The notes under the pieces: generated by a model
What the model was told of the DNA's origin: nothing
Database searches by the model: none
What the model saw: the letters and a program-made list of their open reading frames with translations, nothing else
Shown here: positions 1 to 64,000 of the stretch, piece by piece
Layout of the letters: the number at the start of each line of letters is the position of its first letter
Numbering within the stretch: position 1 is the first letter of the stretch
Made by a program: the position numbers and the translations under genes
Assembly (NCBI RefSeq): GCF_000702545.1
Contig: NZ_JNIO01000008.1
Coordinates: forward strand, 248,001-312,000
Source of the DNA: Selenomonas sp. AB3002
GTDB lineage: Bacteria; Bacillota; Negativicutes; Selenomonadales; Selenomonadaceae
Reading direction: 5' to 3'
DNA: 64,000 bases

Positions 1-250
1 CCCGTTGCTGTTTTTTCTTCCGCAAGGATTTTCTCGATGGCTTCCTTCAGTATGGCTGTCGGCTGCGCTCCTGAAGCCGTATATTTCTCGTTGATAAGGA
101 AATCAGAACCACCCGTTGGACGGGTGGTTCTGATTCTTTGTCGCCTTGCAGTATCGACAGGACGACCTTGGTCTTGAATTCGGCTGTGTACTTTTTTCTT
201 GGCATGAATATGACCTCCATTTTGTTCGGTTATTATATCATGCACTCTTA
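1..250 (-). mobile_element. Remnant of an IS3-type insertion sequence (start of orfA)
   Basis: Read on the minus strand from position 206, the first 23 codons encode a peptide beginning MPRKKYTAEFKTKVVLSILQ, which resembles the N-terminus of OrfA (HTH protein) of IS3-family elements. A good ribosome site (GGAGG) and an AT-rich promoter-like stretch lie just upstream, at about 210-245. After codon 23 the reading frame is broken by a perfect palindrome at 102-134, and the remaining sequence to position 1 no longer reads as OrfA. I infer an inactivated or internally rearranged element whose rest lies outside the window. The family is suggested only by the short N-terminus. Confidence 0.5.
102..134. 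repeat. Perfect 15-bp palindrome with 3-base loop
   Basis: Two arms of 15 bases (ATCAGAACCACCCGT and its exact complement) are separated by TGG. The hairpin sits exactly where the orfA-like frame stops. It could be the end of a small inserted element, a REP-like hairpin or a deletion scar. It has no following T-tract, so it is not a typical intrinsic terminator. Confidence 0.7.
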
Positions 251-499
251 AAATACGAAAAGGCACACCGTATCAGTTCGCTGGGTTGCGCCCTTTCCCA
301 GACTGCCATGGATGAAGCTACCGAAAAACTATCCCAAACTTATCAGGATATTCGTACCGAAATGCTGAATATCATCGATTCTGGTGATGCTGAATACATT
401 TTCGTATTATCAAAAGCATTGTTTGGCTGTTCTCTGGCGGGGAAAAGTCTTTCGGAAACCAAGGAATTGCTGTATCCGCATGTAACGGAAGAAAATTGA
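245..499 (+). pseudogene. 3' fragment of an unidentified gene, cut by the IS remnant
   Basis: An open frame ends at 499 with coding-like composition (about 85 residues, mixed charged and helical, ending PHVTEEN). Its upstream part runs into the reverse strand of the IS remnant, so no authentic start is visible. I do not recognise the family. The most likely reading is the truncated C-terminal part of a gene whose 5' end was removed by the insertion. The alternative, a short gene using a start inside the IS end, lacks a convincing ribosome site. Confidence 0.4.
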
Positions 500-557
500 G
501 AATAAAGTATCGTTATCAACAAGATGCTACACTAGGACTGATGAGGGGGCTTTGACT

Positions 558-1421
558 ATGAAATTAGATCTGTCACTTTTGGTGCAGTTGCAAAGCGCGG
601 CTGAATATTTGCAGCATTGTTATGAGATTCCGCAAACTTTGCCGCAGCTTCCTCTGCCCGATGAGTCTTTCGTTACTCAGTGGCAGGAGGCCAGGGGAAA
701 GGCAGTGCTTGATTTTATGGGGGAAATTTTTTCTCTGCCGGTTGCTGCTTTCCCGTGGGAGCAGGAGGATTTTCTCAAGATTTCCTTTGTCCAGACATTG
801 GGAGGGAGATTGCCAGTGATTGCCACGGGAAGTCATGAGGATTTCCGCGTGATGGAGGCCTTGTTGAATGGTCGGGAGGAGAGGAGCAATCTGCCCCTGA
901 CAGTCAATGCTTTTACCATCAAAGCGAAGGCGGAGAAGATTTCCCGTCAATGTGTCCTGCTCCTGAATCGTGCTCCCTACAGCAATATTCCTGCCACCCG
1001 ATTGGGTCTTGGGGAGGAGGAATGGCTGGATCGCTCCTATCGTCTGCGTGCTGCCCATGAATGTGCCCATTATGAAACTTTGCGCCTTTTTGGCAGCATG
1101 AAGAACAATGCTCTGGATGAAATTCTGGCAGATGCCATGGGGCAGTTGGCCGCATTTGGTGATTTCAGTGCCGACCGACAGAGGCTTTTCTTTGGCCTGA
1201 CCAAGGGAGAGGAAAGCTGCACGGGACGGCTTTCTTTCTACACGAAAAAGGTCCTGCCAGAGGAGCGGGGACAGGTCTACCAGGCCGTGGATCAGGTGCT
1301 GGATATCATAGAAGCTGATGTGAAGGAGTTGCTTTCCCAAAAGGCTGGCAATTGGGAACTGCTGACAGGAATAGCTGGAAAGAGCATCGCGTCAAGGCTG
1401 GCAACTGCAGGCAGTCATTGA
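558..1421 (+). CDS. Hypothetical protein with a metallopeptidase-like HECAH motif
   Basis: This is a 287-residue protein. The start is ATG 558, which lies 8 bases after a GAGGGGG ribosome site; a TTG six bases earlier is too close to that site. In the second half the motif HECAHYE is followed about 20 residues later by DEILADAMG. That arrangement resembles the HExxH plus downstream acidic/helix pattern of zinc-dependent peptidases, although the motif here is HECAH rather than a typical minimal-protease context. There is no signal peptide or membrane segment, so it should be cytoplasmic. Substrate and family are unknown. It stands alone between two degraded regions and has no evident operon partner. 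Confidence 0.6.
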   Translation: MKLDLSLLVQLQSAAEYLQHCYEIPQTLPQLPLPDESFVTQWQEARGKAVLDFMGEIFSLPVAAFPWEQEDFLKISFVQTLGGRLPVIATGSHEDFRVMEALLNGREERSNLPLTVNAFTIKAKAEKISRQCVLLLNRAPYSNIPATRLGLGEEEWLDRSYRLRAAHECAHYETLRLFGSMKNNALDEILADAMGQLAAFGDFSADRQRLFFGLTKGEESCTGRLSFYTKKVLPEERGQVYQAVDQVLDIIEADVKELLSQKAGNWELLTGIAGKSIASRLATAGSH

Positions 1422-1480
1422 AACAACAATCAAGCGGACGCAGGCCACCTGCCGGTAGCGGAGGTCTGCTGAGATGAGGG

Positions 1481-1760
1481 GGTCAATTCGGACGAAGGAT
1501 TAAGGAGGTCAATCCTAACGGTTTCGATTTCATGCTGGACGAGCAGGGAAGAGTGATTTTTTGCCATCACATCGAGTCCGATGATGACAAGGTTTTAACT
1601 GATGGCAGCCATGAGACGGGGCAGCCTGTATACTGAAAATATTTCCAGGATCAAGCGGAAGGATGTAAGCGCCTATTTCGGTGAGGCAGAACAATCCGAC
1701 GACATCACCATGCTGGGACTGAAGTTTTTTGGGGTCCCATTGGCTGAACTGAATGAATAG
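1481..1760 (+). pseudogene. Remnants of a Cache-sensor / PP2C-type (RsbU-like) phosphatase
   Basis: Two disconnected frames carry recognisable scraps. The frame ending at 1636 reads GFDFMLDEQGRVIF, like the strand of a Cache sensor domain. The frame ending at 1760 reads AEQSDDITMLGLKF, like the C-terminal metal-binding strand of SpoIIE/RsbU PP2C phosphatases (SDDITML motif). The two are in different frames with most of a normal 500-700-residue protein missing. I infer a gene reduced by internal deletion and frameshift. Confidence 0.5.
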
Positions 1761-1919
1761 AGTTGGCATAAAGCCTAAATGTTGTAAAGTACTGTTCTTT
1801 TAAGTACAAAAATTAATGTCGTTTACTATAGATTGGGGATTTGTTGGAGAGGAAATTTTCTAAAAATGAAAGACAGATGAGAAAAAATTTTTTTGTGTGA
1901 ACAAATGTGAAAATTGTGC

Positions 1920-1948
1920 TTGACAGGAGCACATTTGCAATGTATTAT
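1920..1948 (+). promoter_or_regulatory. Near-consensus sigma-A promoter
   Basis: TTGACA at 1920-1925 and TATTAT at 1943-1948 are separated by exactly 17 bases. The surrounding 1905-2015 is AT-rich and contains repeated ACAAATGT/ACATTTG words in both orientations (for example at 1911 and 1931), which could be operator half-sites. The first gene downstream is the zinc-ribbon miniprotein at 2046. The stretch 1761-1919 holds nothing else I can recognise. Confidence 0.7.
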
Positions 1949-2045
1949 GTACATTGTTCGTGGACATTTCCTGAACATTCGTTGAAAGACAAATGTATCA
2001 GGCACATGTGCCCGTGAAACAAAAAAGAGAAAGGATAGTGCGTGG

Positions 2046-2270
2046 ATGATAAATGGGGTGGAATGCACCTGGTTTGGCTGTTCGAAGTGCGGCAAGGTGC
2101 AACATCATTGCATTTCGACCAATTCCGTGATTGTGTGCAACCATTGTCATAATAAATACTATGCGTTTGTGGAGAAAGGCATAGTCCTGCTTGTCCCTGC
2201 CACGAAGGGCATGGATAAGCTGTATGCTAAGGCTTGTGAGGCTTTGACAGGACAAAAAATTGCTGGATAG
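2046..2270 (+). CDS. Small zinc-ribbon protein
   Basis: This 74-residue protein has two cysteine pairs, CSKCGK near the N-terminus and CNHCHN about 20 residues later, the classic spacing of a zinc ribbon. A basic, helical C-terminus follows. The start ATG lies about 10 bases after an AAAGGA ribosome site. A strong promoter about 100 bases upstream suggests it is expressed alone. It may be a nucleic-acid-binding or assembly factor, but function cannot be assigned. It lies outside the recognisable prophage genes, yet the left prophage edge is not defined, so it may belong to either. Confidence 0.65.
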   Translation: MINGVECTWFGCSKCGKVQHHCISTNSVIVCNHCHNKYYAFVEKGIVLLVPATKGMDKLYAKACEALTGQKIAG

Positions 2271-2421
2271 TGCCTATCTTTCATGTTTTGAAAACTAAAT
2301 AGCAGTGAGGCTTTTGATGGACTAGTCGAACCGCCGGTGGCAGCCATGCCGGATGAGCGGACGGACAGCATCTCTAGCCAAGAGTTTGTCAACGAGGCTG
2401 TACTCATAGAAGTGAGAGAAG

Positions 2422-2531
2422 AGCCCGGCAAAACATTTATTTACCGAGAAGACAGGAGACAGTTGAACTGTATCCCTGTGTTTCCTGATAGGGATTTCCC
2501 GGTAAGACTAAATGTTTTGCCGGGCTTTTTT
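2422..2531. repeat. Long inverted repeat with branched fold (structured RNA, terminator or MITE)
   Basis: The arms AGCCCGGCAAAACATTTA (2422-2439) and its exact complement (2509-2526) are extended inward by TTACCG (2441-2446) and CGGTAA (2500-2505). Between them are two further hairpins: ACAGTTGAACTGT (2459-2471) and ATCCCT/AGGGAT (2472-2477 with 2490-2495). The right arm runs into TTTTTT at 2526-2531, as in an intrinsic terminator. The flanking 2271-2421 and 2532-2730 contain no supportable gene, although the frame through 2300-2420 has coding-like composition and may be the end of a lost gene. Confidence 0.6.
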
Positions 2532-2734
2532 GTTTGCAAAAAAAAAGTCCAAAGAGAAGTCAAAAAAATCAATATCGTGCCTGAGTTGCAATAGGGCAAA
2601 GGATATTCTCATATGGTCTGACGTGTATACCGATGGCGTACATGACAATCGGATTGGGGTACCCTCACCTTGTTGCGCTCTTTTTTATGGCTGAATCAAC
2701 TGGTCTGTGTATTCCCAATGGACACTGACCTGCT

Positions 2735-2773
2735 TTTATGTCCTTTGCCCTGCTCGGGGGAAAGGACATAGCC
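2735..2773 (+). promoter_or_regulatory. Hairpin that sequesters the ribosome site of the sigma-like gene
   Basis: TATGTCCTTT (2737-2746) is perfectly complementary to AAAGGACATA (2761-2770), with CCC/GGG pairs inside. The second arm contains the AAAGGA Shine-Dalgarno sequence that serves the ATG at 2774. The fold would hide the ribosome site, suggesting translational control of the first prophage gene. Confidence 0.6.
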
Positions 2774-3325
2774 ATGAAACTGAAATTCAAGAAAACACCG
2801 CAGAACCAGAGGAACACCTACAAGTACTATGATGCAAACGACAATTTGACCGTCACCATCAGGCCGGACAAGGAGCAGCATGTGGAGGCCATACATATCA
2901 AACTCCTGCACAGCATGGACGATGCGGAGGTCTACAACAATATCAAGAATCATGCCTCCAGGCAGGACAGCGGTCTGGAGGTTTCCATAGGCTGGCAGGA
3001 GCCGTCACGCTGGCTGCTTTCTCTGGACAGGATGCGGGATGAGGAGGAGAAGGACTTCAAGGAAAATCGGGAGCTTTTGGAAGAGGCTTCCCGTCATGAA
3101 GCTGAACGCCACAGGGATACTGGTAGGGAACTGCTCTATGAGGCGGTGCAGGAACTGGACGAACGCCAGCAGGAGCTGTTCTTTCACCGTTATATCGAGG
3201 GCATGAGCGAGACTGAACTGGCCAGGGAGGATTCTGTCAGCGTGGCAGCTATCCATCACAGGCTGAAAAGGATAGAAAAACGTCTTAAGAACATCATCTA
3301 TAAAAAAATCTTGCCGGAGGGTTAA
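2774..3325 (+). CDS. Phage sigma-70-like regulator (region 4 type)
   Basis: This protein of 183 residues has an N-terminal basic domain of unknown type, a charged middle segment and a C-terminal part from about residue 120 (ELDERQQELFFHRYIEGMSE...) that matches the sigma region 4 helix-turn-helix pattern: a DERQ-type entry helix, then SETELAREDSVSVAAIHH as the HTH. Proteins of this kind are common at the ends of Firmicutes prophages and are presumed to direct transcription of phage genes. I chose ATG 2774 because AAAGGA lies 7 bases upstream. That site is buried in a hairpin. It is the leftmost clear prophage gene. Confidence 0.7.
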   Translation: MKLKFKKTPQNQRNTYKYYDANDNLTVTIRPDKEQHVEAIHIKLLHSMDDAEVYNNIKNHASRQDSGLEVSIGWQEPSRWLLSLDRMRDEEEKDFKENRELLEEASRHEAERHRDTGRELLYEAVQELDERQQELFFHRYIEGMSETELAREDSVSVAAIHHRLKRIEKRLKNIIYKKILPEG

Positions 3326-3358
3326 AAACATCTGAAATCCTTTGACTGGAACATGAGG
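3319..3358 (+). repeat. 40-base element, copy 1 of 2 (other copy at 36309)
   Basis: The sequence GGTTAAAAA followed 12 bases later by TTTGACTGGAACATGAGG recurs at 36309-36348 with the same internal spacing. The core TTTGACTGGAA(C/T)ATGAGG is identical apart from one base. Both copies stand just ahead of a gene near a prophage end. It may be a regulatory site or promoter region (TTGACT could serve as a -35), but its function is unknown. Confidence 0.6.
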
Positions 3359-3398
3359 GAGATTTTTACTTCCAATCATTGCAGGAAGGAGGATTTAC

Positions 3399-3908
3399 AT
3401 GTCAGCAAGACCGCTTTATGAACTGACAGCGGCCTTCAATGCCATCTTTGACCTGGCTATGGATGAGTCCATGGATATGGATGAACTGGAGTCGGGACTG
3501 AGATCTGTTGAGGGTGAGCTGGAGGAGAAGTGTGCCGGAGGGATTGCCCTTATCAAGTCCCTGGAGGCATACACAGAGGCCTATGCCAAGGAGCAGAAGC
3601 GCTTCGAGATGGAGCGCCAGGCTCTGGAGAACCGCATTCGCCGCATCAAGGAATGGTACCGCACGAATTTGGATGCCATGGGCAAAACCAAGGTGCCCAC
3701 CAAGTACGGTGTGATGTCGGTGCAAAATAACGGCGGCAGGGCTCCGCTGAGAATTGATGATGAGAGCCTTATTCCCGAGGACTATCTCACTATCGTGCCG
3801 GAACGCAAGGTAGTGGATAACGAGGCGCTCTACAAGGCACTCAAGGATGGGACAGAAGTTCCCGGTGCCCATCTGGAGCCTCGCGGCAGAAGCCTGCGTA
3901 TCAAGTAG
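3399..3908 (+). CDS. Siphovirus Gp157 family protein
   Basis: This 169-residue protein has a long N-terminal coiled coil (about residues 20-95, rich in E, K, R) and a compact C-terminal part ending in ...PGAHLEPRGRSLRIK, which are typical of the Gp157 family. Family members are encoded in phage recombination modules next to a Sak4-like ATPase. The one from a Streptococcus thermophilus phage was reported to influence phage resistance, but a biochemical role is not established. The start has an excellent ribosome site (AGGAAGGAGG). The next gene follows after 15 bases in the same operon. Confidence 0.85.
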   Translation: MSARPLYELTAAFNAIFDLAMDESMDMDELESGLRSVEGELEEKCAGGIALIKSLEAYTEAYAKEQKRFEMERQALENRIRRIKEWYRTNLDAMGKTKVPTKYGVMSVQNNGGRAPLRIDDESLIPEDYLTIVPERKVVDNEALYKALKDGTEVPGAHLEPRGRSLRIK

Positions 3909-3923
3909 AAAGGGGGAAATCAA

Positions 3924-4883
3924 ATGCTCAATATCACCAAAGGCAAAATCCAACGTGCCCAGAAGGTGGTCATTTATGGAGCGGAGGGCATAGGAAAATC
4001 CAGTCTCGCAGCCTGCTTTCCGGATCCGCTCTTTATTGACACTGAGGGTGGCACCTCCCATATGGACGTGCGCCGCATAGAGCGACCGGAAAGCTGGGAG
4101 GAACTGTTGGCTATTGTGAAAGAAGTGGCTGTTACCCCAGATGTTTGTCAAACCCTTGTTTTGGACACGGCAGACTGGGCAGAGCAGCTTATCGTCAGCT
4201 ACCTCTGCGCTAAATACAAGCAGAATAGCATCGAATCCTTCGGCTACGGCAAGGGCTACATCTATCTGGGAGAGGAATTCACCAGACTGCTGGAGGCCTT
4301 TGACAAGGTACTGGAAGCCGGTATTCATGTGGTGATTACTGCCCATGCCAAGATGAGGAAGTTCGAGCAGCCAGACGAGATGGGTGCCTATGACCGCTGG
4401 GAAATGAAGCTCAGCAAGCAGGTGGCACCGTTGCTCAAGGAATGGTGTGACCTCCTGCTGTTCTGCAACTATCAGACTTATGTGGTCACCTCTGATACCA
4501 ATAAGCAGAAAGCCCAGGGCGGCAGGCGTGTCATGTACACAGCCCATCACCCTGCCTGGGATGCCAAGACCAGGGCAGACCTGCCTGAGGTATTGGAACT
4601 GGATTACAAGCATATTGCTCATCTGTTCACATCGCAGGAGAAGGGAAGGACTTCGGTCAAAAACGAGCCTGCTCCGGAGGAGTTGCCTTCAGCCGAGGTG
4701 CTGCGGAACCTGCTGAAAGAGAAGGGGGTGACGGAAGCAGAAGTCCGGCAGGTGGTAGCTGCCAGAGGGAAATACAGCGAGGATATGCCTATAGATGACT
4801 ATCCAGATGATTTTATCTTTGGCTATGTCATCAAATACTGGGACCAGATCATGGACATCATAGAAGAAAACCGCAAGGATTAA
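3924..4883 (+). CDS. Sak4-like / AAA_24 phage recombination ATPase
   Basis: This 319-residue protein is a RecA-like NTPase. Walker A is GAEGIGKSS (residues 19-27), an acidic residue of the DTEG motif lies at 39-42, and Walker B is TLVLDTAD ending near residue 84. Sak4-type proteins are short RecA-core ATPases that help anneal or pair single-stranded DNA during phage recombination. Here it lies between Gp157 and DUF669, the usual partners, which supports the assignment. The C-terminal 70 residues carry an EELPSAEVLRNLLKEKGV-type helical extension of unknown role. The ribosome site AAGGGGG precedes the ATG. Confidence 0.75.
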   Translation: MLNITKGKIQRAQKVVIYGAEGIGKSSLAACFPDPLFIDTEGGTSHMDVRRIERPESWEELLAIVKEVAVTPDVCQTLVLDTADWAEQLIVSYLCAKYKQNSIESFGYGKGYIYLGEEFTRLLEAFDKVLEAGIHVVITAHAKMRKFEQPDEMGAYDRWEMKLSKQVAPLLKEWCDLLLFCNYQTYVVTSDTNKQKAQGGRRVMYTAHHPAWDAKTRADLPEVLELDYKHIAHLFTSQEKGRTSVKNEPAPEELPSAEVLRNLLKEKGVTEAEVRQVVAARGKYSEDMPIDDYPDDFIFGYVIKYWDQIMDIIEENRKD

Positions 4884-4898
4884 AGGAGGCAAAACTTT

Positions 4899-5399
4899 AT
4901 GGTAGATAATTTTGCAGATAACAACGTAGGCATGGACTGGAATGACACTATCGAGAATGATGGTCAGGAGTTCATTATCCTGCCGGAGGGGGACTACAAC
5001 TTTGTAATCACCAACTTCGAGCGGGGACGTTTCCCTGGTAGCGCCAAGCTGCAGGCTTGCAATAAAGCCGTGCTAACCCTGCAGGTGGAAACGGATAAGG
5101 GGCCTGCCAGCATCCGCACGGACCTGCTTCTTAACAGGATGCTTGAGTTCCGTATCTCGGCTTTTTTCCGTTGTATCGGCAGGAAGAAGCACGGTGAGAA
5201 GCTGGCTATGGATTGGAATAATCTCATAGGAGCCAAGGGCAGGGCACGTTTCAAGCCTCGTGATTACGTAGACAAGGATGGCAACAAGAAGCAGGCCAAT
5301 GATGTGGACCGCTTCTATGACTACGATGAGAAGTTCTTCCCCAAGGATACTACAGGTTTTGGCGGCATCCCTGAGCGCGGTTCTAATATTCCGTTCTGA
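4899..5399 (+). CDS. DUF669 protein, probable phage ssDNA-binding partner
   Basis: This 166-residue protein matches the DUF669 family, which in phages accompanies Sak4-type recombinases and is thought to bind single-stranded DNA. The centre holds conserved GxYxFxI-type strands (LPEGDYNFVITNFERGRFPG). The last residues are GSNIPF, which resembles the DDDIPF tail by which SSB proteins recruit partners, although the acidic run before it is weak. It is co-transcribed with its neighbours (spacing 15 bases on either side). Confidence 0.75.
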   Translation: MVDNFADNNVGMDWNDTIENDGQEFIILPEGDYNFVITNFERGRFPGSAKLQACNKAVLTLQVETDKGPASIRTDLLLNRMLEFRISAFFRCIGRKKHGEKLAMDWNNLIGAKGRARFKPRDYVDKDGNKKQANDVDRFYDYDEKFFPKDTTGFGGIPERGSNIPF

Positions 5400-5413
5400 G
5401 GGAGGGGAGGCAA

Positions 5414-6988
5414 GTGGAGCTTAGACCTTATCAGGCCGAGGCGAAACAAGCAATCCTGACTGAGTGGAGCGAGGGGCGTCGCAAGACGCTCCTTGTGCTC
5501 TGCACAGGTCTTGGCAAGACGATTGTGTTTTCCTCGGTGACGGAACATCAAGTGAATTTAGGGCATAGGGTGCTGATCATGGCACACAGGGGTGAACTGC
5601 TCACCCAGGCAGCAGAGAAGCTGAAGCTGGTGACAGGAATTGATGCTGCTTTTGAGCAGGGAGAAAGTCACAGTTTAGGCAGCCTGTTCCCGGTGACAGT
5701 AGGCTCGGTGCAGTCACTTTGCCAGGAGAAGCGGTTGGCGGCTTTCCCGCAGAATTACTTTCAGGACATCATCGTAGACGAGGCGCACCATTGCCTGTCG
5801 GATAGCTACCAGCGGGTGCTGGAGCATTTCCCGGAGGCCAATATCCTGGGAGTGACAGCTACCCCTGACCGTGGTGACAAGCAGACATTAGGGCAGTTCT
5901 TTGATTCACAGGCATACGAATATTCCATGAGCCGGGCTATCAGAGAAGGCTATCTTTCACCCGTGAAAGCCAGGATGATTCCTCTGAAACTGGATATAAG
6001 TAAGGCGAGCATCACGGGAGGTGACTATAGCGCATCAGACATAGGCTATGCATTGGAGCCATATCTACAGCAGATAGCAGAAGTCATGGCAGAGCACTGC
6101 CGGGGCAGAAAGACTGTGGTGTTTCTGCCCTTGGTGGCCATCTCCAAGAAATTTTGTCGGCTGTTGAATGACCGAGGGCTCTCTGCGGTAGAGGTCAATG
6201 GAGAAAGCGAAAACAGGTCGGAGATTCTGAGAGATTTTGAGCAAGGGAAATACAGCGTCCTCTGTAACTCCATGCTCCTAACCGAGGGCTGGGATTGTCC
6301 TGCAGTGGACTGCGTGGTGGTACTGCGTCCAACCAAAGTCAGAAGCCTTTACCAGCAGATGGTGGGTAGGGGCATGAGATTGTATCCGGGGAAAGAGAAT
6401 CTTCTGCTCCTGGACTTCCTCTGGCTCACGGAAAGACATGACTTGTGTAAGCCCTCGTCCCTTATCGCCAAGGACGAGAAAATAGCTGAGGCTATGGATG
6501 AAAAAATAGAAACAGAGGGCGTGGCAGACATTCTGGATGCCGAGGAAGAAGCCGAACGGGATGTGCTCAAAGAACGTGAGGAAGCCTTGGCGCGGGAACT
6601 GGCCGAGATGCGCAGCAAGAAGAAAAAGCTGGTAGATCCCATCCAGTATGCTCTGTCCATCGCAGCAGAAGACCTGGCAGGTTATGAGCCTACTTTCCCC
6701 TGGGAGATGGGACCGCCGTCAGAGAAGCAGCTTTCCTTTCTGGAGCGTCGGGGGATACTGCCGGACACGGTGGGGAATGCCGGTCTTGCAGCACTGCTCA
6801 TAGACAGATTGAAACGCCGCCAGGAAGAAGGTCTTGCCACTCCCAAGCAGATACGTTGCCTGGAGCGTTTCGGATTTCGGCAGGTGGGAACCTGGCAGTT
6901 TGACGCAGCCAGTAAACTCATTTCGAGATTGGCCGTGAATCATTGGCGCATTCCTGGCGGAATGAATCCAGCCGTTTATGTACCGTGA
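5414..6988 (+). CDS. SF2 DEAD-like helicase
   Basis: This 524-residue protein begins with GTG 5414 after GGGAGGGGAGG. It has a Q-like N-terminus (LRPYQ), Walker A CTGLGKT (residues 30-36), motif II DEAHH (122-126), TATP motif III and, in the second RecA domain, QQMVGRGMR (motif VI). This is the superfamily 2 layout of phage replication/repair helicases related to UvsW or SSL2. From residue 360 there is a charged coiled region, then two repeated segments that both begin with a PSEKQLSFLERRG-like or TPKQIRCLERFG-like sequence, resembling the small helical repeats found at helicase C-termini. It probably remodels forks or recombination intermediates with the preceding genes. Confidence 0.85.
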   Translation: MELRPYQAEAKQAILTEWSEGRRKTLLVLCTGLGKTIVFSSVTEHQVNLGHRVLIMAHRGELLTQAAEKLKLVTGIDAAFEQGESHSLGSLFPVTVGSVQSLCQEKRLAAFPQNYFQDIIVDEAHHCLSDSYQRVLEHFPEANILGVTATPDRGDKQTLGQFFDSQAYEYSMSRAIREGYLSPVKARMIPLKLDISKASITGGDYSASDIGYALEPYLQQIAEVMAEHCRGRKTVVFLPLVAISKKFCRLLNDRGLSAVEVNGESENRSEILRDFEQGKYSVLCNSMLLTEGWDCPAVDCVVVLRPTKVRSLYQQMVGRGMRLYPGKENLLLLDFLWLTERHDLCKPSSLIAKDEKIAEAMDEKIETEGVADILDAEEEAERDVLKEREEALARELAEMRSKKKKLVDPIQYALSIAAEDLAGYEPTFPWEMGPPSEKQLSFLERRGILPDTVGNAGLAALLIDRLKRRQEEGLATPKQIRCLERFGFRQVGTWQFDAASKLISRLAVNHWRIPGGMNPAVYVP

Positions 6989-7004
6989 AAGGAAGTGTGA
7001 TTTG

Positions 7005-9011
7005 ATGGACAGCAATATTTTGTCCGCGCTCCAATACATCAACGTGGCTGATGTAGACAGAGCCACCTGGGTGTCTGTAGGAATGGCCCTTAAGGAAGAA
7101 GGATATCCCTGCTCTATTTGGGATGACTGGAGCCGCAACGATTCCCGTTACCATGCCGGTGAGTGTGAAAAGAAGTGGGAGGGCTTCAACGGTACTGCAA
7201 AACCTGTGAAGGGAGGCACCATCATCCAGCTGGCCAAGGAGCGTGGCTGGGTGCCATGCCCAGAGGGGCCTATGGCATGGGACGACACCATAGAATACGA
7301 TGGCAACGAAGGCTTCAATGGTTTTGCTCCGCCGGATGCCTGGAACCCTGTGCAAGACCTGATAGATTACCTTAGCATCATCTTTGAGCCTGGGGAACGT
7401 GTAGGTTACGTCACGGGAGATGTCTGGCAGGACAGCGAAGGAAAGTGGCTCCCCAGCAAAGGCGTGTATGACCGTACTGCGGGAGAACTTATCGAATCCC
7501 TCAGAAAGCACCCGGATGACATAGGCGCAACTGTAGGAGATTGGAAGACGGAAGCTGGTGGCTGGATACGCTTCAATCCTTTGGACGGGGAGGGCGTTAA
7601 GAACGAGAATGTCACCAGATTCAAGTATGCTCTGGTAGAATCTGATACTCTGCCCATAGCCGAGCAGGATATTCTCTTCCGCAAGCTGGAACTACCCATT
7701 GCAGCACTGGTACACAGTGGTGGCAAGAGCCTGCATGCCATCGTCAAGGTAGAAGCGGGTACCTATGAGGAATACAGGAAGCGGGTGGAATTCCTCTATG
7801 ACTTCCTGGAAAAGCAGGGAGTGCCCATCGACAAGCAGAACCGTAATCCTTCAAGGCTCTCTAGGATGCCGGGACTTACCAGGAATGGCAACCGTCAGTA
7901 TTTGGTAGCTACAGAAATGGGTCGCAAGACTTGGACAGAATGGATGGATTTTGTGGAGGGTGTGACGGACGAACTGCCCGCCATGGAAACCCTGGCAAAG
8001 TACAAGGACAACCCGCCTAAACTGCCGGAGGAGATCATCAAGGGCATCCTGCGCCGTGGCCACAAGATGATAATCTCCGGCTCGTCGAAAGCCGGCAAGT
8101 CCTTCCTGCTGATGGAGCTCTGCGTAGCCATTGCAGAAGGAACTCCCTGGCTTGGCTTTCCCTGCCGTAAGGGTCGCGTGCTGTACGTGAACCTGGAGAT
8201 TGATCCTGCCAGCTGCATCAACCGCTTCCTGAAGATTTATGAAGCTCTGGGGCTCCCCATGAAAGCTTCGGAGAACATCATCATCTGGAATCTGCGTGGC
8301 CATGCGGTGCCCCTTGATCAGCTGGTGCCTAAACTAATCCGCAGGGTGCGTGACCAGCAATTGGAGGCCATCATCATTGACCCTATCTACAAGGTCATCA
8401 CCGGTGATGAGAACAACGCCTCTGAAATGGGACAGTTTTGCAACCAGTTTGACAAGATCTGTGCAGAGACTGGCTGCTCCACTATTTACTGCCATCACCA
8501 TAGCAAGGGTGCCCAGGGGGGCAAGCGGGCTATGGACAGGGCATCCGGCTCTGGTGTATTTGCCCGTGATCCGGATGCGCAACTGGACATGATACGGCTG
8601 GAGCTTTCAGAAGACATCGAGAATAATGTGCGTGATGGCCATGCCACTGCCTGGAGGCTGGAATCCAATCTTCGTGAATTCGAGAATATTGAGCCTGTGA
8701 ACTTTTGGTTTGAATATCCAATCCATAGGACAGACGACAGGGGTTATCTCGATGAAATGCCAGCTGAGGGAACATCGGAAGCAGGCCGGATGAAGAACAG
8801 CCATTCCAAGTCCTCTGAGGTGTGTGCCGAAGAATTCAGGTATGCCTATCAGGCTCTCAACATGGATGGGAATGTCACAGTCAAGGATATGATGGAATAC
8901 CTCAATGTTACCGATAAAACCGTCTATGCGCGGATAAAAAAGATGGGAGACGAGTTTACGCTCAAAAAAGGCCGTATCATTAGGAATGACGGGGCTTCAC
9001 AGGGCGTTTGA
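7005..9011 (+). CDS. Primase-helicase: PriCT-2, AEP-like primase and RecA-like helicase domains
   Basis: This is a 668-residue multidomain protein. Residues 1-80 resemble the PriCT-2 primase-associated domain (WVSVGMALKEEGY...WEGF). Residues about 185-300 have features of archaeo-eukaryotic-type primases: LVESD near 210-214, HSGGKSLHA near 237-245 and a later SRMPG. From about 345 there is a RecA-like ATPase with Walker A GSSKAGKS (359-366) and VNLEID, as in RepA/AAA_25 helicases. The C-terminus ends in an HTH-like segment (YLNVTDKTVYARIKKMG). It should prime and unwind for phage replication. I chose ATG 7005, 9 bases after GGAAG; an in-frame ATG at 6978 overlaps the helicase gene and lacks a site. 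Confidence 0.8.
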   Translation: MDSNILSALQYINVADVDRATWVSVGMALKEEGYPCSIWDDWSRNDSRYHAGECEKKWEGFNGTAKPVKGGTIIQLAKERGWVPCPEGPMAWDDTIEYDGNEGFNGFAPPDAWNPVQDLIDYLSIIFEPGERVGYVTGDVWQDSEGKWLPSKGVYDRTAGELIESLRKHPDDIGATVGDWKTEAGGWIRFNPLDGEGVKNENVTRFKYALVESDTLPIAEQDILFRKLELPIAALVHSGGKSLHAIVKVEAGTYEEYRKRVEFLYDFLEKQGVPIDKQNRNPSRLSRMPGLTRNGNRQYLVATEMGRKTWTEWMDFVEGVTDELPAMETLAKYKDNPPKLPEEIIKGILRRGHKMIISGSSKAGKSFLLMELCVAIAEGTPWLGFPCRKGRVLYVNLEIDPASCINRFLKIYEALGLPMKASENIIIWNLRGHAVPLDQLVPKLIRRVRDQQLEAIIIDPIYKVITGDENNASEMGQFCNQFDKICAETGCSTIYCHHHSKGAQGGKRAMDRASGSGVFARDPDAQLDMIRLELSEDIENNVRDGHATAWRLESNLREFENIEPVNFWFEYPIHRTDDRGYLDEMPAEGTSEAGRMKNSHSKSSEVCAEEFRYAYQALNMDGNVTVKDMMEYLNVTDKTVYARIKKMGDEFTLKKGRIIRNDGASQGV

Positions 9012-9170
9012 CGAAATTCTTCTTCTACACTGTTTATATATAGATATATAAAGAAGAATGGTCGTTACACTCCCGAAGTGGGAAGGGCTAAATAGCCCGC
9101 CCTTCCCCTTCGAGGAGCGCAACGTAACTCAAACAGCAAAGAATACAAAAAGGAAAGGCAGGTATAGAAA
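9012..9170 (+). other. Spacer with two hairpins (possible origin or transcript processing site)
   Basis: ATTCTTCTT (9016-9024) pairs perfectly with AAGAAGAAT (9051-9059) around an AT-only core of TATATA words. A second hairpin is GGGAAGGGC (9080-9088) with GCCCTTCCC (9099-9107). The position between the replication genes and RusA would suit an origin, a processing site or a weak terminator. No iterons are visible. Confidence 0.45.
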
Positions 9171-9638
9171 ATGAGATTTTTCATGGACATAAATCCCCCA
9201 ACAGCTACAGCACAGGAAAAGGCAGTGCGCATGGTAAATGGCAGGCCTATATTTTACGAGCCTGCACCTCTAAAGAAAGCCAAAGCCACGTTGATGACAG
9301 GTCTAAGGAAATACGGCCCTAAGGAACCAATGCTGGGGGCCTTGGAACTTCGCACCACATGGCTGTTTCCCACAGGCAAATCCCACAAAGGCGGTGAGTG
9401 GCGCATCACTCGTCCGGACACAGACAACCTGCAGAAGATGCTGAAGGACTGCATGACGAAGTGTGGTTACTGGAAAGATGATGCCCAAGTGGTGCGTGAG
9501 GTGGTGGAAAAGCAGTGGGCCGAAGAACCTGGGATACACATTGAAATAAAGAGTCTGACATCCTATAGGGAACCTCAGATTAATGGTGAGGGATACAGCG
9601 ACCCAACGGCTATGGCAGCACTCAGAAACTGTCAGTGA
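9171..9638 (+). CDS. rusA: RusA-family Holliday junction resolvase
   Basis: This 155-residue protein carries the RusA signature RPDTDNLQKMLKDCM (near residues 83-97) followed by WKDDAQV, the acidic residues that coordinate catalytic metal. RusA enzymes resolve Holliday junctions in recombining phage DNA. The length is slightly above the usual 120-140 because of a C-terminal extension after residue 130. It follows the replication block and precedes two small regulatory proteins. The ribosome site AAAGGAAAGGCAGG lies about 10 bases upstream. Confidence 0.9.
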   Translation: MRFFMDINPPTATAQEKAVRMVNGRPIFYEPAPLKKAKATLMTGLRKYGPKEPMLGALELRTTWLFPTGKSHKGGEWRITRPDTDNLQKMLKDCMTKCGYWKDDAQVVREVVEKQWAEEPGIHIEIKSLTSYREPQINGEGYSDPTAMAALRNCQ

Positions 9639-9665
9639 GAAATAGTGCAGGGGGAGGTGGAAGGG

Positions 9666-10016
9666 ATGGATTCGTATGAGAAACTAGCCAATGGCATCAT
9701 AGAGCTGGCCGTAAAAGATTATCGGCGGGCTGCGAAGTTCCTGGTCAAGCATCCCCGTACTAAGGAACTCGAGGATACAGTGGAGAAACAGCTTGCTGAG
9801 CGGAGACATAGGATTGAAAAACGGCGAAAACTCAATCTGCCTAATGGATTGGAAAGGCGTAGCAAGGAAGAACGGCTCCTGGACAGGATCTACAGCAATG
9901 AATGCATGCTGGCAGATATAGAGCGGTTCTTTCGTTCTCGGTGGTTTGGCAGTCTGACAGATATAAATGGGCAGTGGCTATTGGAGCGTTTGAGACGTGA
10001 ACAGGAGGCAGGTTGA
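9666..10016 (+). CDS. Small phage protein, function unknown
   Basis: This 116-residue basic, helical protein has a C-terminal motif IERFFRSRWFGSLTDINGQWLLERL, a pattern (FF.S.WF..LT..(D/N)G..L) that recurs in unidentified proteins next to late regulators in Firmicutes phages. I chose ATG 9666, 6-8 bases after a GGAGGTGGAAGGG site; a GTG at 9645 is in frame but has no site. It is followed by the next gene with one base between the stop and start. Confidence 0.6.
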   Translation: MDSYEKLANGIIELAVKDYRRAAKFLVKHPRTKELEDTVEKQLAERRHRIEKRRKLNLPNGLERRSKEERLLDRIYSNECMLADIERFFRSRWFGSLTDINGQWLLERLRREQEAG

Positions 10017-10017
10017 G

Positions 10018-10422
10018 ATGGATGTGAAGGAATTCCTTGAACGGGCACTTCATTTGGACGGGGCAATCGATGCTCAGGTGGCCGAATTGACTCACTTGCG
10101 GGAACTGTCCCTGAAAATTGGCACTAGCAAACTGGAGGAGCGTGTCACCCACAGTGTCACCAGGGAAGCACCCTTTGCCAAATGGGTGGAACGCATTGTG
10201 GATAAGGAGAGGGAAATCAACGCTGAGATTGACAAACTGGTGGATGTCAAGCTGGAAATCAGCGACTTCATTGATGGCATCGACAATCCTCAGTGGCAGA
10301 GTCTCTTGCGCCATCGGTATGTCCTCTGCAAGTCCTGGCCGGATGTTGCCGTGAATATGGGGTGCAGTCTTAGAACTGTTCATCGACTTCACAAAAAAAT
10401 CCTAAAAAATCTTGGGGAATGA
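10018..10422 (+). CDS. DUF1492 / ArpU-like late transcription regulator
   Basis: This 134-residue protein has a coiled N-terminal half and a C-terminal helix-turn-helix (SLLRHRYVLCKSWPDVAVNMGCSLRTVHRLHKKIL) like sigma region 4. DUF1492/ArpU-type proteins sit just upstream of the packaging genes in many Firmicutes phages and are thought to switch on late transcription. Here its stop codon overlaps a run of 10-bp repeats and a promoter, the likely target. The ATG at 10018 lies after AGGAGG. Confidence 0.7.
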   Translation: MDVKEFLERALHLDGAIDAQVAELTHLRELSLKIGTSKLEERVTHSVTREAPFAKWVERIVDKEREINAEIDKLVDVKLEISDFIDGIDNPQWQSLLRHRYVLCKSWPDVAVNMGCSLRTVHRLHKKILKNLGE

Positions 10423-10470
10423 CACTGTTTGACACTATTTGGCACTGTTTGGCACTACTTGGCACATTGA
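10421..10470. repeat. Tandem 10-bp repeats (GRCACTRYTT x4 plus a partial fifth)
   Basis: The decamers are GACACTGTTT, GACACTATTT, GGCACTGTTT, GGCACTACTT and GGCACATTGA, in perfect 10-base register from 10421. One helical turn per repeat puts all copies on the same DNA face, as for a cooperatively bound activator. The last unit overlaps the -35 of the next promoter. Confidence 0.85.
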
Positions 10471-10495
10471 GAGGTGGGGGTTGACATGGTATAGT
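10467..10495 (+). promoter_or_regulatory. Probable late promoter
   Basis: TTGAGA (10467-10472) and TATAGT (10490-10495) are separated by 17 bases. The -35 is inside the last of the decamer repeats, so an activator bound there would contact RNA polymerase. A start near 10502 would read through a hairpin at 10526-10560 before reaching the HNH gene and terS. Confidence 0.65.
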
Positions 10496-10525
10496 GTAAC
10501 CTAGAAAAGTGTGAATGAGATACTG

Positions 10526-10560
10526 ACCTCCAACGGGAGCAATCCCTGCGGAGGTTTTTT
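10526..10560 (+). terminator. Terminator-like hairpin between late promoter and HNH gene
   Basis: ACCTCC (10526-10531) pairs with GGAGGT (10550-10555), with an inner GGGA/TCCC stem, followed by TTTTTT. Lying about 25-55 bases after the predicted transcription start, it could act as an attenuator that requires antitermination for late gene expression. Confidence 0.65.
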
Positions 10561-10585
10561 ATTGCCCGGAATTGAGGTTAATCTA

Positions 10586-10939
10586 ATGCCAAGGAAACCT
10601 AAGAGGCCATGCAGATACAGCGGCTGCCCTAAGCTGACTGACCACAAGAGCGGTTACTGCGAAGACCATCGGAAGATGATGCAACAGCACTACGAGCATT
10701 TTGCCCGTGGCTATGACCATCACAAACGCTACGATGAGAAGTGGCGCAGGATTCGGAAACGCTACATTGCCAGTCATCCGCTGTGCGAGCGGTGCCAAAG
10801 TCAGGGGAGATTCACCGAGGCCAGGCTGGTGCATCACATTAAGCCGTTGGCAGAAGGGGGGGACCATGACGAGAGTAACTTGCAGAGCCTTTGCATCAGT
10901 TGTCATGAGAAGATTCACCAGCGGAGGAAAAGCGAGTGA
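10586..10939 (+). CDS. HNH endonuclease
   Basis: This 117-residue protein starts with a small cysteine-rich segment (CRYSGCPKLTDHKSGYCEDH) and ends in the HNH core: CERCQSQG, VHHIKPLAEGG, SNLQSLCISCHEKIH. The HH, N and H residues and the CxxC pairs that bind the structural zinc are all visible. In cos phages an HNH nuclease next to the small terminase is needed for efficient DNA packaging. I chose ATG 10586 after TTGAGG. Confidence 0.9.
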   Translation: MPRKPKRPCRYSGCPKLTDHKSGYCEDHRKMMQQHYEHFARGYDHHKRYDEKWRRIRKRYIASHPLCERCQSQGRFTEARLVHHIKPLAEGGDHDESNLQSLCISCHEKIHQRRKSE

Positions 10940-11182
10940 CACCCCTAGGGGCGGTCGAAATCTCTACAAGGGGGCCAATGTCCGTCCGGGCCTTGCTCTC
11001 ACACGAAAAAATGGGATTTCAAACAGGGGAATAGGAGGGCGGCCTTAAAGAGGTGTTATCCCTTGCGGTGGCGGGGATAAACAAAATTTATGCAATGAAG
11101 GATATGCTTTGAAAAACGCCGATATCGTTTGAAAAACCTTTGAAAAAATACAGAAATCAAAGGCCGAAGGGAGGGATGGAAG
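10940..11182 (+). other. HNH-terS intergenic region, candidate cos/packaging site
   Basis: The region begins CACCCCTAGGGGCGGTCGAA, a GC-rich palindromic start (CCCCTAGGGG) of the sort often seen between HNH and P27-type small terminase genes of cos phages. Further on there are three TTTGAAAAA words (11110-11147). No supportable gene lies here. Assignment as cos is by position and composition only. Confidence 0.45.
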
Positions 11183-11716
11183 ATGGCCAAAGATGGAACT
11201 AATCGCGGCGGCGCTAGGGCAGGTGCCGGACGCAAGAAGAAAGCCCTCACCGATAAAATCAGCGAAGGCAAGGCTGTCAAGGTGACGGTGCTGCCAACGG
11301 CCAACCTCCAGGGCATAGAAATGCCCGCTCCCAAGGAGTACATGAAGGCACCACAGAAGAACGGGCAGGAAAATTACGCCGTGGAGATTTACGAGGAAAC
11401 CTGGAATTGGCTGAACAAGAAGGGCTGTGCCGAGCTGGTGAGTCAGGAGCTCATTGAGCATTACGCCATGAGCGTATCTCGCTGGATTCAGTGCCAGGAC
11501 GCTATTTCCAACTACGGCTTCCTGGCCAAGCATCCAACCACCGGGGCTGCTATCGTATCGCCCTATGTTAACATCAGCCTGCAGTACATGAAGCAGGCCA
11601 ATCAGCTATGGTACCAGATTTACCAGGTGGTTAAGGAAAACTGCTCGGATGATTATCGTGGGGCCAACCCGCAGGAAGATGTGATGGAGCGTCTGCTTCG
11701 TTCAAGGAAGGGATAG
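11183..11716 (+). CDS. terS: Terminase small subunit, P27 family
   Basis: This 177-residue protein has the typical basic N-terminus GGARAGAGRKKK, a central helical part (WNWLNKKGCAELVSQELIEHYAMSVSRWIQC) and a C-terminal segment ending in MERLLRSRKG. These are P27-like small terminase features. It recognises the packaging site and recruits the large subunit. The large subunit is unusually far away (starting at 20130) because an enzyme block and a cassette array lie between them. The ribosome site GAAGGGAGGG is strong. Confidence 0.85.
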   Translation: MAKDGTNRGGARAGAGRKKKALTDKISEGKAVKVTVLPTANLQGIEMPAPKEYMKAPQKNGQENYAVEIYEETWNWLNKKGCAELVSQELIEHYAMSVSRWIQCQDAISNYGFLAKHPTTGAAIVSPYVNISLQYMKQANQLWYQIYQVVKENCSDDYRGANPQEDVMERLLRSRKG

Positions 11717-11725
11717 TGATGTTGT

Positions 11726-12814
11726 GTGCGGATTGCCATTATTGATGGGGATCTCATTGGCCGGAAGCGTCACCGATTTCCGAATCTCGTATGCATGAAG
11801 CTGTCTGGTTATCATAAAGCCATGGGCAATCAAGTGCTGCTGAAAACAGACTATGCTGGTCTTGAGACTTTCGACAAAGTGTATATAGCTAAGGTGTTCA
11901 CAGACACTCCAATCCCGTCTGCTGTGCTATCACTTCCAAATGTGGAGCACGGCGGTACGGGATTTTTTTATGACAAAGCGCCACCGTTGCCAGAGGCTAT
12001 AGAGCACCACAAGCCAGATTATCATTTGTACGATGACTGGGTAGAAGGGCAAATAGCTGCTGGAAAGCGCAGGCAGGAATTCCGATACTACACAGATTAT
12101 GCGATTGGCTACTTGACCAGGGGGTGCTTCCGGCATTGTGGTTTCTGCGTAAATCGAAATTATGACCATGTTCGGGTACACAGCCCTCTGGAAGAATTCA
12201 TGGATACAGGCAGAAAGAAAATCTGCCTCCTGGATGATAACTTCTTCGGCTGTGCGGAGTGGAAATACTTGCTCCAGGAATTGCGTCAGACAAATCTGCC
12301 GTTCCAGTTTAAGCAAGGGCTAGACGAGCGGTTGCTTACTGACGAGCGATGTGCGCTTCTTTTTTCCTCCAAGTATGATGGCGATTATATCTTTGCCTTC
12401 GACAACTATGCAGACGCTGACGTTATCCAACAGAAGATACAGCTGCTTAGGAAGTATACCAAAGCAGTTCCTAAATTCTACTGCTTCACTGGCTATGACC
12501 GAGAAGGCCGCTGGGAGGCAGACTTTTGGAGGCGGGATCTGCTGGAGCTATTGTATCGAATTGAGATTCTGATGAGGCAGCGCTGTCTGCCATATGTTAT
12601 GAGATATCAGCGGTACGGAGAAAGTCCCTACAGGGGGATGTATATTACCCTGGCCAGGTGGTGTAACCAGCCCGCCTTTTTCAAAAAGAAAAGCCTGCGA
12701 GAATTTGTATGCTGTAATGGTGAGGGGAGCGCCAGTTATCGGTATCTGAGCGGCTTTGAGAGGGCTTTTCCTGAAGCTGATTATTTTTTGGACTTGAAAT
12801 TTGAGGAGGTGTAA
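11726..12814 (+). CDS. Phage radical SAM protein
   Basis: This is a 362-residue protein. The motif RGCFRHCGFC (near residues 131-140) gives the CxxxCxxC cluster that binds the 4Fe-4S centre of radical SAM enzymes. The N-terminus (IAIIDGDL...KLSGYHKAMGNQV) is reminiscent of the cobalamin-binding-type domain before radical SAM barrels, but no clear B12-binding DxHxxG is present. Radical SAM genes of this kind occur next to packaging genes in some Firmicutes phages; the substrate is unknown. The next gene is a DNA methyltransferase, so a nucleic-acid modification role is conceivable. I chose the GTG start about 12 bases after GGAAGGGA. Confidence 0.75.
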   Translation: MRIAIIDGDLIGRKRHRFPNLVCMKLSGYHKAMGNQVLLKTDYAGLETFDKVYIAKVFTDTPIPSAVLSLPNVEHGGTGFFYDKAPPLPEAIEHHKPDYHLYDDWVEGQIAAGKRRQEFRYYTDYAIGYLTRGCFRHCGFCVNRNYDHVRVHSPLEEFMDTGRKKICLLDDNFFGCAEWKYLLQELRQTNLPFQFKQGLDERLLTDERCALLFSSKYDGDYIFAFDNYADADVIQQKIQLLRKYTKAVPKFYCFTGYDREGRWEADFWRRDLLELLYRIEILMRQRCLPYVMRYQRYGESPYRGMYITLARWCNQPAFFKKKSLREFVCCNGEGSASYRYLSGFERAFPEADYFLDLKFEEV

Positions 12815-12817
12815 TTT

Positions 12818-14080
12818 TTGGGGAAAATGACAACGGACATGCAGCTTGTCTCCATCGACAAGCTGGTGCCTTATGTGAATAACGCCAGGACGCATTCACC
12901 GGAGCAGATAACCAAGCTGCGCTCATCGCTGAGGGAGTTCGGCTTTGTGAATCCAGTTATCATTGACCGAGACTTCAATGTGCTGGCTGGGCATGGACGG
13001 CTGGTGGCAGCCAAGGCTGAGAACATCAGCGAGGTGCCCTGTGTCTTTGCCGACTATCTCACCGAGGCTCAGAAGAAAGCGTACATCCTTGCCGACAACC
13101 GTTATGCGATGGACGCAGGCTGGGACGAGGAAATGCTCCGTGTCGAGATTGAAGCCTTGCAGAGCATGGACTTCGACCTGGGACTGACCGGTTTTGACGA
13201 GAAGGAAATTGCTGACCTCTTCGATACGGATGATGGCGAGGGCAAGGACGATGGCTTCGATGTGGATGCCGAGATGGAAAAGCCGTGTATCTCCAAGGCA
13301 GGGGATGTGTGGCACCTGGGCAAGCACCGGGTTATCTGTGGAGATTCCACTCTGCCGGAAACCTACCAGCGTTTGCTGGGGGAAGAGAAAGTGAATCTGG
13401 TCTGCACCGACCCGCCGTACATGGTGAATCTGGAGAGCACCTCCGGGAAAATTAAGAACGATGACCTGTCCGACAAGGAGGCCTACGAATTTCTGACTAA
13501 AGCCTTCGGATGTTTCCACGAGGCCATGGCCAAGGATGCTTCCATCTATGTTTTCTACGCAACGGCAAAAGCCCGCATCTTTCATGACGCTTATGAAGAT
13601 GCGGGCTTTAAAGTTGGAGCGGGGTTGGTCTGGAAGAAGAACCGCCTAGTGCTGACCCGCACAGACTGGAAGTACATCCACGAGCCAATCATCTGGGGAT
13701 GGCGCAAGGATGGCAAGCACACCTGGTATGGCGATCAGAAGCAGACCACGGTGTTTGAGTTTGACCGCATCAAGAACTCGAAGGAAGATGGCTGCGGTCA
13801 TCCATCAAGCAAGCCGGTGCCTCTCATCGTCTATCTGGTCAAGCAATGCACTCAGACCAACGGCTTGGTGCTGGATGGTTTCCTTGGCTCAGCTTCAACG
13901 CTCATCGCTTGCGACCAGCTGGGACGCATTTGCTATGGTGTGGAACTGGAGCCTAAGTTTGTGGATGTAGCGGTACAGCGCTATGCGGCTGCCCATGATG
14001 GCAGTTTTGCTGATGTGTATGTGGAGCGGGATGGGGAGAAGATTCCCTATGCTGATGTTCCGAAACCAGAGGAGGTCTGA
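12818..14080 (+). CDS. ParB-domain / DNA methyltransferase fusion (beta class)
   Basis: This is a 420-residue protein. Residues 8-130 are a ParB N-terminal-like domain (HSPEQITKLRSSLREFG..., AGHGRLVAAK). Residues about 160-400 are an N6-adenine or N4-cytosine methyltransferase with DPPY at 198-201 preceding the SAM-binding DGFLGSAST, the beta-class order. Such phage enzymes methylate phage DNA, often to evade restriction; no cognate nuclease is nearby. TTG 12818 fits the AGGAGGT site at 7 bases better than the ATG at 12827. The radical SAM gene ends 4 bases upstream. Confidence 0.88.
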   Translation: MGKMTTDMQLVSIDKLVPYVNNARTHSPEQITKLRSSLREFGFVNPVIIDRDFNVLAGHGRLVAAKAENISEVPCVFADYLTEAQKKAYILADNRYAMDAGWDEEMLRVEIEALQSMDFDLGLTGFDEKEIADLFDTDDGEGKDDGFDVDAEMEKPCISKAGDVWHLGKHRVICGDSTLPETYQRLLGEEKVNLVCTDPPYMVNLESTSGKIKNDDLSDKEAYEFLTKAFGCFHEAMAKDASIYVFYATAKARIFHDAYEDAGFKVGAGLVWKKNRLVLTRTDWKYIHEPIIWGWRKDGKHTWYGDQKQTTVFEFDRIKNSKEDGCGHPSSKPVPLIVYLVKQCTQTNGLVLDGFLGSASTLIACDQLGRICYGVELEPKFVDVAVQRYAAAHDGSFADVYVERDGEKIPYADVPKPEEV

Positions 14081-14083
14081 CTT

Positions 14084-14641
14084 ATGCGTGTATTTCTGAA
14101 CCCCGGACATGCCCCCTGTGGCTGCCCTGACCCCGGAGCCGTCAACAGCGGCACCGGCCTGCGTGAATGTGACGTTGCCAAAAACATCGCCGTCTTGGTA
14201 GAGAAGTATCTCACTAAGGTCGGCGTTTCTGTTTCAGGCAACTTGCAGTCGGACAGCCTTTTTGAGGTGGTCAGTGCCTCCAACAATATAGATGCGGATG
14301 TGTTTGTATCAATTCACTGCAATGCATTTAACGGCGTGGCTCACGGAACTGAAACCTGGCATTACCACTCCAGCAAGTACGGCAAGCTGCTGGCGGGTTG
14401 CATTCAGCGACAGATTGTGGATGCCCTGGGCACGACAGACCGTGGCATTAAGGGGGCGGTTCCCCATACCGACAACAGCCTCTACGTGTTGAACAACACC
14501 GATGCCGTGGCGGTACTGGTGGAGACTGCCTTTATCGACAATCCCGATGACGAGGTTTTGCTCCGCACCAAGCAGGATGAGTTTGCCCGCGCCATTGCCC
14601 GTGGGATCACGGATTTTGAACAGGAGGCTGACAGTTTATGA
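14084..14641 (+). CDS. N-acetylmuramoyl-L-alanine amidase (endolysin)
   Basis: This 185-residue single-domain Amidase_3 has zinc ligands in NPGHAP (His near residue 9), the conserved E in LRECD, and SIHCNAF (second His), plus VETAFIDN with the catalytic Glu near the C-terminus. It cleaves the amide between muramic acid and the stem peptide. No separate cell-wall binding domain or signal peptide is present, so it should depend on a holin, but the only holin gene I see is 21 kb away at 35872. The start has GAGG 4-8 bases upstream. Confidence 0.9.
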   Translation: MRVFLNPGHAPCGCPDPGAVNSGTGLRECDVAKNIAVLVEKYLTKVGVSVSGNLQSDSLFEVVSASNNIDADVFVSIHCNAFNGVAHGTETWHYHSSKYGKLLAGCIQRQIVDALGTTDRGIKGAVPHTDNSLYVLNNTDAVAVLVETAFIDNPDDEVLLRTKQDEFARAIARGITDFEQEADSL

Positions 14642-14910
14642 AACTGGATTTAATCAAAAACGAACTGAAAAATCATGTGGGGGATTTTGTCAAAGCGGAG
14701 GCCAAGGAGGCCACCATTGTCTGGCTGAAGGATAAAGCCCTGCCTGCTGCCAGGGAAGTGGCTGAGGCATATACAACCGCCCTCCGCGAATCCTCTGAGA
14801 AGGAAATCGGCTGGTGCAAGTTCCGCGACCGTGTATTTCTGCCCTGCGTGGTAGATGGTGCGCTGTGGTTTGCGGGCAAGGCTTTGGAGGCAATGGCTGC
14901 CAAGCAGTAA
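14638..14910 (+). CDS. Small protein overlapping the endolysin gene
   Basis: This 90-residue protein overlaps the amidase gene by the ATGA stop/start junction, so the two are translationally coupled. The sequence is amphipathic, with a helical first half and a moderately hydrophobic segment LPCVVDGALWFAGKALEAMAA near the C-terminus. It could be a lysis accessory protein. No family is recognised. It is the last gene before the cassette array. Confidence 0.6.
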   Translation: MKLDLIKNELKNHVGDFVKAEAKEATIVWLKDKALPAAREVAEAYTTALRESSEKEIGWCKFRDRVFLPCVVDGALWFAGKALEAMAAKQ

Positions 14911-14912
14911 TT

Positions 14913-15002
14913 GTATACAACACAAAACCCTTGCTATTTCCTACGCTTAGAGCGAACATGTGACTACCAAAAGATAAGCATGAAACAAAGGAGGTCACGA
15001 AA
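14913..15002 (+). promoter_or_regulatory. Cassette leader 1
   Basis: The leader begins with GTATACAACA. A -35-like TTGCTA (14931-14936) is followed after exactly 19 bases by a weak ACATGT (14956). The last bases of that interval are AGAGCGA, as in the other leaders, and here CGCT/AGCG forms a short dyad. A strong site AAAGGAGG precedes the ATG. This is the most diverged of the functional-looking leaders. Confidence 0.6.
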
Positions 15003-15761
15003 ATGGAAGTCAGGTACAACGTCAGCGGCGAGCGCCGCAAGGAAATGGTGCAGGCAGTCAGCGAAGCTCTAGAGGGCTGGAGTATTGAGTATCTGGGGGC
15101 ACCGAGCTTTTCCTACCGGGTGGGGGACTTCGAGATTACAAGGGATGGCACCCTGGTTTTCTCCGACCGCACTGACAGTAAGATGGTGGAGGATGTGCTG
15201 GAAGGGTTGGAGCAGAGGGGCTTTGAATGCGAAACGCATGAGGACTTGCCGGAGGGAGAGGAACAGGCTGAGAAAGAAGGAACCGCCCCCGCAGAGGAGG
15301 CAACCGCCCCCCACGCCGAGGCAGAGCCCGTCAACCTTTCCATCAGCATGCCGAAGGATTCCTTCACGGATGCCGCCTTAGAAAATCTCGACCATCTGCT
15401 GGAAGGCAAGGGCAACCTCATCAGTAAGGCCTTCGGAATCGAAGAAGCCACCTACACCCTTGCCGAAGATAAAGTGACGTTCAACTGGTTAAACGGCGAA
15501 GTCACGCCGGAGAAGGCCAGGGCTGCACAGGACTTCATCGGCAAGCTCTGCGAGATGGCAAGGACGCAGAAAAGGGTCACGACCAAGGCCAAGGCGGTGG
15601 ACAACGAGAAGTACGCCTTCCGCTGTTTCCTCCTGCGCCTTGGGCTGATTGGAGCCGAGTACAAGACCACCCGGAAAATCCTCATGGAGAACCTTTCCGG
15701 CAACGCCAGCTTCAAGTCCGGCCACAAGAAGGAGGCCGAGCATGATGCTACGGAAGCATAA
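15003..15761 (+). CDS. Mobile-element protein sharing a C-terminal tail with the amidoligase
   Basis: This is a 252-residue protein. The N-terminal 80 residues (VSGERRKEMVQAVSEALEG...GAPSFSYRVGDFEITRDGTL) form a compact domain found in proteins of Firmicutes phages and plasmids that are often loosely called virulence-related. An acidic E/A/P-rich linker follows, then a central domain. The last 50 residues (from KYAFRCFLLRLG) align closely with the C-terminus of the amidoligase at 16129. I infer that the shared tail is a docking or targeting module. It is the first gene of a four-gene group with DUF4314, amidoligase and GGCT. Confidence 0.65.
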   Translation: MEVRYNVSGERRKEMVQAVSEALEGWSIEYLGAPSFSYRVGDFEITRDGTLVFSDRTDSKMVEDVLEGLEQRGFECETHEDLPEGEEQAEKEGTAPAEEATAPHAEAEPVNLSISMPKDSFTDAALENLDHLLEGKGNLISKAFGIEEATYTLAEDKVTFNWLNGEVTPEKARAAQDFIGKLCEMARTQKRVTTKAKAVDNEKYAFRCFLLRLGLIGAEYKTTRKILMENLSGNASFKSGHKKEAEHDATEA

Positions 15762-16014
15762 CGAGATGGGCTTTCCAAGCAGGGAGGAGGTACGGCATTT
15801 GCGGTACCTCTACCCGCCGGGCAGGATTGTGATGCTGGCAGAAATGTACGATGAACCGCAGGCTCCCACAAGGGGGACCTGTGGGGAAATCCGGGGCGTG
15901 GATGACGCAGGGAGCATTCTGGTCCGCTGGGACAACGGTTCTACCCTCAGCCTCATCCCCTCTGTGGACAAATTCTACCTGCTCGAGCACCGCCCAGCCG
16001 ACCTTGAAAAATAA
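15742..16014 (+). CDS. DUF4314 family protein
   Basis: This 90-residue protein overlaps the end of the preceding gene by 20 bases. The ATG at 15742 lies 6 bases after AAGGAGG. The body (YPPGRIVMLAEMYDEPQAP, then GEIRGVDDAGSILVRWDNG) matches DUF4314, a small SH3-like barrel fold family found on mobile elements. Its function is unknown. Tight coupling to the upstream gene and position before the amidoligase suggest the products work together. Confidence 0.75.
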   Translation: MMLRKHNEMGFPSREEVRHLRYLYPPGRIVMLAEMYDEPQAPTRGTCGEIRGVDDAGSILVRWDNGSTLSLIPSVDKFYLLEHRPADLEK

Positions 16015-16030
16015 CCCCTTTGTCCGCTGT

Positions 16031-16128
16031 GTATACACAAAGATTTACTTGATAATCACTCTCATTAGAGTGATATATACAGTAAGGAAAAACACAGCAA
16101 GCCGAAAGGCAGAAAGGGGATTTTCAAA
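16031..16128 (+). promoter_or_regulatory. Cassette leader 2, with perfect dyad between -35 and -10
   Basis: TTGATA (16049-16054) and TATATA (16074-16079) are 19 bases apart. The interval contains TCACTCT-CATT-AGAGTGA, a perfect 7-base inverted repeat. Long spacers with a dyad between the two boxes are the hallmark of promoters activated by MerR-type regulators. The leader starts with GTATACACA. Confidence 0.7.
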
Positions 16129-17088
16129 ATGAAGGCAAGCACCGCAAAGCAGATTGAGGCCTTGAAGAAGCAGACCATCGGGGTGGAGGTCGAGATGTAC
16201 GGCATCAGCCGCCAGAAGGCAGCCAAGGTTGCCGCCGACTTCTTCGGCACCGGGCACCACGAGGACACGGCAGACCGCAACGGCTACTACACCTGGAGCG
16301 CATGGGACGAGCAGGGCAGGGAATGGAAATTCCAGCGGGACGTCAGCATCGACGCAGAAACCAGCAACGAGCAGACCGAACTGGTAACCCCCATCCTGAC
16401 CTACGAAGACATCGAAGCCCTGCAGGAGCTTCTTCGCCGCCTCCGCCACGCTGGAGCAAAGAGCAACCCCCACCACATGTGCGGAGTACACATCCACATC
16501 GGCAAGGGCAGCCACACGGCGCAGACCCTGCGGAACCTCGCCAACATCATGGCAAGCCACGAAAGCCTGCTGGTCGCCGCCATGCGGATTGACCAGAGCC
16601 GCCTCGGACGCTACTGCCGGACAGTCAACAGGCGCTTCCTCGACAGGCTGAACAAGAAAAAGCCCCAGACCATGCAGGCCTTGGCAGACATTTGGTACGA
16701 AGGCAACGGAGCCGACCACGGCAGGAACATGCACTACAACGAAAGCCGCTACCATTGCCTCAACCTCCACGCAACCTTCACCAAGGGCACCATCGAGTTC
16801 CGACTTTTCCAGTTTGCCAACCCAACGGCAGACCGCAAGGGCGGGATTCACGCAGGGGAAATCAAGAGCTACATCCAGCTTTGCCTTGCCCTTTCCGAGA
16901 TGGCCAAGGAAGTGAAGACCGCCAGCCCCAAGGAACCACAGAGGGAGAACCCCAAATTCGCAATGAGGACTTGGCTGATGCGCCTCGGATTCATCGGCGA
17001 GGAATTCGCCACCGCGAGGGAAATCCTCACAAGGAACCTTGAAGGCGACGCCGCCTTCCGCTTCGGCAGGAGCACCCCTTCAAACTGA
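16129..17088 (+). CDS. Putative amidoligase (glutamine-synthetase-like fold)
   Basis: This 319-residue protein matches the Amidoligase_2 family: GVEVEMYGISRQKAAKVAADFFG near the N-terminus, CGVHIHIG (near residue 123) and GTIEFRLFQ (near 222) give the metal/ATP-binding acidic and histidine residues of the carboxylate-amine ligase fold. Such enzymes are predicted to form amide bonds on peptides or proteins. In phages and plasmids they occur beside gamma-glutamylcyclotransferase-like proteins, as here. The last 44 residues repeat the tail of the protein at 15003 (about 20 identities in 36). Its substrate is unknown. The start follows AAAGGGG. Confidence 0.8.
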   Translation: MKASTAKQIEALKKQTIGVEVEMYGISRQKAAKVAADFFGTGHHEDTADRNGYYTWSAWDEQGREWKFQRDVSIDAETSNEQTELVTPILTYEDIEALQELLRRLRHAGAKSNPHHMCGVHIHIGKGSHTAQTLRNLANIMASHESLLVAAMRIDQSRLGRYCRTVNRRFLDRLNKKKPQTMQALADIWYEGNGADHGRNMHYNESRYHCLNLHATFTKGTIEFRLFQFANPTADRKGGIHAGEIKSYIQLCLALSEMAKEVKTASPKEPQRENPKFAMRTWLMRLGFIGEEFATAREILTRNLEGDAAFRFGRSTPSN

Positions 17089-17175
17089 GGGCCACCGCCC
17101 CCCAGAACCCGCCGCAAGGCGGGCTTGGGGTGGTAGAAGGGATGTTCCTTCGGAAGCAGAAAGGACGGCAGAAAA
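17089..17175 (+). other. Stable hairpin between amidoligase and GGCT genes
   Basis: CCACC, CCCC and CCCGCC pair with GGCGGG, GGGG and GGTGG around a GCAA loop (about 17092-17134), with a smaller TTCC-TTCG-GGAA hairpin after it. There is no T-tract. It may stabilise the upstream transcript or lower expression of the downstream gene. Confidence 0.6.
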
Positions 17176-17634
17176 ATGAAAACGAAGATTTATATTGCCT
17201 ATGGAAGCAACATGGATTTAGGCCAGATGAAGTTCCGCTGCCCCGAGGCTACGCTGTTGGGGACGGGGCTGCTGGAGAGCTGGAGGCTGATGTTCAAGGG
17301 GAGCAAGACCGGGGCCTACGCCACCATCGAAAAGGAAAAAGGGCAGACGGTGCCGGTGCTCCTGTGGAGGATTACCGAGGAGGACGAGGCCAGCCTCGAC
17401 CACTACGAGGGCTTTCCAACCTTCTACTACAAGCGGGTCATTCAAGCCGTGAAAACGGACGAGCACGGCAACCGCTGTGGGCTGACCCGCGGGATGGCCT
17501 ACATCATGCACGAAGAACGCAAGCTGGGGATTCCCTCCAGCCATTACTTTGAAACGCTGGACAGAGCCTATCTGAAGTTCGGATTTGACGAAGAAATCCT
17601 CGGAGAAGCCTACGAATACAGCTGGCCGGATTGA
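17176..17634 (+). CDS. Gamma-glutamylcyclotransferase-like (AIG2/GGCT) protein
   Basis: This is a 152-residue protein. The N-terminal IAYGSNM (residues 7-13) is the glycine-rich substrate-binding loop of the GGCT fold. LDHYEGF supplies the conserved catalytic Glu (residue 78). GGCT enzymes cleave gamma-glutamyl-amine bonds by cyclisation to 5-oxoproline. Paired with an amidoligase that could build such bonds, it may edit or reverse a gamma-glutamyl modification; this is inference from the pairing. The start lies after AAAGGA. Confidence 0.85.
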   Translation: MKTKIYIAYGSNMDLGQMKFRCPEATLLGTGLLESWRLMFKGSKTGAYATIEKEKGQTVPVLLWRITEEDEASLDHYEGFPTFYYKRVIQAVKTDEHGNRCGLTRGMAYIMHEERKLGIPSSHYFETLDRAYLKFGFDEEILGEAYEYSWPD

Positions 17635-17640
17635 AGAAAA

Positions 17641-17743
17641 GTATACACAAAAATCCTACGAAAATCGCTTGCTATAAATCCCCTTTAGAGCGAATATACA
17701 CATACCGAAAGGGACAACCAGACAAGCGAAGGAGGAAACAAAA
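17641..17743 (+). promoter_or_regulatory. Cassette leader 3
   Basis: The leader has GTATACACA at its start, TTGCTA (17669-17674), a 19-base spacer ending in AGAGCGA, ATATAC (17694-17699), the CATACCGAAAGGGA segment and GAAGGAGGAAA before the ATG. Confidence 0.75.
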
Positions 17744-18007
17744 ATGACATGGAAACAGGTTACCAACATGGAGCACCTTGCAAAGGAAGCCTACGCAGGT
17801 GGAGGAGCAGTGCTAAAGTACAATTATAGGGTCCTGGCGGTCAGATTGGATAGATTCGGTTACCGAGCAGCGATTTACGAATTCGTTGAAACCCCGGAGG
17901 AAACCGGGCTGGCAGAAACTGAATGCAGACTTAACCTCACAGCGGTAGCACCGGAATACTTCGAGGACGGAGGCCATGCGATAGCTTGGTGCATCGAGCA
18001 CCTTTGA
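17744..18007 (+). CDS. Cassette gene, hypothetical 87-residue protein
   Basis: The protein of 87 residues has alternating short strands (VLKYNYRVLAVRLDRFGYRAAIYEFVE) suggesting a small beta-rich fold, ending in AIAWCIEHL. No family is recognised. It has its own leader and a hairpin terminator 17 bases after the stop, so it should be expressed as an independent unit. Confidence 0.65.
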   Translation: MTWKQVTNMEHLAKEAYAGGGAVLKYNYRVLAVRLDRFGYRAAIYEFVETPEETGLAETECRLNLTAVAPEYFEDGGHAIAWCIEHL

Positions 18008-18023
18008 GTAACAACCCAGCGAG

Positions 18024-18047
18024 AACAGCCCTTCGGGGCTGTTTTTT
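18024..18047 (+). terminator. Cassette terminator (AACAGCCC-TTCG-GGGCTGTT, T-tract)
   Basis: An 8-bp GC-rich stem with a stable TTCG loop is followed by TTTTTT, 11 bases before the next GTATACACA box. Similar CAGCCC-TTCG-GGGCTG hairpins end two other cassettes (18993 and 19352). Confidence 0.85.
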
Positions 18048-18057
18048 CCTAGCAAAT

Positions 18058-18162
18058 GTATACACAGATAAATGAGATAAATGACTTGCTATTCCTCCCA
18101 TTAAGAGCGAATATACACATACCAAAAGGGAACAACCTGAACAAGCAAAGGAGGAAAACAAG
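18058..18162 (+). promoter_or_regulatory. Cassette leader 4
   Basis: The leader starts with GTATACACA, followed by TTGCTA, a 19-base spacer ending in AGAGCGA, then ATATAC and AAAGGAGGAAAACAAG before the ATG. Its first 60 bases are nearly identical to those of the leader at 21732 (GATAAATGACTTGCTAT...), so those two share a closer origin. Confidence 0.75.
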
Positions 18163-18600
18163 ATGACAAAAGCATTTGCAGAGGACTTCAAAAAGGCACG
18201 GGAACTGCGTAAGGCCATCGATGCGGCTGAAACCCCGGAAGAGGAGCAGGCGGCAAGGGAAGCCTACAGGGAATTCAGAGTAGAGCTTGAAGACAAGGGA
18301 ATAGCATACAACAGATTCTACAGAGCCTACGCCGAAGCACAGAACCGGAGCAACGCCTGCATCGACTTCAGCGAGTGTATTTGGGAAAAGGAAATCCCCC
18401 AGCTGGTGACAGACCTCAAAGCCTACGGGATTGAAGAATTCACCCTTTCCTCAACTTGGAGCGGCTCGGTTAAGGTTGCCTGGGGCTTCCAGCAGAACGG
18501 CTGCATCCTCGAAGGGATGGAGGAGATCAGCGGAACTAGCCGGGACTTCAAAACTGGGGATTACGAAAAGGTTCCGGCTTTCAAATTCAAGGTGAGCTGA
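18163..18600 (+). CDS. Cassette gene, DUF7698-like protein
   Basis: This is a 145-residue protein. The N-terminal third is a charged helix (EDFKKARELRKAIDAAETPEEEQAAREAY). The C-terminal half, with IPQLVTDLKAYGIEEFTLSSTWSGSVKVAWGFQ and a closing KVPAFKFKV, resembles small proteins of unknown function on Clostridia/Negativicutes plasmids and phages (I associate it with DUF7698). No catalytic residues are evident. It carries its own leader and terminator. Confidence 0.6.
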   Translation: MTKAFAEDFKKARELRKAIDAAETPEEEQAAREAYREFRVELEDKGIAYNRFYRAYAEAQNRSNACIDFSECIWEKEIPQLVTDLKAYGIEEFTLSSTWSGSVKVAWGFQQNGCILEGMEEISGTSRDFKTGDYEKVPAFKFKVS

Positions 18601-18621
18601 AGCCAAGGGGAAACGCCAAGG

Positions 18622-18641
18622 GGAGCCGCAAGGCTCCTTTT
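18622..18641 (+). terminator. Cassette terminator (GGAGCC-GCAA-GGCTCC)
   Basis: A 6-bp stem with a GCAA tetraloop is followed by TTTT. The GTATACACA of the next leader starts 4 bases later. The same stem-loop ends the cassette at 19674. Confidence 0.8.
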
Positions 18642-18644
18642 GAA

Positions 18645-18749
18645 GTATACACAGAATTCCTCAGAAAACCGCTTGCTATAATTTGCTTTTAGAGCGAACA
18701 TACACATACCGAAAGGGAATCACTTAGACAAGCGAAGGAGGATGCAAGC
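18645..18749 (+). promoter_or_regulatory. Cassette leader 5
   Basis: The leader has the same plan: GTATACACAGAATT, CGCTTGCTA, a 19-base spacer ending in AGAGCGA, ACATAC, CATACCGAAAGGGA, ACAAGCGAAGGAGG. The -10 is a base weaker (ACATAC) than in the others. Confidence 0.75.
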
Positions 18750-18974
18750 ATGTGGAGCAAAGGCAAAATCGAGATTGAAGGCACCGAGGTTCAGTATTGG
18801 GTAAAGCACTACGAGGAAGGTTCGGAATTCGGAATTGAAGGCGGAAGGATTTCCAAGCTGGAATGCCGGGCAAACGGAAAGACAATTCTTCATTACGAGA
18901 GGGGCTGGGACATGGAACCGGAAACGGAAATTGGCTACCAAGCCTATGCAATCCTCACTGAAAAATTCAACTGA
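18750..18974 (+). CDS. Cassette gene, DUF7678-like protein
   Basis: This 74-residue protein has the sequence core VQYWVKHYEEGSEFGIEGG, then RISKLECRANGKTILHYERGWD and a final YAILTEKFN. The pattern fits DUF7678-type small proteins found on conjugative elements and phages of related bacteria. It is probably a small beta-sheet protein. Function is unknown. It has its own leader and terminator. Confidence 0.65.
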   Translation: MWSKGKIEIEGTEVQYWVKHYEEGSEFGIEGGRISKLECRANGKTILHYERGWDMEPETEIGYQAYAILTEKFN

Positions 18975-18992
18975 AAACGGCATCAAAGTCAG

Positions 18993-19013
18993 CAGCCCTT
19001 CGGGGCTGTTTCT
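18993..19013 (+). terminator. Cassette terminator (CAGCCC-TTCG-GGGCTG)
   Basis: The stem-loop is the same as at 18024, followed by TTTCTTG. The next leader begins at 19021. Confidence 0.8.
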
Positions 19014-19020
19014 TGTCAAA

Positions 19021-19126
19021 GTATACACAGAAATTCTCCGTAATTCGCTTGATATAATTCGTGTTTAGAGCGAATATACACATACCGAAAGGGAACCACC
19101 TAGACAAGCGAAGGAGGAAAAACAAG
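19021..19126 (+). promoter_or_regulatory. Cassette leader 6
   Basis: GTATACACAGAAATTC, TTGATA, a 19-base spacer ending in AGAGCGA, ATATAC, CATACCGAAAGGGA and AAGCGAAGGAGG appear in the usual order. ATTCG/CGAAT gives a partial dyad across the spacer. Confidence 0.75.
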
Positions 19127-19333
19127 ATGAAAAAGCAAGAAGAATTGACCCGCAAGGAACTGAACGCCCTTTGGAAGATTGCCCAGAAAACAATCTACGG
19201 ATTCGAAGGAAGAAAGCCCTTCGAACGGCGGTGGAACGATGAAGAGGATTTCCCCGACATCGCGATTTGGAGCCTTGAGGCAGCCATGACCGAGGCCTAC
19301 CGCCTGGGCCAGAAGAATGCCACAAAGGCATGA
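19127..19333 (+). CDS. Cassette gene, DUF6900-like protein
   Basis: This 68-residue protein starts at ATG 19127, 8 bases after GGAGG. The sequence LTRKELNALWKIAQKTIYGFE, then FPDIAIWSLEAAMTEAYRLGQ, matches the DUF6900 pattern of small mobile-element proteins. It is helical and of unknown function. It has its own leader and terminator. Confidence 0.65.
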   Translation: MKKQEELTRKELNALWKIAQKTIYGFEGRKPFERRWNDEEDFPDIAIWSLEAAMTEAYRLGQKNATKA

Positions 19334-19351
19334 AAGAAGCCAACAATCGGG

Positions 19352-19375
19352 ACAGCCCTTCGGGGCTGTTTCTCG
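19352..19375 (+). terminator. Cassette terminator (ACAGCCC-TTCG-GGGCTGT)
   Basis: A 7-bp stem with TTCG loop is followed by TTTCTCG, 12 bases before the next leader. Confidence 0.8.
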
Positions 19376-19380
19376 TTGAA

Positions 19381-19483
19381 GTATACACAGAAATTCTCCG
19401 AAAATCGCTTGCTATAAATCGCGTTTAGAGCGAATATACACATACCGAAAGAGAACACCGAACAAGCGAAGGAGGAAGACAAA
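19381..19483 (+). promoter_or_regulatory. Cassette leader 7
   Basis: GTATACACAGAAATTC, CGCTTGCTA, a 19-base spacer (with TCGC/GCGA dyad) ending in AGAGCGA, ATATAC, CATACCGAAAG and AAGCGAAGGAGG occur in order before the ATG. Confidence 0.75.
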
Positions 19484-19666
19484 ATGAAGACGATTTACAA
19501 ACTCGATGGAAAGAAAATCAGCAAGAAGGCCCTGCTCGAGAAAATGGGAGCCGAACGGGTCAAGAAGATGACCGAAGAGGCTTGGGAAACCACCATGGAA
19601 GACCCCTGGATTAGCAATGACTTCTGGATTGGGTCTGGGATGCTGAACATTTCCTTCGAGGGATAA
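19484..19666 (+). CDS. Cassette gene, 60-residue protein
   Basis: This small protein begins MKTIYKLDGKKISKKALLEKMG, with a short strand and helix, then a W-rich end (DPWISNDFWIGSGMLNISFEG). Similar miniproteins occur on mobile elements of related bacteria, but no function is known. It has a complete leader and a terminator directly after the gene. Confidence 0.6.
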   Translation: MKTIYKLDGKKISKKALLEKMGAERVKKMTEEAWETTMEDPWISNDFWIGSGMLNISFEG

Positions 19667-19673
19667 GGAGAGG

Positions 19674-19695
19674 GGAGCCGCAAGGCTCCTTTTTT
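19674..19695 (+). terminator. Cassette terminator (GGAGCC-GCAA-GGCTCC, T6)
   Basis: A 6-bp stem with GCAA loop and a strong T-tract. The duplicate of the terL start follows 9 bases later instead of a GTATACACA box. Confidence 0.85.
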
Positions 19696-19703
19696 CGTGG
19701 GGG

Positions 19704-19734
19704 ATTGATTGCGAAAACTTACCGGCTACAAGCC
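19704..19734 (+). repeat. 31-base duplicate of the terL start (copy 1)
   Basis: Positions 19704-19734 are identical to 20125-20155, which hold the TTG start and first codons of terL. In this copy the frame ends 6 bases later where a GTATACACA leader begins (19739). It is a truncated relic left by insertion or duplication of the cassette between the two copies. Confidence 0.9.
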
Positions 19735-19738
19735 TAAT

Positions 19739-19840
19739 GTATACACAGAAATTTTCCGAAAATCGCTTGATATTATTCGTGTTTAGAGCGAATATACACA
19801 TACCGAAAGGAAAACTGGACAAGCGAAGGAGGAAAAACAA
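19739..19840 (+). promoter_or_regulatory. Cassette leader 8
   Basis: GTATACACAGAAATTT, CGCTTGATA, a 19-base spacer ending in AGAGCGA, ATATAC, CATACCGAAAGGAAA and AAGCGAAGGAGG precede the ATG. The leader starts directly after the truncated terL copy. Confidence 0.75.
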
Positions 19841-20050
19841 ATGAGAACTCAGGAAGAAATTAAAAGAATGACTTACAAAGAATTGGAAAATGCAGTGATA
19901 AAGGCCGATTGCTATATCCGGACAATGAATGACAGAGGAAAGAAACAGCAGCTGATTAATGAAGCACACGATATGAGAATGGAAATGGACAGGCGCTGGG
20001 GAAAATGGGAGAAACGGTGCTTGGAAGAATTAGGCCAAAAGAAGCATTAA
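19841..20050 (+). CDS. Cassette gene, 69-residue helical protein
   Basis: The protein is highly charged and predicted entirely helical or coiled (EEIKRMTYKELENAVIKADCYI..., EMDRRWGKWEKRCLEELGQ). No family is recognised. It is flanked by the two copies of the terL start. Confidence 0.6.
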   Translation: MRTQEEIKRMTYKELENAVIKADCYIRTMNDRGKKQQLINEAHDMRMEMDRRWGKWEKRCLEELGQKKH

Positions 20051-20060
20051 GAGAATAGGG

Positions 20061-20085
20061 CGGGCGGTTACGACCGCCTGCTTTT
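20061..20085 (+). terminator. Cassette terminator (GGCGGT-TACG-ACCGCC)
   Basis: A 6-8-bp stem with a TACG loop is followed by CTTTT. It lies between the last cassette and terL. Confidence 0.75.
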
Positions 20086-20086
20086 G

Positions 20087-20129
20087 AATATACAACAACA
20101 TTTCCTCGATTTCCTATGGGGGTGATTGA
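20087..20129 (+). promoter_or_regulatory. Degenerate leader upstream of terL
   Basis: AATATACAACAACATTTCCTCGATTTCCTATGGGGG resembles the start of leader 1 (TATACAACA..., TATTTCCTA) but lacks the AGAGYGA box and a -10. It ends in the GGGGGTGA ribosome site of terL. I read it as an eroded copy of the same element. Confidence 0.4.
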
Positions 20130-21731
20130 TTGCGAAAACTTACCGGCTACAAGCCGACTGAATTCATGGACAAGGATTCCCACTACGACAAGGGGGCGGC
20201 AGATTTTGCTGTGGCCTTCATCGAGAGCCTGTGTCACACCAAAGGCACCTGGGCGGGCAAGCCCTTCGAGCTCATTGACTGGCAGGAACGAATCATCCGT
20301 GACCTGTTCGGCATCCTAAAGAAAAACGGCTATAGGCAGTTCAACACCGCCTACGTGGAGATTCCGAAGAAACAAGGCAAGAGCGAACTGGCGGCGGCTG
20401 TGGCGCTCCTGCTTTGCTGTGGCGATGGGGAGGAGAGGGCGGAGGTTTACGGCTGTGCCGCCGACCGCCAGCAGGCCTCCATTGTTTTCGAGGTGGCTGC
20501 AGACATGGTGCGGATGTGCCCGGCCCTCAACAAGCGGGTGAAAATTCTCGCCTCCCAGAAACGGATGGTTTTCCAGCCAACCAACAGCTTCTACCAGGTG
20601 CTCTCTGCCGAGGCTTACTCGAAGCACGGCTTCAACATACACGGCGTGGTTTTTGACGAACTGCACACCCAGCCCAATCGGAAACTTTTCGATGTCATGA
20701 CCAAAGGCTCCGGCGATGCCCGCATGCAGCCGCTGTATTTCCTCATCACCACGGCAGGGACGGATACCCAGTCCATATGCTACGAGACGCACCAGAAGGC
20801 CTTGGACATCCTGGAGGGCAGGAAAATCGACCACACTTTCTACCCAGTGATTTACGGAGCCAAAGAAGACGAAGATTGGACCAGCCCGGAGGTTTGGAAG
20901 AAAGCCAATCCCTCCTTGGGCATCACCGTGGGGCTGGACAAGGTGCAGGCTGCTTGTGACTCTGCCAAGCAGAATCCGGGGGAGGAGAACTCCTTCCGAC
21001 AGCTCCGCCTCAACCAATGGGTGAAGCAGTCCATCCGCTGGATGCCGATGCACAAATGGGATGCCTGCGCCTTTCCTGTTGACGAGGATGAACTGGAAGG
21101 GCGCATCTGCTACGGCGGGCTTGACCTTTCCAGCACCACGGACATCACGGCCTTTGTTCTGGTTTTCCCGCCGGTCGATGAAGCCGATAAATACATGGTG
21201 CTTCCTTACTTCTGGATTCCAGAGGACAATGTAGACCTTCGAGTGCGTCGCGATCATGTGCCCTACGATGTTTGGCAGCGGCAAGGTAAGCTGGAAACCA
21301 CGGAAGGCAATGTGGTGCATTATGGCTTCATCGAGAAATTCATCGAGCGGTTGGGGGAGAGGTTCAATATCCGTGAGATTGCTTTTGACCGCTGGGGGGC
21401 GGTGCAGATGGTGCAGAACCTTGAGGGCATGGGCTTCACTGTGGTGCCCTTTGGGCAGGGCTTTGCCAGTATGAGCCCACCCACCAAAGAACTGATGAAG
21501 TTGGTGCTGGAGGAGCGGATTGCCCACGGCGGCCATCCAGTGCTGCGGTGGAACATGGATAACATCTTCATTCGCACCGACCCAGCAGGGAACATCAAGG
21601 CAGACAAGGCAAAAAGCACGGAGAAGATTGATGGGGCGATTGCCCTCATCATGGCCCTTGACAGGGCAGTGCGTTGTGGCAATGTTTCCACCGAAAGCGT
21701 CTACGACAGTCGAGGGATTTTCTGGCTTTAA
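20130..21731 (+). CDS. terL: Terminase large subunit
   Basis: This 533-residue protein has the HK97/P27-partner TerL layout. The ATPase domain has an adapted Walker A (VEIPKKQGKSELAAAVALLL, near residues 71-90) and Walker B (VVFDELH, near 173-179). The C-terminal RNase H-like nuclease has YGGLDLSSTTDITAF (near 328) and EIAFDRWGA (near 415), supplying metal-binding Asp residues. It packages DNA into proheads. The start is TTG 20130 after GGGGGTGA. Its first 26 bases and some upstream bases are duplicated at 19704. Confidence 0.92.
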   Translation: MRKLTGYKPTEFMDKDSHYDKGAADFAVAFIESLCHTKGTWAGKPFELIDWQERIIRDLFGILKKNGYRQFNTAYVEIPKKQGKSELAAAVALLLCCGDGEERAEVYGCAADRQQASIVFEVAADMVRMCPALNKRVKILASQKRMVFQPTNSFYQVLSAEAYSKHGFNIHGVVFDELHTQPNRKLFDVMTKGSGDARMQPLYFLITTAGTDTQSICYETHQKALDILEGRKIDHTFYPVIYGAKEDEDWTSPEVWKKANPSLGITVGLDKVQAACDSAKQNPGEENSFRQLRLNQWVKQSIRWMPMHKWDACAFPVDEDELEGRICYGGLDLSSTTDITAFVLVFPPVDEADKYMVLPYFWIPEDNVDLRVRRDHVPYDVWQRQGKLETTEGNVVHYGFIEKFIERLGERFNIREIAFDRWGAVQMVQNLEGMGFTVVPFGQGFASMSPPTKELMKLVLEERIAHGGHPVLRWNMDNIFIRTDPAGNIKADKAKSTEKIDGAIALIMALDRAVRCGNVSTESVYDSRGIFWL

Positions 21732-21839
21732 GTATACACAGATAATTGAGATAAATGACTTGCTATACCTCCCATAAAGAGCGAATATACACATACCGAA
21801 AGGGAAAACACCTGGACAACCGAAAGGGAGGCAAACAAA
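21732..21839 (+). promoter_or_regulatory. Cassette leader 9, immediately after the terL stop codon
   Basis: GTATACACA starts at the base after the TAA of terL. TTGCTA, a 19-base spacer ending in AGAGCGA, ATATAC, CATACCGAAAGGGA and a GGGAGG ribosome site follow. Its first part matches leader 4 closely. Confidence 0.75.
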
Positions 21840-22166
21840 ATGACCAAGCAGGAAATCGCCGAGATTATCGAGAGCAAGGGCAACGAGTACGGATTCAAGA
21901 TGCGGGACATGGGAGTGGCTTGGACGAGCGAACAGACCAGCGAAAGCTACATCCGCATCGAGCTTTTCAAGGAAACCGACTACGACAAAAGCAATTGGGA
22001 AGACCGCAGGGTAGCGATAAACCTCAAGGTCACCGGATGCATTTGCCGGATGGGCGACCGCAGGGGGGCGGAGGAACTTCAGAAAATCGCTGAGGAGATT
22101 GCAAGGGGCACCAAGCTGGTAGCCGAACTTGAAAATATGAACCTTTCCTACATCGAAATCTACTGA
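21840..22166 (+). CDS. Cassette gene between terL and portal
   Basis: This is a 108-residue protein. It has a helix (EIAEIIESKGNEYGF), then strands with ESYIRIELFKETDYD and RVAINLKVTGCICRMG, and a C-terminal helix. No family is recognised. Its location between terL and portal, normally adjacent genes, and its private leader and terminator mark it as an inserted unit. Confidence 0.65.
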   Translation: MTKQEIAEIIESKGNEYGFKMRDMGVAWTSEQTSESYIRIELFKETDYDKSNWEDRRVAINLKVTGCICRMGDRRGAEELQKIAEEIARGTKLVAELENMNLSYIEIY

Positions 22167-22186
22167 AGGAAAACTAAACAAGCAGG

Positions 22187-22212
22187 GCACCGCTCGAAAG
22201 GGCGGTGCTTTT
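22187..22212 (+). terminator. Cassette terminator (GCACCGC / GCGGTGC)
   Basis: GCACCGC (22187-22193) pairs with GCGGTGC (22202-22208) and is followed by TTTT. The portal gene starts 23 bases later. Confidence 0.8.
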
Positions 22213-22234
22213 GAGTTGAAGGGAGTGACCATCC

Positions 22235-23572
22235 ATGAGCATTTTATCCTGGCTTTTCCATTCTAGGGACAAGCCCACCAACAGTACAGCTGGCAGTGCA
22301 TACAGCTTCTTTTTTGGCGGCTCCACGGCGGGCAAGGCGGTCAGTGAGAAATCTGCCATGCAGATGACTGCCGTGTATGCCTGTGTCCGCATCCTGGCAG
22401 AGTCCATCGCCGGACTGCCACTGCATCTGTTCCACTATGATGGAAACGGGGGCAAGGCGCGGGCTACAGACCACCCGCTGTATTTCCTCTTGCATGATGA
22501 GCCAAATCCAGAGATGACCTCATTTGCCTTTCGGGAAACCCTGATGACGCACCTGCTCCTTTGGGGTAATGCCTTTGCCCAGGTTATCCGCAATGGCAAG
22601 GGGGCGGTGGTTGCACTGTATCCGCTTATGCCTAACCGCATGACGGTGGACAGGGACAAGGCGGGGCGGATTTACTACGAGTACCTGCGTATGGACGATG
22701 AAGCCCCTACCATGAAGGGGACTACCGTGAGGCTGAATCCGAGCGAAGTATTGCATGTTCCAGGGCTGGGCTTTGATGGCATTGTGGGGTATTCGCCCAT
22801 CGCCATGGCCAAAAATGCCATTGGCATGGCCATGGCCTGCGAGGATTATGGAGCCTCCTTCTTTGCCAACGGTGCCACCCCGAGTGCTGTTCTGGAATAC
22901 CCAGGTACCCTCAAAGATCCAGCCAAGGTAAGAGAAAGCTGGGAACTGGCTCACGGGGGGCGGAACTCCCACCGCATAGGAGTGCTGGAGGAGGGCATGA
23001 AATACACGCCTATTGGCATCCCGCCTGAACAGGCTCAGTTCTTGGAAACGCGGAAGTTCCAAATCAATGAGATTGCCCGCATCTTTCGTGTTCCACCCCA
23101 CATGATTGGCGACCTTGAGAAAGCCACCTTCTCAAACATAGAGCACCAGTCCCTTGAGTACGTGAAATACACCCTGGCACCGTGGATTTGCAGGTTCGAG
23201 CAGTCCATGGCTAGGGTTCTGCTGCTGCCAGATGAGAAGAAGGACTACACCATTAAGTTCAATGTGGACGGTCTGCTCCGTGGCGATTACCAAAGCCGTA
23301 TGCAAGGATATGCCATTGGCAGACAGAACGGCTGGATGTCAGCCAACGACATCCGACAGCTTGAGAGTCTTGACCTTATCCCAGAGGAGAAAGGCGGGGA
23401 CTTGTACTTGGTAAATGGTAACATGGCCAAACTGGAAGATGCGGGGGCGGTTTATTCCAGCAAGGGAAAGGAGAAAAACACAGATGGCGAAGACGAAGAA
23501 ATTCTGGGCGTGGAAAAAGAACAGCCCGGAAACGAAGGAACGAACGTTGGTGCTAAACGGCGTCATCGCTGA
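22235..23572 (+). CDS. Portal protein, HK97 family
   Basis: This 445-residue protein matches the HK97-type portal: SAMQMTAVYACVRILAESIAGLPLHLF near the N-terminus, HVPGLGFDGIVGYSPI in the middle, and FRVPPHMIGDLEKATFSNIEHQSLEYVKYTL. Twelve subunits form the DNA channel at the capsid vertex. The C-terminus is acidic and overlaps the protease gene by 89 bases. The ATG follows GAAGGGAGTG. Confidence 0.92.
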   Translation: MSILSWLFHSRDKPTNSTAGSAYSFFFGGSTAGKAVSEKSAMQMTAVYACVRILAESIAGLPLHLFHYDGNGGKARATDHPLYFLLHDEPNPEMTSFAFRETLMTHLLLWGNAFAQVIRNGKGAVVALYPLMPNRMTVDRDKAGRIYYEYLRMDDEAPTMKGTTVRLNPSEVLHVPGLGFDGIVGYSPIAMAKNAIGMAMACEDYGASFFANGATPSAVLEYPGTLKDPAKVRESWELAHGGRNSHRIGVLEEGMKYTPIGIPPEQAQFLETRKFQINEIARIFRVPPHMIGDLEKATFSNIEHQSLEYVKYTLAPWICRFEQSMARVLLLPDEKKDYTIKFNVDGLLRGDYQSRMQGYAIGRQNGWMSANDIRQLESLDLIPEEKGGDLYLVNGNMAKLEDAGAVYSSKGKEKNTDGEDEEILGVEKEQPGNEGTNVGAKRRHR

Positions 23573-24281
23573 GGACAGCTGGTTTGGTGATGAGGTGACA
23601 CCGGCGGCCTTTCGCGACGAACTTTATGCGGAGGACGGCAATATAGTGGTGCAGATTTGCTCTCCAGGGGGAGACTGCTTTGCGGCGGCGCAGATTTACT
23701 CTATGCTGGTGGATTATCCTGGCAAGGTAACTGTTCGCATTGATGGTCTGGCGGCCTCGGCGGCCAGTGTCATTGCCATGGCTGGGGATGAGGTGCAGAT
23801 GTATCCCACTTCGCTTCTGATGGTGCATAATCCCGCCACCATGGCAGCGGGCGATCACAATGAAATGGAGCGGGCCATTGCCATGCTGGCGGAGGTGAAG
23901 GAATCTATTGTCAATGCATACGCTGCCAAAACCAAACTGGCGAGAGCAAAGATTTCTCACCTGATGGAAGCCGAAAGCTATCTCAGCGCCTACAAGGCAG
24001 TGGAACTGGGCTTTGCGGATACTATCCTTCAGCGTGAGGGGGCAGAGGATGCGGAGGAGGCTGATGTGTCTATGCTGTTCTCCCGGAGGGCGGTGTCCAA
24101 TGCCATCATCAATAAGCTGACAGCAGTTTGCGGGCTTGCTCCTGGAACTGAAAATCCTGAGGCAGATGAGGGAAATATGGAGACTGATGAACCACCTGTA
24201 CCGCCAGAAGAAGCTAGGCCGCAAGGACGCTCCGTGGATATGCTTATGGAACGCCTGTCACTTATAAAAAATCATATCTGA
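23484..24281 (+). CDS. ClpP-like prohead protease
   Basis: This is a 265-residue protein. The start ATG 23484 lies 8 bases after AAAGGAG, inside the end of the portal gene. The ClpP fold is shown by ICSPGGDCFAAAQIYSML, the catalytic Ser in DGLAASAASVIAMAGD and the catalytic His in LLMVHNPATM. It cleaves scaffold or capsid N-termini during head maturation. The region after residue 190 is an acidic linker. Confidence 0.9.
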   Translation: MAKTKKFWAWKKNSPETKERTLVLNGVIAEDSWFGDEVTPAAFRDELYAEDGNIVVQICSPGGDCFAAAQIYSMLVDYPGKVTVRIDGLAASAASVIAMAGDEVQMYPTSLLMVHNPATMAAGDHNEMERAIAMLAEVKESIVNAYAAKTKLARAKISHLMEAESYLSAYKAVELGFADTILQREGAEDAEEADVSMLFSRRAVSNAIINKLTAVCGLAPGTENPEADEGNMETDEPPVPPEEARPQGRSVDMLMERLSLIKNHI

Positions 24282-24303
24282 CATTTTTGAGGAGGAATTA
24301 TTT

Positions 24304-25536
24304 ATGGCTACAACTATCAACGAACTTCGTGCAAAGCGCGCCCAGGCATGGGAAGGTGCCAAGGCTTTCCTGGAATCTCACCGAAACGAGAAGGGAATCC
24401 TCTCTGCTGAGGACGATGCCGCTTATACCCGCATGGAGCAGGATATCGATGCCCTGGGCAAGGAAATCAAGCGGTTGGAGCGTCAGCAGGAAATCGATGC
24501 AGAACTGAACCGTCCCACCAGCCAGCCTATAAAAGAAAAGCCTGCTGCCACAACAGGGATTGCCGATACCAAGCAGGGCAGGAAATCTGATGAGTATAAG
24601 GTTGCCTTTTGGAACATGATTCGTTCCAAGGCTGTAACGCCGGAGGTCTTGAACGTGCTCCAGATTGGCACAGATGCCGATGGCGGCTATCTGGCACCGG
24701 ATGAATTCGAGCACACCCTCATCAGCGCGCTGGAAGAGGAAAATATCTTCCGCAAGTTTGCCCGCACCCTGCAGACTAACAGTGGTGACCGTCTTATCCC
24801 TGTGGTGTCCAGTCATGGCAAGGCTGAGTGGATGGACGAAAATGCGCTGGTGCCCGAAAGCGATGACAAGTTCGCTCAGATGAGCGTCAGCGCTTACAAG
24901 CTGGGGACTTTTATCAAGGTTTCCGATGAGCTTCTGAACGATGCCGCCTTTGATATCCCCAATTACATCGCCACCGAGTTTGCCCGCCGCATGGGTGCAA
25001 GGGAGGAGGAAGCCTTCTTCGTAGGTGATGGCGTGAAGAAGCCCACAGGCATTTTTGCCGATGAGGGCGGTGCTGATGTTGGGGTCACTCTGGGGAGTGC
25101 TGCCATCACAGCAGATTCGCTCATTGATTTGTTTTACAGCCTCCGTGCCCCTTACCGCAGGAACGCTGTGTGGATTATGAACGATTCCACCGTGAAGGCC
25201 ATCCGCAAGCTGAAGGACAAGAACGACCAGTACCTCTGGCAGACGGCTCTCACGGCTGGGACCCCGGATACGATTCTGAATCGTCCCATCTACACCTCGC
25301 CCTATGTACCGGAAATCGCCAACGGCAACAAGGTGATGATGTTCGGAGACCTGAAATACTACTGGGTAGTGGACCGCCAGGGCAGGAGCTTCAAGCGCCT
25401 GAACGAACTCTTCGCTACCACGGGACAGGTAGGATTTATGACCACCCAGCGTGTGGACGGCAAGCTGACGCTTTCCGAGGCTATCAAGGTCATGCAGGTG
25501 AAGGGGACAAACTCCGGTAATAGCAATAAGGGCTGA
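24304..25536 (+). CDS. Major capsid protein, HK97 family
   Basis: This is a 410-residue protein. Residues 1-100 are a coiled-coil delta domain (ELRAKRAQAWEGAKAFLE...), which serves as scaffold and is normally removed by the protease encoded upstream. The mature core has IGTDADGGYLAPDEFEHTLI and RKFARTLQTNSGDRLIPVVS, typical of the HK97 fold. The ribosome site GAGGAGG is excellent, in line with high expression. Confidence 0.93.
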   Translation: MATTINELRAKRAQAWEGAKAFLESHRNEKGILSAEDDAAYTRMEQDIDALGKEIKRLERQQEIDAELNRPTSQPIKEKPAATTGIADTKQGRKSDEYKVAFWNMIRSKAVTPEVLNVLQIGTDADGGYLAPDEFEHTLISALEEENIFRKFARTLQTNSGDRLIPVVSSHGKAEWMDENALVPESDDKFAQMSVSAYKLGTFIKVSDELLNDAAFDIPNYIATEFARRMGAREEEAFFVGDGVKKPTGIFADEGGADVGVTLGSAAITADSLIDLFYSLRAPYRRNAVWIMNDSTVKAIRKLKDKNDQYLWQTALTAGTPDTILNRPIYTSPYVPEIANGNKVMMFGDLKYYWVVDRQGRSFKRLNELFATTGQVGFMTTQRVDGKLTLSEAIKVMQVKGTNSGNSNKG

Positions 25537-25605
25537 CAGTGTGGAGGGGTGTATCTCTATGATGCATCTCTCTTTTCTATTTACCTGCGATGGGGGGCGG
25601 TTCAA

Positions 25606-25881
25606 TTGATTGTTACTCTGCCGAAGGCAAAGAAATACCTTCGCATTGACACTAATGACGAGGATGATATAGTCCGCAAACTCCTGCGGTCAGCGGAGCA
25701 AATATGCATTGACGTGGCAAGGCTGGAGCCGGAGGAATACAAGGCCTGTGGAGCAGTTGCCAAGATAGCAGTTCTTTATGCTTTGGGTTATCTTTACGAG
25801 CACCGGGACGAGGCTGACCACAAGGCATTGACCATGACGCTCCGTTCCCTGCTGATGGGCATACGCCGGGAGGGGTTCTGA
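25606..25881 (+). CDS. Head-tail connector, gp6-like
   Basis: This 91-residue protein starts at TTG 25606 after GGGGGGCGG. The sequence VTLPKAKKYLRIDTNDEDDIVRKLLRSAEQ is typical of gp6-like connectors (DNA-packaging protein fold), all helical. It sits between the capsid gene and the head-closure gene, the standard order. Confidence 0.8.
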   Translation: MIVTLPKAKKYLRIDTNDEDDIVRKLLRSAEQICIDVARLEPEEYKACGAVAKIAVLYALGYLYEHRDEADHKALTMTLRSLLMGIRREGF

Positions 25882-26219
25882 TGTATGTATCTCTGAGCGA
25901 ACTTAGGCACCGGATAAGAATCCTGCGACCTTTGACTACGGTAGACGAAGAAGGAAATCTTATCGAGCAGGGCTGGACAGAGATAGCTGCTGTCTGGGCC
26001 AAGGTGCTGCCCTATGCCACGAAAATCTCGGACGGCTATGCTGAGAAGGTGGATGAGGTGAGTTACCGAGTGGTAATTCGGTACCGGGAAGATATCCAGG
26101 TAACAGATGTCCTTCGGTGGCTGGGCAAAACACTTGTACTGTCGGCTCCACCTTATGGGATGGACGGTTTGCGTAAATACACCGTTATAGAAGCGAGGGA
26201 GCTGGTGGAGGATGGCTAA
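25881..26219 (+). CDS. Head-tail adaptor (head closure protein)
   Basis: This 112-residue protein has SELRHRIRILRPLTTVDEEGN and AAVWAKVLPYATKI, typical of the SPP1 gp16-like/phage head-tail joining family. It overlaps the previous stop codon (TGATG) and the next gene by 8 bases, so the connector genes are translationally coupled. Confidence 0.85.
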   Translation: MYVSLSELRHRIRILRPLTTVDEEGNLIEQGWTEIAAVWAKVLPYATKISDGYAEKVDEVSYRVVIRYREDIQVTDVLRWLGKTLVLSAPPYGMDGLRKYTVIEARELVEDG

Positions 26220-26595
26220 AGGCTGGCAATCCTCAGAGGAGATTCTGCGGGAATTAGGGGATGAGGCCACTAAGGCTGCCAAGTCTGCCCTGGCAGAGGG
26301 CGTGGAGTTGGTCATGAAAGAGGCCAAGGAGAGGTGCCCTGTCTATACTGGTAACGATAGGCGAGTGGTCAAGGGGGCGTTGAAGAATTCAATTCATGCG
26401 GAAAAGATGAAGGGCGGTGCCAAGTACAAAATCATCGCAGATGCTCTATCTCATGATGGCATTTTCTATGGCAAGCTGGTGGAGTTCAGCCCGGCCATCA
26501 ACAAGCCCTTTATGTATCCGGCATTGGATGCCCAGCGGGAAACGGTCAAGAAGCTGATAATCGAAGCAGTACGAGAGGCGGTGCGGAAAAGATGA
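26212..26595 (+). CDS. HK97 gp10-family tail-completion protein
   Basis: This 127-residue protein includes AKERCPVYTGNDRRVVKGALKNSI and a closing IEAVREAVRKR, the pattern of HK97 gp10 proteins that join head and tail. It overlaps both neighbouring genes. Confidence 0.85.
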   Translation: MAKGWQSSEEILRELGDEATKAAKSALAEGVELVMKEAKERCPVYTGNDRRVVKGALKNSIHAEKMKGGAKYKIIADALSHDGIFYGKLVEFSPAINKPFMYPALDAQRETVKKLIIEAVREAVRKR

Positions 26596-26963
26596 ATATC
26601 AAGGAAAAAGTGTATAAGGCGTTGGCAACAAACAAGGAGTTGACGTCGTTGCTTGTGAAGGACAGGCTCCGCAGGTGTATTTATCCCGGAGTAAGTCCCA
26701 ATGCTGGCAGCTATCCTATCATCGTTTACAACGTCATTTCGGATGTCCCAGCTCTGGTTGCAGATGGCGAGGAGATGGAGCGGCGGGTGACTGTGAGGAT
26801 TCATATTCTCACCAAGGATGGGCATTATGAGCACATCTACGATGCTGTCCGCAAAGTCATGGTGGGATTGGGCTTTATGCGCAAACAGTCGCTGGAAACG
26901 GCAGAGAAGGATGTTTTTGTTTATTGTGTAGATTTTGTAGCAGGAACAGGAGTTGATGAGTAA
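26592..26963 (+). CDS. Tail terminator-like protein
   Basis: This 123-residue protein occupies the slot of the tail terminator/minor tail gene between gp10 and the major tail protein. IYPGVSPNAGSYPIIVYNVIS and ERRVTVRIHILTKDG fit the small alpha/beta tail-terminator fold. It overlaps the previous gene by four bases and the next by one. Confidence 0.75.
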   Translation: MNIKEKVYKALATNKELTSLLVKDRLRRCIYPGVSPNAGSYPIIVYNVISDVPALVADGEEMERRVTVRIHILTKDGHYEHIYDAVRKVMVGLGFMRKQSLETAEKDVFVYCVDFVAGTGVDE

Positions 26964-27550
26964 TGGCAGAGTTGAAACCGGCCAGTCGGCTGGCAAGCGG
27001 GCAGTTTATCAATGTACAGCGGCTTCATGTGGCCAAGCTGCTTACGGATGAAGCTGGGGGTGAGGCTGCCTATGACACTCCCGTGGATTTGGGCAAGGTA
27101 CTCCGCAGTATAGACATCAAGCCGTCCAATAGCAGTGCCGAATTGTATGCGGATGGGCAGTCCATCGATACGGCAAATAATACGGCTTCCTACGAGCTGA
27201 CCTTTGACACATCGGCTCTGCCCTTGGAGTATGTAGCTTATCTTCTGGGGCATAAGTGCGAGAACGGCGTAATGGTAGCCAATAAGGACGATGTGGCTCC
27301 CTACTTTGCCGTGATGTTCCAGTCAGATAAGCGGAACGGCAGCCGGAGGTACACAAAATTTTTCAAAGTTGTATTCGCCGAGCCTTCTGTGAAGGGAGCT
27401 ACCAAGGAAGCAAATATTTCCTATCAGACGCCGACACTCACCGCCAAGGCAATCTATCGCCTGTCGGATGGCAATGCTTATACTTTTGCTGACACTGAGA
27501 GCACAGGCTTTGAGGCTGAGACTGCTGCCAACTGGTATTCAGGTGTCTGA
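26963..27550 (+). CDS. Major tail protein, phi13 type
   Basis: This 195-residue protein begins with an NVQRLHVAKLLTDEAGGEAAYDTPVDL strand pattern and contains SAELYADGQSIDTANNTASYELTFD, typical of phi13-family major tail tube proteins. It polymerises into the tail tube. No Ig-like C-terminal domain is present. Confidence 0.88.
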   Translation: MAELKPASRLASGQFINVQRLHVAKLLTDEAGGEAAYDTPVDLGKVLRSIDIKPSNSSAELYADGQSIDTANNTASYELTFDTSALPLEYVAYLLGHKCENGVMVANKDDVAPYFAVMFQSDKRNGSRRYTKFFKVVFAEPSVKGATKEANISYQTPTLTAKAIYRLSDGNAYTFADTESTGFEAETAANWYSGV

Positions 27551-27564
27551 GGGGGGCGGTTTAG

Positions 27565-27879
27565 ATGGATACACCACAGCTTAAAATCAACGGCAAAATC
27601 ATCCAGCCAGCCCCGCCAAAGATGAAGGTGTGGCGGGAGTTCCTGGCTTTCTTCGACAAGGACAAGGGCAAGATGACCGTGGAGGATTTCCTCGCGGCTC
27701 ATGTTGCCCTTATTGTTTTGGCCTTCAATCAGCCGGAGGTCACCACAGAGTCTGTGGAGGATAATCTTGAAATCGCCGATGTGGTCCCAATGGCACGGGA
27801 GCTTTTCCAGTGGCTACAGGCACAGACCTTTGCCAAGCTGGTGAATCTCCCAAACGGGGAAACGGAGACAGGGGAGTAG
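27565..27879 (+). CDS. Tail assembly chaperone, short form (gpG-like)
   Basis: This 104-residue protein is the zero-frame product of a frameshifting pair. It follows the major tail gene and precedes the tape measure, the place of lambda G/GT homologues. The stop codon lies in the loop of a strong hairpin just after a slippery CCCAAAC. The start follows GGGGGGCGG. Confidence 0.85.
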   Translation: MDTPQLKINGKIIQPAPPKMKVWREFLAFFDKDKGKMTVEDFLAAHVALIVLAFNQPEVTTESVEDNLEIADVVPMARELFQWLQAQTFAKLVNLPNGETETGE

Positions 27880-28052
27880 ACCTGTCTCCGTACCAGAATT
27901 TATTGCTCTACTATGAAAGGTTACAGAGTGCTTATGGCTGGACGATGCAGGAGGTTGATGGCCATGACATAGATTTCCTTCTTGATCAGCTGGCAGTTTT
28001 GAGCCTGACGGATGGCAGACGCAGTCAGAAATACATTGATGATGTCCTGTAG
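27565..28052 (+). CDS. Tail assembly chaperone, -1 frameshift fusion (gpGT-like)
   Basis: Ribosomes slipping back one base at CCCAAAC (27849-27855) would continue in the frame that reads RGNGDRGVDLSPYQNLLLYY and ends at 28052, making a protein of about 162 residues. The downstream frame has no good start of its own. The long form is expected to recruit tail tube subunits to the tape measure. Confidence 0.8.
27849..27891 (+). promoter_or_regulatory. Programmed -1 frameshift signal
   Basis: The slippery heptamer C-CCA-AAC is in the zero frame at 27849-27855. Six bases later a perfect 11-bp stem begins: ACGGAGACAGG (27862-27872) with CCTGTCTCCGT (27881-27891) around an 8-base loop that holds the zero-frame TAG. 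Sequence, frame and spacing all fit the standard mechanism. Confidence 0.9.
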
Positions 28053-28063
28053 GAGGTGGGCAG

Positions 28064-30667
28064 ATGGCAAAGCGTGGACAGCAGATAGATGAACTGTATA
28101 TAAGCCTTGGCCTGGATATTGCCCGGCTCCAACTGGACTTTGACACGGCTGGGAAGACTGTATCCCAGGCAGTGTCCAGGCTGAATACCAAGACTAACCA
28201 GATAAAGCTGAAGATGGACGTTGACCTGGCAAAGCTGGAGGGTGTGGGCTCGGAACTGGACAAGCTGAAGGTCAAGCATGAGGCCATCAACAGGCAGTTA
28301 GATATACAGCGGCAGAAGGAAGAGATCCTGGCTGCAGTTCTGAAAGATGCGCAAAAGACCAACGGCAATGACAGCGAGGTGGCTCAGCGTGCTCAGACCA
28401 ATCTGCTGAGACAGCAAAAAATAGTTGCTCAGACCGAGGCAGAAGTCCGCAAACTCAATGCGGAGATGAATAAGCTGGGGGGCACCATCACGCAGACCTC
28501 TGGCAAGGCAGGAACTTTTGGCTCGGCTATGACGGCGGGGCTTGCCAGAGCACAGGGTGGTATTACCAGCCTGTCCAACGGTTTCACAATGTTGTCCAGC
28601 AAGGCGGCTGCGGTGCTGGCTATATTTTCAACGGGTGCAGGTTTGTTCAGCCTTACCAAAGGTGCCATGGAGTCAGGCGAGAATCTATACCGACTGACCA
28701 AAAGGCTCCATACCACGGCTGCTGAGGCGGGCAAGCTGAACCGTACCTTCCAACTGGCAGGGATGGATGTGTCAGCTATCATCCCTCTTATTGCCAGACT
28801 GGACAAGCAGGTGGAACTTGCTGGGGTAACTGGGAATGCCACCACCCAGGCCATGGAACGGTTTGGGATGTCCATCCTCGACCAGTCCGGGAATCTGCTA
28901 CCGCTGAATGAGCAGTTGGAGCAGTTGGCAAAGGGCTACAAAAATGCCATGGAGGCAGGGCAGGAAGAAGCCTTTACCGCTGAAGTCCTTGGTGCCAGAG
29001 GTGCGGCGCTGATTCCGCTTCTGGAGCAGTATGACGAGCTGATGGAAGTGGCGGGGAAAGTAAAAACCACAGGATTATTGAACCCTGAGGAGAGCCACAA
29101 GACCTGGCTCCAGTGGAAGGCCATGGAAATGGAGGTCGGTCAGCTTAAATCTGCCATCGGGACGGCGTTGCTTCCCCTGTCTACGGAACTTCTGCCAGAG
29201 GTCACTGAGGGCTTCAAAGGGCTGGTAGAGGAAATCCAGTCCAACAAGGACACCATCAAGGACGCAATCTCCGGCTGGGCCTGGGCATTGAAGACCGTGG
29301 CAGAAGCCTTGGTGTTCGTTGGTGAGCAGTTTCATAAGGTTTCTGAGCATATCAAGGCCAATAAGTGGCTGATAGAGAATCACACCGCAGCCGCGCCATT
29401 AGCTGGTGTACCTTTCATCGGCGGTGCCATCCTCGACCAAATCTATGGCGATGAGTACAAGGCATACTTGGAAGAGCAGAAGGCTTTGCAGGAAAAAGCC
29501 CAGGCTGAGAAACAGGCGGCTGTAGAGGCAGAGAAAAACAAGGATGCCCAGGACAAGAACACCAAGGCCAGCCTTTCCCGCGCCGCTGCAGAGAAGAAAG
29601 CTGCCAAGGCTACGGAAGAAGCCACCAAGGCAAATGCCCAGCTGACGGAATCTCTGTATGAACTTACTCATAACGAACTGGAAAACTCCCTGCATTCCGT
29701 CAATCGTGAGATTAAGGAATTGCAGGAGAAGGGTGTCGATGCCAAGCTGCTGGATGAGTACAAGCTGGCAAAGCAGGCCAAAGTCTATGAGGACTTCCAG
29801 CGGAATGTGGTGGACAGCACCCAGGCGGTCTATCGTACCGATTTACAGAATCAGCTGGCTAATATCGACCGAGAAGCGGCAGCTTATCGGCAGAAGGGGC
29901 TGGACGAGGTCAGTGCAGTCCAGTGGGCAGAGGCCAGCAAGGCCAAGGTTAGGGAGCAGTGGGAAAATGAAATTTCTTCAAAAATCAACTCCGTATGGAA
30001 GACGGAGCTACAAAACCGCCTTGACGATATCGAGCGAGAGAAACAGGCTTGGATACAAAAAGGGCTGGATGAAGTCAAGGCGACGCAATGGGCTGAAAAA
30101 GAAAAGCTTGATGCCAAAAGGAATGCGGCACTACAGGTACTGCAGGCGCAGAAAGAGGAATTTAAGGCGTATCTGGAGGGCGGTCAGCAAGGTTTAGCCG
30201 AGTATTACAAACGAGCACACGGCTTCACTATGGAAGATTTGCAGATGACACCGCAGCAGTTGGAGGGATTTCAACGTGCGCGGAAGGATATGCTGGAAAA
30301 CCTGCTGCCAAACTTTCGTGATCCGGTTGCTATAGCTGCCGAGCAGGAGCAGATGCGCCAGAGTTTTCATATGAGCATGGGAGGTCGAGATTATTCATAC
30401 GATGAGGTTATGGGCAATATGCAGACAGAAATGCAGGGCATGCGGGAGCAGATGGACAAGCTCGGTTCATCGGCTGCCATTCAGAATGAAGCCAATCTGG
30501 CTCCCCAGCAGAATGTCACGAATTCGCCGCATTTGGAAATTCAGGTGAATATCGATACTGCTGTCACTCAGGACAGCGAGAGCATGAGCCGGCTTGCTGA
30601 CCAGGTAGCAGATAAGATAACGCCTGTGGTGGAGCAGGCATTGGGGAGTGGTGAACTTGCATATTGA
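28064..30667 (+). CDS. Tape measure protein
   Basis: This 867-residue protein is long, helical and Ala/Gln/Lys-rich, with coiled coils in the first 150 residues, a hydrophobic stretch around 165-205 and a conserved tape-measure domain (LYRLTKRLHTTAAEAGKLN). Residues about 525-690 contain roughly three tandem repeats of 55 residues, two of which start (Y/W)(R/K)T(D/E)LQN(Q/R)L and include QKGLDEV.A.QWAE. The length sets tail length. No lysin domain is seen. Confidence 0.92.
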   Translation: MAKRGQQIDELYISLGLDIARLQLDFDTAGKTVSQAVSRLNTKTNQIKLKMDVDLAKLEGVGSELDKLKVKHEAINRQLDIQRQKEEILAAVLKDAQKTNGNDSEVAQRAQTNLLRQQKIVAQTEAEVRKLNAEMNKLGGTITQTSGKAGTFGSAMTAGLARAQGGITSLSNGFTMLSSKAAAVLAIFSTGAGLFSLTKGAMESGENLYRLTKRLHTTAAEAGKLNRTFQLAGMDVSAIIPLIARLDKQVELAGVTGNATTQAMERFGMSILDQSGNLLPLNEQLEQLAKGYKNAMEAGQEEAFTAEVLGARGAALIPLLEQYDELMEVAGKVKTTGLLNPEESHKTWLQWKAMEMEVGQLKSAIGTALLPLSTELLPEVTEGFKGLVEEIQSNKDTIKDAISGWAWALKTVAEALVFVGEQFHKVSEHIKANKWLIENHTAAAPLAGVPFIGGAILDQIYGDEYKAYLEEQKALQEKAQAEKQAAVEAEKNKDAQDKNTKASLSRAAAEKKAAKATEEATKANAQLTESLYELTHNELENSLHSVNREIKELQEKGVDAKLLDEYKLAKQAKVYEDFQRNVVDSTQAVYRTDLQNQLANIDREAAAYRQKGLDEVSAVQWAEASKAKVREQWENEISSKINSVWKTELQNRLDDIEREKQAWIQKGLDEVKATQWAEKEKLDAKRNAALQVLQAQKEEFKAYLEGGQQGLAEYYKRAHGFTMEDLQMTPQQLEGFQRARKDMLENLLPNFRDPVAIAAEQEQMRQSFHMSMGGRDYSYDEVMGNMQTEMQGMREQMDKLGSSAAIQNEANLAPQQNVTNSPHLEIQVNIDTAVTQDSESMSRLADQVADKITPVVEQALGSGELAY

Positions 30668-30989
30668 GGTTGACGGCCACCGTTCGCTGTCCGTAGAGAG
30701 TTGGAGCGTGCTCCCGGATGACCGCCAGCAGACTGTTGAGGTCGTGGGTGGCACGGTGGTACAGGACTTTGGGCATTTGGAGAGTGGTGACAAATACAGT
30801 TGTACGGCAGATTTTCTTAAGGAAGATTGGGACGTTGTGAAAAAGCTATGGAATGACCGTACTCTCGTCAGCGTCAAGGACGAGGCAGGTATCATTCATA
30901 CGAAGATGCGAGTGGTGGTGAAGGGTTACAGCTATGTGAATCACTTTCCACGTTGCTATAAAGTGAATCTTGAATTTTGGAGGGTTTAG
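30648..30989 (+). CDS. Small tail protein after the tape measure
   Basis: This 113-residue protein overlaps the end of the tape-measure gene. It is beta-rich (HIEVDGHRSLSVESWSVLPDDRQQTVEVVGG) with a C-terminal KVNLEFWRV. By position it could belong to the distal tail region, but it is shorter than normal Dit proteins. The start is GTG 30648. Confidence 0.65.
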   Translation: MVNLHIEVDGHRSLSVESWSVLPDDRQQTVEVVGGTVVQDFGHLESGDKYSCTADFLKEDWDVVKKLWNDRTLVSVKDEAGIIHTKMRVVVKGYSYVNHFPRCYKVNLEFWRV

Positions 30990-30992
30990 CAA

Positions 30993-31409
30993 ATGGCAAA
31001 TCAGCTGCATATCTATACGAACAATCCCACGGCAGGGAAAACAGATGGTACGGAGGCTTCAAGCGGCACGGGACTTACGCCTATCTCCGTCACCCTCGAT
31101 GCCAGCAAAGCAGAATCAGCGGCGGTGAAATGCGCTGTCAGATGTGACGAGGGCTACAAGATTGACGGCGAGGTGACAGTCAGTCTTAAGGGGACGAGTT
31201 CAGCTAAGTGGAAACTGGCAGCGGACGGCAATTTTGCCGACAGCAAAGCGGCTTTAGATGGTGCAACCTGGAAGGATAAAATCACTCTGGCAGACGTGTC
31301 TAACGGGAATGTTATTTTCTGGGCAAAGGCCATGAGTTCAGAGGATGAGCCACCGCAGAAGGATACCAGCGTCAGCATCGAAGCAGTGGGGAAGGTTGTG
31401 GTGGCATAA
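30993..31409 (+). CDS. Putative tail/virion decoration protein
   Basis: The 138-residue protein is rich in Ser, Thr, Ala and Lys with an Ig-like beta pattern (GLTPISVTLDASKAESAAVKCAVRC, then VTVSLKGTSSAKWKLAADG). I do not recognise the family. It lies in the tail-tip operon, between the small tail protein and the next structural gene. Confidence 0.6.
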   Translation: MANQLHIYTNNPTAGKTDGTEASSGTGLTPISVTLDASKAESAAVKCAVRCDEGYKIDGEVTVSLKGTSSAKWKLAADGNFADSKAALDGATWKDKITLADVSNGNVIFWAKAMSSEDEPPQKDTSVSIEAVGKVVVA

Positions 31410-31422
31410 AGGGGGCAGACTG

Positions 31423-32310
31423 ATGAGATACATGAATCCTGGCTATGTATCCTGGTTGGAGAGAAATACTGACTTGGCTGTACAGGAAGAAACTGGCAAT
31501 CCTTATGCAAATGCTTCTTTTTATGTAAATAAGGGGAAGACATGCGTTTATCTTCTGACCTTGGATAAGGAACTGTACATCAAAGCTTCTCTTTGGCTTT
31601 ACAGTGCTTCACAAACCTACACGACTTGTTATATAGGGGCAGGGACAGGATATTTTACGGGAGCAGTCTTTAGCACCAATGATTCTACTACATGGAAGGG
31701 GGGCTATGCTGACGGCTCTTGGAATATCTCATGCAGAGTTAAAAATGATGCAATAGTAAAGACAAATGCCCTAAATGAAGTTCTGCTCCATTTTGACGGT
31801 AAAAAATGTGAAGCCATCATTAATGGCACAAGTGTCCTTAATACCAGTTGGACTAACAAGACCATAGAACTGGTCATTTATGCCGCAGATGGCAAGGGAC
31901 ACTGGTCGAACTTGATTATATCCGATGAGCCGATAGATATTCGTGAGCACGTTATCGAACTTCCTGTGACGCTGGCAGATGTGACCATGGACGAAATGGA
32001 ATCCGGCGGCTACTCGTCAACAAAGGCGGGGCAGGTTTTGCAGTATGCTCTAAATGCGGATACTCTGATAAAGAAATATGGCGGAGATTCGCTGGTTACA
32101 GGAATTGGCTTTCAGGCAGAAAAGGCGTACACGAACGGTGATTTACTGACAAAACTTGAAGAGTATCTGCAAGCAGAGGATGGAACGGAGCAGAACATTG
32201 GCAGTTTTTCACTGCCCACAGGTGATGGTCAGACCATTTTGGGGCTACCGATAGAGAACATCACGCTGGCAGATATGGCAGGGAAAAAGCTGGGGTACAG
32301 GTCATTATGA
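31423..32310 (+). CDS. Putative tail-tip or receptor-binding protein (lectin-like)
   Basis: This is a 295-residue protein. The start ATG 31423 lies after AAAGGGGG. The first 200 residues are beta-rich with many aromatics (LYIKASLWLYSASQTYTTCYIGAGTGYF, TTWKGGYADGSWNISCRV), suggesting a concanavalin- or carbohydrate-binding-like jelly roll. The role is inferred from position before the large tail protein. Base use is more AT-rich than neighbours, as often for receptor-binding genes. Confidence 0.5.
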   Translation: MRYMNPGYVSWLERNTDLAVQEETGNPYANASFYVNKGKTCVYLLTLDKELYIKASLWLYSASQTYTTCYIGAGTGYFTGAVFSTNDSTTWKGGYADGSWNISCRVKNDAIVKTNALNEVLLHFDGKKCEAIINGTSVLNTSWTNKTIELVIYAADGKGHWSNLIISDEPIDIREHVIELPVTLADVTMDEMESGGYSSTKAGQVLQYALNADTLIKKYGGDSLVTGIGFQAEKAYTNGDLLTKLEEYLQAEDGTEQNIGSFSLPTGDGQTILGLPIENITLADMAGKKLGYRSL

Positions 32311-34490
32311 GTATTGAACTAAAAGGCTTGCGTCCTGTTGCCTCAGCCATAATTACTGGCAGCATAGCGTTTAAGCCACAGAAAATGCTTGTCAGCATTA
32401 TACAGCCGGAACATATAGTGACAGCTTCTGCCGATGCGGAGCGTAAACTGGCCGCAGAAAATATAGCCAGGGCTGATGGCAGGAGGAATGTCATCAGAGA
32501 AACTTGTGTCATGGCTGATACCAAGCGCTGGGAATGCAGCTATGAAACGGTTAATGCTGAAACCTGTCGTTGCCTTGGTGTATCTGTTCATGGCGTAGCT
32601 GATTCATCGAGAGAGACGATGTGTACCAACGAGGTGGTTGCAGATGCCTGTAGGCAGATCATTTCTGCTCTGCAGGGGGCAAGCACCGGCACAATACGTG
32701 AAATCTACGCTGATGAGAAAGCTTCGGCAGATGCTATCCGAAGACTGTCAAGGGTGAATTCTCTGTTGGCAGATGCAGAGCGAAACTTGCAGGCATCACA
32801 GGTGGCAAGAGCAAAAGCGGAGAGGTGTGTTTCTAAAGCCGAATCTGCCATGCTGAGTGCCCTGAGACATGTGGTCAAGTCCGAAGTTGTCCTTGCCATG
32901 ACCGAGCGTACAGTAAATTCTCCTCTGCAGGCAGCAATCGCAGATACAGCAAGGCAAGTTGCCCGTATATCCCAAGCTGAAGCTGGTGTGGAGCGTGACC
33001 TGTACAAGTGGGAAATAGCCAAGGCAGATACCGTTATTATCCTGCCATACCAATTTGCCATAGATGCCAATAAGGGGGCGGAGGACACTGGTGGCATAGA
33101 CGATATTCCACAGCAGAGTATCTCCGGTATCCAATCCGTAACGCTTTCGCTCAATGAACGGACGCTGGCTGACACTTTTCAAATGGAGACCATCAGCCCA
33201 CTAGATATCGAATCGGCTGTGCAGGGACGGCTCCTGGACTTTGACTGTGATTTTCAGGTTGAGGAAACCAGCCAGCAAGGCAGATCGCAGACAGTGAAGG
33301 GGATGTACCCCTTAGACCGCCTTCTCTATATGCCCATCAATATTGAGGTGACGGAGGCAGACTGTTCCTATTATGCCAGCAGAATTGCAGGTGCATTGGG
33401 GTTGAACCTGGATTTGCGCATCGAGAATTTCACGCCATCACAGAACTACAGCCTGTCCGGCATGACCTATCAGGACTTTATCTCGTCGCTTTTTTCCTGG
33501 ACAAGCAAACTGCCCCAGCGGCAGATTAACGTGTTTATCCGTGGCAGGACGCTCCATATTATCCAGCGTGGTCATGAAGGAACGGTAACAGACATCTCTG
33601 ACTGGCCCCATACCATGCCCACCATCAATCGTAAACTCATCCGCTCGATTTGGGACAGCGCCACTACGGAAGGCTGGGACAGGGCAAGGAGTGATGAGGA
33701 TTACAAACCTATGCCCTTTACCGGCACCATTGGCATCGAGGGTATTACCCGCCACTATTTGAGCGGCCTGCTTACGGAGGAAGAAACAAATGGTAGCTTT
33801 ACGGAGTACACCTATGACAATGACTTGTACCTTACGGAAAAGCGGACGCATAACCCGGATGGCTCCACGGTGCAGACAATATATACATACGCCAAGACAT
33901 CTAATGACATCTATCTGTTCAAAGAAACGGAGAAAACCACGGACGCCACGCAAAAAGAGGGGGAAGCGCCCCATGATCGCAATGACTGGAAGGATTGGCT
34001 CAATCAGAACTTCACCACGAGGATAACATATCACGCCCCTATAGGCTACGGCTGGTACTCCACCACGGTGTATGAAGATGGTGAGTTTCAGGGGAGCAAT
34101 ATTTCCCAGGGCAAGCCCGGCGGCAAATCCAGCCAGTTTACCATCAATGCATGTAACAGAAGCCTTGGCAGCGATTATGGTTTTGATGACGACGATGATA
34201 ACAAATTCAAGGGACAGGCGCTTTTCGATACCGAATTTCCCGTGACAGGCGATGACTTCCTGCGTAAGCTCACCCATGAGATTGAGTGGCTGAACCGCAA
34301 GCGGCAGGAAGAAGTCAGCCTGGATATTGTCAGCCCCGTGGTAAAGGGACATGCCACAATAAGACATATTCTGGATTTTACGGAGAGAATACGGCTGGAT
34401 GGCAATGAGTATTTTCTGGTGAGCAATCAGGTAAAGATCACGCCCAGAAGCCTTCGGCAGAGCATAAGACTTGTGAGGTGGTACGGATGA
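32307..34490 (+). CDS. Large tail-tip protein (hub-like)
   Basis: This is a 727-residue protein. Residues 30-240 are an unusual Ala-rich helical region with recurring AD..R or A(D/E)R words (ADAERKLAAENIARADGRRNVI..., LADAERNLQASQVARAKAER). From about 260 the protein turns beta-rich (QQSISGIQSVTLSLNERTLADTF..., YPLDRLLYMPINIE) as in tail hub proteins, and the end returns to TIRHILDFTERIRLDGNEYFLVSNQVKITPRSLRQSIRLVRWYG. It probably links tail tip and fibre. Confidence 0.65.
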   Translation: MSIELKGLRPVASAIITGSIAFKPQKMLVSIIQPEHIVTASADAERKLAAENIARADGRRNVIRETCVMADTKRWECSYETVNAETCRCLGVSVHGVADSSRETMCTNEVVADACRQIISALQGASTGTIREIYADEKASADAIRRLSRVNSLLADAERNLQASQVARAKAERCVSKAESAMLSALRHVVKSEVVLAMTERTVNSPLQAAIADTARQVARISQAEAGVERDLYKWEIAKADTVIILPYQFAIDANKGAEDTGGIDDIPQQSISGIQSVTLSLNERTLADTFQMETISPLDIESAVQGRLLDFDCDFQVEETSQQGRSQTVKGMYPLDRLLYMPINIEVTEADCSYYASRIAGALGLNLDLRIENFTPSQNYSLSGMTYQDFISSLFSWTSKLPQRQINVFIRGRTLHIIQRGHEGTVTDISDWPHTMPTINRKLIRSIWDSATTEGWDRARSDEDYKPMPFTGTIGIEGITRHYLSGLLTEEETNGSFTEYTYDNDLYLTEKRTHNPDGSTVQTIYTYAKTSNDIYLFKETEKTTDATQKEGEAPHDRNDWKDWLNQNFTTRITYHAPIGYGWYSTTVYEDGEFQGSNISQGKPGGKSSQFTINACNRSLGSDYGFDDDDDNKFKGQALFDTEFPVTGDDFLRKLTHEIEWLNRKRQEEVSLDIVSPVVKGHATIRHILDFTERIRLDGNEYFLVSNQVKITPRSLRQSIRLVRWYG

Positions 34491-34705
34491 ATGGTGTAGA
34501 GGGGCTGGCCAGAGTGGTCGGTAGAGCAGCCAAAGCCAATAAGGGCATGGGGCAGGCGCAGCGAGGGATTATCCGGGGAGATAAAGTGTGCATCGGTAAC
34601 CGTGCCTATCCCTTCACGACGGCAGTGGAGTGCCATACGGAACCGGGCAGTGTTGTTTGGGTGCAGATGACGAAAACAGGCCGTGCTGTTATCGTGGGAG
34701 CGTGA
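34487..34705 (+). CDS. Small tail-region protein
   Basis: The 72-residue protein overlaps the end of the large tail gene (ATGA-like junction). ATG 34487 follows GAGGTGG; an in-frame GTG at 34478 is less likely. The sequence (GDKVCIGNRAYPFTTAVECHTEPGSVVWVQMTKTGRAVIVG) suggests a small beta barrel. No family is recognised. Confidence 0.6.
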   Translation: MNGVEGLARVVGRAAKANKGMGQAQRGIIRGDKVCIGNRAYPFTTAVECHTEPGSVVWVQMTKTGRAVIVGA

Positions 34706-34709
34706 TGGA

Positions 34710-35885
34710 ATGCGCAGGGCGAGAGTGACAGCAGTCAGCGGTCTTAGGGCACAGGCCAATGGTAAGTGGCTGAATATCATCGGCAACAAGGATGTTGTGG
34801 TGGGGGATTTTGTCTGGACTGACGGCAGATGTATTTATGGCAATGTCTACGAGGGCGGTGAGGCGGCTCCCATCATAAGTGCTAGTGAGCCGTATGTGCC
34901 GCTTCTTATGGGTAATGGCACCAGAGCGCTTTATCATAAGGGCAAGATAACCGAGCATGAGAAAGGGCAGCGGCATTCACTGATGGCAAGCCAGGGCAGT
35001 AATTTCTCTTTCGCTGATGGCAATGTGTTGGACGTGTATCTGGATGAACAAGGCGATAAGTATGCTCTGCTGTGGGGGGAATATAGCTTTACCGACCACG
35101 GAGAAGGTGATACCTATGAGAATCTGGACGGCCAGCCTGGCATCACGAAGAATGGTCTTATGGAGCAACCTGTCAACCTTAGTGAATATAGTAGCTATTG
35201 CTATGACTACGCTTACGAGGAGGCTGCAGTCATTGAAACGCCCCTATCTGGTGTAGGAGAAACAATGGATGAAATTTATTGGAACTACTGCACTTTGGAA
35301 AATGGCTGGTACGAATCAAAAGATGCCTATTGTTACTTGCTGAACTGCTATGCCCACGGCTGCCACATGGACGGCATAAACTGGCGAGAAGATGGTGAGG
35401 CTGACATAGGCTACCTTGTGGAGTTTACCTCATATATGTGGGTGATGGTCACGCCGGAGGGCAGCCAGCCACTATGGGCCATGACGGTGAGGGGATTGGA
35501 CGTTGACTTCGTTCCTGAACGTTATCGCTACCGTGTTTATGCAGGTGAGTTTACTCTGCCATTGCCTGATGGTTACTACATAGAAGGAACCAAGGTGGTG
35601 CCAAAAACCAAGGTACTGCGGGATGAATGGATGAATCCGTTTCCAGGTAAGCTGTATTCTCCGAAAAAGAAGCTGATATATGAGTCCGATTTCTCTGTAG
35701 GGCGGCCTATAAGGCTTGGGCAGATAAAAAAGAAATCATGGCTGATGACGATGGGGGATTATCTTTACCTGCTGAAAGGCGGCAAGAAGGAATTCCTATC
35801 TTACAACGTGCATAACAGCCGTCTGCATACCATGAAGAATCGAGCAAAATGGGTTAAGGGGGAAGAACTAGATGGAACATATTAG
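34710..35885 (+). CDS. Putative tail fibre/appendage protein
   Basis: This is a 391-residue protein, starting at ATG 34710 a few bases after the previous stop. The N-terminus resembles its upstream neighbour (VSGLRAQANGKWLNIIGNKDVVVGDFVWTDGRCIYGNVY), and a middle region is rich in Tyr and acidic residues (YCYDYAYEEAA..., YWNYCTLENGWYESKDAYCYLLNCYAHGCHMDG). It is predicted to be a late structural or adhesion protein by location only. Confidence 0.5.
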   Translation: MRRARVTAVSGLRAQANGKWLNIIGNKDVVVGDFVWTDGRCIYGNVYEGGEAAPIISASEPYVPLLMGNGTRALYHKGKITEHEKGQRHSLMASQGSNFSFADGNVLDVYLDEQGDKYALLWGEYSFTDHGEGDTYENLDGQPGITKNGLMEQPVNLSEYSSYCYDYAYEEAAVIETPLSGVGETMDEIYWNYCTLENGWYESKDAYCYLLNCYAHGCHMDGINWREDGEADIGYLVEFTSYMWVMVTPEGSQPLWAMTVRGLDVDFVPERYRYRVYAGEFTLPLPDGYYIEGTKVVPKTKVLRDEWMNPFPGKLYSPKKKLIYESDFSVGRPIRLGQIKKKSWLMTMGDYLYLLKGGKKEFLSYNVHNSRLHTMKNRAKWVKGEELDGTY

Positions 35886-36255
35886 ATGCTGGGCAGCGGG
35901 TGTTGGTGCTGTCCTGGGGGATTTCTTAGGCAACATGGATGGGCTGGTGACCGTCCTCATCACCTTCGTGGTGGTGGATTACATTACGGGTGTGCTTTGC
36001 GCCATAGTGGAAAAGCGGCTTTCAAGCTCCGTGGGGTTCAGAGGCATCTGCCAAAAGGTGATGATATTCTGCCTGGTGGGCATAGCCAATCTTCTTGATG
36101 CCAATGTACTGGACGCAGGCAGTATGCTGAGGACGGCAGTCATCTTCTTCTACTGTGCCAACGAGGGCATCTCCATCGTGGAGAATGCTGCCCAGATCGG
36201 GTTGCCGGTACCGGATAAGCTGACTGCAGTGATGAGGCAGCTTAAGGACAAGTGA
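35872..36255 (+). CDS. Phage holin (toxin-secretion/lysis holin family)
   Basis: This is a 127-residue membrane protein with hydrophobic segments at about 20-45, 55-85 and 90-110. The motif VLITFVVVDYITGVLCAIVEKRLSSSVGFRGICQKV is typical of the phage_holin_4 family. It forms lesions that release the endolysin, which in this phage lies far upstream at 14084. The gene overlaps its neighbour and is followed by a terminator. Confidence 0.88.
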   Translation: MEHIRCWAAGVGAVLGDFLGNMDGLVTVLITFVVVDYITGVLCAIVEKRLSSSVGFRGICQKVMIFCLVGIANLLDANVLDAGSMLRTAVIFFYCANEGISIVENAAQIGLPVPDKLTAVMRQLKDK

Positions 36256-36269
36256 ATAGGGAAGTTATC

Positions 36270-36302
36270 ATCCACTGCGGATTATCTGCGGTGGATTTTT
36301 TG
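36270..36302 (+). terminator. Late operon terminator
   Basis: ATCCACTGCG (36270-36279) pairs with TGCGGTGGAT (36287-36296) with one mismatch, followed by TTTTTTG. It ends the structural and lysis operon. Confidence 0.85.
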
Positions 36303-36308
36303 TTTTAG

Positions 36309-36348
36309 GGGTTAAAAAAAGTGTAAATTCTTTGACTGGAATATGAGG
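36309..36348 (+). repeat. 40-base element, copy 2 of 2
   Basis: This is the partner of 3319-3358: GGTTAAAAA, 12 bases, TTTGACTGGAATATGAGG. Here it is not attached to the end of a coding gene, since a terminator precedes it, which argues that the element acts as DNA or RNA rather than as conserved codons. Confidence 0.6.
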
Positions 36349-36360
36349 AGGTCGGAGTTT

Positions 36361-36735
36361 ATGACAGATATAGAAAAAGAAACTGTGGCTGAACTACGGG
36401 CAAGTGGTCTGGGTTATGGAAGTATAGCAGAGCGTATGTCGCTTTCCATCAACACAGTCAAATCTTATTGCATAAGGAATAAGCTGGTGGTCAGAAAATC
36501 TCAGATTGTCTGCCTTGAATGTGGTAAGCCGATTGTTCAGTCATATGGTCGGAAGGTAAAGAAGTTCTGCTCTGATGCCTGCCGCATCAAATGGTGGAAC
36601 CATCACACTGGGCTGATGAAGGCCAACGCAGTCTGTGCTCATTGCGGGAAGTCCTTTCATGGCAGGGGCAGTCAGAAGTATTGCTCTCATGACTGCTACA
36701 TCGCAGAAAGGTTCGGTAAAGCCAATGTCTCATGA
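36361..36735 (+). CDS. HTH plus zinc-finger regulator
   Basis: This is a 124-residue protein. The N-terminus has a helix-turn-helix (VAELRASGLGYGSIAERMSLSINTVKSYC). Two zinc knuckles follow (CLECGKPI...FCSDACR and CAHCGKSF...YCSHDCY). This type of small protein often precedes serine recombinase genes in Firmicutes prophages and may regulate them. The start has AGGAGG at 8-13 bases. Confidence 0.75.
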   Translation: MTDIEKETVAELRASGLGYGSIAERMSLSINTVKSYCIRNKLVVRKSQIVCLECGKPIVQSYGRKVKKFCSDACRIKWWNHHTGLMKANAVCAHCGKSFHGRGSQKYCSHDCYIAERFGKANVS

Positions 36736-36901
36736 GCTGCTTCTTAGGGAGGCGCGGTACCAGTCTTCCATGAGAATGTTCCGATCCCTCTTGGATAAAG
36801 GCATCATCAACCAAGGGGACTATGCTGAGGCAGAGCATTTGATGCGTGAGAAATATCATCCGTTGCTGGGCACATTATTCGCTGACATAGCGTTGACTTA
36901 A
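36725..36901 (+). CDS. Small SHOCT-domain protein
   Basis: This 58-residue protein overlaps the previous gene. ARYQSSMRMFRSLLDKGIINQGDYAEAEHLMREKY matches the SHOCT short helical domain. It is common upstream of phage recombinases, and its role is unknown. Confidence 0.7.
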   Translation: MSHELLLREARYQSSMRMFRSLLDKGIINQGDYAEAEHLMREKYHPLLGTLFADIALT

Positions 36902-36923
36902 GTTCCGAGTAGAGTGATATATA
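36893..36923 (+). promoter_or_regulatory. Recombinase promoter with 19-base spacer (cassette-leader type)
   Basis: TTGACT (36893-36898) and TATATA (36918-36923) are separated by 19 bases that end in AGAGTGA. The same box, spacing and AGAGYGA element define the cassette leaders at 14.9-21.8 kb. The -35 overlaps the end of the SHOCT gene. A GGAGGGG ribosome site serves the recombinase. Confidence 0.7.
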
Positions 36924-36944
36924 GTAGGGAAAGGAGGGGCGCCA

Positions 36945-38177
36945 ATGAAGAAGATAGAGCGGATAGAGCCAAAGGTACCGCAGATTAAGCGGAAGAAGCT
37001 GGTAGCTGCCTATGCACGAGTATCTGCTGAATCAGATAGACTGAACCATTCCTTGTCTGCACAGGTCAGTTATTACAGCCAGCTTATACAGAAGAATCCT
37101 GAATGGGAGTACGCCGGGGTGTACGCTGACAGCTTCATCTCCGGCACCAGCATTGACAAGCGTGATGAGTTTCAGCGCCTGCTTGCCGACTGCGAGGTGG
37201 GTAAGGTGGAAATCATCCTTACAAAATCCATCAGCCGCTTTGCCAGAAACACGGTTGACCTGCTTTCCACAGTGCGACATCTTAAGGTCCTTGGCGTAGA
37301 AGTGCGGTTTGAGAAGGAGCATATAAGCTCTTTGACCTCATCCGGCGAGGTCATGCTGTCCATTTTGGCAAGTTTCGCACAGGAGGAGAGTGTCAATAAC
37401 TCGGAAAATGTGAAGTGGGCTAAAAGAAAGCGGTTTGAACAAGGACTGCCCCATGCACGTTTCAATCTCTACGGATACAAATGGGAAGGGGACCAGCTGC
37501 TGGTGGTTCCAGAAGAAGCCGCTGTGGTGAAGCGTATATTTCAAGAGGTTCTTGTTGGCAAATCCGTGGCAGAGATTGGCAAGGAACTCTCTGATGACGG
37601 AATAACCACCAGAGAAGGATACCGTTGGAGCGCTCCCAGCCTTAGGTATATTCTCCAAAACGTCATCTACACAGGCAATTTGCTCTTGCAAAAATACTAT
37701 GTAGAGAATCCCCTTACACACAAGGTCAGGAAGAACAATGGGGAGTGCAACCGGTACTGGGTAGAAAATACCCATGAAGCCCTTGTGGACAAAGAAACAT
37801 TTGACCTTGTGCAAAGAGAACTTGGCAGACGGAGAGGGAGGAGTTCTACCCACAAATCCTGCTTCACTATGAAAATTAAGTGTCCGTTCTGCGGGCATAA
37901 CTATGTTTACCATACCTACAGAAGCACAAAGAACGAATATTGGGTACACCAGCCCAAGAAAAGAAAATGCCCCGTCAGATGGATTATCAATCAGGCTGAA
38001 ATAAAAAGGATATGTGCTGAAGTGCTGGGGGGAGCAGAGTTTGATGAGGAAACGTTTCTTAAGCAGGTGGATTTCATCAACGTGCCCCAGCGGGAGAGGT
38101 TGGAATTCCACATCAAGGATGGACAAGTCCTTACAAAATCATGCCGAAACCCAGGACGGAAGGAAAAGAGAGGGTGA
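36945..38177 (+). CDS. Large serine recombinase 1
   Basis: This is a 410-residue protein. The resolvase domain shows YARVSAESDRLNHSLSAQ (nucleophilic Ser in VSAES) and SRFARNTVDLLSTVRHL. It is followed by a recombinase domain (YKWEGDQLLVVPEEAAVVKRIFQ) and a single short zinc ribbon (CPFCGH...CPVRW). At 410 residues it is shorter than most phage serine integrases. The next gene overlaps by one base, so both recombinases are made together. Confidence 0.88.
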   Translation: MKKIERIEPKVPQIKRKKLVAAYARVSAESDRLNHSLSAQVSYYSQLIQKNPEWEYAGVYADSFISGTSIDKRDEFQRLLADCEVGKVEIILTKSISRFARNTVDLLSTVRHLKVLGVEVRFEKEHISSLTSSGEVMLSILASFAQEESVNNSENVKWAKRKRFEQGLPHARFNLYGYKWEGDQLLVVPEEAAVVKRIFQEVLVGKSVAEIGKELSDDGITTREGYRWSAPSLRYILQNVIYTGNLLLQKYYVENPLTHKVRKNNGECNRYWVENTHEALVDKETFDLVQRELGRRRGRSSTHKSCFTMKIKCPFCGHNYVYHTYRSTKNEYWVHQPKKRKCPVRWIINQAEIKRICAEVLGGAEFDEETFLKQVDFINVPQRERLEFHIKDGQVLTKSCRNPGRKEKRG

Positions 38178-39763
38178 TGATGGTGGCAAGAAAAGTAACG
38201 ACCATACCTGCGACAATCAACAAATTCACCTCTGCGCCCATAGCAAGCCATGCAAAGCGGAAGGTAGCAGGTTATGCTCGTGTCAGCACGGATAATGAAG
38301 ACCAGATATCCAGCTATGCCGCACAGGTGGATTACTACACTAAATATATCAGGGAGCGAGAGGACTGGGAGTTTGTTGGGATATACACGGACGAAGGCGT
38401 GACAGGCACCTCCACCAAGAAGCGTGAGGGATTCACCCAGATGATTAAGGATGCCCTGGCTGGCAAAATCCAGCTGATAATCACAAAATCTGTGTCTCGT
38501 TTTGCCAGAAACACCGTGGACTGCCTTACAACGATACGAAAGCTGAAGGCAAGTGGGGTGGAGGTGTACTTTGAAAAAGAGGGAATCTGGACGCTTGATT
38601 CAGCCGGGGAACTGCTCATCACTGTCCTCTCATCCATAAGTCAGGAAGAGGCACGGAGCATATCCGAAAATACAACTTGGGGGCATCGGAAACGTTTTGC
38701 CGATGGCAAGGTAAGCATCCCATTCAAGCATTTCCTTGGCTATGACAGGGGGGAAGATGGCAATCTGGTCATTAATCCAGAGCAGGCCAAGACGGTCAAG
38801 TTCATATATAAGCTGTTTCTTACAGGATTGTCCTACCAGGCTATAGCGAAGATATTGATGGATAAAGGCATAAAATCGCCAGGGGGGAAGGAAATCTGGC
38901 ATCCAGGTAGTGTGAAGCATATCCTAACCAGTGAAAAAATGAAAGGAGATGCACTGCTTCAGAAGAGTTTTACCATAGACTTCCTTGCCAAGAAAAGAAA
39001 AAGGAATGAGGGAGAAATTCCCCAGTATTACGTGACGGGCAACCATGAGCCTATCATACCGCCAGCTACCTTTGACCTTGTACAGGCAGAGATTGAGCGG
39101 CGTAAGAGTAGCAGGAGATATAGCGGCGTGACCATCTTCTCCAACAGAATCAAATGCGGCGAGTGTGGGCATTGGTTTGGTACCAAGGTTTGGCACAGCA
39201 CAGATAAGTATCGGAAGGTGGTCTATCAGTGCAACCACAAGTTTGACGGCGGAAAGAAATGCTCCACGCCACACTTGGTTGAGGCAGAAATCAAGGAGGC
39301 CTTCATCAAGGCGGTGAATCGGTTGCTGAAGGGCAAGGATGATATACTGGGCAACCTCCGTCTGGTTCAGGAGCAGATTTGCGATACGTCAGAATTGGAA
39401 GGTGAAAGCCAGAATCTGATGGAGGAACTCCAGATGCTCTCCGATATGATGCAAAAAATCATCAGCGAAAATGCCCGCATTGTCCAGGATCAAACGGACT
39501 ACCAAAAGCGGTACAATGAACTGGTCAGCCGCTACGACGCCGTCAAAGCCAGACACACAGCAGCGGAAAAATCCATCAAGGAACGGCATGCCAAGGCAGA
39601 ACGGCTGGATGCTTTTGCAAAAGCTCTGGAATCGCAGTCAAAACGGCTGACTGAGTTTGATGAAGGTCTATGGGGAACGCTGGTAGACTTCATGACTGTT
39701 TATAACAAGGACGATATCAGCGTGACTTTCAAGGATGGGGCAGAAATACATATAGGTGGATGA
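38177..39763 (+). CDS. Large serine recombinase 2
   Basis: This is a 528-residue protein. YARVSTDNEDQISSYAAQ carries the catalytic Ser. SRFARNTVDCLTTIRKL, a recombinase domain, a zinc ribbon (CGECGHWFGTKVW) and a long coiled coil (about residues 395-480) follow, as in integrases of the phiC31/TndX type. ATG 38177 overlaps the previous stop. It is the better candidate for the integrase; the shorter partner may be a second subunit or directionality factor. Confidence 0.9.
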   Translation: MMVARKVTTIPATINKFTSAPIASHAKRKVAGYARVSTDNEDQISSYAAQVDYYTKYIREREDWEFVGIYTDEGVTGTSTKKREGFTQMIKDALAGKIQLIITKSVSRFARNTVDCLTTIRKLKASGVEVYFEKEGIWTLDSAGELLITVLSSISQEEARSISENTTWGHRKRFADGKVSIPFKHFLGYDRGEDGNLVINPEQAKTVKFIYKLFLTGLSYQAIAKILMDKGIKSPGGKEIWHPGSVKHILTSEKMKGDALLQKSFTIDFLAKKRKRNEGEIPQYYVTGNHEPIIPPATFDLVQAEIERRKSSRRYSGVTIFSNRIKCGECGHWFGTKVWHSTDKYRKVVYQCNHKFDGGKKCSTPHLVEAEIKEAFIKAVNRLLKGKDDILGNLRLVQEQICDTSELEGESQNLMEELQMLSDMMQKIISENARIVQDQTDYQKRYNELVSRYDAVKARHTAAEKSIKERHAKAERLDAFAKALESQSKRLTEFDEGLWGTLVDFMTVYNKDDISVTFKDGAEIHIGG

Positions 39764-39767
39764 TGAT

Positions 39768-39796
39768 GGCACGGGCTTTGTTCCCGTGCCAATTTT
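39768..39796 (+). terminator. Terminator after the recombinases
   Basis: GGCACGGG (39768-39775) pairs with CCCGTGCC (39783-39790), followed by AATTTT. It marks the right end of prophage transcription. Confidence 0.75.
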
Positions 39797-39797
39797 C

Positions 39798-39827
39798 TTG
39801 TCTTACTTTCTTATTTTATGGTAAAAT
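39798..39827 (+). promoter_or_regulatory. Promoter of the tgt operon
   Basis: TTGTCT (39798-39803) and TAAAAT (39822-39827) are 18 bases apart. Transcription would start near 39835 and leave an untranslated leader of about 225 bases before tgt. Confidence 0.55.
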
Positions 39828-39834
39828 GATAGCT

Positions 39835-41186
<1,352 letters not shown>

Positions 41187-41200
41187 AAGGAGTGTTTCTA

Positions 41201-41482
41201 TTGAGTCCTGATATGTTGGCGGCCATTGGCACCTGGGGGCCTATCTTCGTTATGGTGGCGGTGTTTTACTTCCTCCTGTACAGGCCCCAGAAGAATGAAC
41301 AGAAGCGCCGTCAGGCTATGCTTGACAGCCTGAAGGCTGGCGATGAGGTAGTTACTATCGGTGGCATCTACGGAGTGATCACGGCCCTGAATGAAAAGAG
41401 TGTCCGCCTGAAGATTGCCAATCAGGTGGAGATCAAGGCGGCCAGGTCAGCCATTGCTTCTGTGACGGAGAGCGAGGCCTGA
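41201..41482 (+). CDS. yajC: Preprotein translocase subunit YajC
   Basis: This is a 93-residue protein. TTG 41201 lies 8 bases after AAAAGGAG. It has one N-terminal membrane helix (WGPIFVMVAVFYFLLYRPQKNEQKRR) and the cytoplasmic GDEVVTIGGIYGVITAL core. YajC associates with SecDF, encoded a few genes downstream. Confidence 0.95.
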   Translation: MSPDMLAAIGTWGPIFVMVAVFYFLLYRPQKNEQKRRQAMLDSLKAGDEVVTIGGIYGVITALNEKSVRLKIANQVEIKAARSAIASVTESEA

Positions 41483-41483
41483 G

Positions 41484-42065
41484 ATGGCAGTGGACAAGGG
41501 GGCGCTGAGAAAAGGAATCCTCAAGGCCCGGCGTAGCCTGTCCGCTGAATATCGGCAAAAGGCTTCTGAGGCTATTATAGCCAGGCTGTTTGAGCTTGAA
41601 GCTTATCAACAGGCTCGTGCTGTGATGGCGTATGCCTCCATGGCAGATGAGGTGCAGCTGCAGGGCCTGCTTGAGCACAGCTTGAATGTAGGCAAGCTTT
41701 TGGCTCTTCCCTACGTTATCTCCAAGGGGCTGATGGGGGCCGTGAGGCTGAAAGCTCTGGAAGACCTGACGGAAGGTGCCTATGGCATTCTTACCGTGGC
41801 GGAGGAGGGAAGGGAGATGCTTCCTCCCGGCTCTTTGGACCTGATAGTGGTGCCAGGAGCAGCCTTCGGCCGCGATGGCTCAAGACTGGGAATGGGAGCG
41901 GGCTTCTATGACAGGTTCCTGTCCGAAAGGGAGCCACAGGCCCGCCGCATCGCTCTTTGCTTTGACTGCCAGCTGGCAGAGGAAATACCCATGGAAGCGC
42001 ATGACCAGCGGGTGGAGGCCATCATCACCGAGACCCGCTTCATAGATTGCCGCAGGGGGCAGTGA
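41484..42065 (+). CDS. 5-formyltetrahydrofolate cyclo-ligase
   Basis: This 193-residue protein has the conserved LIVVPGAAFGRDGSRLGMGAGFYDRFL motif near the C-terminus and the basic RKGILKARRSLS entry, as in MTHFS (YgfA). It converts 5-formyl-THF to 5,10-methenyl-THF with ATP. The ATG is one base after the yajC stop, so the two are coupled. Confidence 0.93.
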   Translation: MAVDKGALRKGILKARRSLSAEYRQKASEAIIARLFELEAYQQARAVMAYASMADEVQLQGLLEHSLNVGKLLALPYVISKGLMGAVRLKALEDLTEGAYGILTVAEEGREMLPPGSLDLIVVPGAAFGRDGSRLGMGAGFYDRFLSEREPQARRIALCFDCQLAEEIPMEAHDQRVEAIITETRFIDCRRGQ

Positions 42066-42087
42066 ATGACCCCGCGGAGGATAGGGT

Positions 42088-42807
42088 GTGATTTTTATGG
42101 AAGTAAAAATTGGACTTGCCAAGACCGCCAAGTATGCCACGGGCATCTGCGGTGATTCCTGCGATATTGCGGAGCGTCCCCACGGGGGCATTTCTGCCAT
42201 CATCGCTGATGGCCAGGGCAACGGACTGGCGGCTCACCATACCAGCAGCTGGGTGGTGAACAAGGCCGTGTCCCTGATTTCTGACGGAGCCCGGGACGGG
42301 GCTGTGGCCAGGGCCGTGCATGACTACCTCTACGCCATGAAGGACAAGAAGGTGTCCTGTACCCTGACAGTCCTCAGCGCAGACTTGGATACGGAGACTC
42401 TGGTCATCAGCCGGAACTCCAACTGTCCTGTCATCGTAAAGACTGAGGAATATGAGACGGTGTATGATGAGGACGTGAGCCCCATTGGCGTGAACCGCCA
42501 CATGAAGCCCCTCATGTACGAGCTTCCCCTGACTCCGGGGCTGGTGGTAGTGAGCTACACCGATGGCATTGCCCATGCGGGCCGCAAGCGCACAGGCCAG
42601 GCGGCTGACTTTGAGAAGATCCTGGAGATTGTCCGCAAGAACGGTCCGGAGGATGCAGCCTACATTGCCAAGAGCATCATGGAATATGCCCTGTCCTTAG
42701 ATCAGGAAAAGGCCTCGGACGATATGACTGTGGTGGTCATGGGCATTACAGGCGGCTCTCCAAGTGAGCCGAAGATTGAGCAGTTTGAAGTGACCTATCC
42801 GTATTGA
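42088..42807 (+). CDS. SpoIIE-type PP2C serine phosphatase
   Basis: This is a 239-residue protein with a phosphatase domain alone. GICGDSCDIAERPHGGISAIIADGQGNGLAAH carries the first metal Asp, VVVSYTDGIAHA the second, and KASDDMTVVVMG the third. Such stand-alone domains usually act in partner-switch pathways. GTG 42088 lies 7 bases after GGAGG; ATG 42097 is an alternative. No anti-sigma partner is next to it. Confidence 0.85.
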   Translation: MIFMEVKIGLAKTAKYATGICGDSCDIAERPHGGISAIIADGQGNGLAAHHTSSWVVNKAVSLISDGARDGAVARAVHDYLYAMKDKKVSCTLTVLSADLDTETLVISRNSNCPVIVKTEEYETVYDEDVSPIGVNRHMKPLMYELPLTPGLVVVSYTDGIAHAGRKRTGQAADFEKILEIVRKNGPEDAAYIAKSIMEYALSLDQEKASDDMTVVVMGITGGSPSEPKIEQFEVTYPY

Positions 42808-42835
42808 GGTCTCCTTTTTGAAAGAGGTGCCGGAT

Positions 42836-43204
42836 ATGAAGATTGCCATTGTCGGAGTGTGTGCCAGCGGCAAGACCACCCTGGTGGCGGGCCTTAAAGA
42901 GGCTGGTTACGATGCTTACAACGTAGCTCAGGAGCATTCCTGTGTCCATAACTTCTGGGCCAAGAAGAATCCTGATATCCTGGTCATGATTGATGCCACC
43001 CTGCCTGCCATTCACAAGCGGCGGCTGGTTTACTGGGGGGAGGACCGCCTGGTCACCCAGCACAAGCGCCTGGCTGATGCCAAGGCCCATGCGGACCTTT
43101 ACATACAGACCGATGAACTTGATGCCGCTGCCGTCAGGCAGAAAGTCATAGAGTTTGTCGAGAACTACCAGCAGGAACACGCTTCCTGCAAGGCTTCGGC
43201 CTAA
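42836..43204 (+). CDS. Small P-loop NTPase
   Basis: This is a 122-residue protein. GVCASGKTTLV is a Walker A near the N-terminus. DILVMIDATLPAIHKRR could supply Walker B, and the C-terminus is helical. The size and sequence suggest a small nucleotide kinase-like or regulatory ATPase. ATG 42836 is preferred because GAGGTG lies 6-7 bases upstream. Confidence 0.7.
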   Translation: MKIAIVGVCASGKTTLVAGLKEAGYDAYNVAQEHSCVHNFWAKKNPDILVMIDATLPAIHKRRLVYWGEDRLVTQHKRLADAKAHADLYIQTDELDAAAVRQKVIEFVENYQQEHASCKASA

Positions 43205-43237
43205 AAGCCGAAATAACTTAGAAGGGATTGAAATCTT

Positions 43238-44506
43238 TTGCAGAAAGAAAGCCTTATGAAGCTCTTGGGCTGCGTCATAGCTATAGTGGCGCTGTTCCTG
43301 GCTTTCGTGAAGCCCCTGGCCTTCTCCATCCGCCAGGGCCTTGACCTCCAGGGCGGCACCCATGTGGTGCTGGAGGCTGAGGACACAGACATTGCCCAGG
43401 TAAATGACGATGCTATGAACCGCGTCATCACCATCATGGAGAAGCGCGTCAATGCGCTGGGCCTCACTGAGCCCATCATCCAGCGTGAGGGCGAGCGCCG
43501 CGTCATCATCGAGCTGCCCGGCGTCAATGACCCGGATGCGGCCATCAAGACCATCGGCAAGACCGCCATGCTGGAATTCAAGGATGAGGAAGGCAATACG
43601 GTGCTGAACGGTACCGATCTGCAGGATGCCCAGGCTGCCACCAACCAGCAGACGGGGCAGAATGTGGTCAACCTCACCTTCTCTGACGAGGGTGCCAAGA
43701 AGTTCGCTGACCTCACCATGAAGAACGTGGGCCGCACCATTGCCATCCTGCTGGACGGCGAGGTGCTGACGGCGCCCAATGTCCGCGAGCCCATCCTGGG
43801 GGGCAAGGCTGAGATCACCGGCCAGAAGACCCTGGAAGAGGCACAGAACCTGGCTGTGGTGCTCCGCAGCGGTGCCCTGCCCGTTAAGGTCAATATCATA
43901 GAGACCCGCACGGTGGGCCCGTCCCTGGGACAGGATTCCAAGGACAAGTCCGCCTTCGCCTTTGCTGTAGGCCTGGGGGCGGTGCTGGTGTTCATGATCC
44001 TGTTTTATCGTCTTTCCGGCTTCATTGCTGACATTGCCCTGATGGCTTATACCATGATGCTGCTGGGCCTGCTCTACCTTTTGGATGCAACCCTTACTCT
44101 GCCCGGTGTGGCCGGTATCATCCTCTCCATTGGTATGGCAGTTGACGCCAACGTGCTGATTTTCGAGCACTTCAAGGAGGAGTACAGGCTGAACGGCAAG
44201 ACCCTGCGCCTGTCCATGCAGGCCGGTTTTGAGCGTGCCTTCACCACCATCTTCGACTCCAATATCACCACGATCATTGCAGCCATGGTGCTGTTCTTCC
44301 TTGGCACAGGCACCATTCGCGGCTTCGCCATCACTTTGGGCCTTGGTACCCTGCTGTCCATGCTGACGGCTATCACCCTGACCCGCTACATGCTGAAGCT
44401 CATGATTGATTCCAAGATTTCCACCAATGCCAACGCCTATGGCGCCAACGGCTACATGCTGATGGATAAACGTCCCGGACAGAAGGAGGATACTGCCAAT
44501 GCCTAA
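43238..44506 (+). CDS. secD: Protein translocase subunit SecD
   Basis: This is a 422-residue protein. It has an N-terminal membrane helix, then FSIRQGLDLQGGTHVVLEAE (SecD signature), a periplasmic/extracellular domain and five C-terminal helices with DANVLIFEHFKEE. It uses the proton gradient to aid Sec export with SecF, whose gene overlaps by 8 bases. Start TTG 43238 follows GAAGGGA at about 10 bases. Confidence 0.96.
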   Translation: MQKESLMKLLGCVIAIVALFLAFVKPLAFSIRQGLDLQGGTHVVLEAEDTDIAQVNDDAMNRVITIMEKRVNALGLTEPIIQREGERRVIIELPGVNDPDAAIKTIGKTAMLEFKDEEGNTVLNGTDLQDAQAATNQQTGQNVVNLTFSDEGAKKFADLTMKNVGRTIAILLDGEVLTAPNVREPILGGKAEITGQKTLEEAQNLAVVLRSGALPVKVNIIETRTVGPSLGQDSKDKSAFAFAVGLGAVLVFMILFYRLSGFIADIALMAYTMMLLGLLYLLDATLTLPGVAGIILSIGMAVDANVLIFEHFKEEYRLNGKTLRLSMQAGFERAFTTIFDSNITTIIAAMVLFFLGTGTIRGFAITLGLGTLLSMLTAITLTRYMLKLMIDSKISTNANAYGANGYMLMDKRPGQKEDTANA

Positions 44507-45413
44507 GTTTGATATTGCAGGGCATAGGAAAATCTGGTTCCTCATCTCTGCCCTGGTAATCATCCCCGGCCTCTTCTGCATGGCTGTGAGAGGCTTCAAC
44601 TTCGGTATCGACTTCACTGGCGGTACCATCATCGATTTGAAATTCGACCAGCCCGTGACCATCGCCCAGGTGCGCCAGAGCCTGACGCCCTACGGCCTGG
44701 AGGGCAGCACCATCCAGCTCTCCGGGGCTGAGAGCGGTGTCACCGAGGGTGAGAATGTCATGATCCGCACCTCCGACATGGAGGAAGAGGAGCGCAAGGC
44801 TGTCATGGCCAGCGTCAAGGAGCAGGTTGGTTCCTATACGGTGCTTCGGGAGGAAAAGGTGGGCGCCACCATCGGTGGCGAGCTCATCACCAATGCCGTC
44901 ATGGCCCTGGTGGTTTCCTGGGCCCTGATCATTGCCTATGTGGCTTACCGCTTCGAGTTCCGCTTCGGTATTGCCGCAGTGCTGGCCCTGGTACACGATA
45001 TCCTCATCGTGCTGGCGGTGTTCTCCTTCACCCAGCGGCAGATTGACTCTTCCTTTATTGCGGCGCTTTTGACCATCGTGGGTTATTCCATCAACGATAC
45101 CATCGTTATCTTCGACCGCATCCGCGAGAACCTGCGCCTGCACTTCCGCCGGGGCGGGGATGTGAACCAGCTGGTGAACACCTCTGTCTACCAGACCCTG
45201 ACCCGTTCCCTTTATACCGTGTTCACGGTCATGTTCACCACGGCGGCTCTGTATTTCTTCGGCGGCGAGACCACCAAGGACTTTGCCTTTGCCCTGCTGG
45301 TGGGCTTTGCTTCCGGCTGCTATTCTTCCATCTTCATTGCCAGCCCCATCTGGATCACCCTGCGCAACAGGGCTGAGAAGAAGCGCGTAGCCCAGCCTGC
45401 CGAGGCTAAATAA
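44499..45413 (+). CDS. secF: Protein translocase subunit SecF
   Basis: This 304-residue membrane protein has FGIDFTGGTIIDLKF at the start (SecF signature), VGATIGGELITNAVMALVVS and SINDTIVIFDRIREN. It overlaps secD by 8 bases and is followed by a terminator, closing the operon that starts at tgt. Confidence 0.96.
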   Translation: MPKFDIAGHRKIWFLISALVIIPGLFCMAVRGFNFGIDFTGGTIIDLKFDQPVTIAQVRQSLTPYGLEGSTIQLSGAESGVTEGENVMIRTSDMEEEERKAVMASVKEQVGSYTVLREEKVGATIGGELITNAVMALVVSWALIIAYVAYRFEFRFGIAAVLALVHDILIVLAVFSFTQRQIDSSFIAALLTIVGYSINDTIVIFDRIRENLRLHFRRGGDVNQLVNTSVYQTLTRSLYTVFTVMFTTAALYFFGGETTKDFAFALLVGFASGCYSSIFIASPIWITLRNRAEKKRVAQPAEAK

Positions 45414-45425
45414 TAAGTTATCCAC

Positions 45426-45460
45426 GGAGCCCATGCCCTTGAGGGCGGGCTCCTTTTCTT
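45426..45460 (+). terminator. Terminator after secF
   Basis: GGAGCCC (45426-45432) pairs with GGGCTCC (45447-45453), with an inner GCCCT/AGGGC stem, followed by TTTTCTTT. A second inverted repeat, GGCTGAAAC/GTTTCAGCC, lies at about 45468-45500 before recJ. Confidence 0.85.
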
Positions 45461-45573
45461 TCCATAGGCTGAAACTAATTTTCATTTTCTTTGGTTTCAG
45501 CCCAGGGAAAGAAAAGGATTTTTTGCATTTCTCACGAATTTTGTAATGGTAAAGAAAAATTTAGGAGTAAGAT

Positions 45574-47550
45574 ATGCTGAAAGAATGGAAAAGATACGAG
45601 GCGGTGCCTGAGGCCCAAAAGCTGGCCCGGGAGCTGGATGTGACGGAGCTCACTGCTCAGGCCCTCTGGCACAGAGGCTTCAGGACGGCGGCGGAGGCAG
45701 AGACTTTCCTGCACCCGGAGAAGATGCCCTTTCACGACCCCTTCCTGATGAAGGACATGGAGGCGGCAGTGGAGCGCATTGCCAGGGCTATCAGGGATAG
45801 AGAGAAAATCGTGGTTTATGGGGACTATGATGTGGATGGTATGACCGCCACTTCTCTTTTGGTGCACAATCTTCGTGCTCTGGGGGCTGTGACAGCCTAT
45901 TATATACCGGACAGGAAAAAGGAAGGCTATGGCTTCAATCTGAAAGCTCTGGAGAAAATTGCCGACAATGGGGCAGGTCTCCTGGTCTCTGTGGATTGCG
46001 GCATTGCTTCCGTGGAAGATGTGAAGGCTATGGGAGGCATACTGGATATTGTCATCACTGACCACCATCTGCCAGGGGAAGTCCTGCCTCCTGCTTTGGC
46101 GGTGGTCAATCCCCATAGGGCTGACTGTCCCTATCCTGACAAGAATCTGGCCGGGGTAGGTGTGGCCTTCAAGCTCTGTCAGGGACTATGGCAGAGGCTG
46201 AAGGGGGAAGATTTTCAGGGGGACCTGGAATTGGCTGCCCTGGGAACCGTGGCGGATATAGTGCCACTGGTAGGGGAGAACCGCAAGATTGTCAAAGCAG
46301 GCCTGGCCAAACTGCAGGATTCGGATTTCTTAGGCGTGCGGGCTTTGGTGGAAGTTGCAGGTCTTGAGGATAAGGAAATAACTGCTGGCCACATTGGCTT
46401 CATGCTGGCTCCCCGGCTCAATGCAGCCGGGCGGCTGGGCAGCGGTCTGGATGGAGTGCGGCTGCTTCTGTCCAGAGATGTGGAGATGTCGGAGAAATTA
46501 GCTCAGGAACTGGATGCCCTCAACGGTCAGCGCCAGTCCATTGAGGCAGAGATCCTGTCAGCTGCCATGGCAGAGCTTAAGGCAGGGGAGGAAGACCCGG
46601 AGGATATGGCTGCCATTGTGGTGGCAGGCAGGGGGTGGAATCCCGGTGTCATAGGCATTGTGGCTTCCCGGCTGGTGGAGGCTTATTACAAGCCCACAGT
46701 GGTGCTTTCCATTCAGGAGGATGGAGTCTGCAAGGGCTCCTGCCGCAGCATTGAGGGGCTTCACATGTATGAAGCCCTCACTGCCTGCAAGGAGGAGCTG
46801 CTGCAGTTTGGCGGTCACGAGATGGCGGCTGGCCTTTCCCTCAAGGAGGAAAAGATAGATGATTTCCGCCGCGCCCTGCAGGCTTATGCAGGCAGGACTT
46901 TAAGGGAAGAGGACTACGTGCCCAAGGTCACAGTGGAATTTGAGATGCCTCCCCATGAAGTGACCTTCCAGATGATAGAGGAACTGTCCCTTTTGGAGCC
47001 CTACGGCATGGGCAATCCCAAGCCTGCCTTTGGCTGCCGGGATATGCGCGGTACCGAGGCTCAGGCTATCGGCGCCCAGAAGCAGCATTTGCGCTTCCAG
47101 GCGGGGATTGAGGGGCAGCCCGTCACGGCCCTTTACTGGAACCACAGTGACCTGGCTCCCATTGTCAATGCCGAGGAGCTGGACATGGTCTACACCCCTG
47201 CCATCAATGAGTGGAACGGGCGCAGGAGCCTTCAGTGCTTCGTAGAGTCGCTGGCTCCGGCCCAAAAAGAACGCCGTTTCCCGGAAAGGGAGACTTTGGC
47301 GGGGATTTACCGCTATCTCATGGAGCTGCAGAAGCAGCAGGGCAGGATTCCCGGCGGGGCTGAGGTGCTGGCTGCGGGCTTTGCTGCCAGAGGAGAGCAT
47401 ATCTCCCTTTATACCTTTGAACGGGCCTTGCGGATTTTCCAGGAATTGGGCATACTGCATCAGGATTTAGAGGAAAAGGGCTATTATCTGCCCCCGGTGG
47501 CAGGGAAGATGGATCTGGAGGCGTCGCCCACCTTCAGGCGTCACCGCTGA
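45574..47550 (+). CDS. recJ: Single-strand exonuclease RecJ
   Basis: This is a 658-residue protein. The DHH core has VVYGDYDVDGMTATSLLVHN, VSVDCGIAS and ITDHHLPG. DHHA1 has SCRSIEGLHMYEALTACKEELLQFGGHEMAAG. It degrades single-stranded DNA 5' to 3' in recombination and repair. About 80 residues at the C-terminus form an extra helical region typical of Firmicutes RecJ. The ribosome site TAGGAG precedes the ATG. Confidence 0.96.
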   Translation: MLKEWKRYEAVPEAQKLARELDVTELTAQALWHRGFRTAAEAETFLHPEKMPFHDPFLMKDMEAAVERIARAIRDREKIVVYGDYDVDGMTATSLLVHNLRALGAVTAYYIPDRKKEGYGFNLKALEKIADNGAGLLVSVDCGIASVEDVKAMGGILDIVITDHHLPGEVLPPALAVVNPHRADCPYPDKNLAGVGVAFKLCQGLWQRLKGEDFQGDLELAALGTVADIVPLVGENRKIVKAGLAKLQDSDFLGVRALVEVAGLEDKEITAGHIGFMLAPRLNAAGRLGSGLDGVRLLLSRDVEMSEKLAQELDALNGQRQSIEAEILSAAMAELKAGEEDPEDMAAIVVAGRGWNPGVIGIVASRLVEAYYKPTVVLSIQEDGVCKGSCRSIEGLHMYEALTACKEELLQFGGHEMAAGLSLKEEKIDDFRRALQAYAGRTLREEDYVPKVTVEFEMPPHEVTFQMIEELSLLEPYGMGNPKPAFGCRDMRGTEAQAIGAQKQHLRFQAGIEGQPVTALYWNHSDLAPIVNAEELDMVYTPAINEWNGRRSLQCFVESLAPAQKERRFPERETLAGIYRYLMELQKQQGRIPGGAEVLAAGFAARGEHISLYTFERALRIFQELGILHQDLEEKGYYLPPVAGKMDLEASPTFRRHR

Positions 47551-47565
47551 GAGGAGTGAGCAAGG

Positions 47566-49797
47566 ATGAACGATAAAGGGAAGAAACCCGTAACCATAGA
47601 GGGCATCATTGCCTCTGTTCAGGAATACCAGCCCCAGGCGGATATTGACCTCATCCAGCGGGCTTATGAACTGGCAGAGTCTGCCCATAGGGGCCAGACC
47701 CGCGTTTCCGGTGAGGCCTATATTATCCACCCCCTGCATGTAGCCCAGATTCTCACGGAATTGCACCTTGATGATGAGACTGTCAGTGCGGCTCTCCTGC
47801 ATGATGTGGTGGAGGACACCATCTATACCAACGAGCAGATGCAGGAAATGTTCGGCGAGGAAGTGGCCATGCTCATAGACGGCGTGACCAAGCTGGGACG
47901 CATCCAGTACAAGTCCAAGGAAGAGGTGCAGCTGGAGAACTATCGCAAGATGTTCCTGGCCATGGCCAAGGATATCCGGGTCATCATGATAAAGCTGGCG
48001 GACCGCCTGCACAATATGCGCACTCTCAAGTACATGCGGGAGGACAAGCAGAAGCGCATTGCCAAGGAGACCATAGAGATCTACGCGCCTCTGGCCAACC
48101 GCCTGGGCATTTCCAATGTGAAGTGGGAGCTGGAGGACCTTTGCCTGCGCTACCTTGACCCGGAGACCTATTATGACCTGGTGGAAAGCGTCAAGCAGAA
48201 GCGCAAGGAGCGCCAGACCTTCATTGACGACTCCATTGAGCAGATCAAGGAAAAGCTTTCAGAGAGCAATATCAAGGCGGATATCAGCGGCCGTGCCAAG
48301 CATTTCTACAGCATCTACAAGAAGATGAAGCGTGACCGCAAGGATATCAGCGAAATCTACGACCTTTCCGCCGTGCGCGTACTGGTAGAGAGCGTCAAGG
48401 ACTGCTATGGCGTCCTGGGGGTTATCCATGCCATGTGGAAGCCTATTCCGGGCCGTTTCAAGGACTACATAGCCATGCCCAAGTCCAACGGCTACCAGTC
48501 CCTGCATACTACGGTGATGACCAGGGGGTATCCGTTGGAAATCCAGATCCGCACCTTTGCCATGCATCAGGTGTCGGAGTTCGGTGTAGCGGCTCACTGG
48601 AAGTATAAGGAAACCGGCAAGAGTGTGGGGGCCGGCAGCGAGACTGACCAGAAGATGTCCTGGCTCAGGCAGATGGTGAACCTGCAGCAGGAGTATACAG
48701 ACCCCAAGGAATACTTCGAGGCCATGAAGGTTGACATCTTCTCCGACGAGGTGTTTGTCTTTACGCCTAAAGGCGACGTCATTGACCTGCCCAAGGGTTC
48801 CATTCCCATTGACTTTGCCTACCGCATCCATACGGAAGTGGGCCATCACTGCGTGGGGGCCAAGATCAATGGCAAGCTGGTGCCTTTGGAAACGAAGCTT
48901 CGCAACGGCGATATTGTTTCCGTCCTTACCAACAAGGCCAATGGCGGTCCCAGCCGTGACTGGCTGAACATCGTGGCATCTTCCGAGACCCGCAGCAAGA
49001 TCCGCACCTTCTTCAAGAAGGAGAAGCGGGAGGAGAATATCGAGCGTGGCCGGGAACTGGTGAAGGAAGAAGCCAAGCGTCTGGGCTATGTGCCCAAGGA
49101 GCTCATGAAGGAAGACCGGCTGGAGCAGGTGGCCCAGAAGCTCAATATCCTGACGGAAGATGACCTGCTGGCGGCTTTGGGCTACGGCGGGGTGGCTCTC
49201 CACGGCATCATGATGAAGCTCATCGAGCTTTATAAGAAAGATGTGAAGGAGGCCACTTCGCCTGATGTGTCCAAGCTGCTGTCTGAGCTCAAGCAGCCGC
49301 CCGGCAGTGGAGACAGGAACAGGAAATCCAGCCACGGAGTGCTGGTGGAGGGGGAAAGCGGCCTCCTGGTGCGTCTGGCCCGCTGCTGCAACCCCATTCC
49401 TGGTGACCCCATCACGGGCTATATCACCCGCGGCCGCGGCGTATCCGTACACCGCTCAGATTGTCCCAACGTCATGAATGATGCGGATTTTTCCCGCATG
49501 ATCGAGGTGGCCTGGGATATTGGCCTTGACAAGGTCTACACAGTAGAGCTGGAGATTATCTGCAATGACCGCAGCGGCATGCTGGCTGAGCTGCTGGCTG
49601 TGCCCTCTGAGATGCGCATGAATATCCGCAGCGTCAATGCCAATCCCAACCGCAACAACAAGACGTCCACGGTGATTCTGGGGCTGGATGTGAAGAACTC
49701 CAGCCAAGTGGGGCAGATCATGACCCGCCTGCGCCGGGTGAAAGACGTCTACAGCGTCACCCGCAAGATTGGCGGGGCAAATAAAGGAGGAGAGTAA
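47566..49797 (+). CDS. relA: Bifunctional (p)ppGpp synthetase/hydrolase
   Basis: This is a 743-residue Rel protein. The HD hydrolase domain has LLHDVVEDT (HDxxED intact). The synthetase domain has GRFKDYIAMPKSNGYQSLHTTV. A TGS domain (VFVFTPKGDVIDLPKGSIPIDFAYRIHTEVG) and a C-terminal ACT domain follow. Both active sites look intact, so it should make and degrade the stringent response alarmone. It lies 15 bases after recJ. Confidence 0.96.
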   Translation: MNDKGKKPVTIEGIIASVQEYQPQADIDLIQRAYELAESAHRGQTRVSGEAYIIHPLHVAQILTELHLDDETVSAALLHDVVEDTIYTNEQMQEMFGEEVAMLIDGVTKLGRIQYKSKEEVQLENYRKMFLAMAKDIRVIMIKLADRLHNMRTLKYMREDKQKRIAKETIEIYAPLANRLGISNVKWELEDLCLRYLDPETYYDLVESVKQKRKERQTFIDDSIEQIKEKLSESNIKADISGRAKHFYSIYKKMKRDRKDISEIYDLSAVRVLVESVKDCYGVLGVIHAMWKPIPGRFKDYIAMPKSNGYQSLHTTVMTRGYPLEIQIRTFAMHQVSEFGVAAHWKYKETGKSVGAGSETDQKMSWLRQMVNLQQEYTDPKEYFEAMKVDIFSDEVFVFTPKGDVIDLPKGSIPIDFAYRIHTEVGHHCVGAKINGKLVPLETKLRNGDIVSVLTNKANGGPSRDWLNIVASSETRSKIRTFFKKEKREENIERGRELVKEEAKRLGYVPKELMKEDRLEQVAQKLNILTEDDLLAALGYGGVALHGIMMKLIELYKKDVKEATSPDVSKLLSELKQPPGSGDRNRKSSHGVLVEGESGLLVRLARCCNPIPGDPITGYITRGRGVSVHRSDCPNVMNDADFSRMIEVAWDIGLDKVYTVELEIICNDRSGMLAELLAVPSEMRMNIRSVNANPNRNNKTSTVILGLDVKNSSQVGQIMTRLRRVKDVYSVTRKIGGANKGGE

Positions 49798-50433
49798 GTG
49801 GCTCTGAAGATATATACCATTCCTACGGCACCCATTGAAGAAAACTGCTACGTGGCTTTCGACGAGGAAAGCAAAGAGGGCTTCATCGTGGACCCTGGCA
49901 ATGAGGCAGAGAAGATTTTCTCCCGCATTCAAGGGGAAGGCATCAAGGTGCAGGCCATCCTGCTCACCCACGGTCATTGGGACCATATCGGCGCTGTGGA
50001 GGAGTTGCGGCAGAAGCTGGGAGTGCAGGTGCATATCCACGGTGATGATGCCGCCATGCTGACGGACAGCCGTCAGAACCTCTTTGCCTACATGGCAGGG
50101 GGCACTATGGAGGGAGAGCCTGCGGACAAGGTGTTCCGTGAGGGCGCGGTTTTCACTTGTGGCAGCTTCAGCTTCAAGGTTATCCATACCCCGGGACACA
50201 CCCCTGGCGGCTGTTGTTTCTACTCTGAGGAGGCGGGAGTGCTCTTTTCCGGGGACTCCCTCTTTGCTGAGGAAATCGGACGCTGTGACTTCCCCGGCGG
50301 CTCCCTCAGAAGCCTGGTGGGCAGTCTCAAGGAAAAAATCCTGCCCCTGCCGGAGGAGACCAAGGTCTATCCGGGACACGGCCCTGCTACCACGGTAGGC
50401 TGGGAACGTGTGCATAACCCGTATCTTAGTTGA
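49798..50433 (+). CDS. MBL-fold hydrolase (glyoxalase II-like)
   Basis: This is a 211-residue protein. LLTHGHWDHIGA is the HxHxDH metal motif. Further ligands are in HTPGHTPGG and in the C-terminal PGHGPATTVGWE. The short length and sequence fit the YcbL/glyoxalase II-like group. GTG 49798 directly abuts the relA stop and follows GGAGGAG. Confidence 0.9.
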   Translation: MALKIYTIPTAPIEENCYVAFDEESKEGFIVDPGNEAEKIFSRIQGEGIKVQAILLTHGHWDHIGAVEELRQKLGVQVHIHGDDAAMLTDSRQNLFAYMAGGTMEGEPADKVFREGAVFTCGSFSFKVIHTPGHTPGGCCFYSEEAGVLFSGDSLFAEEIGRCDFPGGSLRSLVGSLKEKILPLPEETKVYPGHGPATTVGWERVHNPYLS

Positions 50434-50456
50434 TTGGAATGGAGAAAACTGATTCT

Positions 50457-51017
50457 ATGCGTCTGGTTGTAGGCATTTCCGGAGCCAGCGGCTCGTTGTT
50501 GGGCTATCATCTGCTCAAGTCTCTCAGGGAGTTTCCTCAAGTGGAAACCCAGCTCATCATCACGGAAGGTGCCAGGGAAACCCTGGCCTGGGAAACGAAC
50601 CTCAAGGTGGAGGACTTCACGGCTTTGGCCGACGTGGTCTACGATAATAAAAATCTGGCCGCCAGCATTTCCAGCGGTTCCTATCCCACGGACGGCATGA
50701 TCATCGTGCCCTGCAGCATGAAGACCGTGGCTGGTATCGTGGCAGGCTTTGCAGATAATCTGCTGCTAAGAGCCGCAGATGTGTGCCTCAAGGAGGAGCG
50801 CAAGCTGGTGCTGGTGCCACGGGAAATGCCCCTGTCCCGCATCCACCTGCGCAACCTCAAGGAGGCGGCAGACTACGGCTGCACAATAGTTCCGCCCATG
50901 CTGACTTTTTACAATGGGGCAGATACTCTGGAACGGCAGATGGATCATATTGTGGGCAAAGTGCTGGCAAGATTCGGTCTTAGCTACGGCAGATTCGTGC
51001 CCTGGCAGGGAAAATAG
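50457..51017 (+). CDS. ubiX: UbiX-family flavin prenyltransferase
   Basis: This 186-residue flavoprotein has VVGISGASGSLLGYHLL at the start and IVPCSMKTVAGIVAGFADNLLLRAADV plus REMPLSRIHLRNLKEAADYG. It makes prenylated FMN for UbiD-type decarboxylases. ATG 50457 gives the typical MRLVVGISGASG beginning and follows GGAGAAA; an upstream TTG at 50430 is in frame. No ubiD is next to it. Confidence 0.92.
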   Translation: MRLVVGISGASGSLLGYHLLKSLREFPQVETQLIITEGARETLAWETNLKVEDFTALADVVYDNKNLAASISSGSYPTDGMIIVPCSMKTVAGIVAGFADNLLLRAADVCLKEERKLVLVPREMPLSRIHLRNLKEAADYGCTIVPPMLTFYNGADTLERQMDHIVGKVLARFGLSYGRFVPWQGK

Positions 51018-51027
51018 ATAAAGCAAG

Positions 51028-51075
51028 GCCCCAAGGAGGCCGCATCTATTATGTGCGGCAGCCTTGGGGCTTTTT
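51028..51075. terminator. Bidirectional terminator between ubiX and acyltransferase
   Basis: GCCCCAAGG (51028-51036) pairs with CCTTGGGGC (51062-51070), with an inner CCGCA/TGCGG stem, then TTTTT. The genes on either side converge on it. Confidence 0.88.
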
Positions 51076-51090
51076 GAGTCACCAGTCAGT

Positions 51091-52245
51091 TCATTTATTT
51101 TTTTTGTATACGCCAATAGTCAGGGCATTGATGAAAGGCAGTTTATCGCCTGCTTTGCGCATGATGGCTGCTGTGGCAACAGAAAGGCAAAGGACTGCAC
51201 AGTAGAAGGCCAGGGCAATGCCTGCTGTCATGAGGTGCCCGCTCTTTGACAGGACAAGTGCCAGGTACCCAATAAAGAGGGGGTGGACCAGATAGGCAAA
51301 GTAGGAATGTTTTCCTAAAATGTGCAGCAGGTTCTTCAGCCACTGGGGATAATTGTTGTAAGTGAAGATGGTGAAGAAGAACAGGGAGGCGCAGATGGTG
51401 TAGGCAATGCCTGCCGGGCACAGCTGATGGGCGGTGTTGATGGCCTCAAGCTGGGTATAGCCCTGAGGGCCAAGCAGATAGTAATAATAGGCCAGCAGGG
51501 AAGCCATGCTGAGGAAGAAGCCCGCTGTCACCAGGGCGCGGCGCCTCTGCATGAAGGATTGGAAGGCTTCTATATGCACAGCCAGCCAGCCGCCCAGCAC
51601 AAAGATGAAGATGTAGTGCATGACCCAGTAATTGAGCCGGTACATGAAGAAAGGCTTCAGGAGCGAGTCATCGGGCAGACTGTAGACAAAGAGGTTCAAA
51701 GGCTCCGAGAAGCTGGACCAGTAGTCGAACATCACCTGCAAGCCCAGGAGGAAGATCAGCCAGAGCATGTCAAGCTTCTTCACCATTTTTACCCAAAGGG
51801 GCATGAGCAGGTAGAACCATAAGAGCAGCACCAGGAAGTAAAGCTGGTACTTTGCCACCCCGAAGAAAAGGATGCCGCAGAAATACAGGGGGCTGGGCAG
51901 TGCCGAGCCGTAAAGCCAGCTGTCATGGACAAGGTAAAAGACTGACCAGACCAGATAAGGTATGAGTACGGTTTTCCAGCGCTTCTTGAGGAACTGGCTG
52001 TAGCTCCAGTTGTCAAGGTTCAGGTTGTAGAACAGCCCGAAGGCGGAGATGAAGAAGAAGATTGGCACGCTGAAGCGGGTGAAAATCTCAAAAAGAGCCG
52101 TCAGATGTGCATTGGAGGCAGGATTCCCTATATACTGCGAGCCCACATGAATGCCGATGACTCCCATCATGGAAATGCCCCGGATATACTCGATGGCCGG
52201 CAGCCGCGGCTTCCTGGGGGACGCGGCAGGATTATTTTCTTGCAT
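51091..52245 (-). CDS. Membrane acyltransferase (acyltransferase 3 family)
   Basis: This is a 384-residue membrane protein with about ten helices. It has a conserved IEYIRGISMMGVIGIHVG near the N-terminus (catalytic His) and YLVHPLF near the C-terminus. These enzymes O-acetylate or succinylate surface sugars or peptidoglycan. I chose ATG 52245, 9 bases after GGGAG on the minus strand. It is alone on its strand. Confidence 0.85.
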   Translation of the reverse strand: MQENNPAASPRKPRLPAIEYIRGISMMGVIGIHVGSQYIGNPASNAHLTALFEIFTRFSVPIFFFISAFGLFYNLNLDNWSYSQFLKKRWKTVLIPYLVWSVFYLVHDSWLYGSALPSPLYFCGILFFGVAKYQLYFLVLLLWFYLLMPLWVKMVKKLDMLWLIFLLGLQVMFDYWSSFSEPLNLFVYSLPDDSLLKPFFMYRLNYWVMHYIFIFVLGGWLAVHIEAFQSFMQRRRALVTAGFFLSMASLLAYYYYLLGPQGYTQLEAINTAHQLCPAGIAYTICASLFFFTIFTYNNYPQWLKNLLHILGKHSYFAYLVHPLFIGYLALVLSKSGHLMTAGIALAFYCAVLCLSVATAAIMRKAGDKLPFINALTIGVYKKNK

Positions 52246-52482
52246 GAAATAAAACTCCCATCTATATGTGATACCTGCTAATTCTATCATAAATTGCCGG
52301 GATAAGGAATAAATGAAGACAAATAGCTTCACTAGAAGGGCTTTGTGGTGTAAAATAGAATGTAACAAGTATACATGTGAGCTGACCAAGGAGGGGCGGC
52401 GGGCAGGTATATAGACCTGAAACTAACTATGGCTGCAAGGAAGAATGACACAGTACTGTATTTAGAATGGAGCTGCATAATT

Positions 52483-52836
52483 ATGATGGCACTCAACTTC
52501 CAGGCATCAAAGCACAAGAAGATGCTGATGGAACGCACCAAGACCTGTACCGTTCGTCTTGGAGATGTTAGCAACCTTTACCCTGAGGGAGCCGTGGTCT
52601 GGATTACCGTGGGCAAGAAGGGCGAACCCAAGCATAAGCTCTACTCGGCTTATCTGGACAAGGTCAGAGTCAAGACCATGGGCACCCTGACTTCCAATGA
52701 CCTGGGGCATCAAAACCCGGAGATAAATTCCAGGGAAGAACTGATAGCTGACTTCGAGCGCATCTACAAACGCCGCATACTGCCTGAAGATACAGTGACG
52801 GTTATTTATTTTACCGAGGTACATGAGGATATGTGA
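52483..52836 (+). CDS. Small RNA-binding-like (ASCH/PUA-type) protein
   Basis: This 117-residue protein has KKMLMERTKTCTVRLGDVSNLYPEGAVVWITVGKKG and AYLDKVRVKTMGTL, features of the ASCH/PUA-like fold that binds RNA or modified nucleotides. TVTVIYFTEV closes the barrel. ATG 52483 lies about 10 bases after GGAG. The 237 bases upstream separate it from the divergent acyltransferase gene and hold no other gene I can support. Confidence 0.6.
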   Translation: MMALNFQASKHKKMLMERTKTCTVRLGDVSNLYPEGAVVWITVGKKGEPKHKLYSAYLDKVRVKTMGTLTSNDLGHQNPEINSREELIADFERIYKRRILPEDTVTVIYFTEVHEDM

Positions 52837-52852
52837 TCCCATCGCAGTCAAA

Positions 52853-52890
52853 ACCCCCGATCGGAGCAGTGGGCTCTGTCGGGGGTATTT
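52853..52890. terminator. Bidirectional terminator
   Basis: ACCCCCGA (52853-52860) pairs with TCGGGGGT (52879-52886), followed by ATTTT, between two convergent genes. Confidence 0.85.
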
Positions 52891-52905
52891 TACGGCATGG
52901 GCTAT

Positions 52906-53256
52906 TCAGCTGTTGTTGTATAGCGGGGTGAGCTTTATTCCTTCCCGCCAGCCCAGCATGTTGGCGGTACCTGAGGGGAGTTCCAGGCAGGCTTGGGCGG
53001 TGAAGCAATAGGTGAAGCCCAGCCAGGGTCTGAGGTGGGGGACAATCTTTATGATTTGGTAGTCATTGTCAAGGAAAACAGCATCTATGGGAAAGTTCAT
53101 GAACATCATGTGAATGCTGCTGCAAGGGGAAAGGAGCAGGCCTTGTCCCTCTGGAAGGGATTTTTTTCCCATCAGCCCCAGGAATCTGGCTAGGAAATTA
53201 TCTGCCACTTTGGCTTCTATAGAGTTGTTTTCTGCAGAGAGTATCATGGTTTTCAT
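52906..53256 (-). CDS. DUF192 protein
   Basis: This 116-residue protein begins at ATG 53256 after GGAGGA on the minus strand. RFLGLMGKKSLPEGQGLLLSPCSSIHMMFMNFPIDAVFLD is the DUF192 signature. LELPSGTANMLGWREG closes the fold. It is often found near prepilin peptidase or Flp pilus genes, as here. Its function is unknown. It starts 58 bases from the divergent prepilin peptidase gene. Confidence 0.9.
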   Translation of the reverse strand: MKTMILSAENNSIEAKVADNFLARFLGLMGKKSLPEGQGLLLSPCSSIHMMFMNFPIDAVFLDNDYQIIKIVPHLRPWLGFTYCFTAQACLELPSGTANMLGWREGIKLTPLYNNS

Positions 53257-53314
53257 AGAAGGTTCCTCCAGGTATGTGAGATAGTTGTTCAGCAGGAGAA
53301 AGGCGGGTGGGTAT

Positions 53315-53929
53315 ATGTATGCAGCAATCATGTGTCTGGCTCTGGTATTGGCCCTCTGGGCTTCAGAGTGGATAGATTCATTATATCAGCGCGAGAGGGA
53401 AATACTGACATTCCCAGAGAAGGTGAGGGCGTCTGCTTTTCGCCTGCCGCTGCTTGTCCTGGGATTGGGAGGGATGGCAATCATTCTCTCGGGAGAAGCT
53501 ATGCAGGTGACTGAAGCTGCCAAGCGATTGCTTCTTGCCTGGTTCCTGCTGATGACCATGGTAACGGATTTTGAGCAGCATCTTATCTTTGACAGGATGC
53601 AGATGCCCTTTGCAGTTCTTGCCCTGCCCTTTATTTTGCTGGGGGGGCAGTTTGCCGACCATCTGCTGGCGGCTCTGGCAGGCGGCGGGAGTTTTCTCAT
53701 TTTATCGCTGATAACCAAAGGAGCCATAGGCGGGGGAGATATAAAGCTGATGTCTGTGCTGGGACTTTGGCTGGGAACCGAAAACTTGACGAGGATTGCC
53801 ATAGGTGGATTCCTGTTATCTGGCCTTGTGGCTATGGCAATGCTGCTTTCAAGGCGGTGGAAGCGCGATGAGCGCTTCGCCTATAGTCCGTACTTCTCTT
53901 TGATTGCCCTGGCGCTGCTGTTGAATTGA
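53315..53929 (+). CDS. Prepilin peptidase (A24 type, CpaA/TadV)
   Basis: This is a 204-residue membrane protein. TDFEQHLIFDRM and GGGDIKLMSVLGLW hold the two catalytic aspartates of type IV prepilin peptidases. The cytoplasmic methyltransferase domain of full-length PilD is missing, as in Flp/Tad peptidases. It would cut the leader of Flp pilins assembled by the Cpa proteins encoded at 59.3 kb onward. ATG 53315 is the best-supported start. Confidence 0.88.
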   Translation: MYAAIMCLALVLALWASEWIDSLYQREREILTFPEKVRASAFRLPLLVLGLGGMAIILSGEAMQVTEAAKRLLLAWFLLMTMVTDFEQHLIFDRMQMPFAVLALPFILLGGQFADHLLAALAGGGSFLILSLITKGAIGGGDIKLMSVLGLWLGTENLTRIAIGGFLLSGLVAMAMLLSRRWKRDERFAYSPYFSLIALALLLN

Positions 53930-53930
53930 A

Positions 53931-53960
53931 AAGCCTTCCCGCATGTTGGGAAGGCTTTTT
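53931..53960. terminator. Bidirectional terminator
   Basis: AAGCCTTCCC (53931-53940) pairs with GGGAAGGCTT (53948-53957), then TTT, between the convergent peptidase and GGDEF genes. Confidence 0.85.
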
Positions 53961-53962
53961 GA

Positions 53963-55546
53963 TTATGCTTCTAATTCATCAGCCAGTTTGTACCCGTCTC
54001 TGCCTTGTTCTTTTACACTGCGGAGGGCCAGGTCGGCGGCGTGGAAGAGGTGGTGGTAGGTCTTGCCGTTGTGGGGGGCTACAGCTACGCCCACGCTGGC
54101 GGTGAGGCCTATGTTTTTGTCGTCCATAGTGAAGTTCCTCGTCATCTCGTTGATGAGTTTGGCCTTCTTGACGACGATATCCATGTGAGGCTGCCGGTCT
54201 AGGATGACGATGAATTTATCTGCTTCCAGGCGGCCCACGCAGTCATTGGAGCGGAAGCAGTCTTTGAGCTTCCTGGCATATTCATGCAGGAGCCTGTCAC
54301 CGTATTCCTGTCCTTTATCCTTATTGACTTCATGGAAGTTATCCAGGTCGACAAGGTAGATGGAGATGAGCCCCAGAGATTCGGGTTCGTCGTATTCCCT
54401 GAGCTTCCTGCGGCAGAACTCCTCCATGGAAATCCGGTTGTAAAGCCCCGTCAGGTCATCTCTCTTGCCCTCGTTGAGCAGGCTCTCATGGATGCTCTGG
54501 ATTTCCGTGAGGGCCTGGGAGATATCTCCCAGTTCATCATTGGAAATCTCAGGGAGGATATCGTTATTTGTCTTGCCCTTGACGATGTTGGAGGCCATCT
54601 TGTTGATTTCCAGCAGGGGGCGGGAAATCCTGGCAGCCAGCATATAGGCTATCAGATTCACGAAGAGCATGATGACCAGTCCCAGGATAAAGCCCTTGGA
54701 CAGGACGCTGCTCACGGCAGAATTGATGACACTGTAAGGGGTGATGGTGAGGATGCCCCAGCCGGTGACTTTATCCCTGGAATAAGCAGCTATGCAGTCT
54801 TCGTCTTTGAGGTCAAGGCGGACTATGCCTCTGTCGCCGTCCAGTTTCTCGGAAATCTGCGCTACCTCCTGTGAAAGGTCCGTACCGCTGGCATAAGCGC
54901 CGTCTTCGTCCGTGCTGGCGATGACATGGTTGTCACGGTCTGTGAGGATGATGGTGCTGCCGTTGGTGTTCTGGTCATGGATGAACTTCTGCACCTTGTT
55001 CAGGTAGAAATTCCTGTGTACCAGACCGATGGGGCGGTTCTGGTCATCCAGGACAGGCGTGGCTATGACTACTACCAGCTGGCCGTTGGACATGCTGACC
55101 ATGATATCGGAAATGTAGTCATGTCCTGCCATGACTTCCTGGAAGTGCTTGCGGCTGGACATATTGATCTTGGTATTGTTGTCCGTGCGTATGCGTTGCT
55201 GGCCGTTGCCATCGGTTACGGCGGTGAGGTTGTTGTCCTGGAAGATATCATTGATGTTGTCCAGTATCTTTCGGATAGTGGCTTCGTCTTCGGGGTTGGG
55301 ATTCTGCAGGTATCTCTTTACCACGGGAGTGCTGGCCAGGGTGCGCAGCACATAGAGATTCCTGTCTTCCAGTTGGGTCAGGTGTTCGCCTATGGTCACA
55401 TTCCTTGACCAGTTATCCTCCCGGGCATGCTGGTCAAGGTCCATGATATTATGCCAGCCGATGAAGATGATGGTGGCAATGAAGGGGATAGCCCCCATCA
55501 TTGCCAGAAGCAGGAATAACTTGTTCTTGATGCTCTTGCTGCTCAT
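53963..55546 (-). CDS. Cache-HAMP-GGDEF protein 1, degenerate active site
   Basis: This is a 527-residue protein. It has an N-terminal helix, a dCache-like sensor (about residues 40-270), a second membrane helix, HAMP (about 300-350) and a GGDEF domain. The signature loop reads RLEADKF instead of GGDEF, so diguanylate cyclase activity is doubtful. The I-site RxxD is kept (RSND, five residues before EADKF), so it might bind c-di-GMP as a receptor. It is the last of three tandem paralogues. Confidence 0.85.
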   Translation of the reverse strand: MSSKSIKNKLFLLLAMMGAIPFIATIIFIGWHNIMDLDQHAREDNWSRNVTIGEHLTQLEDRNLYVLRTLASTPVVKRYLQNPNPEDEATIRKILDNINDIFQDNNLTAVTDGNGQQRIRTDNNTKINMSSRKHFQEVMAGHDYISDIMVSMSNGQLVVVIATPVLDDQNRPIGLVHRNFYLNKVQKFIHDQNTNGSTIILTDRDNHVIASTDEDGAYASGTDLSQEVAQISEKLDGDRGIVRLDLKDEDCIAAYSRDKVTGWGILTITPYSVINSAVSSVLSKGFILGLVIMLFVNLIAYMLAARISRPLLEINKMASNIVKGKTNNDILPEISNDELGDISQALTEIQSIHESLLNEGKRDDLTGLYNRISMEEFCRRKLREYDEPESLGLISIYLVDLDNFHEVNKDKGQEYGDRLLHEYARKLKDCFRSNDCVGRLEADKFIVILDRQPHMDIVVKKAKLINEMTRNFTMDDKNIGLTASVGVAVAPHNGKTYHHLFHAADLALRSVKEQGRDGYKLADELEA

Positions 55547-55588
55547 TACTCTGTACCTCGCGTTATCTGCCTTTTAGCGCTTTTAGGG

Positions 55589-57169
55589 TTATCCTTCCAT
55601 CTCATCTGCCAGCTTGTAGCTGTCCCTGCCATGCTCTTTTACATCGAAGAGGGCCAGGTCAGCAGCGTGGAAGAGGTGGTTGTAGGTTTTGCCATTGTGG
55701 GGGGCGATGGCCACGCCGATGCTGGCGGTGAGACCTGCGTTCTCTCCGTTGACAACAATGTTCCGGGCAACCTCATTGATGCGGGCGACCTTCTTCTTGA
55801 TGGTTTCCTTGTCGGGCTGATTGTCCAGGACGACGACGAACTCATCAGCCTCCAGGCGTCCGATGGAATCTCTCTCAGAGAAGGTATCCTTGAGCCCTCT
55901 GGCAAATTCCTGCAGGACCTTGTCACCGTACTGACGTCCCTCCTCGCGGTTAGCTCTCTGGAAGTGGTCGATATCCACGATGCAGATAGCTATCAGGCCA
56001 GGGGTGACGGTTTCTTCGTAGTTGTGCAGTTTCCTGCGGCATATCTCCTCTATGGACATCTGATTGAGCAGGCCTGTGAGCTTGTCTGTCTTGGCTTCTT
56101 TGTTCAGTATTTCGTGTCTGTTGCGCATTTCGTTGATGGCATGGGAAATTTCTCCCAGCTCGTCATCGGAGTAGAGATGGACCATGTCTATGTCGGCATT
56201 GCCGCTGGCAAGATTGGAAACAACGTTGTTGATTTCCTGCAGGGGTCTGGTGACGCGGGAGGCAATCAGATAGGCTATGGTGGTCACCAGCAGCAGGAGC
56301 AGCAGACCCAGGATGATTCCTCTGGAGATGGCTTCATGCACATCTGACCAGATGTATTTGTAAGGCGTGATGGTGATAATGCTCCAGCCTGAGCGCTGGC
56401 CCCGGGAGAGTGTGGCCAGGCAGTCCTCTCCGTTGAGATTCAAGCGGATGACGCCATCGCCCCAGTCCAGGGCTTCGGAGATTTGCCGGACTTCTAGAGA
56501 AACATCCATGCCCTTGGTGTATCTTTCGTCTTCGGTATGGGAGATGATGTTGTTTTCCCGGTCTGCGATGATGATGGATGTCTGTTCGGTTTTCTGGGTC
56601 TGGATAAAGCTTTGCACCGTATCCAGGTCGAAATTACGCTGCACCAGGCCCATGACCTTATGCTGGCGATTGAAGACGGGGACTACCATGGTTATCATGG
56701 TGCCGCCAGTGGACATGCTGATCATGGCATCGGAGATGTACTCGTGACCTGCCATGGCCTCCTGGAAAGGCTTGCGTTGTGAGATATTCACCTTGGGAGC
56801 TCCATCGGTGCGGATAAGCTGTATGCCGTTATCGTCCGTGACGGCCAGGGGATTGGGGTCATGGAAGACTTCGCTGGAATTGCTCATCAACTCTTTCAAG
56901 ATGCCTTCCATCATGGGGTCCCTGGTTTCAAGATATTGTTTCAGAGCAGGGGCCACTGACAGGGAACGCAGTACGTAGAAATTCTTGTCCAGTTCCTGCG
57001 CCAGATGCTCCTTGATGGCAATATTCTTGTTCCAGTTGTTTATCCTGGCGTACTGTTCCAAATGAATCACATTGCGCCAGCCAATGAAGGCGATGGTGAC
57101 AATGAAAGGGATGGCTCCCAGCAGGGCTAGTATAAAGAATAGTTTGGTCTTGACGCTTCTTGCGCTCAT
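55589..57169 (-). CDS. Cache-HAMP-GGDEF protein 2, degenerate active site
   Basis: This 526-residue paralogue shares the layout of its neighbours (MSARSVKTKLFFILALLGAI membrane helix, Cache, HAMP, GGDEF). The signature loop is RLEADEF. The I-site is lost (SERD). The sensor domain differs in sequence from its neighbours, so the three may sense related signals. A GAGAGGTG ribosome site lies upstream of ATG 57169. Confidence 0.85.
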   Translation of the reverse strand: MSARSVKTKLFFILALLGAIPFIVTIAFIGWRNVIHLEQYARINNWNKNIAIKEHLAQELDKNFYVLRSLSVAPALKQYLETRDPMMEGILKELMSNSSEVFHDPNPLAVTDDNGIQLIRTDGAPKVNISQRKPFQEAMAGHEYISDAMISMSTGGTMITMVVPVFNRQHKVMGLVQRNFDLDTVQSFIQTQKTEQTSIIIADRENNIISHTEDERYTKGMDVSLEVRQISEALDWGDGVIRLNLNGEDCLATLSRGQRSGWSIITITPYKYIWSDVHEAISRGIILGLLLLLLVTTIAYLIASRVTRPLQEINNVVSNLASGNADIDMVHLYSDDELGEISHAINEMRNRHEILNKEAKTDKLTGLLNQMSIEEICRRKLHNYEETVTPGLIAICIVDIDHFQRANREEGRQYGDKVLQEFARGLKDTFSERDSIGRLEADEFVVVLDNQPDKETIKKKVARINEVARNIVVNGENAGLTASIGVAIAPHNGKTYNHLFHAADLALFDVKEHGRDSYKLADEMEG

Positions 57170-57223
57170 TCGCTTACACCTCTCAAAAAAGATTCTGTAT
57201 TTCGTGGCAAAGTTGAGTTGTTA

Positions 57224-58804
57224 TTATTCGTCGGCAATTTTGTAGCTGTCCCGGGCATTTTCCTTCACATCGTACAGAGCCAGGTCAGCTGCGTGGAAGA
57301 GGTGGTTGTAGGTCTTGCCATTATAGGGGGCGATGGCTACGCCTATGCTGGCCGTAAGGCCTGCTTTTTCTCCGTTTATGATGATATTGCGGGCGATTTC
57401 GTTGATTTGCGCTGCTTTCTTCATGATAGTTTCCCTGTCGGGCTGGTTGGCGAGGACAACGATAAACTCGTCAGCCTCCAGACGGCCGATGCAGTCCTGC
57501 TCGGAGAAACTGGACTTGAGACATCTGGCAAATTCCTGCAAAATCCTGTCACCGTAGTTACGACCTTCCTCACGGTTGGCCTGCTTGAAGTGGTCGATGT
57601 CCACGATGCAGATAGCTATGAGCCCGGGATTTGCAACTTCTTCATATTCCCTGAGTTTCCTGCGGCAAATCTCCTCTACGGCGTACTGATTGAAAAGGCC
57701 TGTGAGTTTGTCTGTTTTTGCCTCTCTGCTGAGAGCTTCGTGTATATGGCGCATTTCATTGATGGCCTGGGAAATCTCTCCCAGCTCGTCATCGGAGTAA
57801 TCGTTGGTCTGGCTCGTATGGGCGTGGGCATCGCCAGTGGCCATATTGCTGACTACTTTGTTAATATTCTGCAAGGGCCTGGTGATGCGGCTGGCCAGCA
57901 TATAAGCAACCAGGTTCACCAATAGCATGAGCAGGAGCCCCAGGATGGCACCTCTGGCTATGACATCATTGATGGTCGAAAAGATGCGGCTGTAGGGTGA
58001 GATCGTGACGATGCTCCAGCCTGTGCGCTGACCGCGGGAGAAGGTGGCTACGCAGTCTTCTCCGTTCAGATTGAGTCTGGTCATGCCATCTTCCCAGTTC
58101 AGGGTTTCGGAAATCTGCCTGACTTCCCCGGACATGCTCTTGCCCTTGGCGTAGGTTTCGTCCTCAGTGCTGATGATGACATTGTCTTCACGGTCCATGA
58201 TGATGATGTCGAGATCATCGGTATTTTGGGTATCGAGGAAATTCTGTATCCTTTCAAGGCTTAAATTCCTTTGAACCGTGCCTATGACACGATGGCTGTC
58301 ATTGTAGACAGGGACTATCTGCACAAATATCTGTTCACCGGTGGACATGGCAATCATGGCATCCGAAACGTATTCGTGCCCGGCTGCAGCCTCCTGGAAA
58401 TACTTGCGCGAGGAGGTGTTCACATGGGGGGCATTGTCGGTGCGGATAAGCTGCAGGCCGTTGAGGTCCGTGACGGCTATGGGATTGGTGTCCTGGAAAG
58501 TGTAGTTGGAACCCATGAGCAGTTTGGTCAGGATTTCCTCAACGTGATGGTTGGCAGGGTCGGTGAGATATATCTTCATGGCAGGAGATACTGACAAGGA
58601 GCGGAGTACATAGAAATTTTTGTCCAGTTCCTGGCTCAAGTGTTCCTTGATGGCAAGGTTCTTGTTCCAGTTGTCTGTCATGGTGTGCTGCTCCATGTGG
58701 TTCACACCGCGCCAGCCGATGAAGGCAATGGCGGCAATGAAGGGGATAGCTCCCAGAAGAGCCAGGATCAAAAATAGTTTTGTTTTGACGCGTTTAGTGC
58801 TCAT
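57224..58804 (-). CDS. Cache-HAMP-GGDEF protein 3, degenerate active site
   Basis: This 526-residue paralogue begins at ATG 58804, 7 bases after GAGAGGTG. The signature loop is RLEADEF and the I-site is lost (SEQD). Copies 2 and 3 share even their ribosome-site surroundings, so the tandem set arose by duplication. The three genes are spaced 42-54 bases apart and likely form one operon transcribed away from the pilus genes. Confidence 0.85.
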   Translation of the reverse strand: MSTKRVKTKLFLILALLGAIPFIAAIAFIGWRGVNHMEQHTMTDNWNKNLAIKEHLSQELDKNFYVLRSLSVSPAMKIYLTDPANHHVEEILTKLLMGSNYTFQDTNPIAVTDLNGLQLIRTDNAPHVNTSSRKYFQEAAAGHEYVSDAMIAMSTGEQIFVQIVPVYNDSHRVIGTVQRNLSLERIQNFLDTQNTDDLDIIIMDREDNVIISTEDETYAKGKSMSGEVRQISETLNWEDGMTRLNLNGEDCVATFSRGQRTGWSIVTISPYSRIFSTINDVIARGAILGLLLMLLVNLVAYMLASRITRPLQNINKVVSNMATGDAHAHTSQTNDYSDDELGEISQAINEMRHIHEALSREAKTDKLTGLFNQYAVEEICRRKLREYEEVANPGLIAICIVDIDHFKQANREEGRNYGDRILQEFARCLKSSFSEQDCIGRLEADEFIVVLANQPDRETIMKKAAQINEIARNIIINGEKAGLTASIGVAIAPYNGKTYNHLFHAADLALYDVKENARDSYKIADE

Positions 58805-58941
58805 CCGTGTACACCTCTCAAAAAAATTCGACACTTTTCCTTTGTCTTATAGGCGAGCCATTTTATTTGTTTCAATTCTGTTTATAAAGCAAATCTCCTG
58901 CCTTAATAAAACAAATTTCAGATATTTTCCACGAGGGAATC

Positions 58942-59107
58942 TAGGGCGTGTTGATTAATTCACTCAGCCCATCTTCACGGGTCTTGACTGTCCCTGCGTC
59001 GTTGACAAATCCTCGACATAGCACCGCTATGCCTGCGGTCTGTCGCCTAGCAATGGACAGCCAATCCCCATAAATCTGTGCCAAGTTCATTTAATCAACA
59101 CGCCCTA
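58942..59107. mobile_element. 166-bp MITE
   Basis: The perfect 17-bp terminal inverted repeats are TAGGGCGTGTTGATTAA (58942-58958) and its complement (59091-59107). The ends are TA, so the target duplication may be TA. The interior contains smaller hairpins (CATAGC-ACC-GCTATG) and no coding potential. This is the structure of a non-autonomous transposon mobilised by an IS elsewhere. It lies between the GGDEF and cpaB genes. Confidence 0.88.
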
Positions 59108-59184
59108 ATTTGTAAGGAAAAAGCAAATAGTGATAATAAGGGAGAGGTGCGCATACATAAGTACACTACTGATATACAGAAATA

Positions 59185-59302
59185 TTGCGGGGGGGGACTC
59201 TTATGTTATAATAATATAGAGAAAATGGTAAAGGGAAGGTAAAAAAATAGTTTACACTTGGGAGATTTCCTACTGGAAAAATCAGAATAATTGCGTTATA
59301 AT
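59185..59302 (+). promoter_or_regulatory. Promoter region of the cpa operon
   Basis: Two TATAAT hexamers are present. The one at 59207-59212 has TTGCGG 16 bases upstream (59185-59190). The one at 59297-59302 lies 44 bases before cpaB and has no good -35, so it may need an activator. The stretch 58835-58941 and 59108-59184 is AT-rich with no gene seen. Confidence 0.5.
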
Positions 59303-59345
59303 AAACACATAAGATGTAAATAAAATGAAAATCGAGGGGATGCCA

Positions 59346-60260
59346 ATGTTTTCCAAGATATTGGATGTTTTGAACGATTTGAAACCAAAGCACTTATTGA
59401 TGCTGGCGGGGACCACGGCGTTACTCATGTTTGCAGTGGTCTATTTTGCTTTATCTGGACTCACGGAGAAGGGGGCGGCTCCTGTAACACCTGCTGTGCC
59501 CCAGGGAATCACCCGCTCCGTAGTGGTGGCCAGGGATGACATACAGCCCAATACCCTCATTCAGGAGGATATGCTGGAGATAAAGGAGATGCCGGCTAAC
59601 GTCGTACCCAAGGGTTCCATCATGGTCATGAAGGACATCCTGGGACAGCCGGCTGCTTCCACTATCTACGCTGGTGATATCCTCACCATGTCCAAGGTCT
59701 TCATGGACAAGAGTCATACAGGCTTTTCCGGCTCCATCCCGGACAACTGCCGGGCAGTGTCCGTGGGAGTAAGCGAGATTACGGGGGTGGCAGGATTTGC
59801 CAAGCCCGGGGATTATGTGGACGTAATCCTGGTAGAAAAAAGCAAGACGGGAGCTTCCAGCCGTTTCCTGCTGCAGAATGTGCTTCTGCTGGCGGTGAAC
59901 CAGAATGCGGCAGCCAAGGAATCTTCTCAGGGGGAAGAAACGAAGAAAGCGGCAGCCAAGCCTGCTATCGCTACCTTGGCTCTGACTCCTGATGATATGC
60001 TGGAGCTGGTATCTGCTTCGGCAGTGGGGGAGATATATCTGGCCCTCAGGCCTTTCCACTCCAAAGATATTTACACAGGCTTTGGGGAGTTCAACTTGAA
60101 ATCCTCACAAGTGGAGACGGTAGCGCCTGCTGCCAGCACGATGCCTGCCCAGGCTGCTCCGGTGTATCAGCCGCCTGTGGCAGCTGCACCGCAGCCTGAG
60201 GCTCCTGCAGTCTCGTCCGGCATCCGGATCATACAGGGAGATAAAATACTTGGGAAGTGA
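59346..60260 (+). CDS. cpaB: Flp pilus assembly protein CpaB (RcpC)
   Basis: This is a 304-residue protein. It has an N-terminal membrane helix (LLMLAGTTALLMFAVVYFAL), an SAF domain (RSVVVARDDIQPNTLIQEDMLEIKEMP) and a second conserved part (FAKPGDYVDVILVE). A Pro/Ala-rich linker ends the protein. CpaB is a periplasmic or outer-membrane-linked component that partners the secretin. ATG 59346 lies 6 bases after GAGGGG. Confidence 0.92.
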   Translation: MFSKILDVLNDLKPKHLLMLAGTTALLMFAVVYFALSGLTEKGAAPVTPAVPQGITRSVVVARDDIQPNTLIQEDMLEIKEMPANVVPKGSIMVMKDILGQPAASTIYAGDILTMSKVFMDKSHTGFSGSIPDNCRAVSVGVSEITGVAGFAKPGDYVDVILVEKSKTGASSRFLLQNVLLLAVNQNAAAKESSQGEETKKAAAKPAIATLALTPDDMLELVSASAVGEIYLALRPFHSKDIYTGFGEFNLKSSQVETVAPAASTMPAQAAPVYQPPVAAAPQPEAPAVSSGIRIIQGDKILGK

Positions 60261-60271
60261 GGGTATCCGTC

Positions 60272-61807
60272 TTGAAGAAGGGAATATTTAGCAGTTTGGG
60301 AATAATGGCAGCCAGTTGCTGCCTCATGGCACCATCGCCAGTGTTTGCTTCTGAACTTATTTCTATAGATATGCATAGCTCGCGTTGCATCTCCATGCCT
60401 GACAGCATCACGCAGATTGCTGTAGGTGACCCGGAGATTGCCACGGTAGTGGAGGTGCCTGCTACAGACAATGAGTTCCTGTTGGTAGCCCACAAGGCTG
60501 GCACCACCTCGCTCTTTGTCTGGACGGCTTCCGGCAATCGCTATGAGTATATAGTGGGTGTGTCTCCAGAGGATGCAGGACAGGCCAAGGTCATAGAGCA
60601 TGTCATCAATCTGCCGGATGTCCATGTGAAGATGGTGGACGGCAAGATCATGCTTACAGGCACGGTGGAAAATCAGTATGAAAGAAATTATGCTGTGCGG
60701 ACGGCACAGCTCTTTGCCAAAAATGAGGACAAGGGCGGTCTCAGCGTAGGCAGTAATGCTAATGTCCAGCTGAAAACTCAGAGTTCCTTGAACAGAGAGG
60801 CTGGACAAACTTTGGGAACAAACGAGATTTCGGATGACGGCTCCGTCATTGATCTGCTGCATATGACCCATCCTTCCCAGATTCGTCTGGAGGCGCAGGT
60901 TATAGCCATCAATCCTTCTGACAGCAAGGATTTGGGGATTGTTTATGGTGCTGGTTCTGGCACAGAGCTGTTAACTTCACCGGGAATATTCTACGATGGT
61001 GACTCCTATGGCTCAGGGACTACCACCTTTGCGCATAATCCATGGCAATGGCTGACGGACAGGTGGGGCGGTATCAATATGGGCATCCGCGCTCTGGTGA
61101 CCCAGGGCAAGGCCAAGATACTTTCTCGTCCAAGCATTACAACAATGAGTGGAGAGGAAGCCATTATACAGGTAGGTGGAAGAATTCCATATGTGAGCCG
61201 CGACAGCAATGGTTCAAACACAAAGATGGAGGACTACGGTATCATACTTCAGTTTAAACCAGTAGTGGATGAAGAGAACCGCATTGTTTCATCTGTACAC
61301 ACTGAAGTAAGCATGCCGAACGGTGAAGCGGTGAATGGTCAGCCTATCATAGAAATAAAACGGGCAGATTCTGTGGTGACCATATCTTCTGGTTCTACTA
61401 TGGTCATTGGTGGTTTGATGGATTCCAGAGATTCCAAGAGTGTGAAGAAGTTCCCATTTTTGGGTGACATTCCTGTTATTGGAGAGTTTTTCAAATATAC
61501 GTCTCATAGCAAGGATAAGCAGGAACTTATCATACTTGTGACACCTCGTCTGGTGGATGAGTATGATACGGGCTACGCCAAAATGACCCCAGATATGGAA
61601 GAACTGTACAAACAGGGACGTCATGAAGATGCTGCCAGGAAGGATGTAGACCTTAACGCTCCGGAACTCCAGGACACGGATGACTTAGATGAGGAAATGC
61701 CAGAAAAAAGGAACGACATAACAAGAGAAGATTCCCTGTTAGGCAAGTATCTGAATAAGGATGTCCTTCACAACGGTACAGAGCAGGACAGCAAGCAGAA
61801 GGAGTGA
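60272..61807 (+). CDS. cpaC: Flp pilus secretin CpaC (RcpA)
   Basis: This is a 511-residue protein. A signal peptide ends near SPVFA. Residues 30-120 are a pilus/BON-like region with repeated strands (IAVGDPEIATVVEVPATDNEFLLVAHKAGTTSLFV). The C-terminal secretin domain has GIRALVTQGKAKILSRPSITTMSGEEAIIQVGGRIP and QELIILVTPRLV. It forms the outer-membrane pore for the pilus. TTG 60272 after GAGGG is preferred; a GTG at 60257 overlaps cpaB. Confidence 0.93.
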   Translation: MKKGIFSSLGIMAASCCLMAPSPVFASELISIDMHSSRCISMPDSITQIAVGDPEIATVVEVPATDNEFLLVAHKAGTTSLFVWTASGNRYEYIVGVSPEDAGQAKVIEHVINLPDVHVKMVDGKIMLTGTVENQYERNYAVRTAQLFAKNEDKGGLSVGSNANVQLKTQSSLNREAGQTLGTNEISDDGSVIDLLHMTHPSQIRLEAQVIAINPSDSKDLGIVYGAGSGTELLTSPGIFYDGDSYGSGTTTFAHNPWQWLTDRWGGINMGIRALVTQGKAKILSRPSITTMSGEEAIIQVGGRIPYVSRDSNGSNTKMEDYGIILQFKPVVDEENRIVSSVHTEVSMPNGEAVNGQPIIEIKRADSVVTISSGSTMVIGGLMDSRDSKSVKKFPFLGDIPVIGEFFKYTSHSKDKQELIILVTPRLVDEYDTGYAKMTPDMEELYKQGRHEDAARKDVDLNAPELQDTDDLDEEMPEKRNDITREDSLLGKYLNKDVLHNGTEQDSKQKE

Positions 61808-61814
61808 TACTTAT

Positions 61815-62675
61815 ATGGAGGGACATAGAAGTATCGTCATTGCTGTCTTCAGCACCTCTGCCGGCAGCGGCAAAACCATAACAGCCATCAATCTGGCGGC
61901 AGGTCTGGCCAAAGAGGGCTATCAGACCTGCCTGGTGGACCTTGATCTGCAATTCGGTGATGTGATGGGCTATCTTGACATGGTCAGCGATACGACCCTG
62001 GCAGATGCCCAAAGGGCTTTGGAGCGGAATGCAGCTTCCTTTCGGGTGGAGGATTACCTGACGGAATACAGCTGTGGCGGCGTTTCCTTTTCGGTGCTGC
62101 CCCCTCCCAGGGAGATAAACGATGCCTACATGGTGAATGTAGACACAGTGGCAGAAATCATCCGCCGCATGGGCAGTTTCAATTTCATCGTGCTGGATAT
62201 GACGTCTGTCTTCAGTACATTGAACCTCGTGATGCTGGACATGAGCACAGTCATCAATTTTGTGGGCGTGGTGGATTTCCTGCCAGCAGTGAAAAACTAC
62301 AAGGTGGGCTATGATACTCTCCTGCGTTTCGAGTATGAGGAACGAAAGATCCGCCTGGTGGAAAACAAGGCAGATGAGGAGAAATACATCAGCTCAAGGG
62401 ATGTGGAGCGTCTCCTGGGAGCGAAATTCTATCACAGGCTCCCCAGTGACACGGGGGCTGTGACTCAGTCCATCCGCATGGGCAGGCCCCTGATGTTCGC
62501 TGCTCCCTTGTCTCCCCTCACCCAGAGCTACTGGCAGCTGGTGGGCCGCTATACCAACCGTGATGATTCTGCGCAGGCGCAGAATCATCCAGCTTCTGCC
62601 CAGGAGGGCAAGAAGTCCCGTGGCTTGTCCTGGCTGCTGGGGTTGGGCGGCTTTGCGGCTCACGGCAGCAAGTGA
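61815..62675 (+). CDS. CpaE-like ATPase (MinD/ParA type), first copy
   Basis: This is a 286-residue protein. A deviant Walker A (FSTSAGSGKTITAINLAAGLAKEGY) and VDLDLQFGDVMGYL are seen near the N-terminus, as in CpaE/TadZ. FIVLDMTSVFSTLNLVMLDMS replaces the usual Walker B. It lacks the receiver-like N-terminal domain found in the next gene. ATG 61815 lies after AAGGAGTG. TadZ proteins place the pilus machinery at the cell pole. Confidence 0.85.
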   Translation: MEGHRSIVIAVFSTSAGSGKTITAINLAAGLAKEGYQTCLVDLDLQFGDVMGYLDMVSDTTLADAQRALERNAASFRVEDYLTEYSCGGVSFSVLPPPREINDAYMVNVDTVAEIIRRMGSFNFIVLDMTSVFSTLNLVMLDMSTVINFVGVVDFLPAVKNYKVGYDTLLRFEYEERKIRLVENKADEEKYISSRDVERLLGAKFYHRLPSDTGAVTQSIRMGRPLMFAAPLSPLTQSYWQLVGRYTNRDDSAQAQNHPASAQEGKKSRGLSWLLGLGGFAAHGSK

Positions 62676-62692
62676 AGGGGGGGTGAGGTGCT

Positions 62693-63799
62693 ATGAAATA
62701 TCGTACAGTGCTGGTTGAGCATGAATCAAGCATGCTTTCTCATTTGGCAGGTGCCCTGAAGGCAGACAGCACTTTTGACCTGGCATCGACTTATCACTCT
62801 GCCAGCCAGGCTTTGGGACAGAGCAGCGTGTTTTTGCCAAACCTCTTCATCATTGATGTGGATGACAATGAGGCTCTGAGTATGTTGCCGAATTTCATCA
62901 GCTTGTTCCCCAATGCTGCTTTTCTGGGAACCATGGAAGCGTGGAAGGCAGACAGGGCTGAGAGAGTAATACAGGCAGGTGCCCTGGGGTGCGTACAGAA
63001 GCCCTTCCGTGCCAGGGATATCCTGGAAGCCATAAGACTATATACACGGCGGGGGCAGAAGCGTCCCACCCGCACCATGGCGTTCTTCAGTCCCAAGGGA
63101 CATTCAGGCCGGACTACCCTCGCTTCGGTGATGGCCATTGAGTTGGCCAAAAAGAGCGGAGAGGCAGTGGCCATCATAGATGCGGATTTGCAGTTCGGAG
63201 ATGTGTCTATTTTCTTCGATGCAGTGCCCCAGCATAACGTGGTGGAAGCGTCCCATGATATACGGCTGCTGACTCCTGCCGCGCTGGAGCCTTACTTCCA
63301 GCCCGTAGGAAATGGCATTTGGATCATGGGGGGACCCACCAGGCCTGAGCACGCAGAATTGGTAGAAGCCAATCAGCTGATAGATGTGGTGCGCATGGCG
63401 GGGAGCCTTTTCCGCTATGTACTGCTGGATCTTCCCTCTGGCTTCAATCCCATTTCGCTGGCTCTGGCGGAGTTTGCAGATACGGATATTCTGGTGTCCA
63501 TGATCAGCAGCGGCCAGGAAGTCCGTCACATGAAGCGTTCCATGAAGATGTTCCATACCTGGGATGCCTATGGCAAGAGAATTTATCCTCTGTTTGCCGG
63601 AGTGAAAAATTGCACTTCTGAGCAAAAAAGAAAAATTGAGGAGGAATTTGGCCGGCATGTGACGAAAATATTACCAGAGGAGAAAAGACTTACCTCTATC
63701 ACAGGCAGCGGACGACTGATGAAGGATTTGCCGGAAGACATGCCTTATGTGAGTACCGTCGCGAGCCTGGCCAATGACATTGTCGTGGGCAGGAGGTGA
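62693..63799 (+). CDS. cpaE: CpaE/TadZ protein with receiver-like domain, second copy
   Basis: This is a 368-residue protein. Residues 1-120 form an atypical receiver-like domain (PNLFIIDVDDNEALSML, GALGCVQKPFRARDILEAI). Residues 125-368 are a MinD-like ATPase (FFSPKGHSGRTTLASVMAIELAKKSGEAVAIIDADLQFGDVSIFFD, with RT in place of the usual KT in Walker A). YVLLDLPSGF is the Walker B. Two adjacent TadZ-like genes suggest a paired or heteromeric localisation factor. Confidence 0.88.
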   Translation: MKYRTVLVEHESSMLSHLAGALKADSTFDLASTYHSASQALGQSSVFLPNLFIIDVDDNEALSMLPNFISLFPNAAFLGTMEAWKADRAERVIQAGALGCVQKPFRARDILEAIRLYTRRGQKRPTRTMAFFSPKGHSGRTTLASVMAIELAKKSGEAVAIIDADLQFGDVSIFFDAVPQHNVVEASHDIRLLTPAALEPYFQPVGNGIWIMGGPTRPEHAELVEANQLIDVVRMAGSLFRYVLLDLPSGFNPISLALAEFADTDILVSMISSGQEVRHMKRSMKMFHTWDAYGKRIYPLFAGVKNCTSEQKRKIEEEFGRHVTKILPEEKRLTSITGSGRLMKDLPEDMPYVSTVASLANDIVVGRR

Positions 63800-63803
63800 G
63801 AAT

Positions 63804-64000
63804 GTGGTTGTTGCTATTGTAGCTTTGATGGCAGCGATGCTGACGTTCTTGCTGATGACATTGCTCATCATCTATGTACGGCAGCAAAGGCGTATGAATA
63901 TCTTCTACCGCCTGCGTCGCTACAACATAGTGGAAGCCGGAGTGACAATTGACGAGCAGACTCCTCTGGGTGACAGAATCAGATTTTGGCTGAAAAGGGC
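63804..64000 (+). CDS. TadB-like Flp pilus membrane protein (5' part)
   Basis: The gene runs off the window after 65 codons. GTG 63804 lies 7 bases after AGGAGG. The N-terminus is a membrane helix (MAAMLTFLLMTLLIIYV) followed by RQQRRMNIFYRLRRYN, which resembles the start of TadB-type T2SS-F inner-membrane platform proteins. The usual tadA/cpaF ATPase gene is not between cpaE and this gene, so it must lie elsewhere or further on. Confidence 0.6.
   Translation, partial: MVVAIVALMAAMLTFLLMTLLIIYVRQQRRMNIFYRLRRYNIVEAGVTIDEQTPLGDRIRFWLKR

Follow-up and report, generated by a model that had tools for sequence, protein, structure and literature searches.

The start of the terminase large subunit gene, terL, is present twice in a prophage contained in the DNA analysed here (the window, 64,000 nucleotides of Selenomonas sp. 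AB3002), as an exact direct repeat of 32 bp in which positions 19703-19734 equal positions 20124-20155. We consider this repeat to be, probably, the scar of one insertion, in which a phage carrying a small gene of family F5 directly before terL took up a further cassette, B, plus a fresh terL start. The scar records a process that is already known, in a well-preserved example; less expected by specialists may be the wide, conserved leader that B shares with its neighbours. By the time a phage mosaic is examined, the events that formed it usually lie far back, whereas here a recent addition has both of its edges readable beside the empty site of a close relative. The case illustrates that a cassette can be inserted at the beginning of an essential gene and leave that gene intact, since it brings a new start with it. 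The shared leader, in turn, offers a test of why small genes cluster by terL in Firmicutes phages: shared control, a shared recombination site, or both. The features at the junction are the following.

19703..19734, + strand: left copy of the repeat, a vestigial terL start with the end of the ribosome site, TTG at 19709 and the first codons (repeat comparison, alignment with G003)
19735..19840, + strand: TAAT junction and leader of cassette B (GTATACACA from 19739, TTGATA at 19767, GAATATACACA, GGAGG)
19841..20050, + strand: inserted ORF B, family F23, 69 aa, GC 40% (ORF list, composition, homologue search)
20057..20084, + strand: terminator-like hairpin of cassette B (z -5.3 for a stretch chosen by eye; the consensus scan does not list it)
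20085..20118, + strand: tail from the hairpin to the terL ribosome site
20124..20155, + strand: right copy of the repeat, the working terL start (repeat comparison)
20130..21731, + strand: terL, terminase large subunit, 533 aa (intact ORF; terminase ATPase and nuclease domains)

An initial annotation of this DNA had described a 31-base duplicate of the terL start; the duplicate is indeed exact, and its true length is one base more. The sequence of the repeat was found in none of 100 dinucleotide shuffles of the window, even when 3 mismatches were allowed. The second copy had been taken for the working terL, in agreement with the TTG at 20130 that opens an intact ORF of 533 aa with terminase domains, and the first had been described as truncated where a leader begins: it ends within codon 9 and is followed by TAAT and then by the GTATACACA leader. 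The start codon of this stub opens a frame of 25 codons that reaches into the leader. Its ribosome-site stretch is 2 bases short, GGGGG-ATTGATTG as against GGGGGTGATTGATTG in the right copy and in the closest relative, G003, a loss confined to the left copy as expected of a stub; the difference falls just outside the exact repeat. The only other record found with both copies is the IMG/VR contig 2562617013 (L107/L121), which is 100% identical over 6,207 bp and therefore probably represents the same strain as the window and not an independent case. In viral_contigs, the fused junction of terL start and leader, searched as one pattern, occurs only in this contig.

Relatives of the prophage display the site without the insert. 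In seven records (G003, L105, L009, L010, L011, L102 and L125) F5 stands directly before terL with no B between them, and in the available stretch of each of them the first bases of terL are present in one copy. G003, which belongs to the same genus, is 93.9% identical to the window up to 19745 and again 92.2% identical from 20117. The nearest terL genes, in five named genomes (four Selenomonas and one uncultured Veillonellaceae), are 92-96% identical, from which the prophage would be one of Selenomonas. L110, L122 and G004 are one record, as the alignment shows for L122 and G004, and were counted once. A scan covered 190 terL starts (151 distinct, of which 145 have 500 nt or more of upstream sequence). 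Only one distinct start, that of the window with its own copies, has its first 24 nt of terL repeated exactly. In 187 terL starts, a search with exact 16-mers from the ribosome site and first 40 codons likewise detected no two-copy relative lacking the cassette. The alignment of cassette-free relatives, which the initial annotation had proposed as a check, thus gave one terL-start copy each, with the junction where it had been placed; a cassette-free relative with both copies, named there as the finding that would speak against an insertion, is absent from the 151 distinct starts. Its proposal that the cassette entered together with a new terL start is supported by the two copies in the window and the empty site in the seven relatives.

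Cassette B is one small unit made of a leader, an ORF of 69 aa and a terminator-like hairpin. The GC content of the ORF is 40%, a value taken from one ORF of 210 nt, as compared with 47.6-52.4% in three neighbouring cassette ORFs and 56% in terL. No confident family was assigned to it in Pfam or PHROGs, and its relatives in 380 genomes of the class, besides its own, amount to a 37% match in G314 (E 3e-7) and a marginal one in G066. The G314 relative sits between an F3-like gene and an amidoligase gene of a related phage, where the two leaders precede these two genes and not, directly, the B relative; its position indicates that B-type genes occur in such arrays, though elsewhere within them. 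The searches for a donor with B adjoining terL gave only the identical L107 in viral_contigs, and nothing in the phages collection or in five other genomes of the genus. A 25-base string spanning the end of the tail between the B hairpin and terL was also found, in viral_contigs, only in L107. Sliding identity along terL, computed with L125 left out since its column was out of register, has a mosaic appearance with no clear donor tract. The upstream half of the B leader is closest to the window's own F4 (0.89) and F5 (0.87) leaders.

The prophage encodes a Gam-like protein, a Sak4-like annealing protein, a helicase, a primase and RusA, followed by a DUF1492 regulator (10018-10422), an HNH gene, terS and, later, terL. 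A stretch of 8.4 kb separates terS from terL and contains other genes, among them those for a methylase, an amidase, an amidoligase and a gamma-glutamyl cyclotransferase as well as a row of small genes. Counting B, six cassettes are lined up upstream of terL and a seventh, F1, follows downstream; all seven share the leader.

3924..4883, + strand: Sak4-like single-strand annealing protein (phrog_124, 2e-66)
9171..9638, + strand: RusA-like Holliday junction resolvase (phrog_140, 1e-37)
11183..11716, + strand: terS (Terminase_4, domain match)
17641..18044, + strand: cassette F8 (leader, Nmad4 ORF 17744-18007, hairpin)
18058..18642, + strand: cassette F6 (leader, DUF7698 ORF 18163-18600, hairpin)
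18645..19010, + strand: cassette F2 (leader, DUF7678 ORF 18750-18974, hairpin)
19021..19372, + strand: cassette F4 (leader, DUF6900-like ORF 19127-19333, hairpin)
19381..19698, + strand: cassette F5 (leader, 60-aa ORF 19484-19666, hairpin), adjoining terL in seven relatives
21732..22211, + strand: cassette F1, downstream of terL (leader right after the terL stop, ORF 21840-22166, hairpin)

A consensus terminator scan listed none of the seven cassette hairpins on the + strand and returned 5 sites where 7.2 were expected. In two relatives (L206:14846-15342, which is G003, and L012:5594-6080) terL is separated from the F1 leader by a gene of ~490 nt on the reverse strand, whose cysteine pattern we take to be of the C-GCA type; this gene is missing from the window, where the F1 leader directly follows the terL stop. 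Near the end of the prophage, at 36945-39763, two adjacent ORFs resemble large serine recombinases, the first on the basis of a domain scan and the second as judged by sequence.

In the event that we favour, a phage with the order F5-terL would have taken up B plus a new terL ribosome site and first codons, the source being presumably a related phage with B directly before terL. At the right-hand join the two genomes would have recombined within the shared terL start, whereas at the left-hand join codon 9 of the old terL would have been connected to the outer edge of the B leader with no visible homology. The old start would have become the stub, and terL would now be read from the second one. 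The two copies, the empty site in relatives, the composition of the insert and the re-pairing of leaders and genes elsewhere in such arrays are observed directly; the direction of the event, its donor and a role for the phage's own annealing recombinase are inferred. The Sak4 and RusA proteins of the phage would fit a relaxed exchange. Phage Rad52-like recombinases are described as carrying out relaxed homologous recombination, with exchange at short or diverged homologies, and illegitimate joins as much rarer than homologous ones (PMC3945230). Relaxed recombination of that kind would account for the right-hand join and for the leader exchanges reported below; the recombinase here, however, is Sak4-like (phrog_124), a term that does not occur in the main text of PMC3945230, and the left-hand join would be of the illegitimate type that is rare according to the same source.

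Against insertion in a single step stand the left join without homology, the presence of the scar in one strain, and the outcome of the donor searches. Had B come in by two steps, through a tandem duplication of F5 and the terL start and then the replacement of the second F5 by B, the leader providing homology for the left-hand join and the terL start for the right-hand one, the same end product would be reached by homologous joins only, the first duplication excepted. The exchange within a leader that is resolved in one pair of relatives (L013/L106) and the resemblance of the B and F5 leaders in their upstream halves are in line with such a route, which we nevertheless hold to be rather unlikely: it needs two events and an intermediate, F5-stub-F5-terL, that is unseen among the 151 distinct terL starts, and among the tabulated cassettes only B was found to have TAAT before its leader. 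As another origin of the stub, an internally deleted tandem terL was weighed (the F1 leader, too, follows a TAA) and discarded, as the B leader is closest to those of F4 and F5.

The argument that B was gained rather than lost is one of parsimony, given that the empty site would also arise by deletion between the 32-bp copies. If the two-copy state were ancestral, such deletions would have left exactly the single-copy site of the relatives; yet B is missing at the junction in 7 of 7 F5-terL records and hardly found elsewhere, repeated exact loss is less economical than a single gain, and the two copies still match at 32 of 32 positions, which makes ancestral duplication very unlikely. An insertion missing in relatives and flanked by a direct repeat is also what a transposing cassette with a target-site duplication of ~31 bp would produce. 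This origin appears most improbable, since cassette B has neither a transposase nor terminal inverted repeats, consisting of one 69-aa ORF without a recombinase match and being bracketed by no inverted pair of at least 12 nt. Similar duplications were not found at the flanks of F1 and F3, which share 8 and 7 bases, respectively, both lengths lying within the range of the shuffles (for F1, mean 5.7 and maximum 11); judging by F1, duplication is no general property of the cassettes. The repeat, moreover, coincides precisely with the ribosome site and the beginning of an essential gene, which selection for a regenerated terL predicts. An assembly artefact, suggested by the occurrence in one strain only, is barely conceivable given a 3.67-Mb genome in 8 contigs, copies that differ by 2 bases just beyond the exact repeat, and an IMG/VR copy identical over 6,207 bp, even if the latter may derive from the same assembly.

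The leader of B is one of seven in the window, the others preceding F8, F6, F2, F4, F5 and F1. Two diverged, weaker leaders lie at 14913, before the F3 gene, and at 16031, before the amidoligase gene; in the second of these, the TTGATA and TATATA boxes have a 7-bp inverted repeat between them. The leader is ~100 nt in length and extends to the ribosome site. Its core consists of CTTGMTAT, ~8 variable bases, TTTAGAGYGAATAT and then ACCGAAAGG, and comprises the hexamer TTGMTA plus a weak -10-like one. A model of the seven leaders gave 246 matches in 109 of 160 terL loci (the best 80 from each of two scans), on the terL strand only, and a model refined in one round from matches in the same 160 loci that it was later used to search gave 355 matches in 129 of them, all on the terL strand; neither model had any match in the same loci when reversed. 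A loosely defined ribosome-site motif and a start codon follow 348 of the 355 matches, a count made without a control. The spacing between TTGMTA and AGAG is fixed in 439 of 519 leader matches, with 62 lacking the anchor and 18 spaced differently, and the logo was anchored by a pattern forcing TTG and AGAG, which accounts for part of the conservation seen at the anchored letters.

Most of the examined phages with this terminase have the leader at the head of genes around terL. All nine matches in the window's own genome fall within this prophage; a second TerL_nuclease gene of the same genome (G000:C8:1008993-1009871) has no leader match nearby. Leader matches were detected in 34 genomes of a class sample of 150 that includes the genome under study. 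Within 15 kb of a TerL_nuclease match lay 102 of the 128 class matches, every one on its strand and 96 of them upstream; the other 26 weaken a strict tie to terL. On contig 1 of G103, at 1209539-1211769 and 1282735-1283369, five leader matches occur in a genome without a TerL_nuclease match, hence the leader is not strictly tied to this terminase.

Judging from its conservation and position, we read the leader as a putative phage promoter combined with a ribosome site. A canonical promoter finds no support in a sigma-70 consensus scan, which called none of the seven leaders (1 site in 17100-22300, against 3.4 expected). Nor do we propose a structured RNA element: RNAalifold predicted 0 pairs on 70 leaders, and Rfam 15, searched over positions 10000-32000 with E values up to 1, gave no match at any leader, its one match lying elsewhere. 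The CC-GAAA-GG stretch after the -10-like box is a putative, unproven small hairpin. No published description of the leader was recognised in a narrow search of open-access text. We tentatively raise the possibility that the leader serves Firmicutes phages as a family-wide control element, so far undescribed, and at the same time as a recombination handle, being exchanged between unrelated small genes. Were this the case, the leader would let phages plug in genes that come under phage control at once, and the terL scar would capture one cassette in place at the outer edge of a leader array.

The same small-gene families occur in relatives with differences in order and number, and the cassette adjoining terL is F5, F2, F4 or F8 in the nearer relatives and B in the window. 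According to the initial annotation, gene order grew one cassette at a time at a hot spot beside terL. This holds only in part: the terL-adjoining cassette does differ between relatives, but cassettes also exchange leaders, and thus the array has been shuffled as well as extended; as for the hot spot, the scar itself, known from one strain, does not reveal one.

Besides B, leader and gene were found re-paired in three places, in one of which the exchange is resolved inside the leader. In this case, the F8 cassette of L013, the ORF and the downstream half of the leader are 99.6% and 92% identical to those of F8 in L106 while the upstream half is 96% identical to that of L106's F6 leader, as if F6 had been removed from L013 by a crossover between two leaders. 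L110 is situated at the end of a contig and was therefore compared by hand. Its F4 ORF, 95% identical to that of G003, stands behind a leader whose upstream half is 100% identical to that of the F6 leader of G003 and L105; the downstream half, 86% like F4 and 85% like F6, does not place the exchange point. In L127 the F4 gene bears the whole leader that heads F9 in L128 (upstream half 0.98, downstream half 0.97), which places this exchange near the start codon and not inside the leader. Upstream of terL, F4 and F9 stand in opposite order in L127 and L128, whose F9 ORFs are 62% identical. An automatic re-pairing scan flagged 3 of 91 cassettes, two of them being the same pair, L013/L106.

Among 105 pairs with ORFs at least 88% identical, 16 (F1, F2, F3 and F8) have leaders whose downstream halves reach at least 88% identity while the upstream halves do not exceed 70%; many of these pairs are not independent, and faster drift of the upstream half could also have produced them. 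Duplicate loci (L092, L010, L091, L096 and L122) and ORFs below 40 aa were left out of the cassette comparisons, and leaders too near a contig end were also omitted from the re-pairing and half-leader comparisons; the two lowest upstream-half identities in the cassette table are those of L110, where the contig end lowers them. Two F9 genes, L016:811 and L127:4024, are 96% identical in the ORF and 95% in the downstream half of the leader, and their sequences part immediately beyond the GTATACAC edge of the leader, a boundary of exchange resembling the one on the left of B. Family F11 (L106, L124) stems from a misread start, and its L106 case is an F2 cassette. At L009:3319 and L010:3319, an F2 cassette retains its leader, with a reading frame that stops at codon 2.

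Several known arrangements resemble this array in part. SAS elements are short and located at the start codon, whereas the leader described here is ~100 nt long, keeps a fixed TTGMTA-AGAG spacing and reaches the ribosome site. In cluster K mycobacteriophages, SAS and ESAS are described as a conserved repeat before many genes of one phage, to which ESAS add 17-bp inverted repeats, and have been suggested to be regulatory and a possible target of homologous recombination (PMC3203893). The promoter-stem-loop (PeSL) cassettes of T4-type phages (Arbiol 2010 and Comeau 2014, as cited in PMC4503421) are similar in that, as far as described there, a repeated intergenic stem-loop accompanies a promoter-like leader and genes and units are re-paired between relatives. 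In the window, a predicted hairpin followed by a predicted leader separates F8, F6, F2, F4 and F5, and a crossover within the motif that re-paired genes is seen in one case, the F8 leader of L013/L106. The motif here is a different one, however, and the units lie around terL in temperate Firmicutes phages; in place of a T4-type myovirus with an early promoter we find a prophage with a TerL_nuclease-type terminase and a serine recombinase.

Phage morons are independent transcription units inserted between phage genes. Cassette B resembles them in being a small gene, preceded by a putative leader and followed by a terminator-like hairpin, whose insertion left the next gene unbroken; it is absent from otherwise collinear relatives, and its base composition is unlike that of its neighbours (GC 0.40 against 0.476-0.524, and 0.56 in terL). 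It differs from morons in that six units with a common leader precede terL and one follows it, and in that the gene entered by B received a further copy of its own start along with it.
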